From Fodinibius sp. Rm-B-1B1-1 (GTDB taxonomy: Bacteria; Bacteroidota; Rhodothermia; Balneolales; Balneolaceae): a DNA stretch of 64,000 bases. The notes under the pieces were generated by a model. That model did no database searches. It worked only from the letters and a program-made list of their open reading frames with translations, and was not told the origin of the DNA. This document shows positions 1 to 64,000 of this stretch, one piece after another. The position numbers were made by a program, and so were the translations under genes. How positions within the stretch are numbered: the stretch's first letter is position 1; every line of letters begins with the position of its first letter. The stretch is taken from contig NZ_JBCFYD010000001.1 in the NCBI RefSeq assembly GCF_038594945.1, positions 682,001 to 746,000 on the forward strand. The letters run 5' to 3'.

Positions 1-526
1 GCTGTGACTTTCGATGATCACCATAGTTGATGCCCACCGGTACAATTTGCAGATCCAACTCCCAATTATATTTTTCCTCGGCGCCAAAAACAATCCGTGT
101 AAATCCTTTGCTCAACGGACGTACCCGTCGCACCATTTCATGGCTGGCCTCGGCAAATACCAGCACTGCATCCTTTTGATACAGGCGATCAAAACAATCG
201 GAAAATATCTCATTATTTCGGCGAATCGTCCCAAAGCCATCTCGAGCCCGATAGACTGGTAGCATATTCAACGAGTAGAAAAAACGATCTAAAACGGGAT
301 TTCCAAAAGCTTCAGCCCGGGTTAAAAAATGAACAAAATGCTTGGTGTTGTTGACCACGTGCAGGGCATCCAAAAACGAATTTTGATGGTTAGCAACAAA
401 AAGCACCGGTTTATGTTCAGGAATGTACTGCCGACCCGTCACCTGAATATCAGAATAAAAAAGATTCAGGGCCGGACGCATGACCCCATACCGAAAAAAT
501 TGATACCACAAATAGTTTTTACGCAT
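1..526 (-). CDS. PlsC-like lysophospholipid/glycerol acyltransferase (partial, C-terminus off the window)
   Basis: The first 175 codons of a membrane-associated acyltransferase that would add a fatty acyl chain to a lysophosphatidate-like acceptor in phospholipid synthesis. The acceptor/catalytic block reads ANHQNSFLDA (residues 45-54), an HX5D form common in Bacteroidota members of the family in place of the classical HX4D. A second block, FAEASHEMVRRVRPL, corresponds to the usual FPEGxH motif but has Ala where Pro and Gly are normal. The ATG at 524-526 lies inside the last codons of the upstream symporter gene, so the two reading frames overlap by 8 bases, which suggests translational coupling. 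The gene runs off the left edge, so its length and C-terminus are unknown. Substrate specificity cannot be read from the sequence. Confidence 0.8.
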   Translation of the reverse strand, partial: MRKNYLWYQFFRYGVMRPALNLFYSDIQVTGRQYIPEHKPVLFVANHQNSFLDALHVVNNTKHFVHFLTRAEAFGNPVLDRFFYSLNMLPVYRARDGFGTIRRNNEIFSDCFDRLYQKDAVLVFAEASHEMVRRVRPLSKGFTRIVFGAEEKYNWELDLQIVPVGINYGDHRKSQ

Positions 527-1445
527 TGCTAAACACCTGTCGTAATGCTGATTTCCCTATCGACCAGTACCACCCTATGCCTAAGCCCGTAACAATGTGC
601 CAGATTCCCCACCAGGCCGCTACGAGAGCCATACCGCCGAGCCCATCAAAAAAGTTAAAAATGAGTAGCAATCCCAAGCCCGAATTCTGGATACCCGTTT
701 CGATAGCAATCGATTTTCGATCCTTTTGCGGAAGGCCAAATACCGAAGCTAACCCATACCCACCTACAAGGGCAAAAGCATTATGAAAAAAGACCAAGCC
801 GATCACAAGATGCACATAACTCAAAAAGTTTTCGTAATTCATCGCAAAAGCTACCAACACAAATCCCGCAAAAAAGATGATTCCAAAACCCTTAATCCAT
901 CCGGATATTTTTTGAGCTAATTCCTCCTTTTGATGCCTCACAACCATCCCTAAAACTAGCGGTAACCCTAATATCAAACCAATAATTTTGAAAACCTCCC
1001 AAAGATTGATATGAATATCTCTCAAAATAAAACTGGTGGGTTCATATAAACTGGCCCAGAGCGTAAAGTTAAAGGGCGTCATTACAATTGCTGTAGTCGT
1101 AGCAATAGCAGTCATACTCACCGAAAGCGCTGCATTTCCCTTCGCGAGCAAGGAGAAAAAGTTAGACACATTCCCCCCTGGGCAAGCCGCTACCATAAAC
1201 ATCCCCAATGCCATACTGGGATGTGGTTCAAAAAAAACAACAAGCATATAGGTAATAACCGGTAGTAATAAAAACTGTGAAACGACTCCTATAATCGTAG
1301 ATTTAGGATCCCTGGCAATACGTTTAAAGCTCCCCACCGTAAGCTCCAGGGCCACCCCAAACATGATAACGGCCAGTGAAATATTCATCACTAACAAACC
1401 GCTGTCATCCAAATTTAACCGAAGGGCATCAATAGATTCACCCAT
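519..1445 (-). CDS. Bile acid:sodium symporter (BASS) family transporter
   Basis: 308 aa, strongly hydrophobic from about residue 15 to the end, consistent with the 8-10 helices of the BASS/ASBT fold. The family signature CPGGNVSN lies near residue 88, in the discontinuous helix that binds sodium in known members. A second glycine/asparagine-rich helix crossing (IETGIQNSGLGLLL, about residue 247) matches the other conserved crossover segment. The protein should sit in the inner membrane and import an organic anion with Na+. The true substrate in bacteria is usually not a bile acid and cannot be inferred here. It is the first gene of a pair with the acyltransferase, overlapping it by 8 bases. 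Confidence 0.88.
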   Translation of the reverse strand: MGESIDALRLNLDDSGLLVMNISLAVIMFGVALELTVGSFKRIARDPKSTIIGVVSQFLLLPVITYMLVVFFEPHPSMALGMFMVAACPGGNVSNFFSLLAKGNAALSVSMTAIATTTAIVMTPFNFTLWASLYEPTSFILRDIHINLWEVFKIIGLILGLPLVLGMVVRHQKEELAQKISGWIKGFGIIFFAGFVLVAFAMNYENFLSYVHLVIGLVFFHNAFALVGGYGLASVFGLPQKDRKSIAIETGIQNSGLGLLLIFNFFDGLGGMALVAAWWGIWHIVTGLGIGWYWSIGKSALRQVFSNA

Positions 1446-1535
1446 ATATTCACCATTTACAAAAGGTCATTATTATTACTTTGAAAAGTACGCATTTGCT
1501 TCAAAATAAAAGAAAAAGTCACTTCTTTATCCCTT

Positions 1536-3479
1536 TTATTCTACCACAACATTAGGACGCAGCTTTCCCATTGTCGTTGGCCCAATACCTTTGATGTTTT
1601 CCAGCTGATCCACTCCCGAAAAAGAACCATTCCGATCACGGTAGTCGATAATACGTTCCGAATAGGCCGGACCAATTCCCGGCAGCAACTGTATTAACGA
1701 GGCATCTGCCGTATTAATATTTATCGGAAATGCATCCGAAGGCTCTTCACCGTCTGCCAATTCACTCCGCGCCAATTTCTTACCCACTTTTTCGGGATTC
1801 TTCCACATTCCCCTGCTATTATCTCTGGCTTCCCGAGTATATCTTTTGAACGCCCTCACTGAATCGGGATGTTGCGCATAATACTGCTCGTGCTCACCGA
1901 ATCCTTGTTTAAGCAACTGTTTGTTTAAGGATATAATTTTACCCTGCTCGGTCTTAAGCGTCACATACCCTTGAAAGGCTCCATACCCCGAGGCAGGGAT
2001 ATCCCCTGATGCACTCTTTAACCGTACAGTTCCACCCGATATCAAATTACGAAGATACTCCTCGGCCTCATTTGCATAATAATCCAAAGAATCTTGCCCG
2101 GCATAAACACGCGGTACATCTACACCCAGGAATTCAACGTCATACTCAAAACCCGGAAGCACCGTTATCGCAAACCGGCTACCATCCGAAACTTCGGCTA
2201 CCGGATACCATTTCTCGGAATCTATATGGGGAGCAGGAACATTAACCTCTCGTTTTGCACGACGGACAACTCCGCTAAAATCCTGATAGTACTGGTTCGT
2301 AATGCGATCAGAATAGATAATAAGCAAGTTTTCATCATTGTTAACCTCGGCATTTTTAGAAAAGTTATATGAACCTGCAATAGTAATCGCTTGATCTTGT
2401 ACATCCGGATGCTTGGCATCGATAAGCATTACTTTGTGATGCAGCTTACGCATCTCGTTGGCCGGCAAAATCATCCGATTCGTCAAATTTGCTTCCCGGG
2501 ACGTCCAAATATCACCCCGGCTTTTATATTGATAATAAAACAAGGGGTCAATAACCCCATTGAGGTCAATTTCGCCAGTTGCCGACATCTTCCAAATCGT
2601 TTGACTCAACGGAATACTCGGAGTTATTGCAAAAGCTTGAAAGGCTAAATCGTTCTGCGTTTCCTGTTTAATGACTTCAACTAAACGATTCATGATGCCC
2701 GGCTTACTGCCAGACCGATTTTGAGGCGAAAAATACAGTTCCACCTTCGTATCATCTACAAAATAAGTATGTTCGCCGACATACGATTTATCTTTGTGAT
2801 ATTTAGCTGCTTCCGGCTCGGGCGTTTCATCATTATCGCCCCACATCTGTTCAAACTCATTGAGATAGGCTGCAGCAATGTCGCTATCCTTAATAACAAT
2901 GGTGTTATTCGTATTATAAGCGCCGGTATACGTCAGGTTTGTTGATCCCGTCCATACCTTATCATCATGCGGGGAGTCACTCAACGCGTCAATAACCGCA
3001 AATTTGTGATGCATGTCGGCTCCGGCATTAGTCAAATTATTGTCGTCAATAGTACCGTCGGCCTCGTACACATCTCCGTCATCATCAATCGAAATAATAT
3101 CCGCTTGCCGTAACATTGTCCACATCGCAGAATCTATCTCATCGGCATCCGTACGGTTATAGTTATCCGTCACAACCCGAACGCGCAGGCCTCGCTCGGC
3201 AGCTGTAACAAGTGCCCTACCAATACGTGGATGCTCCAGATCGTAAATAGCTAAATCTATGCTATGTTCAGCACTTTCGATAAGCGATTTAAGAGTACCA
3301 ATAAGGTCGGCATTACTTTTACTCATATTCCCCAGCCGGGCAACCGAATAATCGGCCGGTTGATTAAAATAAGCCTTAATCCACTCTACCGAACTGGAGT
3401 CAGCAGCAGAAGATTGGGCTGACAATTGGAAGGGTATCAAAAAAACAAATATGCAAAATAAAAATAGCCGCCCGGTCAT
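1536..3479 (-). CDS. Secreted PLD-family nuclease fused to SNase-like and ComEA-type HhH domains
   Basis: 647 aa with a clear signal peptide (about residues 1-22, ending QLSAQ). Two phospholipase-D HxKx4D motifs are present: HHKFAVID near residue 157 and HHKVMLID near 347, each followed by a GS(T/Y)N(L/F) motif, so the PLD active site looks complete. Residues about 430-560 resemble a staphylococcal-nuclease/thermonuclease fold (FEYDVEFLGVDVPRV, NEAEEYL, RGMWKNP). The last about 65 residues are a ComEA-type double helix-hairpin-helix (ININTADASLIQLLPGIGP, IKGIGPTTMGKL), a non-specific DNA-binding module. The combination points to an exported enzyme that binds and cuts DNA. Nuclease activity is inferred, and a phospholipase is possible but less likely given the DNA-binding tail. 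Divergent from the ftsB-like gene. Confidence 0.8.
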   Translation of the reverse strand: MTGRLFLFCIFVFLIPFQLSAQSSAADSSSVEWIKAYFNQPADYSVARLGNMSKSNADLIGTLKSLIESAEHSIDLAIYDLEHPRIGRALVTAAERGLRVRVVTDNYNRTDADEIDSAMWTMLRQADIISIDDDGDVYEADGTIDDNNLTNAGADMHHKFAVIDALSDSPHDDKVWTGSTNLTYTGAYNTNNTIVIKDSDIAAAYLNEFEQMWGDNDETPEPEAAKYHKDKSYVGEHTYFVDDTKVELYFSPQNRSGSKPGIMNRLVEVIKQETQNDLAFQAFAITPSIPLSQTIWKMSATGEIDLNGVIDPLFYYQYKSRGDIWTSREANLTNRMILPANEMRKLHHKVMLIDAKHPDVQDQAITIAGSYNFSKNAEVNNDENLLIIYSDRITNQYYQDFSGVVRRAKREVNVPAPHIDSEKWYPVAEVSDGSRFAITVLPGFEYDVEFLGVDVPRVYAGQDSLDYYANEAEEYLRNLISGGTVRLKSASGDIPASGYGAFQGYVTLKTEQGKIISLNKQLLKQGFGEHEQYYAQHPDSVRAFKRYTREARDNSRGMWKNPEKVGKKLARSELADGEEPSDAFPININTADASLIQLLPGIGPAYSERIIDYRDRNGSFSGVDQLENIKGIGPTTMGKLRPNVVVE

Positions 3480-3557
3480 TTGTTGTGTTTGATTGATATT
3501 TTGTGGTATTTTCGGGCGTAATGTTCGGCATTAATAACGCCTTAAGCAACTTTCTAC

Positions 3558-3863
3558 ATGAACTTTGAATTGTTAAATCCATTACGATGGCGAAAATCAT
3601 TTCTGGCCCTTATTCTGGGCGGCATTGTCGTGGTATGGTTTACATTTATTGATACTTACAGTATCTGGACACGGGTTGAGCTTAATCAGCGGAAAGCCGA
3701 ACTAAAAGAACAGAAGGAACAGCTTAAAAGCGAAACCCAGGTACTTAAACAGAAAATTGAAAATCTCAAAACAGATCCCTTTCTGTTGGAACGTATTGCA
3801 CGTGAAGAATATGGTATGAAAAGGGAGGGGGAAACGGTTTATAAAATTAGAGAAGTTGACTAA
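3558..3863 (+). CDS. FtsB/DivIC-family septum formation initiator
   Basis: 101 aa: a short basic cytoplasmic N-terminus, one membrane helix (about residues 14-33), then a coiled coil (about 38-72, rich in K/E/Q with leucine heptads) and the conserved tail PFLLERIAREEYGMKREGE. This is the standard layout of FtsB/DivIC proteins, which join FtsL and FtsQ in the divisome on the periplasmic side. Length is typical. It lies 108 bp upstream of lptD on the same strand and 78 bp from the divergent PLD gene. FtsB and DivIC cannot be separated by sequence alone. Confidence 0.85.
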   Translation: MNFELLNPLRWRKSFLALILGGIVVVWFTFIDTYSIWTRVELNQRKAELKEQKEQLKSETQVLKQKIENLKTDPFLLERIAREEYGMKREGETVYKIREVD

Positions 3864-3971
3864 CCACTCTCATCGAAAAACTTCATTTCTTTCCACTTCT
3901 GCCTTATACTATATAAACTCATACTTGCTTGCATCCTACGAATAATCTAACGCATTATCAGCATCAATTGC

Positions 3972-6692
3972 ATGAATAGATCATTCAAATATTTTTGCAT
4001 CCCTTGGGGATTGATGCTGGTTTTACTATTGGGATTATCGCAACCTATTTGGGCACAGGATACTACTGCTGTGCAAGATACGCTCCAAGAACGCACAATT
4101 CCTGAAGGTCGACCGGGCACACAACAATCCCGGCAATCGGCATCTCAGCCAGAACAAGAGGGACAAGTTAACTTTCAAGCTAACGATTCGCTTACGTTCG
4201 ACTTTGAAAACCAGCGTATTGCTACGCTCTATGGCGATGCCAATGTGGTGCACACCTCGGGTGAACTTAAAGCGGGAAAAGTAGCTATGAATCTTGACAG
4301 CAGCTTGGTCAGTGCTAAAACCCAAACCCCGCAGGACACCCTATCACAACCCGTTCTAATTCGTGATGATGACCGTATAAGAAGCAATAAGATCGACTTT
4401 AATTATAAAACTGAAAAAGGACGTTTTGAAGTAGCACGAGTAGGCGTTCAGGATGGAAACCTCATTGGCACCAAGGTTAAAAATGAAAGCCCTCACGTTG
4501 TGTATCTCGAAGATGCAATTTACTCGACCTGCCAACTCGATCATCCCCATTATTATATCCAGGCTGATAGAATGAAGGTCGTCAATGAGGAAGAGGTCTT
4601 TTTTGAACGTGCGCGGCTTTACATCCTGGATATTCCATATCCGTTAATTTTTCCCTTTGGATATCTGCCGGGCAAATTTGAACAAAAACAATCGGGACTT
4701 TTGGAACCTACCTATGCCTACCAGCAACGACAAACACGGGGTATCGGACTACAAAATTTCGGGTGGTTTCAATACTTCAATGATTACCTAACAGGACAGG
4801 CTTCAGTCGATATTTTTACTTCAGGATCATACTACCTTGATGCTCGCACTAATTATCGCATTCGAAACAAGTTAAATGGCAATATTGAAATTGGATACTC
4901 TCGGGAAAACAGTGGGCTGGAGCCTACAGACCCCGACTTTAGCACTAATGTGCAAAAAAAGCTAAGCATTTCGCACCAACAAGATTTTTCTCCCTATTCC
5001 AGCTTCAATACCAACATCAATTTGCGGACTAAGGATTTTAATCAGCGCAACTCCTATGACCCGGACGAACGGGCAGAAACAAGTACGCGCTCGAACCTCA
5101 ACTACCGCTACCGTCATCCCGAGGGCACTTACAATTTTGATATCTCTATTAACCAAAACCAAAACTTTGCTACCAACGTATCAAGTCTGTCGGGACCGGA
5201 TATGAATTTTAGCCTAAAACGGTTTTCCCCCTTTGCCAATGAGCAAACATCGGGACAAGATTCAAAATGGTACGAAACTATTTCTGTGCGATACCAAAAC
5301 ACATTTAATTCCGACTACGAATTTCGCCCCACAGCCGGCGATTCTGCCAACGTAAATTGGTTTGAAGCCCTGCTCGATCCCACAAAATACCGCGAAGCCA
5401 CCGACAATAATGAACATTACCAGTATGGATTCCAGCAGGATGTAAGTTTAAGCATGAACCAGCTTATTCCCAGCCGGTATTTAAATGTCAGTGCTAACGG
5501 TAATTATACTGAATACTGGGTTCCCACCACCACGCGAAAATTTTTTAACGCCGACTCAAACAGGGTAGAAGAGCGACAGGTTCGAGGATTTACTACTGCC
5601 CGAGATTTTAATACAGGGTTAAATTTCTCTACCACACTATATGGGCTAATGAATACTAAAATTGGCAAGATCCAAAGTATTCGCCATACCCTTAGGCCCG
5701 CCATCTCTTTTAGTTACCAGCCCGATTTTAGCAGTGATTTCTGGGGATACTACCGCACCGTACAATCAGATTCGGCCCGTACCGACGGCTCTATTCCCAC
5801 TCAAAAATATTCTATTTTCGAAAACGAGGTTTTTAGCGGTCCCGGACGAGGCGAACAACGATCAATAAGTTTTAACTTAGAAAACATCTTTGAAGCTAAA
5901 AAAATAGAACGCGACTCGACAGGTGAAAAGAAGGAAGAAGTTATTGACATAATCCAACAATTTAATCTTGGAACAAGCTATAATTTTGCTGCGGACAGCC
6001 TAAAACTGGATGACCTTAAAACTTCTTTGCGCGCACCTATTCTGCCTGGACTTAGTATTCGTGCCAATGCTACCTTCAACTTTTATGATCGTGACAATCA
6101 GGGTAATAAAATTGATGATTTTCTAATTAAAACCGATAACAAACCGTTTGAAATGACTTCGTTCTCTACCAGTACCAGTTACTCTGTACAGTGGGGAGAT
6201 GGCGGATTTCAAGCCAATGACAAACCCTATTATCCCCAAAGCTACAATCCCCTGAATCAGAGTATCTTTCACCCGATAGATCCCCATTTTAACAGGCAGC
6301 CGGTACAAAATTTCAACTCTCCACTATCATTTTCTATTGATTTTAGCTATCGATGGAATTTACGTTCCAATCCCAATACTGACAATAGTACATCGGCGAC
6401 CATAAATGCACGAAATATCAACCTAAAACTGACCCCAAAATGGGATTTCCGCACCCAGCTTGGATATGATTTTGTAGAAGGAGAAATGACGCCCTCACAA
6501 TTCTCGTTGAGCCGAAATCTACATTGCTGGGATCTCTCTTTTACGATGAATCCGTTTGGGGATAACCAGTATTACTTCTTTTCACTGCGCGTAAATGCCG
6601 GACAATTGCAAAGTATTTTCCAAAAACTACCCGGACTTAACAACCTTGAACGGTCGTCGAGCAACAGCGGTCGTCGTCCAACAGGGTTTTAA
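3972..6692 (+). CDS. lptD: LPS-assembly outer-membrane protein LptD (OstA family)
   Basis: 906 aa with a signal peptide (about residues 1-29, ending PIWAQ). Residues about 70-230 form an OstA/LptA-like domain (NQRIATLYGDANVVHTSG; YSTCQLDHPHYYIQADRMK), followed by the LptD barrel start (LYILDIPYPLIFPFGYLPG). The rest is a long series of amphipathic, aromatic-rich strands as expected for the large beta-barrel, ending in a strand-like segment (YYFFSLRVNAGQLQ) before a short polar tail. It would insert LPS into the outer leaflet with the lipoprotein LptE, which is not visible nearby. Larger than the E. coli protein but in the usual range for Bacteroidota. The long Gln-rich N-terminal stretch before the OstA domain is low complexity. 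Confidence 0.85.
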   Translation: MNRSFKYFCIPWGLMLVLLLGLSQPIWAQDTTAVQDTLQERTIPEGRPGTQQSRQSASQPEQEGQVNFQANDSLTFDFENQRIATLYGDANVVHTSGELKAGKVAMNLDSSLVSAKTQTPQDTLSQPVLIRDDDRIRSNKIDFNYKTEKGRFEVARVGVQDGNLIGTKVKNESPHVVYLEDAIYSTCQLDHPHYYIQADRMKVVNEEEVFFERARLYILDIPYPLIFPFGYLPGKFEQKQSGLLEPTYAYQQRQTRGIGLQNFGWFQYFNDYLTGQASVDIFTSGSYYLDARTNYRIRNKLNGNIEIGYSRENSGLEPTDPDFSTNVQKKLSISHQQDFSPYSSFNTNINLRTKDFNQRNSYDPDERAETSTRSNLNYRYRHPEGTYNFDISINQNQNFATNVSSLSGPDMNFSLKRFSPFANEQTSGQDSKWYETISVRYQNTFNSDYEFRPTAGDSANVNWFEALLDPTKYREATDNNEHYQYGFQQDVSLSMNQLIPSRYLNVSANGNYTEYWVPTTTRKFFNADSNRVEERQVRGFTTARDFNTGLNFSTTLYGLMNTKIGKIQSIRHTLRPAISFSYQPDFSSDFWGYYRTVQSDSARTDGSIPTQKYSIFENEVFSGPGRGEQRSISFNLENIFEAKKIERDSTGEKKEEVIDIIQQFNLGTSYNFAADSLKLDDLKTSLRAPILPGLSIRANATFNFYDRDNQGNKIDDFLIKTDNKPFEMTSFSTSTSYSVQWGDGGFQANDKPYYPQSYNPLNQSIFHPIDPHFNRQPVQNFNSPLSFSIDFSYRWNLRSNPNTDNSTSATINARNINLKLTPKWDFRTQLGYDFVEGEMTPSQFSLSRNLHCWDLSFTMNPFGDNQYYFFSLRVNAGQLQSIFQKLPGLNNLERSSSNSGRRPTGF

Positions 6693-6722
6693 AGTTATTT
6701 CGGATTAATTTTAGTATAAGCG

Positions 6723-7316
6723 TTATTTCTCTCGATTCTCCAGATACTTCACCACATATTTGCCCAGCACATCAAACTCCAGGTTTACCGTATCCCCCAC
6801 TTCTTTGGCATGCAGATTAGTATGTTCAAACGTATAAGGGATAATTGCCACTTTAAACGTTTGGCCTTCTTCACTGGCCACTGTCAAACTGATCCCGTCA
6901 ATAGCAATGCTACCGCGCCCCACAATTAAATTGCTGTACTCTTCTGGATATTCAATTGTAAACAACCAATCGGTGCCCTCTTGCTCTATTTTTTTGATAA
7001 TACCCGTTGCATCTACATGACCTTGCACAATATGGCCGTCAATCAACTGGTCGGGGCGGAGAGATCGCTCTAAATTTACAGAATCACCTTCTTTTAGATC
7101 ACCAATATTGGTTTTACGAAGTGTCTCCTCCACGCTTTGCACGGTAAAGGTTTTGACATCACAAGCCGTAGCCGTATGGCATACTCCATTAATACTAATA
7201 CTTTGATCTATGCTCACATTATCGGCGAAATCACTGGCGATCGTTATTTCTTTTCCGCCCTCGAGTGATGTAATCGTTTCTACTGTACCAACTGACTTAA
7301 TAATGCCCGTAAACAT
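6723..7316 (-). CDS. ribE: Riboflavin synthase, alpha chain
   Basis: 197 aa, the normal length. It dismutates two 6,7-dimethyl-8-ribityllumazines to riboflavin. The sequence contains the two lumazine-binding barrels: the N-terminal one begins MFTGIIKSVGTVE with SINGVCHTAT at about residue 42, and the second carries GHIVQGHVDATG (about 97) and SIAIDGISLTV (about 137). It is the second gene of a ribD-ribE pair on the minus strand with 27 bp between them. I see no FMN-riboswitch-like sequence upstream of the pair. Convergent with lptD. Confidence 0.95.
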   Translation of the reverse strand: MFTGIIKSVGTVETITSLEGGKEITIASDFADNVSIDQSISINGVCHTATACDVKTFTVQSVEETLRKTNIGDLKEGDSVNLERSLRPDQLIDGHIVQGHVDATGIIKKIEQEGTDWLFTIEYPEEYSNLIVGRGSIAIDGISLTVASEEGQTFKVAIIPYTFEHTNLHAKEVGDTVNLEFDVLGKYVVKYLENREK

Positions 7317-7343
7317 GCTCGAATACTTAAATCGTTTTATTTG

Positions 7344-8459
7344 TTACAAATATCCGGTGAAAAGTAAGTCTTTACCTACCTGCCGCCACTGTACATCTCG
7401 GAACTCCATAATTTCTGACATGCGGTTAATACCCACTCCAATAACAGACCGAGTACCCCCGCCAAGCATTTTGGGAGCAATAAAACACTCTACCTTATCA
7501 ACTAACCGCTGACGCAACAATGCAGATGCTAAATTCTGCCCAGCTTCAACCAAGATTGATGTAACCGGCAAATGCCCCAACTCACGAAGGGCTTCATCTA
7601 AATCCGTGTGCCCATCTTTTTGGCCTACCAACAACGTCTTACCTCGAAAGTAATCCGACTGTAGCATACTCAACATCGGGTCAGCTTCATTCTGAAACTT
7701 CTCTTCGTTATGGGTCAGTACAATCGTTTTCTCCTCATACTGGTCGGCAAACAAGTTCAAATCATGAGGTAAATCCAGCGGCCCATCAATGACAATACGC
7801 TTGGGTTGTCGACCTTCGACATGGCGCACTGTTAATCGCGGATTATCCAAAAGTGCCGTATTACGGCCCACCATCACCGCATCGTACCGGCTACGCCATT
7901 CGTGCACTAACGCTCGTGACTCAGGGCCACTAATCCATTCTGAATCACCATCAGGGGCAGCGATATACCCATCTACCGTCTGGGCAATTTTAAGCGTTAC
8001 AAACGGACGGTTATGCGTCTGGTAATGCAAGAAAAATTCATTCAGTTTCTCTGCCTCTTCCTCAAACAATCCCACATCCACTTCAATATTATGATCACGC
8101 AAATGCTGTATTCCCTTGCCCGCCACCTTGGGGGTGGGGTCCTCCATAGCAATAACCACCCGTTTTATTGGCAATCTCGATAAAAGCTCACAGCACGGAG
8201 GGGTATTACCGTGATGAGCACAAGGTTCGAGCGTGACATATACAGTAGCTCCATCAAGCTGTTCTGGATCACGAATGGAGTCAACAGCATTTTTTTCGGC
8301 ATGAGCCTGCCCATAGCGCTCGTGATACCCCTGGCCAACCTTCTTGCCATCGGACGATACAATTACGCATCCCACCATCGGGTTGGGAGAAACGTAACCA
8401 GCCCCTCGCTCAGCTATTTCGAGCGCAAGGCGCATCCATTTTTTATCAACTTCACTCAT
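7344..8459 (-). CDS. ribD: Bifunctional diaminohydroxyphosphoribosylaminopyrimidine deaminase / uracil reductase
   Basis: 371 aa, full length. The N-terminal deaminase domain (about 1-145) has the zinc site HAEKNAV and EPCAHHGNTPPCCELL. The C-terminal reductase domain (about 150-371) shows RPFVTLKIAQTVDGYIA and the DAVMVGRNTALLDNPRLTVR segment. Together they perform steps two and three of riboflavin synthesis, feeding lumazine formation and then RibE, which is encoded immediately downstream. The GAGYVSPNPMVGCVIV start is typical. All key zinc ligands are present. Confidence 0.95.
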   Translation of the reverse strand: MSEVDKKWMRLALEIAERGAGYVSPNPMVGCVIVSSDGKKVGQGYHERYGQAHAEKNAVDSIRDPEQLDGATVYVTLEPCAHHGNTPPCCELLSRLPIKRVVIAMEDPTPKVAGKGIQHLRDHNIEVDVGLFEEEAEKLNEFFLHYQTHNRPFVTLKIAQTVDGYIAAPDGDSEWISGPESRALVHEWRSRYDAVMVGRNTALLDNPRLTVRHVEGRQPKRIVIDGPLDLPHDLNLFADQYEEKTIVLTHNEEKFQNEADPMLSMLQSDYFRGKTLLVGQKDGHTDLDEALRELGHLPVTSILVEAGQNLASALLRQRLVDKVECFIAPKMLGGGTRSVIGVGINRMSEIMEFRDVQWRQVGKDLLFTGYL

Positions 8460-8504
8460 TATAATCGTTACTATTCATCTACTTCTATCGTAAAGTATAC
8501 CAAA

Positions 8505-8536
8505 CAAAAAAGGGCAAGAAGCGTTCCTTCTTGCCC
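8505..8536 (-). terminator. Rho-independent terminator after the PpiD-like gene
   Basis: On the minus strand a 10-bp perfect stem, GGGCAAGAAG / CTTCTTGCCC, with a GAACG loop, is followed directly by a T-run. It sits 26 bp past the stop of the PpiD-like gene and before ribD, so it separates the two transcription units. Confidence 0.85.
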
Positions 8537-8561
8537 TATAATACCACTATGTAACTGGTAA

Positions 8562-10337
8562 TTACCCGCGCAATAGTTGGGCTCGGTTATCTTCGATATC
8601 CGCTTCCTTCTTAAGCTGTTCAAGCCAAACACTCATAAAGGCCTGGCTTTTCTGTTGACGCAATTGCTGTCGAATCCGTTGTCGAACATCAGCAGTCAAA
8701 TTATCCAAATTCGCCTCATACAGTTCATCAAGCTGAACAACAAAAGCAGCAGAGGTACCTTCAATGGCACCTGAAAGTTCTCCTTGATTCAATCCAAAGA
8801 TAGCACCAATAACTCTGGGCTCCCTGCCAGCACCCTCAAGTGTTGCCGAACTCTTAGCCAGCGACTTTACTGATGTTACCTCTTTACCTGAGGCTTCTGC
8901 AATACTCTGCAGATCTGTATTTTGTCCCAATAATTCTTCGACCTTAGCAATGGCCTGCTGCTTGCGTTTATTATTTGTTACAATCGTTCTAATTTGCTCT
9001 TTAACCTCCTCAAAAGGCTCGGTACCTGCTTCTGTGATCTCACTCACTTTAATAACCACAAACTGTTCAGTGAGTTCAATGGGATCCGAAACCTGTCCCT
9101 CATAAGCCGTTTCTAAAAAGCGCATAATCTGCTGACTCTGCCCCAGACCGGAAATAAAGTTATTTCCTTTTGTCGCAAACCCTTCACTTACCTCCAGCTC
9201 ACGCCGCTCAGCTTCAGCATTAAAGCCATCTTCCTGAGCATAGAAACTAAAGTCATCAGCCGTTTCGGCTCGGGCATCAATAGTTGCAATAGGGTCAGCA
9301 GTAATATCCCGGCTAAATACTACAAAACTCACTTCGTTACTTGTTTCATCTAATTTCTTTAACAAGTAAAGCCGCCCTTGGTCCTGAATTACATCCGTAA
9401 CTTCGCCAACTCCCACATCTAATACCGGCTGATACAGTTCACGAATCTCATCTTTTGCTGTATTCTTTACACTATAGTCAGTTGTGGATTGATAGCGATT
9501 AAAAAACAACGAATCATTTTCGGCAGTGGCAAAATCTGACTTCAGCCGATTTACCTCCTCAAACGTTCGGGTTGTATCCTTTGATGTTGGCGTTTTGTCA
9601 AAGCTCACATACTGGATACGATATGACTCCTTGCGCTTAAATTCATCCTGATTATCATTGTAGTAGCTACGCAAATCACTTTCCGAAACGGAAACTTCCT
9701 CTTCTGATACCTCAGCATACGGGAAACGTACATACGAAACATCAGCATTTGTATTATTACGGATGTACTGTTGCTCAACCTCATATTCACTAACATCCAT
9801 TGACGACTGCAGATAGTTATTCATTTTCTGCTGCTGACGCTTTTGACGCATCTGTTGCTCAACAGAAATTAACAGCTGAGTATTTTCCGGGGATTCAACC
9901 CATGATTGTAAAGCAACCCGGTCGATAGAACCATCTTCATTCGAGAAGTTTTGGCGGATAATAGGATCCGGATTAGGACCTGTAATCATATCAACCACCT
10001 CCTGATCGGTAACCGTAATCCCCAAGTCATCCATTTTATCTTGCAATAACTGGCTGTTTACCAAATCGTCCCAAGCCTGCTGTTCGTATTGGGCACGAAC
10101 TTCGGGTGTCATTGAATTGCCTGTCTGCTGAGAATACTGCTGCGTATAATACTGCAGGCGATTATTATAATCTTCCAGTGAAATAGGTTCTCCATTAACC
10201 GATCCAAGTGTTCGGGGACCTTGCTGTATCACATCAAACATATTGGTATCAGCAAGCATCCATAACACTCCGAATGAGAAAATAAGTACCCAGAGAATGG
10301 CTCCGGTACTCTTTCTCATTTTATCCATTACACCCAT
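8562..10337 (-). CDS. PpiD/SurA-like periplasmic peptidyl-prolyl isomerase/chaperone
   Basis: 591 aa. A short cytoplasmic N-terminus (MGVMDKMRKSTG) precedes a single membrane helix (about 13-30), then a SurA_N-type chaperone region (VNGEPISLEDYNNRLQYY, about 47-65) with coiled segments to about residue 220. A parvulin-like region lies around 225-340 (YRIQYVSFDKTP, GVGEVTDVIQDQGRLYLLKK), and a second degenerate one follows (FISGLGQSQQ, LTEQFVVIKVSEI). This is the PpiD layout: an inner-membrane-anchored folding factor for outer-membrane and periplasmic proteins at the Sec exit. Single-gene unit with its own terminator. Isomerase activity is uncertain because the parvulin regions are divergent. 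Confidence 0.8.
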   Translation of the reverse strand: MGVMDKMRKSTGAILWVLIFSFGVLWMLADTNMFDVIQQGPRTLGSVNGEPISLEDYNNRLQYYTQQYSQQTGNSMTPEVRAQYEQQAWDDLVNSQLLQDKMDDLGITVTDQEVVDMITGPNPDPIIRQNFSNEDGSIDRVALQSWVESPENTQLLISVEQQMRQKRQQQKMNNYLQSSMDVSEYEVEQQYIRNNTNADVSYVRFPYAEVSEEEVSVSESDLRSYYNDNQDEFKRKESYRIQYVSFDKTPTSKDTTRTFEEVNRLKSDFATAENDSLFFNRYQSTTDYSVKNTAKDEIRELYQPVLDVGVGEVTDVIQDQGRLYLLKKLDETSNEVSFVVFSRDITADPIATIDARAETADDFSFYAQEDGFNAEAERRELEVSEGFATKGNNFISGLGQSQQIMRFLETAYEGQVSDPIELTEQFVVIKVSEITEAGTEPFEEVKEQIRTIVTNNKRKQQAIAKVEELLGQNTDLQSIAEASGKEVTSVKSLAKSSATLEGAGREPRVIGAIFGLNQGELSGAIEGTSAAFVVQLDELYEANLDNLTADVRQRIRQQLRQQKSQAFMSVWLEQLKKEADIEDNRAQLLRG

Positions 10338-10505
10338 AAAATCCTCTTATCTACGTCTTAATTGATTCAAAAATGACATTCATGTGCTTTTCACAAGCTT
10401 CCAAATATACAAGAAGGCAGTGCTAAGAGCAATCTGGCAAGCAGAGAAATTGTTAACGGAATAATCCAAAAAAGATTATTTCCACAAACTACGGTAAACA
10501 GTAAC

Positions 10506-11435
10506 TTAAAACACTTCGATAAGCCGCATGTGTTTCAGATATTTGCGTGGATTCTCATTGATATTTTTGATCAAGGAATCCATCTCTCGGCTCATACTTT
10601 CCAAATTATCATACAATGCCGGATCATTCACCATCTTGCCAAGACTTCCTTCTCCCGAATTAATTTTGACAAGAATATCCTGCAGTTCACTATTTGTTTT
10701 CCTTAGATCTTTACTCAGAACTTCCAACTCATCAATCGATGTATCTAAACCGGCCAGTACCGAATCAACGCGTGACTTATTGCGAGTACTCATTGTATCC
10801 ACATTTGCTAACACTCGTTCGGCGTGCCGAATACTTGACTCAATCTTAACGCGTTCATTTTCAAGAACAGTGGCGATTTGGTCGGATGTATAATTTAGAT
10901 TTTGAAATACACTGTCAATTTTCCCTTTGGCCTCATCATCAAGAACATCATTAAGCTGGGCCAAAAAGCTATTTAACTGTTCAAAAGATTCCGAGACATC
11001 CTCACTCAAGGCTTCCCCTTCATCTTTAAACGTTTCCATCATGCCCGCGCGGTATTTTCCTTCAATGGTATCACCATAGCTAAGCATCTCTGGGGAATCT
11101 CCACGCTCAACCACAATTGCCTTTTCATCGAGCAATCCAGACGATTGTAAATACGCAACTGAATTTTGAGGAATACCTACACCAAGTTCGAAACTTAGCG
11201 TTACGGCAACACTATCACTGTCCATAAGTTCCATCTTTTTCACCGAGCCCACTTTTACCCCGTTGATGTAAATATAATTTCCCGGTGAAAGACCATCGGT
11301 ACGATCAAAGGTGGAGTGTATAATCTGCGACTGACGGAACATAGGCAAGTCACTCATCACTCGATACCCAATAAACCCGATAGCAAGGGCTACTAAAATT
11401 GTTAATGCTACTTTTAATTCGTTACTGATTTTCAA
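10506..11435 (-). CDS. mlaD: MlaD/MCE-family phospholipid transport substrate-binding protein
   Basis: 309 aa: an N-terminal membrane helix (about 8-26), then the MCE/MlaD domain (about 40-115) with the typical RTDGLSPGNYIYINGVKVGSV motif. A long, mostly helical/coiled tail (about 130-309) may form the needle or tunnel extension. In the Mla system the periplasmic MCE hexamer carries phospholipids between the membranes. It is the last gene of mlaE-mlaF-mlaD, 14 bp after mlaF. The long helical tail exceeds E. coli MlaD and recalls PqiB/LetB-like or plant TGD2-like proteins. Confidence 0.88.
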   Translation of the reverse strand: MKISNELKVALTILVALAIGFIGYRVMSDLPMFRQSQIIHSTFDRTDGLSPGNYIYINGVKVGSVKKMELMDSDSVAVTLSFELGVGIPQNSVAYLQSSGLLDEKAIVVERGDSPEMLSYGDTIEGKYRAGMMETFKDEGEALSEDVSESFEQLNSFLAQLNDVLDDEAKGKIDSVFQNLNYTSDQIATVLENERVKIESSIRHAERVLANVDTMSTRNKSRVDSVLAGLDTSIDELEVLSKDLRKTNSELQDILVKINSGEGSLGKMVNDPALYDNLESMSREMDSLIKNINENPRKYLKHMRLIEVF

Positions 11436-11449
11436 AATAACTCCGCTAA

Positions 11450-12190
11450 TTAATTTTTAATTTGATACTCGCTTGCAGTAATAAAATCCATCAACTGTTG
11501 ATTATCGCTTTTCCTCATTTCCTCAACAGTGCCATGCCAGCACAATTCCTGATTCTCGAGAAATACTACCTTTTCTGCAATCTGTAAAACACTGTGAATA
11601 TCGTGCGTTACAACAATGGATGTAATACTTAAATTCTCGGCCATAGAGATGATTAAATTATTAATCTCTGACGATGTTTGTGGGTCCAGACCGGAGGTTG
11701 GCTCGTCATATACCAAAAAGTCGGGCTGCAGAATGGTAGCCCTGGCCAGTGCTACTCTCCGCTGCATTCCACCTGACAGTTCAGCAGGTGATTTTTCGCC
11801 AGTCCCTTCAAGATTAACCATTCCCAAAGCGTCCTCTACTTTAGCTACAATTTTATCTTCAGAAAAGTCTGTGAAGTAACGTAGCGGAAAAGCTACATTT
11901 TCAAAAGTATTGAGCGAATCGAACAGAGCCGAACCCTGAAATAATACACCAAAGCGCTGACGCATTTTTCGTAACGCTATGTATTCAAGCTCAAATACAT
12001 TTTTCCCATCAATAATAACTTCACCCGAATCGGGATACATCAGGGCATTTAAGTGCTTTACCAATACGGATTTCCCACAACCTGAACGACCAATAATAGC
12101 AACGGTTTCTCCATCTCCAATATCAAATGAGACATCTTTCCAAACAAGGAGATCGCCAAAACTTTTTTTGAGATTTCGTATTTCTATCAT
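11450..12190 (-). CDS. mlaF: MlaF-type ABC transporter ATP-binding protein
   Basis: 246 aa, a single ABC ATPase domain. Walker A is GRSGCGKS (about 34-41), the signature is LSGGMQRRVALARA (about 136-149) and Walker B is FLVYDEPTSGLDP (about 156-168), followed by a switch His in VTHDIH. It powers lipid transfer with MlaE (16 bp upstream) and MlaD (14 bp downstream). Gene order and spacing are those of a single operon. Confidence 0.92.
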   Translation of the reverse strand: MIEIRNLKKSFGDLLVWKDVSFDIGDGETVAIIGRSGCGKSVLVKHLNALMYPDSGEVIIDGKNVFELEYIALRKMRQRFGVLFQGSALFDSLNTFENVAFPLRYFTDFSEDKIVAKVEDALGMVNLEGTGEKSPAELSGGMQRRVALARATILQPDFLVYDEPTSGLDPQTSSEINNLIISMAENLSITSIVVTHDIHSVLQIAEKVVFLENQELCWHGTVEEMRKSDNQQLMDFITASEYQIKN

Positions 12191-12205
12191 CTTTATTTTT
12201 TGAAC

Positions 12206-12943
12206 TTATAAGAACACGGCCGCCAACACAAAATCGGCTAACAGTACATAAATACAACTTAAAACAGTAGCCTGAGTCGTACTATTACCAACTCCTTCGG
12301 CGCCACCAGATGCATAATATCCCTTAAAACACGAAACAGAGGTTATTACAAAACCAAATACAAAAGCTTTAAGAATACCAAATGTTACATCCCAGGGATA
12401 AAAGAACTCACGTGCTCCCTCCATAAATTCAGCAGGAGGAATTGCTCCCGATAGGCCTCCGGCCACAACACCACCGATAATACCAGAAATACTGGCAAAT
12501 ATATATAACATCGGAAACATAATAAGTCCTGCCAATACACGCGGCAGTACAAGAAATGAAACGGAGTTAAATCCCATTGATTCCAAGGCGTCAATTTGCT
12601 CGCTTACACGCATAGTCCCGAGCTCGGTTGCTATACGTGCTCCTACCTTGCCGGCCAGAACCAAACTTGTGATCACTGCCGCAAGCTCAATAAGTAACGA
12701 TTCGGATGTAATAGCGCCAATTACAGAGATGGGGATAAAAGCAATCTCAAGCTGGTAGGCCGTCTGAATGGTCATTACGGCACCAGTAAAAACCCCCGTC
12801 AACAATACAATAGGTACCGACTCGTAACCTATTTTTAAAAGTTCATTAACGAGATTTTTCTTGTAGGTATTTACCTCGTACAACGAACGCAACGACCTGT
12901 ATAACAACAGGCTATATCTTCCTAATTTTTCTAATGCTTCCAT
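12206..12943 (-). CDS. mlaE: MlaE-type lipid ABC transporter permease
   Basis: 245 aa, DUF140/MlaE family, with about five membrane helices. Conserved family segments include ELGTMRVSEQIDALESMG (about 125-142) and RVLAGLIMFPML. It starts the mlaE-F-D operon and is divergent from the K+ channel gene (122 bp between starts). The mlaB and mlaC partners of E. coli are not nearby, as is usual in this group. Confidence 0.92.
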   Translation of the reverse strand: MEALEKLGRYSLLLYRSLRSLYEVNTYKKNLVNELLKIGYESVPIVLLTGVFTGAVMTIQTAYQLEIAFIPISVIGAITSESLLIELAAVITSLVLAGKVGARIATELGTMRVSEQIDALESMGFNSVSFLVLPRVLAGLIMFPMLYIFASISGIIGGVVAGGLSGAIPPAEFMEGAREFFYPWDVTFGILKAFVFGFVITSVSCFKGYYASGGAEGVGNSTTQATVLSCIYVLLADFVLAAVFL

Positions 12944-13065
12944 AAATCATATTGTGCTAAAAGAACCTTGGAAACTATTAAATTTATCGGTCGTTGTCAT
13001 TTCAAACGCATTAATTTTTAGACTATATTAATCCCTGTTGAATTAATTGAAGCAACAACTCATAA

Positions 13066-14172
13066 ATGACCCCCTTTTACGACGACATTATAGATAATAT
13101 TATAGTGCTAAGGATTTCTATTGCACTATCTATTTTGGCAGTCGTATTCCTGCTTGGTTCTTTGGGATACCATTTTATCGAAGGTATGCCCTTTTTTGAT
13201 GGGTTTTATATGACTTTCATCACTATCACCACTATAGGTTTTACCGAACTGAAAAACCTGTCGCAGATGGGCCGTATCTTAACGATGGTACTATTTGTTA
13301 TGGGGATTGGGGTAATCTCTTATATTGCCTCTCAAACAACACAGCTTATATTTGAAAGTGAAATTTTTAGGATTCGAGCTATGAAAAAGCAACTCCAAAA
13401 GATGGAGCAACATTATATTATTGCAGGCTATGGCCGCATTGGTCACCGTATTGCAGAAGTGCTAAAAGATGCAGATATCCCCATTGTTGTTATTGATAAT
13501 AGGGAAAGCAGTCTCGAACGGGTAAAAAATGAAAACCTGCTATATGTAGCCGGTGATGCTCAAGATGAGGACGTTCTTAAAGAGGCCGGAATTGAACGAG
13601 CCAAAGGATTAATCTGCACCTTGTCAAGAGATCAGGATAATGTTTTTGTAACGCTCATTGCTCGTGATATAAATTCCGATATCTTTATTCTTGTGCGAAC
13701 GAACCATCACCATAATACCAAAAAGATTTTGCGTGCCGGTGCCGATAAAGTAATATCCCCGTATGAAATTGGAGCAGACCGAATGGCCAATGTGATATTG
13801 CGTCCAAATGTTGACCAATTTATGAACCGCATTTTAGATGGCACCACCCAAGATCACGTGTTCGATGAGGTTAAAGTTTTTGAAGGATCTGAATTAGCAA
13901 ACAAAACGTTACAAGATGCTCAGATTCGGCAAAAGTATTTTGTCGTCATTATTGCCATCATTCCAGAAGACCAAGAAAAAATTCAATTTAATCCAGGTAG
14001 CCAAGACAAAATCTCAGTTGGCGACTCTCTAATTGTACTGGGTGATTTTGAACGTATAAAACATCTCAGAGAAAAGGGATGTAAAGACTTTCGCACACTC
14101 GAGGAACGCGTTTCAAATCATGACTTCATAAATAACCTTAACTCTCCAAAAAATAATATCCAATCTACATGA
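13066..14172 (+). CDS. Two-helix K+ channel-like protein with RCK (TrkA-N/TrkA-C) domains
   Basis: 368 aa. Two membrane helices (about 14-35 and 68-90) flank a pore loop (about 45-62). A cytoplasmic RCK_N Rossmann domain (about 113-240, nucleotide motif GYGRIGHRI) and an RCK_C domain (about 270-345) follow, the MthK-like order. The selectivity filter reads TTIGFTE instead of TxGYG/TxGFG: the second Gly is Thr60. All other features are those of a ligand-gated K+ channel, so K+ selectivity is likely but not certain. Its stop overlaps the aroC start (ATGA), implying coupling. The last about 25 residues are polar and probably disordered. Confidence 0.8.
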   Translation: MTPFYDDIIDNIIVLRISIALSILAVVFLLGSLGYHFIEGMPFFDGFYMTFITITTIGFTELKNLSQMGRILTMVLFVMGIGVISYIASQTTQLIFESEIFRIRAMKKQLQKMEQHYIIAGYGRIGHRIAEVLKDADIPIVVIDNRESSLERVKNENLLYVAGDAQDEDVLKEAGIERAKGLICTLSRDQDNVFVTLIARDINSDIFILVRTNHHHNTKKILRAGADKVISPYEIGADRMANVILRPNVDQFMNRILDGTTQDHVFDEVKVFEGSELANKTLQDAQIRQKYFVVIIAIIPEDQEKIQFNPGSQDKISVGDSLIVLGDFERIKHLREKGCKDFRTLEERVSNHDFINNLNSPKNNIQST

Positions 14173-15350
14173 TACGATACTTAACGGCCGGCGAATCACA
14201 CGGACCACAACTGACAGGCATCGTTGAAGGAGTACCAGCAGGATTGCCTATTACCGAAGACGAAATTGCCCTGCACTTGGCACGCCGTCAAAAAGGATAT
14301 GGACGCGGCGGACGAATGGCTTTTGAAAAAGATCGCGCTGATATTTCATCGGGTGTCCGCTTTGGCAAAACAACGGGAGCTCCTATTGCCCTGCAGATGC
14401 CCAACCGTGCTCATAAAAAAGACGATTCTAACTGGCCCAAAGTATTAGCTAAAGAAGGGGATGGTGAAGATGTTGAAAAGATTACCGTTCCACGTCCCGG
14501 GCATGCCGATCTTACTGGTATCCAAAAGTATCGTTATGATGATATACGTCCCGCCATTGAGCGTTCAAGTGCCCGCGAAACGGCTATGCGCGTAGCCTGC
14601 AGTTCCATCGCTCGAAAATTTCTAAAACATTTTGGAATTGAAATCGGCGGCCATGTTACCCGGATCGGCAGCGTGGGGTATGATAATTCCTGGGAGGATG
14701 TTCGAGCTATTACAGATCCGCTTGCTGAAAAGGGCGCTGAAACTATTTTTGAAAAGTCTGATGAGTCACCCGTTCGATGTCTTGACGAAGAACTTACCCA
14801 AGAGATGCGCGACCTGATTATCAAGCGTCGTAAAGAGGGTAGCTCCCTTGGCGGACATTGGGAAGTTATCGTCACCGGACTACCGGCAGGTCTTGGCAGT
14901 TTTGTCCACTGGGACCGCAAGCTCGAAGGGCAACTGGCTCAAGCTATCATGGGTACCCAAGCCATGAAGGGGTTTGAAATAGGACAAGGATTTGAATCCG
15001 GACGGCGTCATGGACAAGTGGTACATGACGAAATTTCTTATGAAGATGACACGTACAAACGGAAGACCAACCGCATGGGAGGCATCGAAGGTGGAATTAC
15101 AACCGGTATGCCGCTCATTATCCGAGGCGTCATGAAACCTATCCCTACCATGCTTACTCCTATCGATACAGTAGATATCGAAACCAAAGAAAAGAAAGAC
15201 ACCCGCTACGAACGGTCGGACGTGTGTGCATTGCCGCGAGCTATTGTGGTGATGGAAAGTGTAATTGCACCCGTGCTTGCCAATACCTTTTTAGAAAAAT
15301 TTGGCGGCGACTCTATCGAGGAAATTGAAGAACGCTATCAACATCAATAA
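14169..15350 (+). CDS. aroC: Chorismate synthase
   Basis: 393 aa, complete. It eliminates phosphate from EPSP to give chorismate, the last step of the shikimate pathway, using reduced FMN. Signatures seen: TAGESHGPQLTGIVEGVPAG near the N-terminus, RPGHADLTGIQKY (about 112-124) and RSSARETAMRVACSSIARKF (about 134-153), plus the C-terminal GGIEGGITTGMPL and RSDVCALPRA. The start codon overlaps the stop of the channel gene by 4 bases. No other aromatic-pathway gene is adjacent. Confidence 0.96.
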   Translation: MIRYLTAGESHGPQLTGIVEGVPAGLPITEDEIALHLARRQKGYGRGGRMAFEKDRADISSGVRFGKTTGAPIALQMPNRAHKKDDSNWPKVLAKEGDGEDVEKITVPRPGHADLTGIQKYRYDDIRPAIERSSARETAMRVACSSIARKFLKHFGIEIGGHVTRIGSVGYDNSWEDVRAITDPLAEKGAETIFEKSDESPVRCLDEELTQEMRDLIIKRRKEGSSLGGHWEVIVTGLPAGLGSFVHWDRKLEGQLAQAIMGTQAMKGFEIGQGFESGRRHGQVVHDEISYEDDTYKRKTNRMGGIEGGITTGMPLIIRGVMKPIPTMLTPIDTVDIETKEKKDTRYERSDVCALPRAIVVMESVIAPVLANTFLEKFGGDSIEEIEERYQHQ

Positions 15351-15457
15351 TAACCCTTTATCAATTAAAGATAACAATGATGTATGGTTGCAATTTCTGT
15401 ATTTTCTTGTTGGAACATAAAATACCGTCCCTAACTCTAACGTTACTGTAACCTATT

Positions 15458-15805
15458 ATGAGTTCAGAGGAACAATCTAAAATAAAGCAACTGGCTCGAC
15501 AGATTAAGAATAATCCCGGCGATTCCTTCTCGAAATTTGCCCTTGCACTTGAGTTTCGCAAAGGGGGCGAATTCAAGAAAGCACGTATTTTGTTTGAGGA
15601 TATCTTGTCGAGCGATCCCGAATATGTAGGCGTCTATTATCATTTAGGGAAGCTTTATGAAGCTTTAGACCATTTGAGCGAGGCTGCAGAATTGTATCAA
15701 AAAGGTATACAAGTGGCAGTACGCCAAAAAGAGCAGCGCACTGAAAAGGAACTCAGAGAAGCTCTTATGCAAGTAGAAACGGAAATGGAAGAACGATCAA
15801 GCTGA
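15458..15805 (+). CDS. TPR-repeat protein
   Basis: 115 aa with about two tetratricopeptide repeats (residues about 20-90, e.g. FALALEFRKGGEFKKARILFE and VYYHLGKLYEALDHLSEAAELY). No signal peptide or membrane helix, so a cytoplasmic scaffold is likely. Its TGA overlaps the ATG of the following LysM protein by one base (TGATG), so the two are probably made together. No specific partner can be named. Confidence 0.75.
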   Translation: MSSEEQSKIKQLARQIKNNPGDSFSKFALALEFRKGGEFKKARILFEDILSSDPEYVGVYYHLGKLYEALDHLSEAAELYQKGIQVAVRQKEQRTEKELREALMQVETEMEERSS

Positions 15806-16914
15806 TGATAAAACTATCTTTTTTTAAGACTTTTGCACTCCTCCTTTTTACAGTATTCTGCATTACCAGTAGTTCATGGGCACAAACAAATACCCATACC
15901 GTCAAACAGGGCGAAACATTGTTTAGTATTGCCCAACAATACGATGTAGATGTAAACCAAATACGAGATTGGAATAACCTGCGCGGCAATGAACTTTCGG
16001 TGGGACAAACCCTACTTATTAGCCAACCCTCTTCCAATGCAGCTATTACCCATACAATACAGCGTCAAGAAACCCTCTTTTCAATATCGAAACAATACAA
16101 TGTGAGTATCGCTGAAATAAAAAGCTGGAATCAATTATCAGCAAATAACCTTCAGGTGGGGCAAGAACTTACGATCTATCCTTCCAAAAAATCGAATCAG
16201 CAACAACAGTCATTAGTCGTTGATCAAAACACGCAACGTAATAGTTACTATACCGTAAAGAGTGGCGATTCACTCTACAAGATTGCAGACGAGTTTGATA
16301 TGACCGTCGATGAGCTAAAATCTCTTAACGACTTGAGCTCCAATACCATCCGGGTAGGACAACAGCTTACGGTGCAGGGTAAATCAACCCCACCGCCTTC
16401 GGTTGCCGTTAACAATGTTGACTCTTCTCCGCAAGGCAAATTTGTAGTCCATACGGTTTCACAATCCCAAACATTACAAGAACTGCTTAGTACCTTTCGT
16501 ATGGATGAAGAAGAATTTCAGGCTTTAAATCCTAATAGCAATAATAAAAATTTCCGGAAAGGTGATGAAGTTACAGTATTAGCCCCTCCAACCCGAACCT
16601 TTGAAAATCCCTATCTAAACAGCTCCGATTTGCAGGATTTAGGTTCTACCGCTGTATCGCAATACAGTGAAAGTGAACGGGGAAATCCTACCACCAATGG
16701 AGAGTTGTATAATCCCGAGGAATTAACGGCCGCACATTCTAATATCACGCTTGGCTCCATTATCTTTATCAAAAGTAACGACAATGATAAAGGAGTATAT
16801 GTACGGATCAATGACCGACATTCGGGAAATGGACTCAAGCTTTCATCAACGGCTTGGCAAACTTTGAACTTTTCTAAAGAACTGCCAACAGTCACCATTT
16901 ACCAAAATCAATGA
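15805..16914 (+). CDS. LysM-repeat protein with C-terminal RlpA-like (double-psi barrel) domain
   Basis: 369 aa with a signal peptide (about 1-27, ending SSWAQ). Three clear LysM repeats follow, each beginning T(H/V)xVKxGxxLFSIA or similar (about 30-72, 84-127, 150-192), and a fourth more divergent one at about 215-258. The last about 100 residues match an RlpA double-psi beta-barrel: GNPTTNGELYNPEELTAAHS, then GVYVRINDRHSGNGLKLS, retaining the His and Asp used by lytic RlpA enzymes. It should bind peptidoglycan in the periplasm and may act as a lytic transglycosylase. The operon runs TPR protein, this gene, CPBP protease, with 1- and 4-base overlaps. Confidence 0.85.
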   Translation: MIKLSFFKTFALLLFTVFCITSSSWAQTNTHTVKQGETLFSIAQQYDVDVNQIRDWNNLRGNELSVGQTLLISQPSSNAAITHTIQRQETLFSISKQYNVSIAEIKSWNQLSANNLQVGQELTIYPSKKSNQQQQSLVVDQNTQRNSYYTVKSGDSLYKIADEFDMTVDELKSLNDLSSNTIRVGQQLTVQGKSTPPPSVAVNNVDSSPQGKFVVHTVSQSQTLQELLSTFRMDEEEFQALNPNSNNKNFRKGDEVTVLAPPTRTFENPYLNSSDLQDLGSTAVSQYSESERGNPTTNGELYNPEELTAAHSNITLGSIIFIKSNDNDKGVYVRINDRHSGNGLKLSSTAWQTLNFSKELPTVTIYQNQ

Positions 16915-17639
16915 GTAAGCTTACAAATCCTATAAAACGGTATTTTAGAACTACCAACACCCTTTTATACAGCTATCTTATCAGCCTTCCCCTGTTACTG
17001 CTGTACGAAGTACTCATCTTTTTAGCCCAACCTGATACAGAGCAGGTAGTACGTATTTCGGTCGATATATGGATCAAGACTCTATTTTCTTACGTTGGGC
17101 AAGATGTCGTTTCTATTACGCTTATTTTGGTAGCTCTTATTGGACTCGTTGTGCTTTACCGTGAACGAAAAAAATTAGGGTCGCTAAAGACAAGTTATTT
17201 TTTTACAATGCTGGTTGAAGCATCGTTTTATGCCTTTCTATTGGCCATTCTGATTTCAACCACAGTCAGCGGTCTACTGCAAATAGTTCAACTATCACCT
17301 GTAGAAACGTTATCGACGCTACAACAACTTGCTCTTTCGTTGGGGGCCGGCCTTTACGAAGAATTGTTTTTTCGCGTCTTATTAGTTTCAGCACTTCTAT
17401 ACGTTTTCAAAAAAATATTCACCAAACAATCTGTTGCTTTTATTGCAGCCATGTTGTTAGCAGCAGCCATTTTTAGCTTGGTTCACTATTTTGGCGTTTA
17501 TGGTGATCCCTTTACATTCGGTTCATTTTTATTCCGTTTCTTATTTGGTCTGGCATTAAACGCCATTTACCTATGGCGGGGCTTTGGTATGGCGGCATGG
17601 ACTCATGCTATTTACGATCTGATGGTCATCGTATTTTAA
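16911..17639 (+). CDS. CPBP-family intramembrane metalloprotease
   Basis: 242 aa polytopic membrane protein (about 6-7 helices). It carries the CPBP/Abi (Rce1-like) motifs EELFFR (about residue 148-153) and FSLVHYFG (about 190), which hold the catalytic Glu pair and His in the Rce1 fold. It starts within the stop codon of the LysM protein (ATGA). Substrates are unknown. In bacteria the family has been linked to protein processing at the membrane and to bacteriocin self-immunity. Confidence 0.82.
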   Translation: MSKLTNPIKRYFRTTNTLLYSYLISLPLLLLYEVLIFLAQPDTEQVVRISVDIWIKTLFSYVGQDVVSITLILVALIGLVVLYRERKKLGSLKTSYFFTMLVEASFYAFLLAILISTTVSGLLQIVQLSPVETLSTLQQLALSLGAGLYEELFFRVLLVSALLYVFKKIFTKQSVAFIAAMLLAAAIFSLVHYFGVYGDPFTFGSFLFRFLFGLALNAIYLWRGFGMAAWTHAIYDLMVIVF

Positions 17640-17755
17640 TTTTGTAAGATTGTAAAAGCTTATACCATCAACTATATAGTTTTCCCCGATATCAACTGCA
17701 TTAACTTTGACTATAAGGTTTATCAGTTAAAACAATTAACGTTTTAACGTGATAA

Positions 17756-17782
17756 TTGATATCATAAGATTTGTTATATTTG
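17756..17782 (+). promoter_or_regulatory. Possible Bacteroidota-type promoter for the sigma-factor gene
   Basis: TATATTTG (17775-17782) fits the Bacteroidota -7 element TAnnTTTG and is preceded at 16 bp by a TTG (17756-17758). It lies about 107 bp before the start of the ECF sigma factor, in a 249-bp non-coding stretch. The match is short and AT-rich, so chance is possible. Confidence 0.3.
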
Positions 17783-17888
17783 ATGACAAGGGGAAAGTGC
17801 TATGATAATGAGTGTGATCATGATATCCACCACCTCATTGCATTACTTAATCATATTTGACTTAACAACAAACAGTTAAGCTATCGGG

Positions 17889-18464
17889 ATGGCCGAATTA
17901 ACCAGAGAAGAAATCCAAAAGCAGGAAGATTTCGAGGAAGAAATTGTTCCCCACTTGGATGCTATGTACAACTTTGCCCTTCGCCTCACCTCTGACCCAA
18001 GTGACGCCGAAGATCTTGTCCAGGATACTATTGTTAAAGCATTTCGCTTTTTCAGCAGTTATGAGAAAGGTACGAATGCAAAGGCATGGCTATTCCGTAT
18101 CCTAAAAAACTCCTATATCAACAATTATCGAAAGCAATCGAAAAAACCCAATCAGGTTGATTACGACGAGGTATCTTCTTTTTACGAAACAATTCGTGCC
18201 GACCGAACCGATACCTCCGATCTGGAAGACAAGATGTTTCGTGAGCTTGTTGATGATGACATCTCCCAGGCATTAGAAGAATTGCCCGAAGACTTCAGGA
18301 CGGTCGTACTGCTCTGTGATGTAGAAGGATTTACGTACGAAGAAATTGCAAATATGCTTGATGTTCCTATTGGAACTATCCGATCTCGACTGCACCGTGG
18401 ACGCAACCTTCTAAAAGCCCAGCTCAAAGAATACGCTGAAAAACGAGGCTATAAGGAAGATTAG
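17889..18464 (+). CDS. ECF-type RNA polymerase sigma factor
   Basis: 191 aa with the two ECF regions. Sigma-2 spans about 20-90 (DAEDLVQDTIVKAFRFFSSYE, then NAKAWLFRILKNSYINNYRK). Sigma-4 spans about 130-185 (LEELPEDFRTVVLLCDVEGFTYEEIA, then PIGTIRSRLHRGRNLLK). No anti-sigma gene is beside it: the next gene is a convergent histidine kinase 11 bp away. The preceding 249 bp hold only a possible promoter. The regulon cannot be inferred. Confidence 0.92.
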   Translation: MAELTREEIQKQEDFEEEIVPHLDAMYNFALRLTSDPSDAEDLVQDTIVKAFRFFSSYEKGTNAKAWLFRILKNSYINNYRKQSKKPNQVDYDEVSSFYETIRADRTDTSDLEDKMFRELVDDDISQALEELPEDFRTVVLLCDVEGFTYEEIANMLDVPIGTIRSRLHRGRNLLKAQLKEYAEKRGYKED

Positions 18465-18475
18465 TCCCAGCCGGC

Positions 18476-19798
18476 TTATACCTTAGCAGATTGTATCTCT
18501 TCTTTATCTTGTGATTTCTGTTTCTCTTCTGCCCGCAGGATAATACGCATAGTCGTTCCTTCTCCCAGTTCCGATTTATGAATCAAGAGCTTCCCTTTGT
18601 GATACTCTTCAATGATTCGCTTCGTAAGGCTTAACCCAAGCCCCCAACCCCTTTTTTTAGTACTATAGCCCGGTTTAAAAATTTCGCCCTGATATTTCTT
18701 TTCAATGCCTACTCCCGAATCTTTGATATCTATAAACACCTCGTCTTCCACCCGTTCTAATCGCACTGATACATACGACGATGTTGTACTCGATTTAATA
18801 GCATCCATCGCATTTTTAATAAGGTTTTCAAGTGCCCATTGAAATAGATCAGCATTAACTTTTGCCCGTACATTTGAATCAACTGTCCGCAGCACATCAA
18901 CATTTTTACCCAACTGGGGCAGTCGCTGCTCCATATAATCCATCACCTCCTCAATAATAGGCTTCAGCCGCTGGGGATTTAACTCTGGTTCGGAGCCAAT
19001 TTTATTAAACCGCTCTGCCACTCCGCGCAACCTGGTAATATCGTTTTCCAACTCATTACAAATTCGCTGTGTAAAGTCATCCTCCTTTTCTTCTCGTAAC
19101 AACTCTACCCAACCGTATAAACTCGAAAGTGGAGTTCCCAACTGGTGTGCCGCTTCTTTCGTCATACCCACCCACAAGTTAGATTGTTCAGACTTCGCAA
19201 TCGTTCGATAACTTATATACCCAATCCCAAGCAGCACCGCCAGCAAGCTTAATTGGATATAGGGAAAATACCTGAGATACCGTACTGTAGGACTCTCCCC
19301 GTAATAAACGTATTGTGTCTGAGAGTACTCTTCATTGCCGATCGTTATTTCGATGGGATCATGCATAGCCGCAAACTGATCAATTAATTCCTGATCTACC
19401 GGATCATCTACATGATTATTGAAAATAATTTCACCCCGTTCATCCACAATAATTCGTGGTACCTGAAATCGATCTTCGCTTAATACAATCTCCTGAGTCA
19501 CAAATGTTTGGGATGCCCGATCGGCCTCAGCTTCTTCAATCATTGATATAATCCGGTCAGGTACCGAAGTATTGCTTCGCAGATAATCCGATGCCGCCAA
19601 CAATTTCTGGCTAATATCTTCCTGCGTAGGATTACCTGTATACTCAATGGCTTTTGCCCAAAGCTCTATGCCCGATCGCTCTTGAACGAGTATTCGATTG
19701 ATCAAATACTGATTGTAAGCAAACGACCCTATGGCAAGCAAAATGAGCAATCCAACTAAAACAATATTTATCCTGTTGGACGTAAGCTGAATTTTCAT
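18476..19798 (-). CDS. Membrane sensor histidine kinase
   Basis: 440 aa: membrane helix (about 11-29), a periplasmic sensing region of about 150 residues with no recognisable domain, and a second helix (about 183-200). The dimerisation/phosphoacceptor H-box follows, with EAAHQLGTPLSSLYGWVELL at about 215-235. The ATPase domain carries the N box (NLIKNAMDAI), G1 (DIKDSGVGI) and G2 (GWGLGLSLTKRI). The AHQLGTPLSSL H-box is the form common in Bacteroidota. No response regulator is adjacent, so it is an orphan kinase. PorX or the receiver at 46988-47398 are possible but unproven partners. Confidence 0.9.
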   Translation of the reverse strand: MKIQLTSNRINIVLVGLLILLAIGSFAYNQYLINRILVQERSGIELWAKAIEYTGNPTQEDISQKLLAASDYLRSNTSVPDRIISMIEEAEADRASQTFVTQEIVLSEDRFQVPRIIVDERGEIIFNNHVDDPVDQELIDQFAAMHDPIEITIGNEEYSQTQYVYYGESPTVRYLRYFPYIQLSLLAVLLGIGYISYRTIAKSEQSNLWVGMTKEAAHQLGTPLSSLYGWVELLREEKEDDFTQRICNELENDITRLRGVAERFNKIGSEPELNPQRLKPIIEEVMDYMEQRLPQLGKNVDVLRTVDSNVRAKVNADLFQWALENLIKNAMDAIKSSTTSSYVSVRLERVEDEVFIDIKDSGVGIEKKYQGEIFKPGYSTKKRGWGLGLSLTKRIIEEYHKGKLLIHKSELGEGTTMRIILRAEEKQKSQDKEEIQSAKV

Positions 19799-19854
19799 AT
19801 CGGTACAAGTAGAATCAGGACTTAGTATAGGTATAAGTACCGTATATTTTACAA

Positions 19855-19888
19855 AATAAAAAAGGCATCACCGAATCGGTGATGCCTT
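19855..19888 (-). terminator. Rho-independent terminator of the tig-clpP-clpX operon
   Basis: Minus-strand perfect 11-bp stem GGCATCACCGA / TCGGTGATGCC with a very tight loop, followed by a T-rich run, starting 22 bp after the clpX stop. It lies between clpX and the start of the histidine kinase. Confidence 0.85.
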
Positions 19889-19909
19889 TAAAATATGATA
19901 ACAGTCTTT

Positions 19910-21172
19910 CTATGCCGAGGCTTTTCGCTTCTCGTATACCGGTGGAGCCTCATCAAGTACGGTTTCACGAGTAATTACACATCGTTCAATATTATCCATT
20001 GATGGCAAGGTATACATAATTTCCAGCATTGAGGATTCCATAATAGAACGTAATCCTCGAGCACCGGTACCACGTTCAAGCGCTTTTTCAACAATCACTT
20101 CGAGAGCCTCTTCTTCAAAAACAAGCTCTACTCCCTCCATCTGAAAGAGCTTCTTGTATTGCTTTACAAGCGCATTTTTGGGCTTAACAAGGATCTCAAC
20201 CATCGCATCTTTATCCAGCTGATGCAACCCAGAAATCACTGGTAATCGCCCAATAAGCTCAGGAATCAATCCAAAACGCTGCAGGTCTTGCGCCTCAACG
20301 TGCGTAAAAATATCCGGATTATCCTTATCAAAAGTTACCTGTTCATCAGAATGGAACCCCATTGAGCTAACCGATAAACGCTTAGCAATAATATCTTCCA
20401 GCCCGCTAAAAGCACCGCCACATATAAACAGAATGTTAGACGTATCTACCTGTATAAAACTTTGCTCAGGATGCTTACGTCCACCTTTAGGTGGAATATT
20501 AGCTACCGTACCTTCCAGAATCTTAAGGAGTGCTTGTTGTACTCCTTCTCCAGATACATCGCGCGTAATTGAAGGGTTATCGCTTTTACGCGCAACCTTG
20601 TCAACCTCATCAATATAGACAATACCGCGCTTGGCCTGTTCCACATCATAGTCAGCAGACTGCAACAGACTTGATAAAATACTTTCTACATCCTCACCAA
20701 CATATCCAGCTTCGGTGAGAACAGTCGCATCCGCGATGGTAAAGGGTACATCAATAATATCGGCCATCGTTCGAGCCAGCAGCGTTTTACCGCAACCCGT
20801 AGGGCCGAGCAAAATTATATTACTCTTTTCCACTTCGGTATCGTCAAACTCATCGCCCATATCCGAGCTAATGCGTTTGTAGTGATTATATACCGCTACC
20901 GATAGTGTTTTCTTAGCTCCGTCTTGGCCAATCACATATTCATCTAACCGAGATTTTATCTCAGCCGGTTTTAACAGCGGTTTATAATTCTTTTCCCGCT
21001 TCTCTGACATTGAAGCCAGATCACTTTTTACGATACCCGAAGCATCGGCCACACACCGATCACAGATATACACATCATTAGGACCGGCGACCATGCTATT
21101 TACTTCATGGCTTGACCGCCCACAAAATGAACAGTGGATTGTCTTGTCGTCATTATTCTCTTGGTCGCTCAT
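19910..21172 (-). CDS. clpX: ATP-dependent Clp protease unfoldase subunit ClpX
   Basis: 420 aa, full length. The N-terminal C4 zinc domain reads [11 protein letters not shown] and ICDRCV (about 15-42). The AAA+ module has Walker A GPTGCGKT (about 123-130), Walker [11 protein letters not shown] (about 193-202), sensor and arginine-finger regions ([12 protein letters not shown]) and the [14 protein letters not shown] box. It unfolds tagged substrates and feeds them to ClpP, encoded 21 bp upstream. Tig-ClpP-ClpX is the common bacterial order. Confidence 0.97.
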
Positions 21173-21193
21173 AGTCCGATAACTAAATTCTTA

Positions 21194-21880
21194 TTACTCT
21201 TCGTCTTTTTTACGCTTCATAATATTATCAACCAAACCGTACTCCTTGGCCTCTTCGGCCGCCATCCATTTGTTACGGTCGGTATCTTCCATAACTTCAT
21301 CTACTGATTTGCCACTATGGTTAGCAAGCACTTCACTAATCAGCTTTTTGATACGCAAAATCTCTTGAGCCTCAATTTCAATATCACTGGCTTGTCCACG
21401 CACACCACCCAGCGGTTGGTGAATCATAACACGAGAATTAGGCAGCAAATTTCGCTTACCGGCAGCCCCACCAGCCAATAGTACAGCTCCCATCGATGCG
21501 GCCATACCCACACATGTTGTAGCCACATCACACTTCACATATTGCATGGTATCATAAATGGCGAAACCTGATGACACAACGCCACCCGGGCTGTTGATAT
21601 ACAAATTGATATCCTTTTCTGGATCCTCCGATTCCAAGAACAACATCTGTGCTACAATAGAACTTGCTACCGCATCATTTACCGGAGTACCTAAAAAGAT
21701 AATGCGATCCTTAAGCAGTCGAGAATAAATATCAAAAGCACGTTCGCCACGCTCGGTCTTTTCGACGACCATAGGCACCAGGTTATTATTCTGGATGCGA
21801 TCAGCTTGTCCGTTGTCGTTGGGCATTTCGTATAATGGTTGTTTTTCCATAGGTAACTCGGAAATAAAAATTTTATTCAA
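21194..21880 (-). CDS. clpP: ATP-dependent Clp protease proteolytic subunit ClpP
   Basis: 228 aa serine protease subunit. The catalytic Ser lies in [11 protein letters not shown] (about 128), His in MIHQPLGG (about 153) and the Asp is in the handle-helix region (about 200). It forms the tetradecameric chamber capped by ClpX. The N-terminus has about 30 residues before the conserved [19 protein letters not shown] second Met at residue 11 (21850) could be the true start. Spacing: 17 bp after tig, 21 bp before clpX. Confidence 0.96.
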
Positions 21881-21897
21881 CTAATACTGATTAGAAA

Positions 21898-23184
21898 CTA
21901 CGCCTTAATCTTTTCGTCGTGCTTCTCTTGATAGGTTTCTTTATCAATTTCATTAATATTAACCTCATCTTTCAACCTATCAAATACCTTGTCTTCACGA
22001 ATACTGTTCCTCAGGCTTTCCAACTGTTGCGGATTCTGTGCAAACATATTCCGCATCTGATCAACCTCAATACCATAACGCGAAGCCTCAGCCTCTAAGT
22101 GTTGATCTATATCTTCGGGTTTTATCTCGATATCATCAAATTTTTCTTGCAGCTTCTCATTCAAGAAAAACCACTTAGCATCGCGAATAGCGCGATCTTC
22201 CATATTCTCCTTGTATTCCTCTTCATCGAAATCAGGCGGCAGCTGTCCTTGTGACTGCTGCTTCACACGTTCAACATATTGGTTTTGCACCTGACTCTTA
22301 AATACTTCGGGAACATCGAACTCATGCTTTTCAACAAGCGCATCGATGATATCGTTCTTGAAAAGATCATCGGCAGACTGATCGTAATAATCCTGAATCT
22401 TACTTTTCATCAGGCTTTTAAACTCATCTACATTCTTAGCCTCATTATTCGATGCCTTCTTTGCAAATTCATCTGTGAGATCAGCCTTGTGAAGCTTCTC
22501 TACTTTTTTAACGATCAGCTTAAAGCTGTGCGTATGATCTTCGTGCCCAACCTCTACTTCAACTTCATCACCAACCTCATGACCCAACAGATCTTCACCA
22601 AACTGCTTAGACTCTTCTTGAGTCAGGTCAATGGTTTCTTCAGTTTTATTTTCCTCTTCGGGTTCTCCATCATCATCCAATGGAATAGCATCAACCGTTA
22701 CCCGTGTTTCTTCGGTAATTTCTTCCTCGACCTCTTCCCAATTGCCCTGCTGCTTACGCTGACGATCAATCTCTTCTTGAACTTCATCATCAGTAACATC
22801 ATGTACAAGTCGATCAACCTCAACCTTGCTCAAATCCGTAAGCTCAAACTCCGGACGTGCCCCAATCTTGAACTTTGCTTCCAGCTCATCATTTTCCCAG
22901 TTCAGCTCAAGCATCTGGCTTTCGCCTACCGGCTCATATTCAGGAACCACCTCATTTTCAAATACTTCCTGAACGTATTTGCCGACCTCTTCCTGCTCAA
23001 TCTCATCGCCAAAACGCTTACGTACAATTTTCAACGGCACCTTGCCAGGACGAAACCCGGGCATATTAATTTGGCCGCGATATTTTTTGTACGCCTCTTT
23101 AAATTTAGGCTCCAGATCTTCACGATCGGCTGAAATAATTAACTCTTTATCGACAGAGGTTATATCGTTTACAGTAATTTCCAC
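21898..23184 (-). CDS. tig: Trigger factor, ribosome-associated chaperone
   Basis: 428 aa. The N-terminal ribosome-binding domain contains MPGFRPGKVPLKIVRKRFG (about 41-59), the GFRxGKxP signature that docks on L23. The middle region (about 150-240) corresponds to the FKBP-like isomerase domain but is very acidic and weakly conserved, so isomerase activity is doubtful. A helical C-terminal domain (about 245-428) forms the substrate cradle. First gene of tig-clpP-clpX and 60 bp from the tRNA-Leu. Confidence 0.94.
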   Translation of the reverse strand: MEITVNDITSVDKELIISADREDLEPKFKEAYKKYRGQINMPGFRPGKVPLKIVRKRFGDEIEQEEVGKYVQEVFENEVVPEYEPVGESQMLELNWENDELEAKFKIGARPEFELTDLSKVEVDRLVHDVTDDEVQEEIDRQRKQQGNWEEVEEEITEETRVTVDAIPLDDDGEPEEENKTEETIDLTQEESKQFGEDLLGHEVGDEVEVEVGHEDHTHSFKLIVKKVEKLHKADLTDEFAKKASNNEAKNVDEFKSLMKSKIQDYYDQSADDLFKNDIIDALVEKHEFDVPEVFKSQVQNQYVERVKQQSQGQLPPDFDEEEYKENMEDRAIRDAKWFFLNEKLQEKFDDIEIKPEDIDQHLEAEASRYGIEVDQMRNMFAQNPQQLESLRNSIREDKVFDRLKDEVNINEIDKETYQEKHDEKIKA

Positions 23185-23244
23185 AGAACTACTCCGAATG
23201 GTCTTTGATTATGACAATAAAATAATAAGTGATAACATGCTAAG

Positions 23245-23327
23245 TACGAGAGGGGGGACTCGAACCCCCACGCCTTAAAGGCACTAGATCCTAAATCTAG
23301 CGCGTCTACCAATTCCGCCACTCTCGC
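23245..23327 (-). tRNA. tRNA-Leu (anticodon TAG)
   Basis: An 83-base cloverleaf on the minus strand: acceptor GCGAGAG, D-arm with GGTAGAC, anticodon stem GCTAGA/TCTAGT around loop TTTAGGA (anticodon TAG), a long variable arm (class II, as expected for Leu), T-arm GGTTCGAGTCC and discriminator A. The first acceptor pair is G-U. CCA is not encoded. Confidence 0.95.
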
Positions 23328-23514
23328 AGGTACTTTCAACATTTGGCAAAACAATTAGCTTTACCAGAATTTGAGAGTCTCGAAAAATATGGCTTTTTTC
23401 TTCTGATTTCAACACAAATAAAACATGTATTTCTGTTGAAAGAGCTATGAGTCATTTCAGCAATTTTGTAATTTTGGCGTTGCATCGAAACCCTAATACT
23501 GACTCCCCTTACCC

Positions 23515-23874
23515 ATGTTTTATAACTTACGGTTGGTATACATTACCACAAAAAACAAACAAGAAGCTAAATCCATCGGCAAAACGCTGGTAAAAGAACA
23601 ATTAGCTGCGTGCGTTAATATCGTCGAAGGCATGGAATCCATTTACCGCTGGGAAGGTGAAATTGTAGAAGACACTGAAACCATCCTCATCGCGAAAACT
23701 CCCTACCACAACGTTAAAGAACTTACGGAACGCGTTAAAACACTACACAGCTACGATTGTCCCTGTATTATATCACTGCAACTGACCGAACAGGAAGGGA
23801 ATGAAGAATATCAGCGATGGATTATCAAGAATTCCCAAAAACAAGAGATTGACTACGAAGTAGAGGACATTTAG
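23515..23874 (+). CDS. cutA: CutA-type divalent cation tolerance protein
   Basis: 119 aa, CutA1 family (trimeric ferredoxin-like fold). Signatures: AACVNIVEGMESIYRWEGE (about 33-51), ILIAKT (about 60) and LHSYDCPCII (about 78-87). Physiological role is uncertain despite the copper-tolerance name. Its end overlaps the end of the convergent cysH by 4 bases. Confidence 0.92.
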   Translation: MFYNLRLVYITTKNKQEAKSIGKTLVKEQLAACVNIVEGMESIYRWEGEIVEDTETILIAKTPYHNVKELTERVKTLHSYDCPCIISLQLTEQEGNEEYQRWIIKNSQKQEIDYEVEDI

Positions 23875-24533
23875 CCGTTGTTGTGCAGGCCACACTCTGT
23901 TTTGGAAAGATTACTCCATCGGCCTTCTCGTCCCTGTCCCGGTGCCGTACAATGCGTACAACCCACTGACTGATATCCTTTTTCCTTCAGCGGATGTTCG
24001 GGCAAGCCATGACTCTCAATGTATTCTTCAACCAATGATGAATTCCAGTCGATCAGCGGATAAAACTTAATCAACTCATCATCGTCATCCATAATAGGCA
24101 AACTATTACGATGCCGATTCTGGAATCCAATCAGCCCCGACATCCACACCTTGTAGTCATTTTTGACACGATCAAGGGGTTCCACCTTATTAATTTCGCA
24201 ACACTTATCAGGATTGTGATCCCACAACTCATTTTTAAATGTTTTCGTATGCTGGTTGGGGTCGGGGCGCAAATCAATCACATTTAAATCCAACAAACGC
24301 GTCAGCCGATTCTTATAATCAATCGTCTCTTCAAAATGATATCCCGTATCAATAAAATAGATGGGACAACCGGGCTTAATTCTGCTAACCAGATGCAATA
24401 ACACAGCGGAGGTAGTTCCAAAAGAGGATGTTACCAGCACATCCCGGAACGTGTTAAACACCTGAGCTACACGAGCATCAACAATTTTTGCCGAAAGCGA
24501 CCGATTTATCTTTTCTTTATTGACCAGATACAT
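23871..24533 (-). CDS. cysH: Assimilatory sulfate-reduction enzyme, adenylyl-sulfate (APS) reductase type
   Basis: 220 aa of the PAPS/APS reductase family. The PP-loop-like nucleotide site (TSSFGTTSAVLLHL) is near the N-terminus. The catalytic C-terminal cysteine is in ECGLH, close to the end. Two extra cysteine pairs, CC (in DKCCEIN, about 110) and CTHC (in SVGCTHCTAP, about 190), are the four ligands of the 4Fe-4S cluster that marks enzymes using APS rather than PAPS. It reduces APS to sulfite with thioredoxin. No other sulfur gene is adjacent. Divergent from the enoyl-CoA hydratase gene. Confidence 0.92.
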   Translation of the reverse strand: MYLVNKEKINRSLSAKIVDARVAQVFNTFRDVLVTSSFGTTSAVLLHLVSRIKPGCPIYFIDTGYHFEETIDYKNRLTRLLDLNVIDLRPDPNQHTKTFKNELWDHNPDKCCEINKVEPLDRVKNDYKVWMSGLIGFQNRHRNSLPIMDDDDELIKFYPLIDWNSSLVEEYIESHGLPEHPLKEKGYQSVGCTHCTAPGQGREGRWSNLSKTECGLHNNG

Positions 24534-24579
24534 ATAGATTCGTGATTAAGCTTCAATTTAAACAAGTCATAATCTAACA

Positions 24580-25341
24580 GTGAGTGTTGTAAAAGTCGAA
24601 CGCCAAAATCATATTTGTCGCGCCGTAATTGACAGACCCAAATCCCATAATGCCATCAATTTTGCAGTGATGGATGCATTAGAAAACCTACTTGACGAGT
24701 TGGAACAAAATTCCAATATCCGCTGCTTTGTTTTATCGGGATCTGGGAATAAAACATTTATTTCGGGAGGCGATCTCAAAGAATTTCATACTATTAAAAC
24801 GGCTGAAGAAGCCAAACCAATGGCTCGGCGAATGCTCACTATACTGGAACGCATCGAAAAACTGCCCTGCTGGACGATTGCTGCTATTAACGGTGCGGCT
24901 TACGGTGGTGGATGTGAAATAATGCTCGCCTTTGATTTTAGGATGGCAACCCCAAATGCTACTTTCGGTTTTACCCAGGGCAAATTTTACCTGCCACCAG
25001 GATGGGGTGGCTTAACACGCCTTGTCGAAAAAGTCGGTCGGTCTACAGCACTACTTTGGCTGGCCGAAGCTAAAGTTATTGATGCTGAATCAGCTTTGAA
25101 CCACAAACTTATCAACCATGTTATTGAAAGCAATGACTTTCGGGATGGCGTTCGATCCAAGGCAGAAACTCTTATTAAAAATGATCGGGCTTTCATTAAA
25201 AATCTCAAGAGTGGGGCAATGAAATTGACACAAGCACGATGGAAAGCGATAAATGCCGAACTTGATTCCTTTGCCAAGTTCTGGGAAAGCGAACTCCACG
25301 AAGAGCGAGTGGAACGGTTTCTAAATCGCAAAAAAGAATAA
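24580..25341 (+). CDS. Enoyl-CoA hydratase/isomerase (crotonase) family protein
   Basis: 253 aa. The crotonase oxyanion-hole segments are SGSGNKTFISGGDLKEFH (about 50-67) and AINGAAYGGGCEIMLAFDFR (about 105-124). Catalytic Glu positions of true hydratases are not both evident (the region has ATFGFTQGKFYLPPGWGGLTRL), so a different CoA reaction is possible. The start is GTG (24580-24582). Ends at a shared palindromic terminator with htrA. Confidence 0.85.
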   Translation: MSVVKVERQNHICRAVIDRPKSHNAINFAVMDALENLLDELEQNSNIRCFVLSGSGNKTFISGGDLKEFHTIKTAEEAKPMARRMLTILERIEKLPCWTIAAINGAAYGGGCEIMLAFDFRMATPNATFGFTQGKFYLPPGWGGLTRLVEKVGRSTALLWLAEAKVIDAESALNHKLINHVIESNDFRDGVRSKAETLIKNDRAFIKNLKSGAMKLTQARWKAINAELDSFAKFWESELHEERVERFLNRKKE

Positions 25342-25350
25342 TATCCACAT

Positions 25351-25374
25351 AGCCTGGTGGTTAACCATCAGGCT
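25351..25374. terminator. Bidirectional terminator between the crotonase gene and htrA
   Basis: Inverted repeat AGCCTGGTGG / CCATCAGGCT around TTAA (one G-T pair), located in the 48 bp between two convergent genes. Short A/T runs flank it on both sides. Confidence 0.6.
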
Positions 25375-25389
25375 AAAAGCAAACTCCTG

Positions 25390-26658
25390 TTACTTTTTGA
25401 CCTTTTTTCGGAGGTACATCTTAGTTTCGTAGCGGTCTCCTTTTCTGAACAATTCCACCCGCATCGAATCACCCTCTTCATACTCACGAAACAGGGCTTG
25501 GGCATGCATCTTACTCTGGATACGCTCTTCTCCAATTCGTAAGATAATATCGCCCGGTACAATGCCTGCCTCAAAAGCCGGCCCATCTTTATTTACACTA
25601 TTGACCAACAATCCCCGCAATGCGGGCAAATTATACTTCAAGACCAGCTGGCGCGTCATTTCAACAGTGTTAAAACCAGGATCATAAGATAGGGTTACCT
25701 CTCCTGTAGTAGATAGTTGACGAATAATTTTTTGTACTCTGTTGCTGGGAATGGCAAAACCAAGCCCCACATTCCCCCCGCTGGTGCCTCCAGTATAAAT
25801 AAAAGTATTTACTCCTATTACTTTACCCTCACTGTCAACCAGTGGCCCGCCCGAATTCCCCCTGTTGATCGCAGCATCAGTTTGAATCATATCCATATAT
25901 ACACGGGGCTCATTAGGATTGGGACGAAAATCACGATTCTTCGCGCTCACCACGCCTACCGTCACTGATGGCTTCGCCGACTCAAATAACCCAAAAGGAT
26001 TCCCCACTGCCAACGACCATTCCCCAACCAGTACGCTATCCGAATCACCGAACTCTACCGCTGGAAAGGGATGATCAGCCTTAATTTTTAACAGTGCCAA
26101 ATCCGCAAGCTCATCTTCACCCAATACCTCCGCCTCATACTGCGAACCATCCGGCAATGATACTACAACCCGCTTGGCATGCCGATTTGCAACATGCTGG
26201 TTTGTTACTACCAACCCATCTTCATTGATGATAAACCCCGATCCCATACTGCTCACCTCACGCTCAATGGGTACCGGGATAAAGCGATTGTAATACTCAC
26301 TAAACTCCAGGCGGCGACCGCCTTGTACCATCTCCGTAACCGTAATACTTACCACAGCCGGACTTACTCTTTGAACTGCCTCGGTTATCGCGGTTCGCCT
26401 GCTTGTCGTAATTTGTTGGTTGGCATTTTGCCCTGTATTAATATCTGAATTATCGGTTTGGATGCCATCAGCAGAAAAGGACTCTGTATTACTTTTTTGG
26501 GTTGTATCTTCAATAACGGATGAAATATTTGCGCCCGTAGCTTCAGAAAATCCACCAGTCTTTGCCAACTGTGATTCTCTGTTGCTATCGGTACAACCTG
26601 CCGATAGCAATCCAAAAGAAAGGACAACCGCTAATAGAGAAACGGACTGCTTAACCAT
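25390..26658 (-). CDS. HtrA/DegP-family serine protease, predicted lipoprotein
   Basis: 422 aa from the ATG at 26658 (a TTG one codon upstream is less likely). The N-terminus is a lipoprotein signal ending LLSAGC, so Cys22 would be lipidated. A linker (about 25-95) is rich in Ser/Thr/Asn/Gln. The trypsin-like domain has the full triad: His in VTNQHVANRH, Asp in ELADLALLKI, Ser in NRGNSGGPLV. A single PDZ domain (about 330-415) follows (GDIILRIGEERIQSK). It would act in envelope quality control. Membrane anchoring by lipid rather than a soluble periplasmic form is the unusual point. Confidence 0.9.
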   Translation of the reverse strand: MVKQSVSLLAVVLSFGLLSAGCTDSNRESQLAKTGGFSEATGANISSVIEDTTQKSNTESFSADGIQTDNSDINTGQNANQQITTSRRTAITEAVQRVSPAVVSITVTEMVQGGRRLEFSEYYNRFIPVPIEREVSSMGSGFIINEDGLVVTNQHVANRHAKRVVVSLPDGSQYEAEVLGEDELADLALLKIKADHPFPAVEFGDSDSVLVGEWSLAVGNPFGLFESAKPSVTVGVVSAKNRDFRPNPNEPRVYMDMIQTDAAINRGNSGGPLVDSEGKVIGVNTFIYTGGTSGGNVGLGFAIPSNRVQKIIRQLSTTGEVTLSYDPGFNTVEMTRQLVLKYNLPALRGLLVNSVNKDGPAFEAGIVPGDIILRIGEERIQSKMHAQALFREYEEGDSMRVELFRKGDRYETKMYLRKKVKK

Positions 26659-26673
26659 CAAGTAAAAAATTTA

Positions 26674-27657
26674 TTACGACTTATCTACACTAACCAGCTG
26701 TTCAGCTCCAATCTCTACCAAATCTTCGATTGCTTCCTCTAACGGCCCGGGATGCCAAGCACCAGAAGCCTTTTTATGTCCGCCGCCACCTACTTTTCGG
26801 GCCCACTTATTTACGTCCACATCATTGCTTTTAGATCTTAGACTCATCTTGACACCATCACCCAGCGCCTTAAATAATATTGCAGCTTTAATTCCAGCTA
26901 CACTCAGCGGATAGGCGACGAATCCTTCACAATCGTCATTCGTAGTATTGGTCTCTTCCAGCATCTCTTTCGTAACGTACATGATAGCAATTTGATTGTC
27001 CTCAAATAACTCTATCGTACTCATCGCCTTGCTAAGTAGATGCAGCTGGTTAAGACTTTTGGTTGAAAACACTTTTTCGGCCACCTCATTGGGACGAAAC
27101 TCACCCAATCGAAGTAACTCTGCTGCAATATTCATTGTTTCGGGGGTAACGCTGTCATACTGCAGCGATCCTGTATCTGTTAAAATACCGGTATATAGAG
27201 CTTTTGCCACGTTTTCATCAACCTGAGAAATATCGTTTTGCAAAAAGAGATGAAAGACAAGCTCACAGGTCGAAGATGCTTCCTCTACCGATATCGACAT
27301 ATCAAAACCGTCGTAAGGGTCAGGATGATGGTCAATCATAAAGGAGGGTTTGGGATCATCCTGCACATAATCAGAATAGCTACCAAACCTTTTGGGGGAA
27401 TTTCCATCAAGCACCAAAAAAGCATCACACTTTTTCAGTAATTTCTCCTCCGGCTTGTGAATGGGATAAAAATCGCTGAGCCATTGTAAATTCAACGGCA
27501 CATCGTCATCATTAAAGCCAATGGCATTTACACCATTTTTTTCTAACCACAAACAAGCTGCCACCTGGGCACCGATACAATCCCCATCCGGGCGGATGTG
27601 CGAATAAACACCCACAGTGTCAAACTCTTGCAGTTTTTGAATGAGTTCTTCAAACAT
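26674..27657 (-). CDS. DHH/DHHA1-family phosphoesterase (NrnA-like oligoribonuclease / pAp phosphatase)
   Basis: 327 aa. DHH motifs are visible: HIRPDGDCIGAQVA (about 20-33), LDGNSPKR and MIDHHPDP (about 109-116), then the second set TDTGSLQYD (about 165). The C-terminal DHHA1 substrate-binding domain ends with VGGGGHKKASGAW (about 290-302). The family removes nucleotides from nano-RNAs and dephosphorylates pAp. Which activity dominates cannot be read from sequence. Lies 15 bp upstream of htrA on the same strand. Confidence 0.9.
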   Translation of the reverse strand: MFEELIQKLQEFDTVGVYSHIRPDGDCIGAQVAACLWLEKNGVNAIGFNDDDVPLNLQWLSDFYPIHKPEEKLLKKCDAFLVLDGNSPKRFGSYSDYVQDDPKPSFMIDHHPDPYDGFDMSISVEEASSTCELVFHLFLQNDISQVDENVAKALYTGILTDTGSLQYDSVTPETMNIAAELLRLGEFRPNEVAEKVFSTKSLNQLHLLSKAMSTIELFEDNQIAIMYVTKEMLEETNTTNDDCEGFVAYPLSVAGIKAAILFKALGDGVKMSLRSKSNDVDVNKWARKVGGGGHKKASGAWHPGPLEEAIEDLVEIGAEQLVSVDKS

Positions 27658-27804
27658 AATGGCCTTTTATAGCGCGAAAAATAAGCTTAATAAAATGGTA
27701 TATAGCGTGGAAGAAAGCAATATTTTTTTGGAACTAAATTCTTTCTCCATTATATCGTATCATTAAACAAAAAGTACACCTGAAAGCCTTTAAACGCATT
27801 TTTG

Positions 27805-28431
27805 ATGAAAACGGTACTTATTCTTTGCAATGGCAAGCCTCCATCACAAGAACTATTCCACGAATATCGAGCGAACGCAGATTACTTTATTGCCGCTGAT
27901 GGAGGGGCCAATATCGCCCTTGCATGGGATACATTTCCCGATGTTGTTATCGGCGATTTAGATAGTTTTAAAGGCAATGGGGATGCTCCCTTTGAGATTA
28001 TATTTCGTCCCAGCCAGCAAAGTAATGATTTAGAGAAGGCTCTTTCCCATGCTCAAAAAGAACACGGTACACATATCAATATTCTTGGAGCTACCGGACA
28101 CCGACTGGACCAAACGCTTAAAAATCTATCCGTACTTAAGAAATACGACACTTATTTTGAGCAAATACTTTTAATTGATGATTTCGGAAAAACACAACTA
28201 TTGTCCAATTCTTTTACATCTCCCATAACAGTTGGCACACAGGTTTCTCTGTTCCCACTCTCGGGCAGGGTTTCGGGTATCACTACCAACGGACTTAAAT
28301 ATCCCCTCGATAATGAGACTTTAGAAAATGGCGTGCGTGATGGCTCCTCAAATGAAGTCGTTGATTCACCGATTGAAATCACTCATAAAAAAGGAGATCT
28401 GCTTCTCTATACGAAACACTTTTCGGATTGA
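27805..28431 (+). CDS. Thiamine pyrophosphokinase
   Basis: 208 aa from ATG 27805 (a TTG immediately upstream is an alternative). It pyrophosphorylates thiamine to thiamine diphosphate. Family motifs: IAADGGANIALAW (about 31-43), VVIGDLDSF (about 49-57), SNDLEKAL (about 72-79) and GATGHRLDQTLKNL (about 94-107), then SLFPLSGRVSGITTNGLKYPL in the thiamine-binding C-terminal domain. The downstream SSS-family symporter, 53 bp away and on the same strand, may supply its substrate or a precursor. Confidence 0.92.
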   Translation: MKTVLILCNGKPPSQELFHEYRANADYFIAADGGANIALAWDTFPDVVIGDLDSFKGNGDAPFEIIFRPSQQSNDLEKALSHAQKEHGTHINILGATGHRLDQTLKNLSVLKKYDTYFEQILLIDDFGKTQLLSNSFTSPITVGTQVSLFPLSGRVSGITTNGLKYPLDNETLENGVRDGSSNEVVDSPIEITHKKGDLLLYTKHFSD

Positions 28432-28484
28432 CCCCTCATTCATTTCAAGATATCTTCCATTCATCTTAACATAACAATACCACA

Positions 28485-29936
28485 TTGTCTGAACTACAAT
28501 TCACCCTATTCGACTGGAGCCTCATACTAAGTTACTTCGGGCTATTAGTTTACCTTACCTGGCAGCGCGAATGGGAGGAAACCGATGAAGAATCCTTTTT
28601 ATTATCGGGCCGCAAAATGAGCCTTGCTGCATTTGTAGCTACCTTAGTATCCACTTGGTATGGCGGCATTTTGGGGATTGGAGAATTCAGTTACCAAAAC
28701 GGGATATCAACCTGGCTGATCCTTGGGTTTCCCTTCTACGTATTCTCAGCCCTTTTTGCATGGCTACTGGCTGGTAAAATCCGCATGAACAAAGCACTTT
28801 CACTCCCTGAAGCAGTTGGCAATTTTTATGGCGATACAGCAGGGCGTTTTTCTGCCATCCCTATTTTCATCTTAGTAAGTCCGGCCCCTTACATTCTCAT
28901 GCTCGGGCTAATATTTCAATATTTAACAGGAGGGACTGGCCATTTTCTCTGGTATGCCAGCGCGGTAGCACTATTTTCGGTAGCCTATGTTATTTTCGGG
29001 GGATTTAATGCCGTTGTCCACACCGATATGCTCCAAATTGCTCTCATGTTTATCGGGTTTATTTTTCTGATCACCTTTGCCGGAATGGAATTTGGCGGAT
29101 TGGGAGAACTGTGGGAGACTGTCCCTGCTGACTTCAAAAACATTACCGGCGGTGAAAGCATACAGTACATCCTCGTTTGGTTTTTTATCGCCCTGTGGAC
29201 TTTTGTAGATCCCAGCTTTCACCAGCGCGCCGCAGCAGCAAAATCTCCCAAAACAGCTAAAAACGGGATTTTTATTTCCATTCTCCTGTGGTCAGCATTC
29301 GACTTTTTGACTGTTTTTAGCGGCATGTATGGCTTTGCTATTCTTGGGGATACGCTGGCAGAACCGATTATGGTTTATCCATATCTGGCCAATGAAATAT
29401 TACCCATTGGTCTCAAAGGACTCTTTTTCGTAGCACTGCTGGCTACCATTATGTCTACATTAGACAGCTACCTGTTCTTATCGGGACAAACCCTGGGACG
29501 CGACCTGCTTGTTAAGATTTTTCCCAATACAAACAACAATACGCTAACGCGAATAAGCACGTTGGCAGCAGCCCTCTTAGGCATTTTACTTATCATCATA
29601 TTCCCCAGCGTCATAGATCTGTGGTATGTTATTGGGTCGGTGATGATTCCCGGTTTACTGATCCCCGTGCTTGGAGTCTATCTACGATTTTTCACATTAA
29701 AAAAACCGTGGGTACTTCCTACAATGGTGGGCAGTATTGGGGTATCACTGGCATGGCTCATCCTGGGTACCATCACCAGCGACGGTACATACAACTATAC
29801 GTTCTGGGGAATCGAACCATTTTATCCGGGACTCACAGCAAGTATTATACTTTGGCTACTGGGAAGAAAAGATAATGGGGATCTGTTTGAGGAAACTGAT
29901 TTTGCCAAAGATGAAATAGTAGGAGATCCCAAGTAA
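28485..29936 (+). CDS. Sodium:solute symporter (SSS family)
   Basis: 483 aa with about 13 membrane helices. SSS landmarks include the early SLAAFVATLVSTWYGGILGIGE, VIFGGFNAVVHTDMLQ (about 165-180) and FVALLATIMSTLDSYLFLSG (about 315-334), the last containing the Ser/Thr Na+-site residues of the LeuT fold. The best start is a TTG (28485-28487), since no ATG precedes the first helix. Substrate not determinable. Adjacency to thiamine pyrophosphokinase hints at a thiamine-related solute. Confidence 0.88.
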   Translation: MSELQFTLFDWSLILSYFGLLVYLTWQREWEETDEESFLLSGRKMSLAAFVATLVSTWYGGILGIGEFSYQNGISTWLILGFPFYVFSALFAWLLAGKIRMNKALSLPEAVGNFYGDTAGRFSAIPIFILVSPAPYILMLGLIFQYLTGGTGHFLWYASAVALFSVAYVIFGGFNAVVHTDMLQIALMFIGFIFLITFAGMEFGGLGELWETVPADFKNITGGESIQYILVWFFIALWTFVDPSFHQRAAAAKSPKTAKNGIFISILLWSAFDFLTVFSGMYGFAILGDTLAEPIMVYPYLANEILPIGLKGLFFVALLATIMSTLDSYLFLSGQTLGRDLLVKIFPNTNNNTLTRISTLAAALLGILLIIIFPSVIDLWYVIGSVMIPGLLIPVLGVYLRFFTLKKPWVLPTMVGSIGVSLAWLILGTITSDGTYNYTFWGIEPFYPGLTASIILWLLGRKDNGDLFEETDFAKDEIVGDPK

Positions 29937-29976
29937 ACCTTCTCCAATCAGAAAAAGGTATTGGGCGAAAATATCT

Positions 29977-30258
29977 TTACGTACTCTTTAGAATGTGCCC
30001 TAAGTTTAACTTGTGGATAGGAATCAAATACTTCATAGCCATAGCATCTTTCTCGATATTGAGTTCGCCCGTTCGCCGGAAATCCACGATACAGTATCCC
30101 TCAAACGCACGTACTACTTCGCCAATCCCGTAATATTCCGGGCACGGACCATAGTAAACCAAGTCCCCGAGCTGGATATTATTATTCGCCCTGCGGTTAT
30201 ACGGATAAATAACCGGCAGCCGATCGAGTCGATATGATAGTCGTTTCTTTGTTGCCAT
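29977..30258 (-). CDS. Small basic protein of unknown function
   Basis: 93 aa, basic, no signal peptide or membrane helix. Sequence has a central beta-rich stretch (IQLGDLVYYGPCPEYYGIGEVVRAFEGYCIVDFRR in parts) that resembles a small SH3-like/KOW-type barrel, a loose impression only. It lies 19 bp upstream of tsaE on the minus strand, so they may be co-transcribed in the order tsaE then this gene. I do not recognise a family. Confidence 0.6.
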   Translation of the reverse strand: MATKKRLSYRLDRLPVIYPYNRRANNNIQLGDLVYYGPCPEYYGIGEVVRAFEGYCIVDFRRTGELNIEKDAMAMKYLIPIHKLNLGHILKST

Positions 30259-30277
30259 GAAGGCTTAATATACGGGA

Positions 30278-30706
30278 TTAGAAATCCCTTTTTCTAATGA
30301 CAAATTTTCGGGTATTCTTGTCAGGTGCTTCAATAGAAATCCAAATGGCATGAGGTGGAATAAGTTCGAGAATTCGCTCCGGCCATTCGATAACAGTAAC
30401 TCCTTCGCCATAAAAATATTCTTCGGCCCCAATTTCCAGTGCTTCCCGGGGCGATTCCATACGGTAGCAGTCGAAATGATATAACGTCTTATCCCCGTAA
30501 TATTCGTTGATCAAGGTAAAGGTTGGAGAACTAACCTCATTCCCGTCAATCCCAAACCCTTCGGCCATCCCCTTAACAAAATGGGTTTTACCAGCTCCCA
30601 ACTCTCCCTCCAAACAAACAACATCGCCAATAGATAACGCATCTATAAAAGCGCGTCCTTTGACAATTGTTTCGTCTGGTGATGTAGTCGTAAACTCTTT
30701 CTCCAT
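30278..30706 (-). CDS. tsaE: tRNA threonylcarbamoyladenosine biosynthesis ATPase TsaE
   Basis: 142 aa, P-loop protein with Walker A GELGAGKTHFVKG (about 38-50), SSPTFTLINEY (about 60-70), LYHFDCYRM (about 75-83) and the Walker-B-like VTVIEWPERI (about 105-114). It works with TsaB and TsaD to make t6A37 on ANN-decoding tRNAs. Length and motif spacing are standard. 53 bp upstream on the same strand is the porX-like gene. Confidence 0.93.
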   Translation of the reverse strand: MEKEFTTTSPDETIVKGRAFIDALSIGDVVCLEGELGAGKTHFVKGMAEGFGIDGNEVSSPTFTLINEYYGDKTLYHFDCYRMESPREALEIGAEEYFYGEGVTVIEWPERILELIPPHAIWISIEAPDKNTRKFVIRKRDF

Positions 30707-30759
30707 AATCAGTTCTCATCTAAGAGAGTAAAATAATAAGCTTGCTAACTTTCCCGCTG

Positions 30760-32313
30760 TCATAATGTAGACTTTGGGCGGAGCGTAGAAATAGGCAAAA
30801 TCATCTCTTCCATGCTTGTCCCACCATGCAAAAACGTATCGCGATAGCGATTTTGATAGCGGTGATAGTTGGTAGGATACACAAAGTAGTAATCTTCTTT
30901 CGCAATAATATAATTATTAGAATGCCCCGGCGTCGGCAACTTGTAATCTGCCGGATTTTCAATAATCATTGCAGCATCTTCATTGGCTGATAAATTGCGC
31001 CCATACTTATATCGCAAACTGGTAGAAGTTTCTCGATCTCCATAGACCTTCGTATCGCGAAGTGCACGAACGGCGCCATGATCGCTGGTTACCACGATGA
31101 CCACCTCCTCATCAGCCAGTAGCTTAAAAATTTCGAATAGGGTAGAGTGCTGAAACCATGTTTTTGTCAGCGACCGAAAGGCCGGCACATCGGGGGCAAT
31201 CTCTTTGAGCACATCAGAATCAGATCGCGAGTGCACCAGGGTATCCACAAAATTGTACACAAACGTGCTAAGTGGTACCTGTAGATAATTGTGGATATTA
31301 TCTGTTAAGTTTTGCCCCTCTTCGGTTTTAAGTACCTTTTCATACTTCACCTTTTTATCGATGCCCTTGCGCTTCAACTGTTTAACCAGCAGTTCCTCCT
31401 CAAACTGATTTAACGAGCTCTCATCTTCGCCCTGGCTCCACAGCCGGGGATAAATATCTTCGATTTCGAGCGGAAACAATCCCGAAAAAATAGCATTTCG
31501 AGAATAGGGTGTGGCCGTTGGTAAAATGGAATAGTAAAAATCGGTATCAATCGCATAATCCTCATTCAACAGATCTTGAAACATCAGCCACTGATCATAC
31601 CGCATACAATCAATGACTAAAAACAGGGTTTTTTGCCCGTTTTTAACATGCGGTAACACATACTCACGGACAATATCAGTCGATAGGGCCGGCCGTTCCG
31701 GGGTAGATTGATTAAGCCACGACCGGTAATTTCGTCCTACAAAACGACTGAACATCTTATTGGCTTCACGATACTGATCAGCTAACACTTGCCGCAGCGA
31801 CTCATCACCCGACTCCAAATCGATATCCCACTGCGTAAGCTGCTTATAAATGTTAATCCACTCCTCCCAATCCGTTTCTTCATGGATCCTTCCCGATATC
31901 TCATTAAAGTCGCGCAGATATGATTGCGCAAACTTCTCATTGCGAATGCGGCGACGCTCCAAAATTCGCTTTATCGTCAATACAATTTGGTTGGGATTAA
32001 CCGGCTTAATCAAATAGTCAGAAATCTTGCCGCCAATTGCATCCTCCATGATCGACTCTTCCTCACTCTTAGTAATCATCACGACAGGCAAATTCGCATT
32101 TATCGTTTTGATCCTATTGAGTGTAGCCAATCCATCCATTCCCGGCATCTGCTCATCCAAAAACACAATATCAAACGGTTGTTCCTTGATGAGTGTAATC
32201 GCATCTTTGCCGTTCGTGACGGGGGTGACTTCAAAGTCTTTATTTTCCAAAAAGATAATGTGAGGCTTCAGCTGATCGATCTCGTCATCCGCCCATAAAA
32301 TACGTGTAGCCAT
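30760..32313 (-). CDS. porX: PorX-type response regulator with PglZ domain (T9SS regulator)
   Basis: 517 aa. The receiver domain (about 1-120) has the acidic pair D9/D10, phospho-Asp D53 in [11 protein letters not shown] and Lys in YLIKPVNP. A helical linker (about 125-200) leads to a PglZ alkaline-phosphatase-superfamily domain (about 200-517) with metal-site segments [27 protein letters not shown] and [11 protein letters not shown]. This receiver-PglZ order is that of PorX, which controls the type IX secretion system in Bacteroidota. The T9SS sorting domain on the protein at 35374-37134 supports that role here. No PorY kinase lies beside it. Confidence 0.9.
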
Positions 32314-32328
32314 CAGGATTCTGTTGCA

Positions 32329-32874
32329 TTAATTTGAATCCTTAAGTTTGATAAATGGCATCAATTTATCCAATCGTTTTTGCGCAATTCCCTTAATTTT
32401 TTTGAGCTCCGAAAACGACTCAAATCTCCCGTGCTCCTGGCGATAGGTAACAATACGTTTGGCATAGGTCGGGCCAATACCAGGCAGCGTCTTCAATGCC
32501 TGTTCATTTGCTGTATTCACGTTTATTTTATCCCCAGAAGAGGCTTTAGCGGTACGTTCTTCCTGACTTCCATTCCTCTCATTAGAGGTAGAATCCTTTT
32601 CAACCGTATCAACTACAGTTCGTTTAACCACGGACTTGTCGGATGGATAATACTGCTCCAACAATTTTTCCTCTTCTGCATTGATCAACGCTGTTCGCTC
32701 GGCAAACTGTTCTTCAAGTTCGCGATACTCATCCCCATCAAAAGGAACCGACGACGACAAAGCAAGGTTCAACACTCCCAAAGCAACCAATAATATCAGC
32801 AGGGCTGTTATCGTCTTGCGTTCGCCCGGTGCAATTTTCAACTTTTCCAGCCAGAAAAATAATGTTCTCTTCAT
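32329..32874 (-). CDS. Membrane-anchored ComEA-like helix-hairpin-helix protein
   Basis: 181 aa: one N-terminal membrane helix (about 22-40), a charged stalk (about 45-115), then a ComEA double HhH (about 115-178) with INVNTANEQALKTLPGIGP and IKGIAQKRLDKLMPFI. ComEA proteins bind incoming DNA during competence. The 15 bp separating it from porX suggests co-transcription, though no functional link is known to me. The same HhH module ends the secreted nuclease at 1536-3479. Confidence 0.85.
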   Translation of the reverse strand: MKRTLFFWLEKLKIAPGERKTITALLILLVALGVLNLALSSSVPFDGDEYRELEEQFAERTALINAEEEKLLEQYYPSDKSVVKRTVVDTVEKDSTSNERNGSQEERTAKASSGDKINVNTANEQALKTLPGIGPTYAKRIVTYRQEHGRFESFSELKKIKGIAQKRLDKLMPFIKLKDSN

Positions 32875-32988
32875 AGGTATCCTCTCTTAAAATTATTAAT
32901 CCCTACTGGTAAGACCGATACACCAGACAAAACTTACAAAATCACTCTTGTTTGAGGGCGAAAATAATTCGATGTTTGGCTTCTGATT

Positions 32989-33792
32989 ATGGAATCAACA
33001 AAAATATATCACTACGACAATCTCTCCATTTCTTATAATCGCGTAGGCGTTAAGGATCGCCAACCCCTGATCATCCTTCATGGGTGGGGAAGTAATAAGC
33101 AGGTGATGATGCCGCTTGCCAAGGAACTTGCCGAGATTCGTGACTGCTACGTGTTCGATCTACCGGGATTTGGGAACTCTTCGGTGCCCAACCAGCCGTG
33201 GTCGATCGATGATTACGCCGATTTAATTCAAGAATTTATCACGGAGCATGAATTCGATTCCGTTGATCTTTTGGTTCACTCTTTCGGGGGACGCATGGCG
33301 CTAAAGCTTTGTGCACGTCCCCAGGCAGAACAACTTATTGACAAAGTACTTATCACCGGCGGAGCGGGGATGAAACCCAAGCGAAGCTTCTCGTACTATG
33401 TGAAAAAGTATACGGCCAAGCTACTTAAAGCCCCCTTTCTGGTATTGCCGAACAATCTCCGCGAAAAGGCACTGGGCTGGCTACGACAAACATCGATATG
33501 GAAATCATTGGGATCCAGCGACTACAGCAAGCTGGATGGCATCATGCGCGAAACCTTTGTGAAAACGGTCAGCGAATACTTGGAACCCTGTCTCCCCAAA
33601 ATACCACATGAGGTACTTTTACTGTGGGGAGAAAATGATGAAGCCGCGCCGCTTTATCAGGCTAAACGGATGGAAGAAGGAATCAAGAATGCAGCATTAG
33701 TCGTCATCGATAACGCCGGGCATTACGCCTTTCTGGATCGTCCCTCGCACTTTGTGCGTATTGCAAAGGCTTTTTTTAAGGGGGAAGAATAA
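32989..33792 (+). CDS. Alpha/beta-hydrolase fold protein
   Basis: 267 aa. Oxyanion motif HGWGSNKQ near residue 31, nucleophile elbow VHSFGGRM (Ser about 98), acid in WGENDEAAP (about 218) and His in NAGHYAFLDRP (about 245). The full catalytic triad is present. The substrate is unknown. A single-gene unit, followed by the palindrome array. Confidence 0.85.
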   Translation: MESTKIYHYDNLSISYNRVGVKDRQPLIILHGWGSNKQVMMPLAKELAEIRDCYVFDLPGFGNSSVPNQPWSIDDYADLIQEFITEHEFDSVDLLVHSFGGRMALKLCARPQAEQLIDKVLITGGAGMKPKRSFSYYVKKYTAKLLKAPFLVLPNNLREKALGWLRQTSIWKSLGSSDYSKLDGIMRETFVKTVSEYLEPCLPKIPHEVLLLWGENDEAAPLYQAKRMEEGIKNAALVVIDNAGHYAFLDRPSHFVRIAKAFFKGEE

Positions 33793-33902
33793 GTCATATT
33801 GGTATAGTCCAAACGGAATCCTTCCGTACCCTTCCTTTTAATGAGGCATCTTCCCAATCACAAACACAACTAACTCACCAAGCTTATAGGCACATGGTAA
33901 CC

Positions 33903-34008
33903 GACATTACAATGTCATTGTATCAGACATTAGTATGTCCTGGTGCCTGACATTACCATGTCTTAGGGTATGACATTACTATGTCTGGGGGGCAGACATT
34001 GGTATGTC
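33903..34008. repeat. Tandem array of five 14-bp palindromes at 23-bp period
   Basis: Five copies of GACAT-N4-ATGTC start at 33903, 33926, 33949, 33972 and 33995, exactly 23 bp apart. The half-sites are identical in all five; the inner four bases are TACA, TAGT, TACC, TACT and TGGT, and the 9-bp spacers are unrelated. The array lies in the 297-bp gap between the convergent hydrolase and trhO genes. The pattern suggests a cluster of dimer binding sites or a short palindromic repeat. Its function is unknown. Confidence 0.9.
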
Positions 34009-34089
34009 AGGCAAACAAGAACTATGAGATAAAACCACGAAGAGTATATGCCAGCAAATAGATAAGCTTATGATGTCAGCCAAATTATG

Positions 34090-35058
34090 TTATCCGGCTT
34101 TTTCCTCTTCAAGCTGACGCTCTTTAAAATCCTCGTCGAAATAGTTGTACCATTTTCGAAAGGGGCGGAACGCATTCTCAGGATCGAACGGCCGTTTGTA
34201 TTCACTTTGTCGGCACTCTTCACTACAACAGCCTCCCATCTTACGAGCTCCTTCTTCGGAGCACACAAACAGTTTATTGCACTCCATATTGGCACAATTG
34301 ATATAGGTATCGGCCGGCTTGCCGGTAATCTCGCAGTGTGCGATGGGCTCCAGGTTATCTTCATTGACCGGCACAACCAGGCGATCATCAAACACAAAAC
34401 ATTTTCCTTTATAATGCTTGCCGCCTTCTTCTTTGCCATATCGTAAAATCCCGCCGTGTAGCTGGTTTACATCATCCCAGCCTTTTTCTTTCATCAATAC
34501 CGAAAATTTTTCGCAGCGAATACCCCCGGTGCAGTACATCAGCACTTTTTTGTCTTTGCTGATCTCGTCCTCAACTTGTTCCAGCCAATCGGGAAACTCA
34601 TAAAAATTTTCAACTTGTGGCGTTAGCGCACCTTCAAAGTGCCCGATTTTAGATTCATAATCATTGCGCACATCGATAAGAACATAATCATCTTCATTCT
34701 CGAGCACCTCCTTCCACTCATGCGGCTCCAAGTATTTCCCACCATCTTCGGGGTCAACTTCCTCTTTGTGGATAGATACTAACTCTGGACGGACCTTACA
34801 CTTAAGCTTCGGGAAAGGAACATACTCACTGGTGTCGGTCTTGAAATCGATACCGTCAAAGCCCGGGATGCTTGTCAGCGTTTCTTTGTACGTCGCAATC
34901 TGATCCGGCGTACCACCAACTGTTCCATTTATACCTTCCTCATTTACATAAATGCGACCTTTGATGCCCAAATCCTTACAAAACTGTTTATGCTCTTCAC
35001 AAAACGTTTCGGGATCTTCAATCGTAGTAAATTTGTAATACAGTATTACTTCGTACAT
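34090..35058 (-). CDS. trhO: tRNA uridine 5-oxyacetic-acid-type hydroxylase TrhO (rhodanese family)
   Basis: 322 aa of the former UPF0176 family: an N-terminal acylphosphatase-like domain (about 1-95, INGTVGGTPDQI), the rhodanese domain (about 115-225) with active-site loop MYCTGGIRCEK, and a C-terminal Cys-rich zinc region (about 255-300; INCANMECNKLFVCSEEG, MGGCCSEECR). TrhO makes 5-hydroxyuridine at the wobble base of several tRNAs. All cysteines expected for the active site and zinc cluster are present. Confidence 0.92.
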   Translation of the reverse strand: MYEVILYYKFTTIEDPETFCEEHKQFCKDLGIKGRIYVNEEGINGTVGGTPDQIATYKETLTSIPGFDGIDFKTDTSEYVPFPKLKCKVRPELVSIHKEEVDPEDGGKYLEPHEWKEVLENEDDYVLIDVRNDYESKIGHFEGALTPQVENFYEFPDWLEQVEDEISKDKKVLMYCTGGIRCEKFSVLMKEKGWDDVNQLHGGILRYGKEEGGKHYKGKCFVFDDRLVVPVNEDNLEPIAHCEITGKPADTYINCANMECNKLFVCSEEGARKMGGCCSEECRQSEYKRPFDPENAFRPFRKWYNYFDEDFKERQLEEEKAG

Positions 35059-35113
35059 GATATAAATTTCAGTTTCTCTGATACTAAGACACTAAGTTTA
35101 CTTGTTGCATGTT

Positions 35114-35220
35114 CGTGTCATGCTGAACTTGTTTCAGCATCTGCATTAAAATAATCTTTCTTAAATATTTCTTTTCTAATTTTTTTTAAACAGACCCTGA
35201 AATAAATTCAGGGTGACACG
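35114..35220. repeat. REP/MITE-like element with 30-bp imperfect terminal inverted repeats
   Basis: Left arm 35114-35143 and right arm 35191-35220 are inverted copies agreeing at about 24 of 30 positions, both ending CGTGTCA. Each arm is itself palindromic (CTGAA...TTCAG), with an AT-rich 47-bp centre. The core resembles TGTCAtCCTGAACTTGTTTCAGGAT-type repeats common in Bacteroidota genomes, which are mobilised by REP-associated transposases. It lies in the divergent gap between trhO and the T9SS cargo gene. Confidence 0.75.
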
Positions 35221-35373
35221 AGATCTTACACCACCTTATTCAGGCACTAAGAATATATTCATCTTTATAACTAAAACCCTTGATGCCTGAGGGGCAAACT
35301 ATTTGCAGATGCCAAAAATAAGGGTAATTTTGCAAGAAATGAACCCCATTTGTTTCAAGATATTATTTTGCTG

Positions 35374-37134
35374 ATGAAGTATATCGTTCAGCTCATAATT
35401 TTGAGCTCATTTTTATTTCTTTTTATTGGCACCGTCCAATCCCAAAATCGAACACAGGCTCAAAAACTTGACCTGTTGCAACAGATTGACCGTGCCTATA
35501 ACAAAGGTAACTTAACATTAGATCAACGGGTGTTGCTTAAGTTTTCTCCATCCGAAGCCAAAAGTAAGATTGCTAACAATGATATAGAGCAACCCCTCAA
35601 ATGTGGTACTTCAGCTATTTCTGACTACCACCGCCACAAATCTGAACTATCCCCTTCTACCATAAACCAAGTGGAATCTCAGATGCAGTCTGGGAGACTA
35701 CAGGCCTCAGAAACCTACCAATCCCCCGGTGGCAATTTTTCCATTCACTACGACACATCCGGAAACCATGCTGTTCCTCCCGGCGATTCCAATAATAATG
35801 GCATCCCCGATTATGTAGAAGAAGTTGCAGCTGCTGCTGACTCCTCATACCGTCATGAAGTAGAACGTTTGGGCTATACCGATCCTATACCTGTTGGACA
35901 AACCTATGATATTGAAATTGTAAATATGAGGGATGTTTATAATATCGACTACTATGGTGTAACCGCCCCTCAGAATCAAACAACATTCATCCTAATTGAA
36001 AATGATTTTGCTGAAGGATTCCCCACCAATGATGATCCTGAGGGCAATCAGATTGGAGCCATTAAAGTAACCGTTGCTCATGAGTTCAAACATGCCATTC
36101 AGTTCGAAGCCAATAAATGGAATGGAGAAACAGCAGACTGGCTTGAAATGGATGCCACCCTTATGGAAGAAGTCGTTTACGACGATGTTAATGACTACTA
36201 TAACTATATTAACGGCGAAAATTCGATTTTTAATAACCCTGAAGGAGGATTTTATCCGGGATCATACGCGGATATTACTTGGGCCCTATTTTTTGAAGAA
36301 AAATATGGGTCTCAATTCTGGGTTGACGTGTGGGAGACTATCAAAGATAACCCTTCCATTACTATGATTAATGCTATGACTCAGCAGTTGGGCGGGGCAA
36401 CTGCTTTTGATCAGAACTATATTGAATCGCAACTTTGGCATTATGCCTCTGGACGCAATGCAGCACAGGGCTTCGGTTTTGAAGAACGCCAACACTATCC
36501 TACCCCCCCAGTCTCCAGTAGTGGAAATATTTTTACCAAAAATTTCTCGGTTCCCCGCGAACCATCATCGCTATCTCTTCCGGGAGCCTTTGCTGCGAAT
36601 TATTTTGAGGTCCCCCTTCAAAGTGATCTTGTGGGAAACCTTAGACTAGAATCAACATCCAAGGCACAAAATAGTGGGGTTGGGATAATCACCTATTTCA
36701 ACGACGGGACGGCTGCACCACTGCTTTATCCTCTTGCCGATCGACAGGCTTCTGTTGAGAGCTCTTCATATAGCTGGGACAATATTAGTAGACTGGGACT
36801 TGTACTTACAAACGCATCAACTTCATCCGGAGATGATAGCTCCGTCTATTTGGCGTTGGGCGGTAATAACTTTGAGAATACATTAAGCCACAACTATCCG
36901 AATCCATTTACCCAAACCACAGAAATACGATTCACCCTCGAAGAAAAAACTAAGGTGCAGCTTAAAGTTTATGATACAACCGGCCGCCTTGTTAAAACAC
37001 TGATTGACGAGGAGCTGATGCCCGGTTTTTATGAGCCCACTTTTGATGGCAGTGACCTTGCATCAGGCGTGTACCTTTACCAACTGGTCACTGATCGAGA
37101 GCAAATAGTTAAAAAAATGACGCTTATTAAGTAA
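35374..37134 (+). CDS. T9SS-secreted putative zinc metallopeptidase with C-terminal sorting domain
   Basis: 586 aa from the ATG at 35374 (a TTG 24 bases upstream would place eight extra residues before the signal peptide). Signal peptide about 1-23 ends TVQSQ. A central HEFKH (HExxH, about residues 236-240) followed by ADWLEMDAT (possible third zinc ligand Glu) indicates a gluzincin-like or MXAN_6640-type metallopeptidase. DSNNNGIPDYVEE (about 138-150) looks like a calcium-binding loop. The last about 75 residues are a T9SS type A sorting domain: YPNPFTQTTEIRF, VYDTTGRLVKTL, ASGVYLYQL, KKMTLIK. It should be exported by Sec and then by T9SS. Confidence 0.87.
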   Translation: MKYIVQLIILSSFLFLFIGTVQSQNRTQAQKLDLLQQIDRAYNKGNLTLDQRVLLKFSPSEAKSKIANNDIEQPLKCGTSAISDYHRHKSELSPSTINQVESQMQSGRLQASETYQSPGGNFSIHYDTSGNHAVPPGDSNNNGIPDYVEEVAAAADSSYRHEVERLGYTDPIPVGQTYDIEIVNMRDVYNIDYYGVTAPQNQTTFILIENDFAEGFPTNDDPEGNQIGAIKVTVAHEFKHAIQFEANKWNGETADWLEMDATLMEEVVYDDVNDYYNYINGENSIFNNPEGGFYPGSYADITWALFFEEKYGSQFWVDVWETIKDNPSITMINAMTQQLGGATAFDQNYIESQLWHYASGRNAAQGFGFEERQHYPTPPVSSSGNIFTKNFSVPREPSSLSLPGAFAANYFEVPLQSDLVGNLRLESTSKAQNSGVGIITYFNDGTAAPLLYPLADRQASVESSSYSWDNISRLGLVLTNASTSSGDDSSVYLALGGNNFENTLSHNYPNPFTQTTEIRFTLEEKTKVQLKVYDTTGRLVKTLIDEELMPGFYEPTFDGSDLASGVYLYQLVTDREQIVKKMTLIK

Positions 37135-37143
37135 GAAATGAAA

Positions 37144-37190
37144 AGCAAGAAGTCTAAAAAGTTCTTATACCTTCTTGCTTCTCACTTTTA
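37144..37190 (+). terminator. Putative terminator after the T9SS cargo gene
   Basis: Stem AGCAAGAAG (37144-37152) pairs with CTTCTTGCT (37171-37179), with an 18-base loop and T-rich sequence after it. It lies between the convergent T9SS cargo gene and fahA. The large loop lowers confidence. Confidence 0.5.
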
Positions 37191-37197
37191 ACCTACA

Positions 37198-38484
37198 CTA
37201 ATCTTTAGCCGGCAAAATCTTTCCCTTCACTTCACCAAAACCAATACGGTAATCGTCGGTATCGGCATAGCCAGTCATCGTTACCTCGTCACCATCTTCC
37301 AAGAACGTTCGACTTTCACCATTGGGCAATTCAATGGGATCGGTTCCCTTCCAACTTAATTCCAGCATGCTCCCATACGACGATTTCTCTTTTCCACTAA
37401 TAGTACCTGAAGCATACAGGTCGCCGGGACGTACGTTACAACCTGTTACCGTTTGATGGGCCAATTGCTGTGCAATATTCCAGTAGAGATTTTTGGCATT
37501 AGATGCACAAACTTTGTGAGGAGCATCCATTTCCTCGGACTGCAAAAACACATCCAGATTTATATCGAATGTCCACTTTCCTTCAGATTGCAAATAGGGC
37601 AGAGGCTTGGGATCTTGCTCCGGCCCTTCTATGCGAAATGGCTCCAGCGCATCCAGCGTCACAATCCACGGCGAAACAGTCGTCGCCCAATTCTTGGCCA
37701 AAAACGGTCCCAATGGCTGGTATTCCCACTTCTGGATATCGCGTGCACTCCAGTCATTAACAAGCATTAATCCAAAAATATGATCTTCGGCATCTTGTAC
37801 TGAGATGGGATTCCCAAGCTCATTTCCCGGTCCTGTCAAAAATCCCATCTCAAGTTCAAAGTCGCACAACTTACATGCATCAAAAACCGGAGTATCTTCG
37901 CTATCAGGCGGTAAAATTTGTCCCTTGGGACGGTGTAGATCTGTACCGCTTACGACTACCGAACTTGCACGTCCATGATAACCTACCGGCAGATGTTTCC
38001 AATTTGGCTTAAGGGCATTTTCTGGATCCCGAAACATGCTGCCCACATTTGTGGCATGCTGTTCAGAAGAGTAAAAGTCCGTGTAATCTCCGATATCAAC
38101 CGGCAACAACATTTCAACCTCATCCATCGGGGTAAGCACGCGTTCCCGAAGTGGTTGATTATCGCGAAGTGCCGGCTCATCTGCACTTAACAATGTACTA
38201 ATATACGATCGAGCCTCAGCCCAGGCTTCACCACCAAGTTCCATAAACATATTTAGTGTTCGCTCTCTAAATACTGGCTTTCCATCCAGGTGCGGACCAT
38301 CAAAAACCCCCGCGGCATCGAGCTCCGCAAGATTAACCACATAATCACCAATAGCCGTACAGATAAAAACCTCTCCATCATCTTTCGATCGTGCTACACC
38401 ATATGGCAAGTTTTGAATGGGGAAATGTGATTTCGAATCTACCTCAATAAATGATTCCAAGTTAGGATCGTTTGTTGGATGCAT
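37198..38484 (-). CDS. fahA: Fumarylacetoacetase
   Basis: 428 aa, full length. The N-terminal SH3-like domain (about 15-120) is followed by the catalytic FAH fold: FYSSEQHATNVGSMFRD (about 136-152), FDACKLCDFELEMGF, LVNDWSARDIQKWEYQPLGPFLAKN, and the late VRPGDLYASGTISG. It hydrolyses fumarylacetoacetate to fumarate and acetoacetate, the last step of tyrosine degradation. The upstream gene (38536-39516) is on the same strand 51 bp away and may belong to the same unit. Confidence 0.95.
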   Translation of the reverse strand: MHPTNDPNLESFIEVDSKSHFPIQNLPYGVARSKDDGEVFICTAIGDYVVNLAELDAAGVFDGPHLDGKPVFRERTLNMFMELGGEAWAEARSYISTLLSADEPALRDNQPLRERVLTPMDEVEMLLPVDIGDYTDFYSSEQHATNVGSMFRDPENALKPNWKHLPVGYHGRASSVVVSGTDLHRPKGQILPPDSEDTPVFDACKLCDFELEMGFLTGPGNELGNPISVQDAEDHIFGLMLVNDWSARDIQKWEYQPLGPFLAKNWATTVSPWIVTLDALEPFRIEGPEQDPKPLPYLQSEGKWTFDINLDVFLQSEEMDAPHKVCASNAKNLYWNIAQQLAHQTVTGCNVRPGDLYASGTISGKEKSSYGSMLELSWKGTDPIELPNGESRTFLEDGDEVTMTGYADTDDYRIGFGEVKGKILPAKD

Positions 38485-38535
38485 ATTGTGAGCTTTTGAA
38501 TTTTAAATTCTAAATAATGAATTCCTTTTCTCGTG

Positions 38536-39516
38536 TTATAAAAGTCCCAATTTTTGCAGATCTTCTCGCGGCTCATCAAAACTGCAGCTACCAAATGATG
38601 TAACCGCTACGTTGCGCAGCTCAGTAATCTCTTGGGTTGAGATCTCGTAATCCTTCCAACGAAAACCGCTTTCAGTAAACGAAAAATGCTCGGCATCTTC
38701 TTCTTTAATAACCTGCTGCATTTGCTCGTCAGAAAAATCATGCGCATACCCAAGCATAGCGCCACCAAAAATGTTAAAAAAGCCATACATCTTTGTTTTT
38801 ACCGTATAATTGTAATGCCGGATAGGATGATGCAATCCTGCCGTACACTTCAGCGCTATATTCTGCTCTCGCACTTTATTCAACGTAAAAGCCACCTGCT
38901 CAACCGCTGGAAACATTGAGGCTTCAACGCCACCGCAGCGTAGTTTGAATCCGGCTCTCATATTGCTTTCATCTTTCGTTCCGGCATTATAGCGGTCCAT
39001 TGCTTCCAGAATTAAACCAATCTCCTTTTCCCAGTTTTTATCAAAAATTCCCTCGAAAAATACCTCTGTGGGAAAGATCTCCCGCCCCCCTATAAGATCT
39101 GCTGTTTTAGCATATATATCAGCCAATAACGCTTCGTCATTAGCAAAAACAGCCTCCCGGGGCAGCTTAAGCTCCAGCACATCTGTGGTAATGGCTTTTC
39201 CATGCTCATCGTGAGCTCTCTCTATCGACCTCGCTATGTTCTGGAGATCCTCGTAGAAACCCGAAATCGTTTCGGCTCTTTTTCCCAGTACTGAAAATTT
39301 ATACGGTTCGCCCCCCGCAAATAAATTGTCGTGGTAGGGTTTTAACTCTTCTAATCGAGAGGCCGGTATTATATACCTCGACAACATCCAGGCGTCACTA
39401 TCCTTACGATACTTGCTGTACTTTTGGAGAGAAGTGTCCAGAGAGAGATCGGCCGGCGGAAACAATCCTGCATAATCGATAATCTCCCTCATAAATGCTT
39501 TAAAACTCGCTTTCAT
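38536..39516 (-). CDS. Conserved-looking protein of unknown function next to fahA
   Basis: 326 aa from ATG 39516 (a TTG five codons upstream is possible). No signal peptide or membrane helix. It looks like a soluble alpha/beta protein. Conserved-looking blocks: YAGLFPPADLSLDTSL near the N-terminus, FKLRCGGVEASMFPAVEQVA (about 195-214), ALKCTAGLHHPIRHY (about 225-239), FFNIFGGAMLGYAHDF and a C-terminal SFGSCSFDEPREDL. The CxGG and GLHHP segments look active-site-like. I do not recognise a named family. Its place directly upstream of fahA suggests aromatic amino-acid catabolism, as inference only. Confidence 0.65.
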   Translation of the reverse strand: MKASFKAFMREIIDYAGLFPPADLSLDTSLQKYSKYRKDSDAWMLSRYIIPASRLEELKPYHDNLFAGGEPYKFSVLGKRAETISGFYEDLQNIARSIERAHDEHGKAITTDVLELKLPREAVFANDEALLADIYAKTADLIGGREIFPTEVFFEGIFDKNWEKEIGLILEAMDRYNAGTKDESNMRAGFKLRCGGVEASMFPAVEQVAFTLNKVREQNIALKCTAGLHHPIRHYNYTVKTKMYGFFNIFGGAMLGYAHDFSDEQMQQVIKEEDAEHFSFTESGFRWKDYEISTQEITELRNVAVTSFGSCSFDEPREDLQKLGLL

Positions 39517-39574
39517 CAGCCTGTTATTCAATTGTTAATATGAGCATTTCTTTTCCATGCTATAAATAAGCAAT

Positions 39575-40699
39575 CTATTGCAACGTTACTAAATCCAAAA
39601 TAATCGCATCGGCAATTTTTATCCCCTTATCTGTAAGTATTATCCGATCATCAACCATCGCTTTTTGTTCCTTAACCAATCGTTTCAGATACGCATGCTG
39701 CCTATCCCCAAATATATAGTTATATCGCGATTCCATCTCCTCAAAAGCAACTCCTTTTCTTGTGCGCAACCCCATCATCAGTCTTTCCTCGGCAAGCTGT
39801 TCAAGCGCTAACTTCTCTTTCTGGGGATGATCTTCGCCACGTAAATATTTCCGTAAATCCTGTTCATTTTCCCACCGTTCAGCGGCATCTTCCCACCAGA
39901 ACGAATGGGCACCAGGACCAAAACCCAAATAGTTTTCATGCTCCCAATAACTACTATTGTGAATGGCCTCCTTACCCGGCACACTATAATTGCTCACTTC
40001 ATAGCGCTCTATTCCCTCACTACTAAATAGCTGGTTAATTATATCAAAATGTTCAGCCACCTTGTCATCCTCGGGGGGCGCAATTCGTCCGAGCTCCACC
40101 TGCTTTCCTAATCTTGTCTTGGGTTCAATCGTTAACGAATAGGCCGAAATATGCGGTGGAGCAAAACTAAGCAAGGTTTTTACGTCCTTTTTAAGCTGTT
40201 TAACCGATTGGTTAGGATTACCATAGATCAGATCTACGGTAAACGTATCAAAATCTGACTGGCTAAGCAGCTCCAAACACTGACGGGCTTCCTCACTGTT
40301 ATGTGCCCGATTCATAAACTGCAACAGCTCGGGATCAAAGCTTTGTACCCCCATGCTTGCCCGATCAATTCCCAACGACTTTATATCAGCTAAAAATGAA
40401 GAAGTTACATCATCCGGGTTCATCTCCAGTGTGGTTTCTCGGGATGCCACATCAAACACTTCGTTCAGCGCATCTAAAACTTGCTCAACTTGGGCAGGAG
40501 CTAACAACGAAGGCGTCCCTCCACCAAAGTAAATCGAGTTCACTTTTTCCTCAACAAACCTTGTATTCTTATAACTTTTAATATCATCAACCAACCGCTG
40601 TACAAAGTGTTCCCGCTCGGAGGTTTGCGTCACAAAATAGAAATCACAATACGAGCAGGCCTGCTTACAAAAAGGAATGTGAAGATAAATTCCAGACAC
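39575..40699 (-). CDS. hemW: HemW-like radical SAM heme chaperone
   Basis: 374 aa starting at a GTG (40697-40699). The radical-SAM cluster motif is CKQACSYCDFYF (about 11-22), followed by YFGGGTPSLL (about 59-68). The HemW-specific motif HNSSYWEHENYLGFGPGAHSF (in two parts, about 243-263) separates it from the coproporphyrinogen oxidase HemN. HemW inserts heme into proteins such as respiratory oxidases. The HemW C-terminal winged helix is present (RLMMGLRTRKGV). Confidence 0.9.
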   Translation of the reverse strand: MSGIYLHIPFCKQACSYCDFYFVTQTSEREHFVQRLVDDIKSYKNTRFVEEKVNSIYFGGGTPSLLAPAQVEQVLDALNEVFDVASRETTLEMNPDDVTSSFLADIKSLGIDRASMGVQSFDPELLQFMNRAHNSEEARQCLELLSQSDFDTFTVDLIYGNPNQSVKQLKKDVKTLLSFAPPHISAYSLTIEPKTRLGKQVELGRIAPPEDDKVAEHFDIINQLFSSEGIERYEVSNYSVPGKEAIHNSSYWEHENYLGFGPGAHSFWWEDAAERWENEQDLRKYLRGEDHPQKEKLALEQLAEERLMMGLRTRKGVAFEEMESRYNYIFGDRQHAYLKRLVKEQKAMVDDRIILTDKGIKIADAIILDLVTLQ

Positions 40700-40704
40700 T
40701 ACAT

Positions 40705-40777
40705 TAGTTGAAAGTTACAAGTTTGCAGTTAAAGGTTTCCCGAGAGGAATTCCTAACCTTTAACATTCAACTTTCAG
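40705..40777. repeat. Imperfect hairpin repeat at the 3' end of the gamma-carbonic-anhydrase gene
   Basis: GTTAAAGGTT (40728-40737) pairs with AACCTTTAAC (40755-40764), and further out GTTGAAAGTT faces AACTTTCAG. The right arm covers the stop codon and last codons of the carbonic-anhydrase-like gene, so the element supplies its C-terminal residues. It may act as a terminator or be a small dispersed repeat. Confidence 0.55.
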
Positions 40778-41315
40778 TTGAATAAAAAGGATTTGTCTCG
40801 TACGTATCTTTCTGCATGTAAGCCCGGGCATATTTCACATAATTGTCGGCATGCTCTTTAATAGACGCAATTTCGTCATCGGTAAGCTTACGCTTTTTCT
40901 CTACCGGGCTCCCCATATACATATAACCCGATTCCAAACGCTTGCCTGGTGGGACCAAACTTCCCGCGGCTACAATTACATCGGATTCAATGATTGCCTC
41001 ATCCAACACAGTGGCATGAATACCAATAAGTGCACGATCGTGAATGGTACAACCATGAATCATCGCGTTATGTCCAATAGTTACTTCATCTCCAATTTGG
41101 GTGGGGCCGGTCTGGTTCATTACATGAATACACGTATTGTCCTGAATATTCGAGCGATCACCAACCTTAATCCAATTCACATCACCACGGATGGTAACAT
41201 TGAACCAAACACTACTTTCCTCCCCGAAATTTACATCTCCAATAATATCGGCGCTGGGTGCTACAAATGCAGAATCGGGAAATTCCGGCTTCTTGTTAAG
41301 AAATTCGTATACCAT
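40767..41315 (-). CDS. Gamma-carbonic-anhydrase-family hexapeptide-repeat protein
   Basis: 182 aa left-handed beta-helix protein of the YrdA/PaaY/CamH group. Zinc-type histidines occur in CIHVMNQTG, TIGHNAMIHGCTI (about 80-96). Hexapeptide turns run from about 15 to 130, with a C-terminal helix (about 145-175). Carbonic anhydrase activity is possible because the three His positions are kept, but many members have other or no known activity. The last codons fall in the hairpin repeat at 40705-40777. Confidence 0.87.
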   Translation of the reverse strand: MVYEFLNKKPEFPDSAFVAPSADIIGDVNFGEESSVWFNVTIRGDVNWIKVGDRSNIQDNTCIHVMNQTGPTQIGDEVTIGHNAMIHGCTIHDRALIGIHATVLDEAIIESDVIVAAGSLVPPGKRLESGYMYMGSPVEKKRKLTDDEIASIKEHADNYVKYARAYMQKDTYETNPFYSTES

Positions 41316-41346
41316 AATACGTATGGGAACTTGTTAATTAGTAAAA

Positions 41347-41925
41347 TTAGTCCAAGTGCTGCTGTATCAACTGATCGAACGCTTGAAAATTTCTTGGTAG
41401 CGGATCAACTTTCTCACCTTCAATAAAAAAGGTGGGCGTTGCATTTACGCCCGCAGTCCTACCTTGGTTACGCTGCTCCATCACTGTCTTTTGCGTTTCG
41501 GAAGCATTTAAATCATTCTTAAACTGATTAATATCCAGCCCTAACTCACGAGCATAGTTAATAAAAATGGATGTTGGACTGCCGGAGTTAGACCAGCGAT
41601 TCTGGTTTTCAAACAATAGACTATGCATCTCATAAAACTTGCCCTGGTTCTTGGCTGATTGTGCTGCCCGGGCTGCCAAAGCTGCATATTGGTGTGAGTT
41701 CAGAGGAAAGTATTTCATCTCAAACTCAATCTGATCACCATATTTATCTTTCAGCTTTTCAACAATAGGGTGGAAGTAGGCACAAGCAGGACATTGATAG
41801 TCACTATATTCAACAATAGTTAGTGGCTCGTCACTTGGGCCTTCCTGTGCTTTCGATGTGTTGGCAATGCCCATCCCAAAAACCATTGTGGCGATAAGTA
41901 CAACTGTTGCTGCTAATTTATTCAT
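41347..41925 (-). CDS. Periplasmic DsbA-like thioredoxin-fold protein
   Basis: 192 aa with a signal peptide (about 1-26, ending TSKAQ). The redox motif CPAC occurs in DYQCPACAYFHPIVEKL (about 42-58). A helical insert (about 90-140) and the cis-Pro loop NATPTFFIEG (about 161-170) complete the DsbA/BdbD-like fold. It would catalyse disulfide formation or exchange in the periplasm. No DsbB/VKOR partner is adjacent. Confidence 0.9.
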   Translation of the reverse strand: MNKLAATVVLIATMVFGMGIANTSKAQEGPSDEPLTIVEYSDYQCPACAYFHPIVEKLKDKYGDQIEFEMKYFPLNSHQYAALAARAAQSAKNQGKFYEMHSLLFENQNRWSNSGSPTSIFINYARELGLDINQFKNDLNASETQKTVMEQRNQGRTAGVNATPTFFIEGEKVDPLPRNFQAFDQLIQQHLD

Positions 41926-41987
41926 CGGTTTCTACTGTGTATTAGTATGAGTTAGATTTTGTTATCAAAAGAACTGCAATATTTCAG

Positions 41988-43649
41988 TTAGTTGGATGAA
42001 GAAGAGGCCTCTTCAATCATATCGAGGCGCATTTGTTTAAATTCGTCGCCATTGCGCCACGTTTGCATTTCATTAGCATTAGCAATGCGATAGGCAGCAT
42101 CAAAAAACAAACGAACGTCCTGCTCCATACCGGATAAATCCCAATGCTTATTGATTTCATCATTTACGTTATGATAATTGGCATCTTGAAGGCTATCAAC
42201 CATAGCCGAATATCTTTCGGGCTTATCAATAAATTCATTTCCACGGTTGGGGAAAATAGCAGGGATTCCCTTCTTAGCAAGTGGAAAGTGATCAGAACGA
42301 TAGAAATAACCGCGATCGGGGTGGGGATCAGGCTTGACCACTCTCCCGCGCTCCTCAGTAACTTTTTCGATAGTATCACTTACACTATTGCGATCATAGC
42401 CAATAAGCACTAAATCCCGGGTTTTCCCATATACATTCATGCCATCCAAATTAATGTTGGCAGTCACTTTACCCGGATGAATCGTTGGATTATCTGCCCA
42501 ATATTTTGATCCAAGCAAACCAACTTCTTCGGCTCCGACAAATAGAAAGAGCATACTGCGCTTTAACTGCGGCTGAATTTCTTTATAGGCTTTCGCCATC
42601 TCCAATACTGCGCTTACACCGGCGGCATTATCAAGTGCCCCGTTATTAATGGAATCGCCTTCTGCAGAACTTGTAACGCCCAAATGATCATGATGTGCCG
42701 TAAAAACTACGTACTCATCTTTTAGCCGATCATTATTTCCTTCGATTACTCCAAGCACATTTTGGGCTTCCTGCTCACGGTATTCTGCCGATAAGTTAAG
42801 GTTAAGTGACATACCTTCTAATGGCACCGGCTCAAAATCACGGCTCTCGGCGGCTTCCAATTGTTCTTCAAGGTCTAATCCGGCCTCGTCAAATAGTTCT
42901 GTGCTCGCTTGTTTGGTGAGCCAGCCATTAAATTTTGTTTGAGCCTCTTCATTACCATTGTTACCTCGCAGATAAAATCGTTCCCGGCTCCAACTGTTGG
43001 CTACGACCTCCCAGCTATATCCCGCTGATGGAGTGGTATGAATAATAAGTACTCCGGCAGCACCCAACTCTTTGGCCTTCTCATACTTGTAGTCATATCG
43101 CCCGTAATACAACCGCGTTTCACCCCCAAATAGATCAGACTTACTGCTGGGATCATTATTTTTCACTACTAAAACCTTGCCCTCAACATCAATATCTTTA
43201 AAGTCATCCCAATTTTCTTCAGGAGCCTGAATGCCATATCCCACATATACCAATTCGGCATCTTCTATCGATACCTCTTCCTGAAGGTTAGCTGGCCATG
43301 CCATAAAATCAGAGTAATACTCAAACTGGGTTGCTGACCCATTGGTATTTATTCTCAATTCCGCATCCTGATTTGTTTTTTGCCCTACTAAAGGCACATC
43401 CTGGATAAACCCACCATCTTGTGCTCCACCTGTCAAACCATATTCTTGGAGCTCATTAACTAGATAGTCAACTGTTTTCTCTTCTCCTTCGGTACCCGTT
43501 GCCCGTCCCTGAAATTCATCTGAGGATAATACCTCTATATGATCCATCAGGTTTTCTGCAGTAATCGTATTAGCAACTTGATCAATGGGAGAATCCATAC
43601 AGCTTACTGCAACGCCTACCAAAACAATCCCTATAAGTATTTTTTTCAT
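41988..43649 (-). CDS. M28-family metallopeptidase, lipoprotein with PA domain
   Basis: 553 aa with a lipoprotein-like signal (GVAVSC, Cys17). The M28 zinc ligands are all visible: TAHHDHLGV (about 302), GALDNAAG (about 325), GAEEVGLLG (about 360), NINLDGMN (about 385) and RSDHFPLAKKGIP (about 465). A protease-associated insert (about 120-260, VEGKVLVVKNND) precedes the catalytic core. It would be an aminopeptidase acting in the periplasm or at the outer membrane. Single gene. Confidence 0.92.
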   Translation of the reverse strand: MKKILIGIVLVGVAVSCMDSPIDQVANTITAENLMDHIEVLSSDEFQGRATGTEGEEKTVDYLVNELQEYGLTGGAQDGGFIQDVPLVGQKTNQDAELRINTNGSATQFEYYSDFMAWPANLQEEVSIEDAELVYVGYGIQAPEENWDDFKDIDVEGKVLVVKNNDPSSKSDLFGGETRLYYGRYDYKYEKAKELGAAGVLIIHTTPSAGYSWEVVANSWSRERFYLRGNNGNEEAQTKFNGWLTKQASTELFDEAGLDLEEQLEAAESRDFEPVPLEGMSLNLNLSAEYREQEAQNVLGVIEGNNDRLKDEYVVFTAHHDHLGVTSSAEGDSINNGALDNAAGVSAVLEMAKAYKEIQPQLKRSMLFLFVGAEEVGLLGSKYWADNPTIHPGKVTANINLDGMNVYGKTRDLVLIGYDRNSVSDTIEKVTEERGRVVKPDPHPDRGYFYRSDHFPLAKKGIPAIFPNRGNEFIDKPERYSAMVDSLQDANYHNVNDEINKHWDLSGMEQDVRLFFDAAYRIANANEMQTWRNGDEFKQMRLDMIEEASSSSN

Positions 43650-43803
43650 TTCGTGTCTATTTTTTGCCAGTTTTAATACAACGGTGGAAAAGTAACATAT
43701 TTTTGCCTTATTGCTAACTTAAGTTAGAATATGATGTGATTTTGTAATACTACTTCTCTACCCAAGTTAATTATACTGTAGATTTTTAGATGAATGTTAA
43801 AGT

Positions 43804-44613
43804 ATGAGTGATTTCAATGGGAAAGATGTACTTATCACTGGAGGAGCCGGCGGGATTGGCTTACTTATGGGCAAGCATGCTTTGAAAGCAGGAGCAAATA
43901 AATTATTCATCTGGGATATCAGCTCGGAAGCCATATCTAACGCCCACCAGACCCTTTCTAAATATAACAATCAGGTTTATAGCTACGAGGTTGATATCGC
44001 CAAACCTAACCAAATTTATCAAACAGCCGATAGACTTTTAAAAGCACACGGACCCGTCGACATTTTGATTAACAATGCCGGGACGGTTGTTGGCGGCCCT
44101 TTTAAGAACTATGCTCCCCAACAGATTGAGCATCTCATCCGTCTTAACCTGTTGGGAGCCATGCATACCACACAAGCTTTTTTGGATAATATGATTACCC
44201 AAAAATCGGGACATATCGTCAACATCGCTTCAGCAGCCGGCCGAATGGCAAATCCCAATATGTCGGTTTATACCAGCAGCAAATGGGGCCTAATCGGCTG
44301 GTCCGACTCTCTCCGGTTGGAACTAAAATCATATCCGCACATTCATGTTTCAACTATTGAACCCAGTTACATCAACACGGGACTTTTTGAGGGCGTAACC
44401 CCTCCGGCACTTACTCCTTTACTCGATGCTGGTGAAATATCCGAAAAGATTATTAAAGCGATTCGGAAAAATAAAACACACCTCCGGGAACCTTTTATGG
44501 TAAAAATACTTCCGTTCTTAAAAGGAATACTTCCAACGCCCGTTTTTGATTTTGTAGCCGGCCAACTTTTCCAGGTTTATCATTCGATGGATACATTCAC
44601 AGGACGAACCTAA
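43804..44613 (+). CDS. Short-chain dehydrogenase/reductase
   Basis: 269 aa, classical SDR. NAD(P) motif TGGAGGIG (about 12-19), NNAG (about 90-93), catalytic Ser in VNIASAAGR (about 139) and YTSSK (Tyr/Lys about 157-161). The C-terminal part resembles the retinol-dehydrogenase-like SDRs (EPSYINTGLFEG). First of three genes (SDR, ALDH, YhdH-like) with 18-bp and overlapping junctions, suggesting shared handling of lipid-derived aldehydes or ketones. Confidence 0.9.
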   Translation: MSDFNGKDVLITGGAGGIGLLMGKHALKAGANKLFIWDISSEAISNAHQTLSKYNNQVYSYEVDIAKPNQIYQTADRLLKAHGPVDILINNAGTVVGGPFKNYAPQQIEHLIRLNLLGAMHTTQAFLDNMITQKSGHIVNIASAAGRMANPNMSVYTSSKWGLIGWSDSLRLELKSYPHIHVSTIEPSYINTGLFEGVTPPALTPLLDAGEISEKIIKAIRKNKTHLREPFMVKILPFLKGILPTPVFDFVAGQLFQVYHSMDTFTGRT

Positions 44614-44631
44614 TCCTAAAATGGATCAACC

Positions 44632-45999
44632 ATGAAAAATATCGTTCAACGACAACGGCAATTTTTTAAGGATGCCAAGACCTTAAAAGTAAAATTTCGG
44701 AAAGCACAGCTACGCAAACTGAAAGCAACCCTGAATAAATACGAAGGAGAAATCATTGAGGCCTTGAAACATGATTTCGAAAAACCTGCTTTCGAAACAT
44801 TTAGCACCGAAATTATGGTTTTGGATCAAGAGATCGACCATATTTTAGCCAATATAAATAACTGGTCAAGCACCCAGCGAGCCAAGAGCGCGCGCATCAA
44901 TTTCCCTTCCAAAAGTTACATTAAACCACAACCTTATGGTGTAACACTTGTAATCGGTCCCTGGAATTATCCCGTGCAGCTCACACTAAATCCCGCCCTT
45001 GGAGCCATCGCCGCTGGTAATACCGTCATTATAAAACCATCAGAAATAGCTCCTCATACTTCCGCCTTACTAACAAAAATAATTAATAGTAATTTCAATC
45101 CCGGCTTTTTGCATGTGGTAGAAGGAGATGCTGATACCACCCAAGCTCTGTTATCCCAACCGCTCGACTATATTTTCTTTACCGGGAGCACACACGTCGG
45201 AAAAATCATCATGAAAGCTGCAGCCGAACAGCTTACACCGCTCACCTTAGAACTGGGTGGAAAATCTCCTACTATTGTTGATGAAACCGCTGATCTTGAA
45301 CTGGCGGCAAAACGAATTGCCTGGGGTAAGTTCATCAATGCAGGACAAACCTGCGTGAGCCCCGATTTCGTATATGTACAAAACTCCTTGCATGATAAAT
45401 TTTGCAACCTGTTGAAAGAACATATCCGAAATTTTTTCGGGGATAATGCTGCCCAAAGCGATGATTTTGCGCGCATTATTTCTGACAAACATTTCCATCG
45501 GCTGGCAAATCTCATTGATCCATCAAACGTTTTTTATGGAGGAAGCACAAACCCAGACACACGCTATATAGAACCCACCGTATTAACAAATATTAGCTGG
45601 GACGATCCGATCATGCAGGAAGAAATTTTTGGTCCGATCCTACCTATCTTAAGATTTAATGAGCTTAATCATATTATAGAAACCCTCCAATCTAAATCCC
45701 ATCCTCTCGCTCTCTATCTCTTTTCCACCAACAAACTGAATCAGAAAAAAGTTATGCACCGCCTGCGTTTTGGAGGAGGATGTATAAACGATACCGTGGC
45801 TCACCTGGGCAATCCAAAACTCCCATTTGGCGGTATGGGGAATAGCGGCTTTGGAAGCTACCATGGCAAAGCAAGTTTTGATACTTTTAGTCATCCCAAG
45901 AGTATTATGAAAAAAAGCAACTGGCTCGACATACCATTGCGATATCCACCCTATGAGGGAAAATTGAACTGGCTGAAAAAACTGAAGAAATTCTTATGA
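44632..45999 (+). CDS. Class 3-type aldehyde dehydrogenase (fatty-aldehyde-like)
   Basis: 455 aa, shorter than most ALDHs and typical of class 3/fatty aldehyde dehydrogenases. Conserved: VIGPWNYPVQLTLNPALGAI (about 103-122), LELGGKSPTIV (about 205, general-base Glu) and the catalytic Cys in GQTCVSPDFV (about 240). FGGMGNSGFGSYHGKASFDTFSH marks the C-terminus. It oxidises aldehydes to acids with NAD(P)+. Its stop overlaps the start of the next gene by 4 bases. Confidence 0.92.
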   Translation: MKNIVQRQRQFFKDAKTLKVKFRKAQLRKLKATLNKYEGEIIEALKHDFEKPAFETFSTEIMVLDQEIDHILANINNWSSTQRAKSARINFPSKSYIKPQPYGVTLVIGPWNYPVQLTLNPALGAIAAGNTVIIKPSEIAPHTSALLTKIINSNFNPGFLHVVEGDADTTQALLSQPLDYIFFTGSTHVGKIIMKAAAEQLTPLTLELGGKSPTIVDETADLELAAKRIAWGKFINAGQTCVSPDFVYVQNSLHDKFCNLLKEHIRNFFGDNAAQSDDFARIISDKHFHRLANLIDPSNVFYGGSTNPDTRYIEPTVLTNISWDDPIMQEEIFGPILPILRFNELNHIIETLQSKSHPLALYLFSTNKLNQKKVMHRLRFGGGCINDTVAHLGNPKLPFGGMGNSGFGSYHGKASFDTFSHPKSIMKKSNWLDIPLRYPPYEGKLNWLKKLKKFL

Positions 46000-46991
46000 C
46001 ACTATTTAAAGCACTTGTTGTAGAAGAGAAGTCTGAGGGACAATTTTCGCGATCTGTTAAAAATTGGCCAATTGATAAATTACCTGATTATAACACCCTG
46101 ATAAAAGTTTCATACTCCTCCCTCAATTATAAAGATGCCCTCTCTGCAACAGGCAATAAAGGAGTCACAAAAAATTATCCGCATATTCCCGGAATTGATG
46201 CAGCAGGTACCATTGTAGAAAGTGATAATCCTTCACTCAATACTGGTGACAAGGTAATTGTAACCAGTTATGATCTTGGCCAAAATACATTCGGTGGATT
46301 TGGTCAATATATTCGAGTACCCTCACAATGGGTTGTACCCTTACCAGCTGGACTTTCATTAAAGGAAAGCATGATGATAGGCACGGCAGGATTTACCGCA
46401 GCTATTGGTGTCCACCATCTACAACATAACGAGATAGCACCCGATAGTGGGGAAATTTTAGTGACAGGTGCCACGGGAGGGGTGGGAATAATGGCCATAT
46501 CTATCTTGTCAAAACTGGGGTATTTCGTAACAGCAGCTACCGGAAAAGTAGATCAAACTGACTTTCTTCAACAGGCTGGTGCCTCAACAGTGATCCATCG
46601 TGATGAAGTCCAAGATGAATCCTCACGACCATTATTGAGCAGCAAATGGATTGGCGCCATTGACACAGTCGGGGGAATTATGTTGGATACCACTTTACGC
46701 CAAACCAAACAGGGGGGCACAGTGGCCTGCTGCGGCAATGTACTGGGGCATGAGCTCCATACGAATGTCTATCCTTTTATTTTACGCGGAGTGCATTTGG
46801 CAGGTATGGACAGCGGCTACTGCGAAATGAGTCTACGTAAAAAGTTATGGGAAAAATTAGCCTCAGACTGGAAACCTGAACTCTTAGATCTGTTAACCAA
46901 AACATGCTCATTGCAGAAGCTTAACCAAGAGATTGATCATATCTTAGAAGGACAACAGGTGGGGCGTGTATTAGTAGAACTTGGAGATTAA
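45996..46991 (+). CDS. YhdH/YhfP-family quinone oxidoreductase (MDR superfamily)
   Basis: 331 aa zinc-free medium-chain dehydrogenase/reductase. SSLNYKDALSATGNKGV (about 34-50) and YPHIPGIDAAGTI are family signatures. The NADPH-binding motif is VTGATGGVGIMA (about 153-164). The family includes acrylyl-CoA reductase-like enzymes (AcuI), so an enoyl-thioester or quinone substrate is possible. Ends with a 4-base tail-to-tail overlap with the response regulator gene. Confidence 0.9.
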   Translation: MTLFKALVVEEKSEGQFSRSVKNWPIDKLPDYNTLIKVSYSSLNYKDALSATGNKGVTKNYPHIPGIDAAGTIVESDNPSLNTGDKVIVTSYDLGQNTFGGFGQYIRVPSQWVVPLPAGLSLKESMMIGTAGFTAAIGVHHLQHNEIAPDSGEILVTGATGGVGIMAISILSKLGYFVTAATGKVDQTDFLQQAGASTVIHRDEVQDESSRPLLSSKWIGAIDTVGGIMLDTTLRQTKQGGTVACCGNVLGHELHTNVYPFILRGVHLAGMDSGYCEMSLRKKLWEKLASDWKPELLDLLTKTCSLQKLNQEIDHILEGQQVGRVLVELGD

Positions 46992-47398
46992 GCTACGCGG
47001 TTTGCCGTTTGAGAATTTGATTGATCATCTACGGCCATATATAGTGGTTCCTTAAGATCTCCACCCGTTACCGGTTTGGTAAGAAAATCAATAAAGCCAG
47101 TCTTTTTAGCTCGCTCCAGTGAATAGCGATCACCGCTACCCGACAAATAGATAACAGGAACATCTGACTTCTCTCGAATTGCTTCCATAGCTTCAATACC
47201 ATCCATATCACCCTTCAACGAGATATCCATAACAACAATATCAGGCTCCAGCTCCTCCACCTTCTCAATAGCATCACGGCCCTTCGTTACTTTACCAACA
47301 ACCTCAAAGCCTAACTTTGTGATAAGTCGCTCCTCTACCATCGAAAGCAACATATCATCTTCTACAATAAGGACTTTCCCTTTTTTATCGGTTCCCAT
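46988..47398 (-). CDS. Single-domain response regulator (CheY-like)
   Basis: 136 aa receiver with acidic pair E13/D14-D15, phospho-Asp D58 in VVMDISLKGDMDG, Ser/Thr in YLSGSGD and Lys in LTKPVTGGDL. The short C-terminal tail has no output domain. Orphan: no kinase nearby. The form VVMDISL-GDMDGIEA is typical of receivers that act with PAS-rich kinases. It is the last core gene before the accessory island. Confidence 0.9.
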   Translation of the reverse strand: MGTDKKGKVLIVEDDMLLSMVEERLITKLGFEVVGKVTKGRDAIEKVEELEPDIVVMDISLKGDMDGIEAMEAIREKSDVPVIYLSGSGDRYSLERAKKTGFIDFLTKPVTGGDLKEPLYMAVDDQSNSQTANRVA

Positions 47399-47818
47399 AA
47401 CACTTGACCCCTAAAACTAAAGAAGCTCTAATAAACATTAATTTTCTTTAATATAAAGATAGTTAAAAAATATCGCCGTTACAAGCAACTTTAGGCTAAA
47501 GACTTTTGAGGAAAAGGTTTAGGGAAGAAATACAGGAATGGAACTACAAATAGAAAAGCCCAACGATCTCAAAATACACCATAGGGTTGCACACCGCAAG
47601 GTATCATAACCTTGGTGGTTCCATCTGCATCACTACATGAGCCCCCGAAAGTATAGTACAAAACACTTCTATTTCCCGGTTTTATCTGTTTTTGTAAATT
47701 AGGTTATCATAACTACTTCCCAATGGGTTCAAACAGGGGGGCAAAGACTATAACTTTTAAATCCGGATTGATGTACCAATTTTTCAATTTCGTATACCCA
47801 TTAAGTCCATAGTATTTT
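47399..47818. other. 420-bp gap at the left edge of the accessory island; no confident gene
   Basis: No complete gene is seen. On the minus strand a 41-codon open stretch without a start codon ends at 47573 and encodes a peptide containing YYTFGGSCSDADGTTK and IPCGVQPYGVF. It could be the tail of a lost secreted protein, but this is weak. This gap is the probable left boundary zone between core genome and the island. Confidence 0.4.
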
Positions 47819-48193
47819 ATGGCTACCAATCCTCTTTTCTTTAAATCAACAAATGAGTTTCGAACATGGCTGTCAGAAAACCACGAGAAACAGGATGTAT
47901 TGTGGGTGGGATATTATAAAGTGGCAACCAACAAACCAAGCATGCGATGGGAGGAATCGGTGCGAGAAGCTCTCTGTTTCGGATGGATTGACGGACTACG
48001 CAAATCAATCGACGAGGAGAGCTATAAAATACGTTTTACGCCGCGCCGACCGGACAGCCACTGGAGCAAGAAAAATATTCGAATGGTAAAAGAACTAATC
48101 GAGAAAGATCAGATGTAACCTTCCGGGTTGAAAGCCTTTGAGCAAATAGATGAAGAAAATATCCAACAAGCATCATACGAGCGTGAAAATGTA
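47819..48193 (+). pseudogene. YdeI/OmdA-family protein fragment with an in-frame stop
   Basis: The first 99 codons match the YdeI/OmpD-associated family: FKSTNEFRTWLSENH, VLWVGYYK, SVREALCFGWIDGL, RRPDSHWSKKNIRMV. A TAA (48116-48118) then interrupts the frame, after which the same frame continues with family-like PSGLKAFEQIDEENI...SYERENV. Homology stops there and integrase sequence begins, so the 3' third is lost. Both a nonsense codon and a truncation are seen directly. Confidence 0.75.
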
Positions 48194-48800
48194 ACGCTGA
48201 GAAAAGACAATAGAGAAGTCCCAATTTATTTACGAATAACCTCGGTGGAAACCTCATTCTTTTCAAAAATGGACTGGGACGATGTTAACACATTTTAAAA
48301 ATGTTGATCTTGAACCGTGGTCTTCAAAATGGATTTATCAGAAAGCATTCCTTTTTGCCATGTATAATAATGGAATGCGATTTCACAGATGTTTGTGATT
48401 GTCGATGGGAATATATTCATAAGGGTACACTCAAATACCGGATGCTTAAAAACAGTAAAGTAAAAGTCCTTGAATTACCTTCGCCCTCATTAAAGATACT
48501 TGAGAAGCTCCACGAAAAACAAAATGGAAAGTTCGTGAAGACATTGACAGTGCCAATAAAGTTGCTAATGAACAACTCAAAAATATCGCATCAGAAGCAG
48601 AACTTAGGCCACACCTTCAAAAACATCTTACAACTCATGTGGCTGTTCATACCTTTACTCATTTAGCTGATGAAGAGGGATGGAGTCTTACTGAAATTCA
48701 AGAGGCCCGTAAACATTCTTCGATTCAAACCACAAGAGATTATATTGGGAGAATCAATGGAGACCGATTGACACAGAAAAGAAGTGAACTATTTAATTAA
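48194..48800 (+). pseudogene. Decayed Bacteroidota-type tyrosine recombinase (integrase)
   Basis: Pieces of a phage/ICE-type integrase lie in different frames. The N-terminal arm-binding part (TLRKDNREVPIYLRIT, from 48194) ends at a stop (48296-48298). The core-binding region is deleted. The catalytic domain resumes with LFAMYNNGMRF, then a one-base insertion (TTTCACAGATG instead of TTTACAGATG) shifts into TDVCDCRWEYIHKGTLKYRM and LELPSPSLKILEK. A third frame holds HLTTHVAVHTFTHLADEEG and RKHSSIQTTRDYI. The HxxR box has lost its Arg (HVAV), and GH has become KH. Clearly inactive. It marks an old integration event. Confidence 0.85.
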
Positions 48801-48833
48801 CATCGGCCTCCTTAATTACCAACTAAATCTAAA

Positions 48834-49230
48834 ATGAGTAACGTTAAATACTTTTACAACAAGTACCGAGATGAGTTTAAAAAATTAGAAAATTATTTAT
48901 CTAAATTGACCAATAGGAACCCCAGCAATATGAGTGGAATACCTTAGAAAATAACTGGCCAAGAAGTGGAGTCAAAAAGCAAGGGCATTGGCAAAATCAT
49001 TTTGGAGCTCCTATTTGGGTACCCGAAAAACCTATCTGTTGCCAGTCTAGAAAATTCAACTGGACCAATTTTGGGAGCAGAGGGATAAAATAGATCAATT
49101 GCTAAAGGAAGATGAAGAATTTAATAAATGGATTTCTAAAAAGAACTACCCAACAAAAGCCACTGGACTTCATGCCTTTTATGAAGCCAATTTTAACGCA
49201 ATAAAACACACCGTATATGAATGGGTATAA
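48834..49230 (+). pseudogene. Multiply frameshifted gene of unknown function
   Basis: Three consecutive coding-like stretches in different frames. ATG at 48834 opens MSNVKYFYNKYRDEFKKLE and ends in TAG. A second frame reads YEWNTLENNWPRSGVKKQGH and APIWVPEKPICC up to TAG. The third has QFWEQRDKIDQLLKEDEEFN and TKATGLHAFYEANFNAIKH up to the TAA at 49228. Codon-like continuity across the frames supports one decayed gene. I do not recognise the family. Confidence 0.55.
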
Positions 49231-49446
49231 AATTTTAGATTCCCATAAGCAGATTGTTTAATCTAAAAAATATGAATGTGTTATTAACGGGATTTCACGA
49301 TATGGCTACAAAACCAACCCGCCCCAAAACGAGGTAAAAAAGAGAGGTTAATAATTATTGGTTAGAATATTTTGAGTTGCTTAGAATCAAAATTTGAACC
49401 GCGACTTTTATAGATTATTATAAATACTCGAAAGAGCCTATAGCCT

Positions 49447-49599
49447 ATGAAAAAAGACAACATTGAACCTGATCCAGAAATTGAAAAAGCTTGGATAGAG
49501 GAAGCCGAGCGACGATTGGATGAGATAGAGAATGGAGAAGTCGAAACCATTCCAGGTCCCGAAGCTATGAATGAGTTAAAGAAGATCGCAGAAGCATGA
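49447..49599 (+). CDS. Orphan addiction-module antitoxin (unstable-antitoxin/TIGR02574-like)
   Basis: 50 aa, very acidic, with the family's central motif: WIEEAERRLDEIENGEVETI followed by PGPEAMNELKKIAEA. Such proteins pair with a ParE/RelE-fold toxin whose start overlaps their stop. Here the overlap is present (ATGA at 49596-49599) but the toxin frame ends after six codons. The antitoxin is therefore intact but without a partner. No upstream regulatory site was identified. Confidence 0.7.
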   Translation: MKKDNIEPDPEIEKAWIEEAERRLDEIENGEVETIPGPEAMNELKKIAEA

Positions 49600-49616
49600 G
49601 AAGGATTCAGGAGTGA
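49596..49616 (+). pseudogene. Six-codon stub of the partner toxin
   Basis: ATG at 49596 overlaps the antitoxin stop and reads MRRIQE before TGA. MRRI is a usual opening of ParE/RelE-type toxins. The following DNA belongs to the opposite-strand antitoxin fragment, so the toxin was probably cut by a deletion or insertion at this point. Confidence 0.5.
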
Positions 49617-49819
49617 ACACCCCACTCCAAGCGAGTCAGGACAGCGTGGACGGAGTCGACCCCTTCTTCGGTATCCAAATGGCTAAGGGGCGTGGTTTTA
49701 CCCAGAGCCAAAATAGGTGAGGTCAGCCACTGGTTAAACTTTTCCGATGTACCAAAAACTTCATGCCCACGATCAAATAGTCGGCCAATCTCTTGCTGGT
49801 GTTTTTTTGAAAGTCCCAT
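49607..49819 (-). pseudogene. C-terminal part of an Xre/MbcA/ParS-type (DUF2384) antitoxin
   Basis: 70 aa from ATG 49819. The toxin-binding region is recognisable: RGHEVFGTSEKFNQWLTSPI, then ALGKTTPLSHLDTEEG and HAVLTRLEWGVHS, the normal end of this family. The N-terminal helix-turn-helix (about 60-70 residues) is absent and no RES-domain toxin follows. Probably a truncated remnant, though a short functional form cannot be excluded. Confidence 0.65.
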
Positions 49820-49925
49820 AAGCAATATAGAATAACTCTATCTCGCGGATTAATAAAATAGATTCCTGGAAAACCTCTCATAAATACAATATATGAAGAA
49901 CATATTGTATTTGTAGCCTCTGCTT

Positions 49926-49959
49926 AAATAAAAAAGGAACTATCTTGGTTGATAGTCCC
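49926..49959 (-). terminator. Terminator of the 50.0-51.3 kb two-gene unit
   Basis: Minus strand: GGGACTATC / GATAGTTCC stem (one G-T pair) with a six-base loop followed by TTTTTTATTT, about 47 bp beyond the stop of the small membrane-protein gene. Confidence 0.7.
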
Positions 49960-50006
49960 CAAATATTACTTAATCCAGTTAAATATTTTTTATATAGAAC
50001 CCTAGC

Positions 50007-50369
50007 TCATTTCTCCTTTTCTGATTTTAAAATACCTGCTAACAAGTTTATTAAATAGATTACAATTAAAAAGCCAAGGCTCATAAACATTGGCTCATAA
50101 GCCCCAATCTTGAAGGTAAATAAAATTAGGATTACAAGCCAAGGTGACAACATCCAAATTATGGTATTTATAACTTGCAGTTTATTAAAACTTTCGTCTC
50201 GAAAAAAGAAATGCAAAAAGACGAATATCCAAAAAATTACCATGTAAATATTCATCCATAGCCCAGAGGATAGAATATTAAAAAGGCCGACAAAGGCAGC
50301 TGCTGGGCCTGCCACTATAGCAGCCCCAAGCGCACCTTTAGATATAACTGTTTTTACCTTCTTATTCAT
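50007..50369 (-). CDS. Small four-helix membrane protein of unknown function
   Basis: 120 aa with about four hydrophobic segments (about 12-32, 38-52, 66-86, 92-113) and a charged C-terminus (KSEKEK). No family recognised. It follows the lipoprotein gene at 50409 by 39 bp on the same strand and shares its terminator, so the two are probably one unit. Size and topology would fit an immunity or export accessory protein, as inference only. Confidence 0.6.
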   Translation of the reverse strand: MNKKVKTVISKGALGAAIVAGPAAAFVGLFNILSSGLWMNIYMVIFWIFVFLHFFFRDESFNKLQVINTIIWMLSPWLVILILFTFKIGAYEPMFMSLGFLIVIYLINLLAGILKSEKEK

Positions 50370-50408
50370 AGTATATACTCACTTGAAAATTATATTCGAT
50401 ACTACTTA

Positions 50409-51254
50409 TCAATCGAACCATATCCAAGAAGCAAAACATCCCCAACCACAGCCTGTGTGTACACCAAGTGTCGTACTTAAACCTGCCAGGGCACCAAGAG
50501 GACCTGAAGACATAAAACCACCTGTAGAACCTAATAATGTAGTCGAGTAAGCAAACTGCCAACCAGAAAAAGTGTAGCCATAATTCGCCATACAATCCCA
50601 ATAGCAACTATTCATAGTTGGGGATTCACCAAGTTTCGGTACATCTGTATTATTCCAATTTTGCTTGGTGTAAGTTTGCGAAAAGAGAGTCTGACCACTT
50701 TGTGTTTCGAAAGTGACAGTTACTTCGGCTTGGTCAGCAAGTTGGGGATTAGCATCAATTTGAGCTACAGAATAATTTCCGTCGACAGTAACTACAATTG
50801 TCTTTTCAATAGAATTTGTAGTTTCATTGTAGCCTGATACAGTAGCTTTAACACGGGTATTATCACTATCATTAATTGGTGTTACCAATGTTTGTTGTCT
50901 AGTATCATTATCCTCACTGATTACAGCCTCGTCCATGTTTGGATCAAGCTTTTCAGGCTCTTGAAGATTGGCTGTATTATTATTTTCCTTTGAGGACTCA
51001 TTTAGTGAGTCTTTTAAAATGGAGGTAAGTTTCTGTTTCACCTCATCCGTTTTTGGTGAATTTGTATTCACATCATAAATCTGAGGAGTACTTTGGGTCG
51101 ACTCAGTAGTTTTTTGGGATGACTGAGTAAGTTCAGCAGTTATATTATCACCTTTTAAAGAAATTTCCTCTTCCTCTACATTGGTACTACAAGAAGTTAA
51201 AATTAATAAAGATATAGTAATTACCGTACTTATTGAATAGGTTAACTTTTGCAT
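50409..51254 (-). CDS. Lipoprotein with Cys/Gly-rich, bacteriocin-like C-terminal segment
   Basis: 281 aa. Lipoprotein signal ends LILTSCS (Cys22 predicted lipidated). Residues about 25-130 are polar and low in complexity (Ser/Thr/Asn/Gln/Glu). Residues about 135-200 look like a beta-sandwich (VKATVSGYNETTNSIEKTIV, ADQAEVTVTFETQSGQ). The last about 65 residues differ sharply: four Cys in two C-x3-C pairs (SCYWDCMAN; GCGWGCFASW) enclose a Gly/Ala/Ser/Leu-rich hydrophobic stretch (LGSTGGFMSSGPLGALAGLS). That tail resembles bacteriocin or pore-forming peptides in composition. I do not recognise the family. Confidence 0.6.
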   Translation of the reverse strand: MQKLTYSISTVITISLLILTSCSTNVEEEEISLKGDNITAELTQSSQKTTESTQSTPQIYDVNTNSPKTDEVKQKLTSILKDSLNESSKENNNTANLQEPEKLDPNMDEAVISEDNDTRQQTLVTPINDSDNTRVKATVSGYNETTNSIEKTIVVTVDGNYSVAQIDANPQLADQAEVTVTFETQSGQTLFSQTYTKQNWNNTDVPKLGESPTMNSCYWDCMANYGYTFSGWQFAYSTTLLGSTGGFMSSGPLGALAGLSTTLGVHTGCGWGCFASWIWFD

Positions 51255-51688
51255 AATATGTGTTTTTGAATGAAGATTCTTTCTCTATTGAATTATGGAG
51301 TTAAATCCGATAATAATTAGTGTTATAATTATAAATTCAACGAAAGATTTTTCTTCGCACATAGTTATTATCTCTCACCTCTACTATAAAAGAGTTGATT
51401 TAACCACTTTTGTTACAAAAAAATACCGTGGTTGACTTTAAAAAGTTAAGAATTACTATACCCTGAGTAATAGCCGTTAAAAGGCGGCTAATGGAGTTTA
51501 ATCTTTTGAGCGGCCTAACCCATCCCACTGGATGTCTACATCAATCTGTTTTTCGTCGAAGAGCATCTGATCGTCAAACTCATACAGCAGAATCCAGATA
51601 ATCTTATCGGCATCATACCCGAGCGTCTATTATGGACAGCGTTCCAGGGAAGACGCATTTCCTGCAGCGGTCATAGAGAATTTTGTGC
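51255..51688. other. 434-bp gap with a short minus-strand coding remnant
   Basis: Mostly AT-rich non-coding DNA upstream of the lipoprotein gene, where its promoter must lie. At 51498-51620 (minus) about 40 codons without a start read like the tail of a protein (TLGYDADKIIWILLYEFDD, then EKQIDVDIQWDGLGRSKD and TAA). I cannot assign it. Confidence 0.4.
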
Positions 51689-52493
51689 TTAATTTTCTGA
51701 AAAATATTTAGTAGCCCATTTTCGGTTCACACTCCTTTCTAACTTGTTCTCCTCACACTCTTTTAGTTCCCAAAAGAAATTCAGACCGCTCCTATTTTCA
51801 ACTTCATTTATTGTAACAAGATGATCTAACAACGGAGAAGAATAGGGCGTATCTTGACTGTAAATGAATGCCCCCGTTTGAATCTTACTATTTTTTTAAT
51901 CGCTACAATTTTCCAGTACCCGTTTGGAATCTTATGGTCCTCATCGGCTTCCGGTAGAGATGGCATTTCTTTTTCATACAGTGGGCCGGTCATCACATAA
52001 ACCGAACGAATGGTCTCTTCTTCAAGAATTCCCCGAAGACGGGACTCTAAAACCCGCCAACTGCCGCTATTTAGATTAGCTTTTTGGGGAGTAATGTTGG
52101 AGAGATAATTGGTTTGATAAAAACTATCCCTACCATCCAAACCTGCCAAGGGAGCTTGGTGCCCCCGGTGAATATTCAACTTGCTATAGGCCCCCCTCGT
52201 AATCACTGGGCTCTAGGGTTTCTTCCTCTTCTAACCATGGATCAGATTCCCAGTCTCGCTCATCTTCTTGCCCGCTTGCAGTCTCTTTAGTTAGACGATA
52301 AGAAACCCAATCAGCAAATTTGGTTTGGTCGTTGCTGCTCATTGCATATAAATCACGGATAATAAGATCGTTAGAGGCTTACGTACCGATTGGATATCCC
52401 TTGATAAAATGCTTTGAATTGAATCTCGATGGGCTGAGCATTTACTTCAATTACGATGGATAGTAATAGCAATAATAAAATCGACTTTTTCAT
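51689..52493 (-). pseudogene. Secreted NUC1 (DNA/RNA non-specific) endonuclease broken by three frameshifts
   Basis: Reading across frames gives a nearly full-length enzyme. A signal peptide MKKSILLLLLLSIVIEVNAQ starts at 52493. After a shift near 52395 comes IIRDLYAMSSNDQTKFADWV and DPWLEEEETLEPSDY. A run of six G (about 52186-52191), one too many, shifts into GAYSKLNIHRGHQAPLA and NITPQKANLNSGSWRVLE. A seven-A run one base short (about 51892-51898) shifts into AFIYSQDTPYSSPLLDHLVT and NRKWATKYFSEN, ending at 51689. The catalytic DRGH is HRGH here. Two of the shifts are in homopolymers, so sequencing error is an alternative to decay. Confidence 0.82.
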
Positions 52494-52535
52494 AGCAAGT
52501 ATAGTTTTATCCTAAAAATATTGGTCTAGTAATTA

Positions 52536-54572
52536 TCAATATTCCCACTCTAAGTCTTCATCAGGGTTAGGACATAAAGGAACAACCTCCAATCCATATC
52601 CATGTAGAGTAGGAGTGTGCTTCCCAGCCAGTTCTACTAAAACAGGTTCCGTATTGAGGGTCCATTTTAAGTTCAATTTGTTTTCACTTTTATCAGGCTT
52701 AACTATTCTCCGATCCAGCTCATCTCCATCTTTATCTTTAAGAATAAATTCAAATTGAGGCGACTCTTTACTTTTCCAAACCACATCCCTTTTAATTATT
52801 AACCGGGTGTGTGATGATTTCTTCAATTCGATATCCTGGACTTCTCTGTCACCATCTAAAGAAACAAAACTAAGTGAGACTTCATCCAAAAGCTCAGGAT
52901 GATCATCGGTTGTAACTATCTCTCCCGTAATTTTAATACTGACCTGGGGCTGTTCCTCTTCATTTGTACTGCCCCCCTTATTTAAATTTATTGGCCTCAG
53001 ATCAATATTTGGTCTTATTTTTTTAGCGATTCTTGAAACATCTGAAGACCTTAGTGGGTGAATTTTAGGTTTAGAAGAAGACTCCTTGTTCTCCTTTTCT
53101 GTATTAATAGGTATAGCATGAACCTGAGGTTGAACGAGGGTTGCATTAAGAGAGTGAAATGAGCTTTTTTGGACATCGTTAGATTCTAATTGTTCATCAT
53201 TCTTATCAAAACCCTTAGTCATCGTTAGTATCCGGTTTTTGGGCAGAGATGTGGAACGCTTTGTTTCTTGATCAAGGAGTTGTAATGATTCAGAGAGCCC
53301 AGCATGTTCTGCTGCGTCAGTAAGTTCACGTTCTTCCCCAACTTTTTCTAAAGTTTTATCAGGCAGCACCTGCAAAGTTGGCATTACCATTCTGTTATCT
53401 ATGTTGCGCTTATCGGAATCACCAAAGTAAGCAGTTGCTTCTCCTTCAAATACCACTTCGGCATCCCGAATAAATATGATGTTTTTTAATAACGTAGGTA
53501 AGCGGCCACTTCCTTCTCCATCAGAGAGTAATTCTTGATCTGATTCAAGGCGCCAAAAACCTTGGTCGAAAAAATCGGGATCAAGCCAGTCACGTAAAAT
53601 GCTGCACTTCAGAAATTCAAAGGAGATATGTCGGATATTTTGTGCTGTCCTTTCAATCTGTTTTTCTGGAATGCCAACTACATCTTTAGCTATTGTAGAA
53701 TCAATATTATCCCTTATTTCATCCGCTTGCAACTTAACTCGTTGCCAGTGGACATCGCTATCATTGTTAAATAATGGAGAAATAGGTGCGATTTGAACTT
53801 TGAAATAGCTCAAGCCAGCAGCATCTATACGCTTCTTTTCACCTGCTTTGAATTGATCCAGCAACCTTTTACGTTCGTCTTCAAACCCTGCTGAAGCTGA
53901 CTCTTCTTTTATGATACGAAATGCTTCTTCTATCTCATTCTTACTACCGATACCAATCCACTCTGCTTCTAAACGATCAAGCTTCGCTTCTAAATCCTTT
54001 CTTTCACTCGTATCTTCGTCTATGGATTGTAATTTAGCCCGTATTTCTTGGATGTGTTTTTCATATTCAAGGTACTTTTTTAATGCCTCACTTCGCTCTC
54101 CATCTTGAAATAATAAGGCCATTGCTTTTTTATACCGGTCGGATGAAGCTGCTACCTTTCCTGCAAAAATAGCCTCTTCCAATGTATCTCCATAGACTTC
54201 GTTTATTGAGTTAAGAGAAGATACAGGTGGAGTCAATGACTTTAGAGGAAGTATCGGGTTAAGTAGGCGGTCGTGAACGAAGGCGTTAATCTCTTCTAGT
54301 TTATGATCTGCTCTAGTAATTGTTTCTTCTTCTGAATTACCAGACTCATCAATTATTTCTATGTCCCGCATGATTGCTTCCAACGGGAATAGTTCCGCTT
54401 CCATGGGATACCCCACTGGGGGATAGGAACAAATCGTAAAAAACTTCTTACCCCCCAGTTGTTGGCTCCCGTGAGTATTCGGATTAGCGATTGGCATACC
54501 AATATTCTTTGCTATTGAAGTAGCCATCGCTGCCCTACAAATTGCTATTCGCTCCTGTTTAATCATACTCAT
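52536..54572 (-). CDS. Large unknown protein, paralogue B of the 52.5-57.0 kb operon
   Basis: 678 aa, no signal peptide or membrane helix. A charged coiled coil spans about 160-245. Residues 316-334 (ISFEFLKCSILRDWLDPDF), 349-373 (LSDGEG...LPTLLKNIIFIRDAEV) and 656-671 (LHGYGLEVVPLCPNPD) align in order with blocks in the upstream gene, so the two are diverged paralogues. Between the second and third blocks it carries about 280 extra residues: a polar linker (about 375-540) and a beta-rich region (about 545-645) that may be an Ig-like domain. Third gene of the operon, 24 bp after its paralogue. Function unknown. Confidence 0.7.
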   Translation of the reverse strand: MSMIKQERIAICRAAMATSIAKNIGMPIANPNTHGSQQLGGKKFFTICSYPPVGYPMEAELFPLEAIMRDIEIIDESGNSEEETITRADHKLEEINAFVHDRLLNPILPLKSLTPPVSSLNSINEVYGDTLEEAIFAGKVAASSDRYKKAMALLFQDGERSEALKKYLEYEKHIQEIRAKLQSIDEDTSERKDLEAKLDRLEAEWIGIGSKNEIEEAFRIIKEESASAGFEDERKRLLDQFKAGEKKRIDAAGLSYFKVQIAPISPLFNNDSDVHWQRVKLQADEIRDNIDSTIAKDVVGIPEKQIERTAQNIRHISFEFLKCSILRDWLDPDFFDQGFWRLESDQELLSDGEGSGRLPTLLKNIIFIRDAEVVFEGEATAYFGDSDKRNIDNRMVMPTLQVLPDKTLEKVGEERELTDAAEHAGLSESLQLLDQETKRSTSLPKNRILTMTKGFDKNDEQLESNDVQKSSFHSLNATLVQPQVHAIPINTEKENKESSSKPKIHPLRSSDVSRIAKKIRPNIDLRPINLNKGGSTNEEEQPQVSIKITGEIVTTDDHPELLDEVSLSFVSLDGDREVQDIELKKSSHTRLIIKRDVVWKSKESPQFEFILKDKDGDELDRRIVKPDKSENKLNLKWTLNTEPVLVELAGKHTPTLHGYGLEVVPLCPNPDEDLEWEY

Positions 54573-54596
54573 AAACTTATATTTACCAGAATAAAG

Positions 54597-56255
54597 TTAG
54601 ATCCAATCATCTTTATCTGGATAACTTTCAAAATCAGGATTAGGAGCTTTTCCAAGAAAACGGCTGGCAAATCCGACTAAAAAGGTTCCGTCCATTTTTA
54701 TCTGTCCAAATTCGCCTTCACTCTCGTATTCAGTAGAAGTGGTTTTATTCGTATGTTCTCCACTGGCACCAAACCCGAGGATTGAAATCCCTCCACCGGC
54801 TTCGAATTTATCATACTCACGTTTAAATGTACTTTTGTCCATATCAGATTTAAGTGTGAGATTCCTTACGAAATAGGCGGTCATCGGGATTAGAGGCATT
54901 TTCCCTTCTTCAGGGGGATTTTTACCGTCGGAAAGAGTCATTATACCGGTCATTGCATCCAATGATTCATCTTTGTTTGTCGGATGTACCATGGTGTATG
55001 CAGGCGACTCCAAAAAAGCCACATCAAACCACGGTCGATCAATAATTCCCTGGACAATTTCAAATTCTATTTTAAAATTGCTGTTAAAGAATTTCTGTTT
55101 AAAATCGCTACTAACCTTTTCGGCACTGGCTGTTGCAAAAAGAGGGACTGAAGGTATAATGCCTGTCCCACCACCAGACGATGAAGACTTATTGCTGAAC
55201 GTTTTCCTGGAGACCTTAGATTTTTCGACTGTCACATTCATCATTGATTTAGCATCCAGTATACCATTTGGTCGTAGTGCAGTATAATAGGCACTTTCAG
55301 TAAGCAGCGACGCCCCTTGATCTTCTGATACAAAGACTGAAGCGGTCAGCTTGTTCGATTCGAATCGTTCCTTTAGGTCATCTATGTACTGTGGCATTCC
55401 GGAACGTGAAAGTTGAGCAATTCTGGCTTGCACTGCCTCGACTTGGTTCTTCTTGCCTTGGGTCTCCCATCGATTCTTGGCCGATTGTAATTTCTGTTTT
55501 AGTAGTTCGGTTCGTTCTCCGGCATTTGGATCATTAGGAGAAATATTTTCAAGTTTTTCGAGCACACTTAACTTTGTTTGTTCGTATCGGTTTTGAAGTG
55601 CACGATAAATTTTCATAATCCTTGTTGGTTCAGCCAACTTATCTGGACTCTGTACAAAATCTCCAGCATCTACGGCTTCTTCCCCAAGAAGATTGTCGAG
55701 GTTGACATCATCACCCTCACCGTTGTTACTATTCTCGTCTTCGAGAGATCCGAGAAGATCCTCATCTTCGGACTCTGGATCAGCTTTTTTAGGTTCTTTA
55801 TATAACGCAGAACGTAGTTTTTCGAGACGCTTTTTTTCTTCCTCGGTCATTCCATTGTCAATTACCATGCAGTTTTCAAGGACTGTTCTATAAATTTTTG
55901 ATACGGAACGACCACTGGATATTAGTGCATTCAAGTCAACTACAACACTATTTTCATCTGATTCTTCGTCGGATGCGTCCATTACATTACCGTCAAGGGA
56001 AGGAACATAATCAACCATCGCAGCAAAGTTGACTGCAGCTCGTTGCATGTCGTTGACAGTAAAACGAACCTTACCTTCCTCGTCCTCATTGTCGACTTCT
56101 TCAGGACTCGACCCAAGTTTCATGAATGAAGCCAGCTCCGGTCCAAATGGTATTGGTGGTAGAAAGTATTGAAATTCTACATTTTTCGGTGGGTCACGCT
56201 CAATTATCGATTGAATATTTCCATATAATGAGTCAATCAGTTCAGAGGTATCCAT
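54597..56255 (-). CDS. Unknown protein, paralogue A of the 52.5-57.0 kb operon
   Basis: 552 aa, acidic, no signal peptide. An N-terminal region (about 1-155) has FTVNDMQRAAVNFAAMVDYV. An acidic linker (about 157-205) leads to a coiled coil (about 213-300). A Ser/Gly-rich stretch (about 353-375) precedes the conserved blocks IEFEIVQGIIDRPWFDVAF (396-414), LSDG (441-444), LIPMTAYFVRNLTLK (455-469), a glycine-rich GGGISILGFGASGE (487-500) and FLVGFASRFLGKAPNPD (525-541). These recur, diverged, in the downstream gene. I have an impression of similar uncharacterised proteins elsewhere ending in a PG-QIIG-type strand, but cannot confirm it. 51 bp after the hydrolase gene. Confidence 0.7.
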   Translation of the reverse strand: MDTSELIDSLYGNIQSIIERDPPKNVEFQYFLPPIPFGPELASFMKLGSSPEEVDNEDEEGKVRFTVNDMQRAAVNFAAMVDYVPSLDGNVMDASDEESDENSVVVDLNALISSGRSVSKIYRTVLENCMVIDNGMTEEEKKRLEKLRSALYKEPKKADPESEDEDLLGSLEDENSNNGEGDDVNLDNLLGEEAVDAGDFVQSPDKLAEPTRIMKIYRALQNRYEQTKLSVLEKLENISPNDPNAGERTELLKQKLQSAKNRWETQGKKNQVEAVQARIAQLSRSGMPQYIDDLKERFESNKLTASVFVSEDQGASLLTESAYYTALRPNGILDAKSMMNVTVEKSKVSRKTFSNKSSSSGGGTGIIPSVPLFATASAEKVSSDFKQKFFNSNFKIEFEIVQGIIDRPWFDVAFLESPAYTMVHPTNKDESLDAMTGIMTLSDGKNPPEEGKMPLIPMTAYFVRNLTLKSDMDKSTFKREYDKFEAGGGISILGFGASGEHTNKTTSTEYESEGEFGQIKMDGTFLVGFASRFLGKAPNPDFESYPDKDDWI

Positions 56256-56306
56256 AATAATAAGATTTAAGTTTGTATTATATATTGATGAATTTGATAA
56301 TTCACA

Positions 56307-56975
56307 CTATTGAGAATTGATTAGCTCCAGTAGGTATTCTCGAGTTACTTCGTCGAATACACCCGTAATAGCTAAATCTGAATTGGTAGATTGAAACTGC
56401 TCCAATGTAGATTCAGTTCTTGGACCAAAAATGCCATCAGAAGTGCCTACATCGAAACAGGCTTGTTTTAAAGCATCTTGAAGTTGAACAACTGCTTGTC
56501 CTGAATCTCCCCGCTCCAAGACCTGATCCGGGAGAGATATTTCATTTTCCGGTTCTAGTCTCCGAAAGCCAAGCAACTTCTCAGCTGACTTAGCCGTAAT
56601 TGAAACAGAATCATCTTGGTTGCCACCTAAGGTGTATATCCTTGATTGATCGTTTGAATAGCCCAAGAACAATCCAACATGGCCTTTATGCGACTCAGGA
56701 CTTTCTCTCCAATATACTACAACATCACCAGGCTCCGGGTTTTCTACTGCAAATCCTACATTTAACCAAGACCTAGCAGACCCTGAACCTGATCGTTCAA
56801 ATTCTGCCTTCATAGCTACCCAATTCATGAAGATGCTACACCAAGGAGTTTCATCATCTTCAATCCAGGTATGGCCTATCTCTTCTGCATACTGAAGGAT
56901 TCGTTCGTTATCAGTACTTCCGCTTATCTCAGTTACACCAAGCTCTCCTGTGGCCACTTTGATCAGTTTATCCAT
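56307..56975 (-). CDS. Peptidoglycan hydrolase: TIGR02594-like cysteine peptidase/amidase with PG-binding domain
   Basis: 222 aa. The N-terminal CHAP/NlpC-like domain (about 1-140) has the catalytic Cys46 in TPWCSIFMNWVAMK, His99 in HKGHVGLFLGY and a polar residue in TLGGNQDDSVS (Asn119), the TIGR02594 pattern. The C-terminal PG_binding_1 domain (about 150-222) reads RGDSGQAVVQLQDALKQA and DGIFGPRTESTLEQFQ. There is no signal peptide, as for endolysins and toxins delivered by other means. It heads a three-gene unit with two unknown paralogous proteins. Such hydrolases occur in phages, contractile injection systems and T6SS loci. Confidence 0.82.
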   Translation of the reverse strand: MDKLIKVATGELGVTEISGSTDNERILQYAEEIGHTWIEDDETPWCSIFMNWVAMKAEFERSGSGSARSWLNVGFAVENPEPGDVVVYWRESPESHKGHVGLFLGYSNDQSRIYTLGGNQDDSVSITAKSAEKLLGFRRLEPENEISLPDQVLERGDSGQAVVQLQDALKQACFDVGTSDGIFGPRTESTLEQFQSTNSDLAITGVFDEVTREYLLELINSQ

Positions 56976-57152
56976 AACTCTTGATTCATATTTGGATTAA
57001 AGTTACAGATGGGAGAACCTACCTAACCTTATGCGGCTGGTAGACAATTTATCCCATCAATATTGGCTCTCTTGACCTTCTTTTCCCAAATACTGAAACA
57101 TTAGCACTCAAAGCAGGATGGTTGCTTTGTATGTGTAAGACCACTGAAAAGT

Positions 57153-57172
57153 GTAATCCTTACAAAATTTTT
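57153..57172 (+). repeat. Left arm of a 20-bp perfect inverted repeat
   Basis: GTAATCCTTACAAAATTTTT here is repeated exactly, in reverse complement, at 57950-57969. Similarity weakly continues inward (GGAGxCC in both arms). The arms enclose 777 bp with two gene fragments. The 236 bp from 56976 to 57211 otherwise hold nothing recognisable. Confidence 0.8.
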
Positions 57173-57211
57173 TGGGGAGCCCAGAGTTTTGAAGAATAAA
57201 TACTAATGTCA

Positions 57212-57520
57212 TGAACTTTTTTACGGCTAAACGTTATAAGATCCCGGATAGGAAAATATATTAAACGGTTTAAGGATAGAGTTCTTCCGCCTGAGAAAGT
57301 GGATAGAGTGGTCAGAAAAGTTCAATACTATGTTACTGAGTCTTCACTCACCACAAAAGATCATATGCAATCATTGCGTGAAAGACATAATTCAACAACA
57401 GTTTGCCCGAAATGTGGTTCAAAGCTAGTTGAGAGAACAGCCAAGAAAGGTCCTAATGCTGGTACGAAATTTCTAAGATACAGAAACTATCCAAAATGTC
57501 GACTTACAAAGGATATATAA
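57212..57520 (+). pseudogene. C-terminal fragment with degenerate topoisomerase-type zinc ribbon (possible NERD nuclease remnant)
   Basis: An open frame from about 57212 (with GTG at 57299 as the first start-like codon) reads IGKYIKRFKDRVLPPEKVDR, SSLTTKDHMQSLRERH, then the ribbon CPKCGSKLVERTAKKGPNAG and FLRYRNYPKC. In the family the second half is normally F-x-G-C-S-N-(Y/F)-P-K-C: the third Cys is replaced by Tyr, so zinc binding would be lost. The flanking sequence recalls NERD-domain nucleases that carry this ribbon, but the NERD domain itself is absent. Confidence 0.55.
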
Positions 57521-57608
57521 TAGAAAGTAAGATGTGATCCTCACCTTTACTCTGAATTAAGAAGTAGTGAATAATAACCTCATGTACCTAATGAACATAG
57601 CATATCCT

Positions 57609-57948
57609 TTAAATCATCCCCTCAGGATATAAGTTAGGGAAATACTGCCCAACTACCTTTTCTGGAATATTAAAACGAATAGGACTTCGGTGGCTTTCAG
57701 ATACAACAAGTTCCTCGTCTTCGAGCTGTTCGTTCTCCAAGATCTGTAATATGTTTTGCTTCACCGCGGGGCACCTCTCCGCGAAGCATAACCTCTCTTA
57801 ACACATACTTTGCCTCTTCCCGAAGTTCTTCTTCATCTGGAAGCATATTATGAGAACGCTGATTGACATAACCGTTAATACGATTTTGCAAGTTATCCAG
57901 ATCTAATAATTCCCCCATAAATTGTACCTGATCTAAACAGGTCTCCAA
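57609..57948 (-). pseudogene. C-terminal remnant of a Fic-family protein
   Basis: In one frame FFLETCLDQVQFMGELLDL, then LREVMLRGEVPRGEAKHITD and LGERTARR: the winged-helix tail of Fic/DOC-type AMPylases. A small deletion or shift follows, and the frame continues as EELVVSESHRSPIRFNIPEK and YFPNLYPEGMI to the TAA at 57609. The Fic catalytic domain (HxFx(D/E)GNGR) is missing. The reading frame enters directly from the inverted-repeat arm at 57950-57969, so that junction probably truncated the gene. Confidence 0.7.
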
Positions 57949-57949
57949 G

Positions 57950-57969
57950 AAAAATTTTGTAAGGATTAC
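57950..57969 (-). repeat. Right arm of the 20-bp perfect inverted repeat
   Basis: Exact reverse complement of 57153-57172. On the minus strand it reads into the Fic fragment in frame (VILTKFF). Confidence 0.8.
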
Positions 57970-58019
57970 CCTTCCAAAACGTCTTACTATGTTACTAAAC
58001 CCTAATTAATTTGCTAATT

Positions 58020-58250
58020 ATGGCCAGAAGAACTGTATATCATGTATTACCTACTGATAATGGTTGGGAAGGGAAAAAAGAAGGTGCACAACGTGCCTCT
58101 GTTACAGGAGATACAAAGTTAGAAGTGGTGACTAATACGATCATTATTGCTAAAAATAATAAGCCCAGCTCAGTAAAGATCCATAAGACGGATGGTACTT
58201 TTGAAGAAGAGAGAACTTATGGGAATGATCCTTATCCGCCTCGTGGATAA
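58020..58250 (+). CDS. DUF2188-domain protein
   Basis: 76 aa from ATG 58020 (a TTG three codons upstream is possible). The DUF2188 pattern is clear: VYHVLPTDNGWEGKKEGAQR near the start, a central helix/strand, and the usual ending VKIHKTDGTFEEERTYGNDP followed by YPPRG. Function is unknown. Such small proteins are common in mobile or accessory DNA. Monocistronic. Confidence 0.8.
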   Translation: MARRTVYHVLPTDNGWEGKKEGAQRASVTGDTKLEVVTNTIIIAKNNKPSSVKIHKTDGTFEEERTYGNDPYPPRG

Positions 58251-58638
58251 CGAGACTTAAGACTATCTAATACCAAAATTAATTTTCTATAGAAGGAAAG
58301 CTATAACTTAGTTAGAATATTACAGAATCCATTTTGGATCGTGTGAAACAAATATAAAAGTCCAAAAAAACAGCAATTAGAGAAATAGATAATAAAATAA
58401 TTGATACAAATCCTCATCTTCGGACTAAGAAAAAACGAAGGGACAAGGTTGCTAAATCTCAGTCCGCATCACACAAGATTGAGGGTATCAACGTTTCTCA
58501 TTCCAAGATTAAACGTATGCTGGGAATCAAAAATGGATGACAGTTAGAAGAAAGTAATTCTTACATTAAATAAAACCCATAGCTCATTAAATTTTCACCA
58601 ACTTCTTTCTTGGGCTTTTTATTTTATCTGTAAAATTC
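58251..58638. other. 388-bp gap with an open stretch lacking a start codon
   Basis: On the plus strand about 60 codons up to the TGA at 58538-58540 are open and very basic (TKKKRRDKVAKSQSASHKIE, then SHSKIKRMLGIKNG), but no ATG/GTG/TTG start precedes them after the upstream stop. It may be the tail of a lost DNA-binding protein. No other feature seen. The region is AT-rich. Confidence 0.4.
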
Positions 58639-60000
58639 CTAAAAGTAACCTTGGCTTTCATTAGTATCTTTGGACTTACCTTCTTTCTCCTTTGGCAAAT
58701 CATAAATATCTACAATTTTAGCAGCTTCAACTAAAGTTGGAATATCAATCATATTATTTGCTGAGTTTTTTAGTCTATTTTGATCAAAATAGTTTTCATT
58801 AGTAAAAATCTTTATAAAACCTGTTCCTAAATTTATATCAAGTGAACTGGGATTTTTTCTAAATCGGCCATTCTTTTTAACTCTCCTATATAGTTTTGGC
58901 ATTTCTATTTTTAATATTGATAAAAATAAAATTTCTTTTGAAAGTTTTTTTCCTTTATCAGGATTACTGCTAAGAGAAATTGTATAAAGTGTTAGAATTC
59001 TTTCTAATGATCTTGGTGTTAAATTTGTTTTAGGTAGTAAGGCTTTTATCATTTCAGATAATAATTTTTCATGCCTAACATGCTCAGGTATAACAAACAG
59101 ATCTAATAGATCAGCTATAAATAATTGTATATTTCCTTCATCATCACTACCTCTTAGTTCCTTAAACTTTGGTAGATTCGTTTCTATGTGGACAAATTTC
59201 TGTAAATATACATAAGCATCTTCTGCATTTACTCCATAAGCATTAGTAATTATTTCAACTAATTGTTCTCTATTAATAGCCAATACAAAATTCACATGAT
59301 CTATATCAAACAGGTGCTTAATTTTTTCCAGCACTTCAATTGCAAAACTCGGCCTACATCGGTCTAACTCATCAACAAAGAATACTATTTTCTTGTTGTT
59401 GTCTCTATTCTCTAAAAGAGCTTTGAGTTTATTATGGAATTCCTGAATCAAATCTGCTTTTTCGAAATAAGCATCGAATTTAGAATCCACTAATTCTTTA
59501 CTGCTTCTCTCAATTGCTTTCTCTTTTTGCTCTTTATTCTCTTTATATTTGCCTGTAATCCATTCCATCAAGCTATCTGCCGCAAGTACCCCTCCTGTAC
59601 TAACACGAATAGCTGTAGATGCACTCATTTTTGCTAACTCAGTTCCAAGATTAACTGCAGCTTCTTTGTAGTCACTAGTCTCTTTCTTCTTTTCTTCATC
59701 AAAATGCTTTTCTAATACTTTTTGAATGGTAACAGCTATAGAAATAAAAGTATCAGATGTAAAATCATTTTGGAAAGCATCATAATAAATTGGAATAAAA
59801 TCATCATTAATTCGTAATTGTGCTTCCCATTCTTTTATGAATGTTGTTTTCCCTTCTCCCCAATCACCATTTATCGTTAAAACTAAAGAGTCCTCTGTAT
59901 TTGAAAGTAATCGTGTCAAATTCTGAGCAAAATCATTTCTGTTAAAGTAATCATAATTGCCCCCCTCTCTTTCGTAGCGTGGCTTTATTCTATGTTTCAT
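58639..60000 (-). CDS. KAP-family P-loop NTPase
   Basis: 453 aa. Walker A GDWGEGKTT (45-53), Walker B KKIVFFVDELDRC (203-215) with the DELDRCRPSFAIEVLEKIKH segment diagnostic for KAP NTPases, and VNFVLAINREQL with a sensor Asn/Arg. A small hydrophobic segment (about 127-147) lies between Walker A and B, where KAP proteins often have membrane helices; here it is weak. KAP NTPases are often membrane-linked and found in defence islands. No partner gene is adjacent. The DNA is visibly more AT-rich than the core genome, suggesting recent acquisition. Confidence 0.88.
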   Translation of the reverse strand: MKHRIKPRYEREGGNYDYFNRNDFAQNLTRLLSNTEDSLVLTINGDWGEGKTTFIKEWEAQLRINDDFIPIYYDAFQNDFTSDTFISIAVTIQKVLEKHFDEEKKKETSDYKEAAVNLGTELAKMSASTAIRVSTGGVLAADSLMEWITGKYKENKEQKEKAIERSSKELVDSKFDAYFEKADLIQEFHNKLKALLENRDNNKKIVFFVDELDRCRPSFAIEVLEKIKHLFDIDHVNFVLAINREQLVEIITNAYGVNAEDAYVYLQKFVHIETNLPKFKELRGSDDEGNIQLFIADLLDLFVIPEHVRHEKLLSEMIKALLPKTNLTPRSLERILTLYTISLSSNPDKGKKLSKEILFLSILKIEMPKLYRRVKKNGRFRKNPSSLDINLGTGFIKIFTNENYFDQNRLKNSANNMIDIPTLVEAAKIVDIYDLPKEKEGKSKDTNESQGYF

Positions 60001-60107
60001 AACAGTTCCCTTTTTTTATGGTATTATCATCAGCATGATAAAAAATTTAATCATCCTTACAATCTTTGTGTTCATCCTATTTTTATTACATTCCATTTCA
60101 TCATTAT

Positions 60108-60341
60108 CCTGGGGAACGGTTGGGTAAAATACAGATCAACAAAGAGCAGTACTTCGGCATGGTCCCAGAGAAGGCCTGGAATTTCTATATCGGCGGCTAT
60201 CAACCAGCCGAAAAATGGCTTAAAGCCCGTCGGGACCGGGAGCTAAGCTTTGAGGAAATTCAGCACTATCAAAAAATTATTGTGGCTCTGATGGAGACAG
60301 ATAGGATTATGGATGATATTGATGAGATTGGGATAGAATAA
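60108..60341 (+). pseudogene. C-terminal tail of a type ISP restriction-modification enzyme
   Basis: About 75 codons match the end of type ISP single-chain RM enzymes: IQINKEQYFGMVPEKAWNFY, IGGYQPAEKWLKARRDRELS, FEEIQHYQKIIVALMETDRI. The rest of the enzyme (nuclease, helicase, methylase, most of the specificity domain) is absent. Just upstream, 60035-60127 encodes an unrelated 30-residue hydrophobic peptide with a signal-peptide look in another frame, so a deletion junction probably lies near 60105. Confidence 0.8.
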
Positions 60342-60356
60342 CTTTTAGTTTATTAA

Positions 60357-61481
60357 CTAAATATTTCCAACGATTAATTTGTATTGCTTGCGCCAAGGCA
60401 ATGGTACGGGTGATCTGATCTCTTGCTCAAGATGCTTTTGTAGTATTTCTTTGAACCTAACTTCCGCCTTATCGATAACCTTTTCCTTTTTTTTATCCGT
60501 AACTTTCAATTCGGAAACAGATGGACAAGTAATTTCAAACTGTTTAATACTTTTATTCCAAGACAGTTTGAAACAGAATCCGAACATTGGAAAATATTCT
60601 TCACTTTTTTTAGAACTATTATTTTCAAAATTAATAACTCCAAGTACCTGAATAACATCAAGTGCAGGTACAAGAATATTAGCATTTAAAATGCTGCCAT
60701 TTTTATCTAATGTAGCAATCTGTGGTTGACCACCAGATTCAAACACATCTTCAACTAAGTCTACAATCCAGTTTCCAGCCTCTTGTAGTTTAGAAAGTTC
60801 AGCTAAATAAATTCTTATATTTATCTCCTTCAAAATCCTTGTAACTTCTGATGCAAAGCCATATACATCAATTCTATCTCCTTCTTTTTTCAAATCATTT
60901 TTAACATGCTTCCATCCATCAAAGTCTTGCAAAAGTCTTTTTGGACTAAATTGTATGTTAATTTTATGCGAATCAATATGGCCAGGAATTCTTTTTGAAC
61001 TCGAATAATTTGATATAAAGTCTATTCCCATTCCACAATGTTGCACATAATTTCGCAGTTGATAAAAAAATCTATATGCGAAAAAATCATCATATGCTTC
61101 ACTAGTTATGGAATCAAACCTTTCTGCTTCTTTACTGTTATCCCCATAACTCCTTTTTAACCTTGTTTCAGTATGATCAAGATAAAGACGTCCAGAGGCC
61201 AAGAAGTTCAATAGCTTACGATTTACTTCATCGTTGAGTTTTAGAATTTCTAAACGTTTGATAGATAAATCATGATTTTGTTTTTCAATTTTAGAAACAT
61301 AATTATCTAAAGCAGATGCATTAGACTCAACAAGTGGCAATATTCCTTGCGTACGCTCAAAATCACGCAATAACCCATTCAATTTCTTGAACTTTTGAAA
61401 CTCCTCTCTCGATATAGATTTATAAGGCTTTGTTAATCCATTTTTCTTTATTAAAACATATGGTTCTAGCTGATCTCCCAT
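60357..61481 (-). CDS. Unknown protein with RX4H (HEPN-like) motif, partner of the OLD-family ATPase
   Basis: 374 aa, soluble. Residues about 55-150 are helical and include RFFYQLRNYVQHCG, in which Arg143-x4-His148 fits the R-X4-6-H catalytic motif of HEPN RNases in a helix-rich setting. Residues about 170-340 look alpha/beta with a strand-rich end (YFPMFGFCFKLSWNKSIKQF). No family is recognised. It starts 18 bp after the ATPase gene on the same strand, so the two form an operon. An effector/toxin role controlled by the ATPase is the working idea. Not proven. Confidence 0.65.
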   Translation of the reverse strand: MGDQLEPYVLIKKNGLTKPYKSISREEFQKFKKLNGLLRDFERTQGILPLVESNASALDNYVSKIEKQNHDLSIKRLEILKLNDEVNRKLLNFLASGRLYLDHTETRLKRSYGDNSKEAERFDSITSEAYDDFFAYRFFYQLRNYVQHCGMGIDFISNYSSSKRIPGHIDSHKINIQFSPKRLLQDFDGWKHVKNDLKKEGDRIDVYGFASEVTRILKEINIRIYLAELSKLQEAGNWIVDLVEDVFESGGQPQIATLDKNGSILNANILVPALDVIQVLGVINFENNSSKKSEEYFPMFGFCFKLSWNKSIKQFEITCPSVSELKVTDKKKEKVIDKAEVRFKEILQKHLEQEIRSPVPLPWRKQYKLIVGNI

Positions 61482-61499
61482 ATCTTGTTTTTTACCCTC

Positions 61500-63461
61500 C
61501 TATTTCAAAAGGGTATTTAAAGTAGAAAAAGCATCTTCAAATCGATTTAGTGTATCATCACTAAGCTTATCTTTCAGCTCTTCACTATTTTCAGCAAAAT
61601 ATCGAGCAGGTCGGTAATGATTAAAATTTCCATTATCGGATAGATTATCATCAAAATATTTTTCTATTCTTAAAACAGTCCTTGGGATATTGTCATTTAG
61701 ATCATCACTGGAGATCGGGGTATCTAATTCTTGACCAAATTCCTCATTCACTAACTCTAGATAAAAATTTGAATTAAACATGTCTTCCAAGTCAGCTTCC
61801 TCTTGGTCAACAAAATCCGCAAATGTAAAAACCTGCTGCTTTTTTAATAGTTTCTTTTTATAAAGGTTTTCTATTGCCTGCTGATCTTTCTTTTGAAAAT
61901 CAATAAGTGTGGCAATATTTAGACCACTCTTTGCTCCTATCAGAGAAACAAAAGTTGAAACCTTATCAGAACCTCCAACAGGCGTAATGGTCCATTGTGC
62001 ATCCAATGTTTCCATACCTAAACTCTCTAAAATACCGTTCATGGTTTGCAGGACAAGAAGATCAGATACCCCTTCAACAATCAAATTATTTGGTCCAACA
62101 AATAAAGTTTGGTGAATTTCATATCCGAGAGCTCCTTGAAGTGGAAACAAACTGTCATCCGAAGCTTCTAAAACGTCAGTTAATACTTTTGTACCCTGTT
62201 CTTCTACTGGAAGCACTTCATCTGCCTTAAGACTCTGATCTTCAACAATCCTCACTCTTTCAAATTTCTGGGCATCTACCATGAATGGAGAATGAGTAGT
62301 ATAAATCAGTTGATGATCATCTTTCAGATCTGTTTCAAAATAGTTAATTAAATCTTCCTGTGCCTTTGCATGTAAAAACAAACCCGGCTCATCTAATAGC
62401 AATACTAATGATTCATGTTTCTTTTTTAAGTCAGAATACCAAGCAAGAAATGAAAAGAACCAAACAAATCCCCTTGATCTGGTTCCTAGCAAAGTACTAA
62501 CCCAATGTTTTTTATCGTAAACTTCGGCCCAAATATTTGTTCCATTTTGCATTCCATCGGGATCATTAGGTTGTCCTGGCCGAACATCAAACTGCATTTG
62601 TAAATGATCGTTTTGAGACCAGTATTCCACAATTTTTTTGGTAAGATGATTCCCTGCTCCCTGTAATCTGTTTTTAAGTTTTTGAGTTCGTCCTGGATTC
62701 AAAAGATCATCTAAATCTAATCTTGCTAAATTAATTAAACCTAAAAGTGGATAATCAGATTCTTTTAATTGTCTTGATTCTTTCCTCTGTTTCAGATTCT
62801 GAATGTTAGCAAGACCATTCATCTGATAATATTGGTCGAAGTACAAAAACTTTGGTACACGGTCGCTTAGAATATTGTTATATATGTAATACTCTAAGCT
62901 GTTATCTATAATTGTGTTTAGAATATTTTTTAATTCTGAATGTTCATTGTTCTCGCTAGACTCATCTAACAGTGCTTTAATTTCCTTAGGACTATCTTTC
63001 TTCTTTAAGTTCTTTGATAGTTCACTATCTATATCAAAATTGTTGATTAAACTTCTTATTGATGATTTTAGATTAACATTCAGTTGGAACGTCCTTTCAT
63101 TATCATACCCTTTGAAGAGTTTTAGAGAAGTGCCTTTCCTAATTGCTGTATCCCCAAACAGCTCACTAACTGCATTTAAATCACCTTGATCAAGCTCATA
63201 AGTTGCCTCTACAACTTTTGAGTGATTTCCACCCTCTTCTATTTTCTGTCTATAATCCTCAACGTCCCATCTTGGATAATCATCTGTTACACTATAAGTG
63301 TTTTTGGATTGCTCAATTGGATTTAATCGATATAACGCATCAAGAAGTGCGGTTTTTCCGGCTTCGTTCTTACCCACCAAACATGTTATATCATTAATTA
63401 CGAACTCATTTGAATCTCTGATGCTCTGAAAGTTATATACTTGTGCTTTGGTCAGTTTCAT
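61500..63461 (-). CDS. OLD-family ATPase with C-terminal TOPRIM-like domain
   Basis: 653 aa. N-terminal SMC/OLD-type ATPase: Walker A GKNEAGKTALL (30-40), signature-like region SRGFVWFFSFLAWYSDL, Walker B LVLLLDEPGLFLHA (about 347-360) and the switch His in YTTHSPFMV (about 380). The C-terminal part is TOPRIM-like: NLIVEGVSDLLVLQ (about 455) with the conserved Glu, then ATLIDFQKKD and EADLEDMF. The usual DxD appears as DxQ (IDFQ), which may weaken metal binding. OLD, GajA, RloA, AbiL and PARIS AriA are relatives used in anti-phage defence. First gene of a two-gene unit. Confidence 0.85.
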   Translation of the reverse strand: MKLTKAQVYNFQSIRDSNEFVINDITCLVGKNEAGKTALLDALYRLNPIEQSKNTYSVTDDYPRWDVEDYRQKIEEGGNHSKVVEATYELDQGDLNAVSELFGDTAIRKGTSLKLFKGYDNERTFQLNVNLKSSIRSLINNFDIDSELSKNLKKKDSPKEIKALLDESSENNEHSELKNILNTIIDNSLEYYIYNNILSDRVPKFLYFDQYYQMNGLANIQNLKQRKESRQLKESDYPLLGLINLARLDLDDLLNPGRTQKLKNRLQGAGNHLTKKIVEYWSQNDHLQMQFDVRPGQPNDPDGMQNGTNIWAEVYDKKHWVSTLLGTRSRGFVWFFSFLAWYSDLKKKHESLVLLLDEPGLFLHAKAQEDLINYFETDLKDDHQLIYTTHSPFMVDAQKFERVRIVEDQSLKADEVLPVEEQGTKVLTDVLEASDDSLFPLQGALGYEIHQTLFVGPNNLIVEGVSDLLVLQTMNGILESLGMETLDAQWTITPVGGSDKVSTFVSLIGAKSGLNIATLIDFQKKDQQAIENLYKKKLLKKQQVFTFADFVDQEEADLEDMFNSNFYLELVNEEFGQELDTPISSDDLNDNIPRTVLRIEKYFDDNLSDNGNFNHYRPARYFAENSEELKDKLSDDTLNRFEDAFSTLNTLLK

Positions 63462-63698
63462 ATTTCCTCTTGAATCAACGTACTGTTTTAGTGAACATAC
63501 AACTGGTAGTTATATACCTAATCAATCCCAAAAAATAAAACAAGCTATATACTAGTTTCTCGCACAGAATCAGGAAGGTGATAAATAAAAATTTCGGAAA
63601 TGTGAGTAAAAAAGAAGCAATATGAGGAGAGCTAAAACAAAGCTAAAAACAAATACTACCTACATAGTTGTTTTAGCATTGTTTTACTATAAAATACT

Positions 63699-63731
63699 AA
63701 AGCCCTGCAACTCAAGGAGTTACAGGGCTTT
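63699..63731 (-). terminator. Terminator downstream of tRNA-Phe
   Basis: A near-perfect stem (AAAGCCCTGTAACTC on the minus strand pairing with GAGTTGCAGGGCTTT, one mismatch) with a 4-base loop, 4 bases beyond the tRNA 3' end and followed by a T-rich stretch. It lies in the junction zone of the island. Confidence 0.75.
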
Positions 63732-63734
63732 GCG

Positions 63735-63807
63735 TGGGACCGGGCGGAATCGAACCGCCGACACCGCGATTTTCAGTCGCGTGCTCTACCTACTGAGCTA
63801 CAGTCCC
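63735..63807 (-). tRNA. tRNA-Phe (anticodon GAA)
   Basis: 73 bases including discriminator A. Acceptor GGGACTG/CGGTCCC (one G-U), D-arm GCTC...GAGC, anticodon stem CGCGA/TCGCG around CTGAAAA (anticodon GAA), T-arm GGCGG TTCGATT CCGCC. CCA is not encoded. It separates the accessory island from recJ. tRNA 3' ends are frequent integration targets, but I found no second copy of its 3' end in the window. Confidence 0.95.
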
Positions 63808-63880
63808 AACTCGATTAAGAGTTGCCAAATATAAAATCTTTTCGACTTTATACAAAGAGGATATTCCCGATTTTTTGAAG

Positions 63881-64000
63881 TTATCTATCTTGCACTTCGA
63901 CATCGCGAAGCCGAACCTGCAGAGTACGCCGGCCATTCCATTCATTTTCTTCCAGTGAGTACGCAATATTAAGTTTTTGCTCGTCGCTGTTTCGGATCAC
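63881..64000 (-). CDS. recJ: RecJ single-strand-specific exonuclease, C-terminal end (partial)
   Basis: The last 39 codons of a gene entering from the right edge: QKLNIAYSLEENEWNGRRTL followed by QVRLRDVEVQDR and TAA. The FxIxxxxxENEWNGRRTLQ pattern is the conserved end of the RecJ C-terminal OB-like domain. RecJ degrades single-stranded DNA 5'-3' in recombination and repair. The call rests on this short tail only. Confidence 0.7.
   Translation of the reverse strand: MIRNSDEQKLNIAYSLEENEWNGRRTLQVRLRDVEVQDR

What the first reader, a model, noticed from the sequence alone, without database searches (positions are those of the whole stretch)
52536..56255. The two adjacent unknown genes are paralogues sharing four ordered blocks
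Reading both proteins side by side: (i) coiled coil at 213-300 of A and 160-245 of B; (ii) IEFEIVQGIIDRPWFDVAF versus ISFEFLKCSILRDWLDPDF; (iii) LSDG..PLIPMTAYFVRNLTLK versus LSDG..LPTLLKNIIFIRDAEV; (iv) FLVGFASRFLGKAPNPD versus LHGYGLEVVPLCPNPD at the C-terminus. B has about 280 extra residues inserted before block iv, including a possible Ig-like domain. A tandem duplication with domain insertion suggests a hetero-oligomer or baseplate/sheath-like pair.
Basis: seen in the sequence. Interest (0 to 1): 0.6.

Follow-up and report, generated by a model that had tools for sequence, protein, structure and literature searches.

The report
Paired proteins resembling pore-formers
Two neighbouring bacterial genes of unknown function are very old duplicates that travel together through many bacteria and an archaeal assembly; one keeps two long hairpins with greasy glycine-rich tips like those with which perforins and gasdermins pierce membranes, the other has lost them, so the pair is probably a two-part membrane-attack module rather than a phage tail part.

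Summary
A (54597-56255, -) and B (52536-54572, -) are paralogues: weak but collinear as single sequences, unambiguous as family profiles (hhalign probability 100, E 9e-54, 374 columns). All four blocks recur family-wide. The adjacent pair recurs at about 25 other loci: Bacteroidota, Nitrospira, Rubrivivax, Desulfuromonas, Verrucomicrobiota, a Methanosarcina assembly and a Rhizobium plasmid. No Pfam, NCBIfam, PHROGs or PADLOC family matches.

The baseplate/sheath reading is not supported. The AlphaFold model of A (low-moderate confidence) is a helical bundle plus two very long beta-hairpins; its best PDB matches are MACPF, perforin, pleurotolysin and gasdermin pores (best E 7e-7; TM only about 0.2). 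The hairpin tips are charge-poor glycine/hydrophobic stretches in A (24/29, 20/29) but not in B (1/22, 0/22). B replaces the hairpins by short helices, a disordered linker and an Ig/CBM-like domain, and diverges faster. Neighbours are often peptidoglycan hydrolases, proteases or phospholipases.

Best reading: a two-component pore-forming-like module, A membrane-inserting, B a tip-less partner. MACPF and CDC-like signatures are absent, so it is no known member of those families. Nothing has been shown experimentally.

The parts
54597..56255 (-). Gene A, 552 aa: tip-bearing, predicted membrane-inserting subunit
55356..55622 (-).
   Evidence: AF2 helices 212-237, 245-266, 269-285, 287-300; aligned to B 162-244
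55038..55241 (-). A residues 339-406: long beta-hairpin 1 (second arm ends in block ii)
   Evidence: strands 339-366 and 372-406; region length 65-73 in 29 members
55122..55181 (-). A residues 359-378: glycine/hydrophobic tip of hairpin 1
   Evidence: column statistics; 24/29 A versus 1/22 B
54894..55037 (-). A residues 407-454: conserved RPWF...SDG linker between the hairpins (end of block ii, start of block iii)
54657..54893 (-). A residues 455-533: long beta-hairpin 2 (starts in block iii, ends in block iv)
   Evidence: strands 455-492 and 495-533; region length 63-73 in 29 members
54753..54803 (-). A residues 485-501: glycine/hydrophobic tip of hairpin 2 (family motif GG.VGWGPF..GG.Y)
   Evidence: 20/29 A versus 0/22 B
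52536..54572 (-). Gene B, 678 aa: tip-less paralogue, predicted partner subunit
53841..54089 (-). B residues 162-244: helical bundle matching block i of A
53595..53744 (-). B residues 277-326: remnant of hairpin 1, arms 277-282 and 313-326 joined by short helices 283-311
   Evidence: no glycine-rich tip
53424..53495 (-). B residues 360-383: strand matching block iii
52971..53405 (-). B residues 390-534: low-confidence, probably disordered linker in the place of hairpin 2
   Evidence: pLDDT below 50 throughout; length of this region 45-346 among B's
52632..52946 (-). B residues 543-647: Ig/CBM-like beta-sandwich
   Evidence: Foldseek CBM20/CBM41/filamin E 2e-3 to 5e-2
52557..52610 (-). B residues 655-672: last core strand and PNPD motif (block iv)
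56307..56975 (-). 222-aa TIGR02594/CHAP amidase with PG_binding_1 domain, 51 bp upstream of A and co-directional; no obvious signal peptide
   Evidence: TIGR02594 1e-32, over its cut-off; CHAP and PG_binding_1 over cut-off; same neighbour in L010, L040, L042

Best explanation
A and B are a two-component pore-forming-like module. A has a helical bundle plus a core that extends two long beta-hairpins; each hairpin turn is capped by about 16-20 charge-poor glycine/hydrophobic residues, enough to cross a bilayer as 8-10 residues per strand. By analogy with MACPF, CDC, CDC-like and gasdermin pores, several A subunits would assemble and insert these hairpins as a beta-barrel. B keeps the same core but has lost both membrane-inserting arms and carries a disordered linker and an Ig/CBM-like domain instead; it would co-assemble with A as the recognition, initiating or capping subunit. 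The variable hydrolase genes beside the pair (in the window a CHAP/TIGR02594 peptidoglycan amidase; elsewhere muramidases, caspase, trypsin, papain-like C70 peptidase, PI-PLC, patatin) would act with it: amidases, muramidases and lipases reach their substrate through or beside the damaged membrane, proteases may activate it. I commit to an antagonistic role against other cells, with B giving target choice; a role at the producer's own membrane (gasdermin/holin-like) is nearly as likely. SHOWN: paralogy, paired conservation, conserved tips in A and their absence from B, faster divergence of B, identity of neighbours. PREDICTED: fold and hairpins. INFERRED: oligomerisation, membrane insertion, role of B and of the hydrolases, target.
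For: Paralogy. Adjacent pair at about 25 other loci; A and B separate near the base of the tree with matching sub-groups. AF2 of A: strands 339-366/372-406 and 455-492/495-533, i.e. strand-hairpin-strand-linker-strand-hairpin-strand as in MACPF/gasdermin cores. Foldseek PDB: all 37 matches at E up to 1e-3 are MACPF, complement, perforin, pleurotolysin, gasdermin or aegerolysin-L pore entries, e.g. 9do6 OlyA/PlyB 6.9e-7, perforin-2 1.9e-6, bacterial gasdermin 6.6e-5. Tip test: A 24/29 and 20/29, B 1/22 and 0/22; near-zero charge with alternating Gly/hydrophobic columns. Distant single-gene relatives also show tip-like motifs; S. meliloti has one tip-bearing gene between two tip-less ones, each starting with an apparent signal peptide. 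B less conserved than A in 229 of 231 comparisons, mean identity 0.22 versus 0.37. Hydrolase neighbours. Precedent: two-component CDC-like toxins of Bacteroidota from adjacent paralogous genes, a short pore-former and a long initiating partner (PMC11169675).
Against: The model of A is only low-moderate confidence (pLDDT 63.8, pTM 0.54; tips below 50) and TM-scores to pores are about 0.2. Long strands alone give background matches: levivirus maturation proteins at about 1e-4 to 1e-3 in the viral library. No sequence-level link to MACPF (hhalign prob 1.1; no Pfam match) and no MACPF or YGR signature. Most A and B lack a signal peptide by hydropathy, so an outside target needs lysis or an unknown export route. 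The B model matches no pore protein. Some pairs (e.g. L009) have no hydrolase neighbour, and neighbour enrichment was not tested against a background.
Confidence: 0.42

Rival explanations
1. Self-directed lysis or abortive infection: A opens the producer's own cytoplasmic membrane after a trigger (gasdermin- or holin-like) and the signal-less peptidoglycan hydrolase next door then reaches the wall, as an endolysin does through a holin. B is a tip-less regulator or plug.
For: Most A and B and, by reading its start, the window's amidase lack a signal peptide. The amidase matches endolysin PHROGs. Neighbours include caspase plus trypsin (L012), patatin close to a defence effector model (L053), TIR proteins (L049, L061), and the window locus lies beside KAP and OLD-like genes. 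Caspase-like proteases accompany bacterial gasdermins (PMC9079055).
Against: S. meliloti members start with apparent Sec signals; Nitrospira hemopexin neighbours appear exported; B's variable CBM/Ig-like domain suits surface recognition better. No PADLOC model matches A or B.
Confidence: 0.27
2. Structural or appendage role: A and B build a fibre, baseplate or surface layer; the long hairpins are stalk elements and the glycine-rich tips pack against each other, not in a membrane.
For: Long hairpins also occur in fibres and tail proteins; the amidase matches a tail-lysozyme PHROG; tandem unequal paralogues suit hetero-oligomers.
Against: No PHROGs match to A or B, no phage or viral-contig relatives, no tail genes near any locus read. 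Charge-free Gly/hydrophobic alternation of membrane-crossing length on two arms is hard to explain by packing alone.
Confidence: 0.15
3. Non-pore membrane or lipid-binding pair: A dips its hairpin tips into a membrane as an anchor and presents B and the neighbouring enzymes at a surface, without forming a barrel.
For: Tips alone would suffice for anchoring; neighbours often carry binding repeats (hemopexin, LGFP, OmpA-like, PG-binding).
Against: Two rigidly length-conserved hairpins (65-73 and 63-73 residues) with the topology of known barrel-formers exceed what an anchor needs; fold matches are to pore states.
Confidence: 0.12

Closest known systems
Two-component CDC-like (CDCL) toxins of Bacteroidota (PMC11169675, PMC7527733, PMC11952106)
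   Same: Adjacent paralogous genes of unequal length; one member is the main pore-former with two hairpins per subunit, the other an initiating partner with an extra domain; common in Bacteroidota; protease-activated.
   Different: No YGR motif in any A or B; EaCDCL pore is only a weak Foldseek match (9ccp, E 0.011); here B seems to have lost the inserting arms, whereas the long CDCL is modelled with full hairpins (PMC11952106); most members lack a signal peptide; hydrolase neighbours.
MACPF/perforin family, e.g. Pleurotolysin A/B, complement MAC, perforin-2
   Same: Best structural matches of A; strand-hairpin-strand-linker-strand-hairpin-strand order; two-part assembly in pleurotolysin.
   Different: No PF01823 match, signature absent, hhalign with Bacteroidota MACPF proteins prob 1.1.
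Bacterial gasdermins
   Same: Two hairpins per subunit; Foldseek matches 8sl0 and 9a84; often encoded beside caspase-like and trypsin-like proteases (PMC9079055), as in L012.
   Different: Gasdermin chains matched are about 230-250 residues, A is 450-550 with a helical N-terminal half; no Pfam match; tandem tip-less paralogue not a known gasdermin feature (own knowledge).
Holin/endolysin and T6SS amidase effectors (TIGR02594)
   Same: A peptidoglycan hydrolase paired with something that gets it across a membrane; TIGR02594 proteins are T6SS-linked effectors in Stenotrophomonas (PMC13055248).
   Different: No T6SS or phage genes seen near the pair; A is a predicted beta-barrel former, not a holin.

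Membership tests
MACPF (PF01823) | MACPF signature (Y/W)G(T/S)(H/I)(F/Y)...GG | tested here: not met
   0 of 29 A and 0 of 22 B, strict or relaxed
MACPF (PF01823) | Profile-level similarity to MACPF proteins | tested here: not met
   No Pfam match up to E 5 in 29 members; hhalign prob 1.1 against 10 Bacteroidota MACPF proteins
MACPF/CDC/gasdermin superfamily (fold) | Four-stranded core with two extended hairpins | tested here: inconclusive
   AF2 model and 37 PDB matches E up to 1e-3, all pore proteins, but pLDDT 64 and TM about 0.2; strand order in the sheet could not be read
MACPF/CDC/gasdermin superfamily (fold) | Pore formation in a membrane | not testable with these tools
   needs liposome assay or cryo-EM
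Two-component CDC-like toxins (CDCL) | F/Y-F/Y-Xn-YGR motif | tested here: not met
   YGR in 0 of 29 A and 0 of 22 B (motif from PMC7527733)
Two-component CDC-like toxins (CDCL) | Adjacent paralogous genes, one long and one short | tested here: met
   A 552 aa and B 678 aa, 24 bp apart; repeated at about 25 loci
Phage baseplate/sheath proteins | Match to phage structural families or a phage-like neighbourhood | tested here: not met
   No PHROGs match, none in phage records or viral contigs
Bacterial gasdermin | Sequence-family membership and about 230-270-residue architecture with protease-removed C-terminal peptide | tested here: not met
   No Pfam match; length 446-575; fold match only; cleavage not testable
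TIGR02594 amidase (neighbour gene) | NCBIfam model above cut-off | tested here: met
   113.3 bits, cut-off 70.55

The most novel reading that the evidence does not exclude
An unrecognised, widely transferred two-subunit system of bacteria and possibly archaea in which a perforin/gasdermin-like pore subunit and a tip-less paralogue work with exchangeable hydrolases (amidases, muramidases, caspases, trypsins, phospholipases): a perforin-plus-enzyme weapon or self-lysis device outside every known pore-forming family.
Probability: 0.3. Interest if true: 0.85.

Novelty: new variant of a known kind. Interest (0 to 1): 0.62.

Why it matters
Two-hairpin pore-formers link complement, perforin, bacterial toxins and gasdermin cell death, and how they arose and became two-component is an open question. 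If A is one, this is a large undescribed branch in which an old duplication split the work into an inserting and a non-inserting subunit, with enzymes encoded next to it. It offers a concrete test: natural A versus B differ in the tips that should matter. It would also turn hypothetical genes in many genomes into a testable antagonism or defence module.

Tried and rejected
Phage tail/baseplate: rejected. Known family by HMM: none in Pfam, NCBIfam, PHROGs or PADLOC for A or B, none in PDB sequences (for A; for the A profile; weak unrelated matches for B). MACPF or CDCL membership: signatures absent, no profile link. Recent local duplication: rejected, since A and B separate near the base of the tree across phyla; L013 and L060 pairs are placed as separate duplications, but on long branches. 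Viral-structure Foldseek gave only levivirus maturation proteins, taken as the background for long strands. Literature on DUF6603 (neighbour in L058) gave nothing. First genome scan with the 7-sequence profile failed for lack of conserved stretches. A8/A6 model of B gave no pore match. Co-complex prediction A:B and superposition of the two models could not be run: no multimer tool and no coordinates.
Full report
CHECK OF THE OBSERVATION. The two ORFs lie at the stated coordinates on the minus strand (A 54597-56255, 552 aa; B 52536-54572, 678 aa), 24 bp apart, with a 222-aa gene 51 bp upstream in the same direction. As single sequences the similarity is weak: collinear BLASTP pieces covering blocks i and ii+iii, E 0.013 and 0.016; a Smith-Waterman score reached by 3 of 1000 local-window shuffles. 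Homologues resolve it. The first genome search gave four more Bacteroidota-phylum genomes with a second gene of B type next to A and one plasmid copy of A. Profiles of the two families align with hhalign probability 99.8 and E 1.2e-28, and with larger alignments probability 100 and E 8.8e-54 over 374 columns. The A profile finds B's and the B profile finds A's in independent genomes. The four blocks are therefore real and family-wide: i, a helical bundle with W..GxK...E; ii, strand plus RPWF; iii, SDG...P.YPT..IFVRNL; iv, IGF.C..LP.SPNPD.

DISTRIBUTION. A genome-collection scan with three A's returned 21 named loci. Merging these with the other searches, and dropping two re-finds, the adjacent pair is present at about 25 loci besides the window: Gramella, Salegentibacter, Lacinutrix (B broken into several frames), Sphingobacterium (B split), Chryseobacterium, Chitinophaga, Pedobacter, Bacteroidales and other Bacteroidota, four Nitrospira assemblies, Rubrivivax, Desulfuromonas, a Verrucomicrobiota MAG, a Methanosarcina MAG (could be mis-binned), and a Rhizobium plasmid. 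Parabacteroides (L035) and an Acuticoccus plasmid (L014) have A alone; an S. meliloti accessory plasmid has three tandem paralogues. It is rare: 8 of 297 phylum genomes and 6 of 395 in one class. In a tree 20 of 22 B's form one group (98/94) and most A's another, with the same sub-groups on both sides, so the duplication predates the spread and the genes mostly move as a pair. B changes faster: A is the more similar protein in 229 of 231 comparisons, mean identity 0.37 versus 0.22.

STRUCTURE. AlphaFold2 of A on 26 homologues (pLDDT 63.8, pTM 0.54) gives N-terminal helices, a bundle at 212-300, and two very long hairpins (339-366/372-406; 455-492/495-533). Foldseek against the PDB returned 37 matches at E up to 1e-3, all of them MACPF, complement, perforin, pleurotolysin, aegerolysin-L or gasdermin pore entries. 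TM-scores are about 0.2 and long strands alone reach 3e-5 to 1e-3 in the viral library, so this is a pointer, not proof. AlphaFold2 of B (pLDDT 66.5) keeps the helices and the four core strands, but hairpin 1 is reduced to short helices (283-311) and hairpin 2 is replaced by a disordered stretch (390-534) and a beta-sandwich (543-647) resembling CBM20/CBM41/Ig domains weakly. B's best matches contain no pore protein.

THE TIPS. Independent of the model, alignment columns show that both hairpin turns of A are charge-poor with alternating glycine and hydrophobic residues (WSAGGGFNIGLFSIGGSAGG; GGGxVGWGPFxxGGxY). With a fixed criterion (16 residues, at most 1 charge, at least 4 Gly) 24 and 20 of 29 A's pass, against 1 and 0 of 22 B's. 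The lengths of the two hairpin regions are nearly fixed in A (65-73 and 63-73) and free in B (hairpin-2 region 45-346). In S. meliloti only the middle of three paralogues has both tips; distant relatives L036-L038 also show tip-like stretches by eye.

NEIGHBOURS. TIGR02594/CHAP amidase upstream in the window, Gramella, Salegentibacter and Lacinutrix, and downstream in L011; N-acetylmuramidase in L011 (Pfam) and, by similarity of reading, L012; PG_binding+CHAP in L054; Peptidase_C70 in Pedobacter and Chitinophaga; caspase and trypsin in L012; PI-PLC in Parabacteroides; patatin in Verrucomicrobiota; metallophosphatase in Desulfuromonas; hemopexin-repeat proteins in Gramella, Nitrospira, Bacteroidales; LGFP repeats in Chryseobacterium. 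Some pairs have none of these. I did not test enrichment against a background.

MECHANISM. Most likely, A inserts hairpins into a membrane as an oligomer and B joins as the non-inserting partner. CDC-like toxins of Bacteroidota are the closest working precedent: adjacent paralogues, a short pore-former and a long initiator, protease-activated (PMC11169675). Whether the membrane is a rival's or the producer's own is open. For an outside target: signal peptides in S. meliloti, exported neighbours, B's variable glycan-binding-like domain. For the inside: no signal peptide on most A, B and the amidase, caspase/trypsin/patatin/TIR neighbours, and adjacency of the window locus to KAP and OLD-like genes. 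I put the outward reading slightly ahead.

MEMBERSHIP. The MACPF signature and the CDC/CDCL YGR motif are absent and profile comparison with MACPF proteins fails. The family is therefore not filed under MACPF, CDCL or gasdermin; it is predicted to work like them.

VERDICT. Observation confirmed; duplication and insertion confirmed; baseplate/sheath reading not supported; a new two-component pore-forming-like family is the best explanation at about 0.4 for the whole mechanism.

Noticed in passing
window 51826-52530 (-): Downstream of B lies a DNA/RNA non-specific endonuclease (PF01223, 1e-20) whose N-terminal half is in another frame, with stops: a broken gene.
   Followed up: partly
window 58639-63461 (-): Defence-like block: KAP P-loop ATPase (PADLOC PDC-S20, 1e-80), an unmatched 374-aa protein, and an OLD/AriA-like ATPase-TOPRIM protein.
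   Followed up: partly
window 50007-51254 (-): A 281-aa putative lipoprotein with a Cys/Gly/Trp-rich C-terminal tail next to a 120-aa probable membrane protein; no family match of note.
   Followed up: no
L036:9106-12826 (+): Three tandem genes; the first is a distant A relative with tip-like stretches, the next two look like shorter relatives without them: the arm-bearing/armless pattern may recur outside the main family.
   Followed up: partly
L061:2817-6793 (+), S. meliloti plasmid accessoryA: Three tandem paralogues with apparent signal peptides, only the middle one tip-bearing; TIR-domain genes (ThsB-like) lie about 4 kb away.
   Followed up: partly
L012:8861-9214 (+): A 117-aa gene just upstream of A encodes only the helical-bundle part of A: a partial duplicate or a small regulator.
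   Followed up: no
L042:11528-13021 (+): In Lacinutrix neustonica B is split over three reading frames while A next to it is one long frame; in L047 (Sphingobacterium) B is split in two.
   Followed up: no
L058:1889-11077 (+): Rumen Bacteroidia pair with an enlarged 1071-aa B, followed by a 1913-aa DUF6603 protein (PF20248, 2e-86); no paper in the library mentions DUF6603.
   Followed up: partly
L010:13532-14854 (+): Gramella gene combining four hemopexin repeats with a C-terminal region that looks caspase-like by eye, two genes downstream of B.
   Followed up: no
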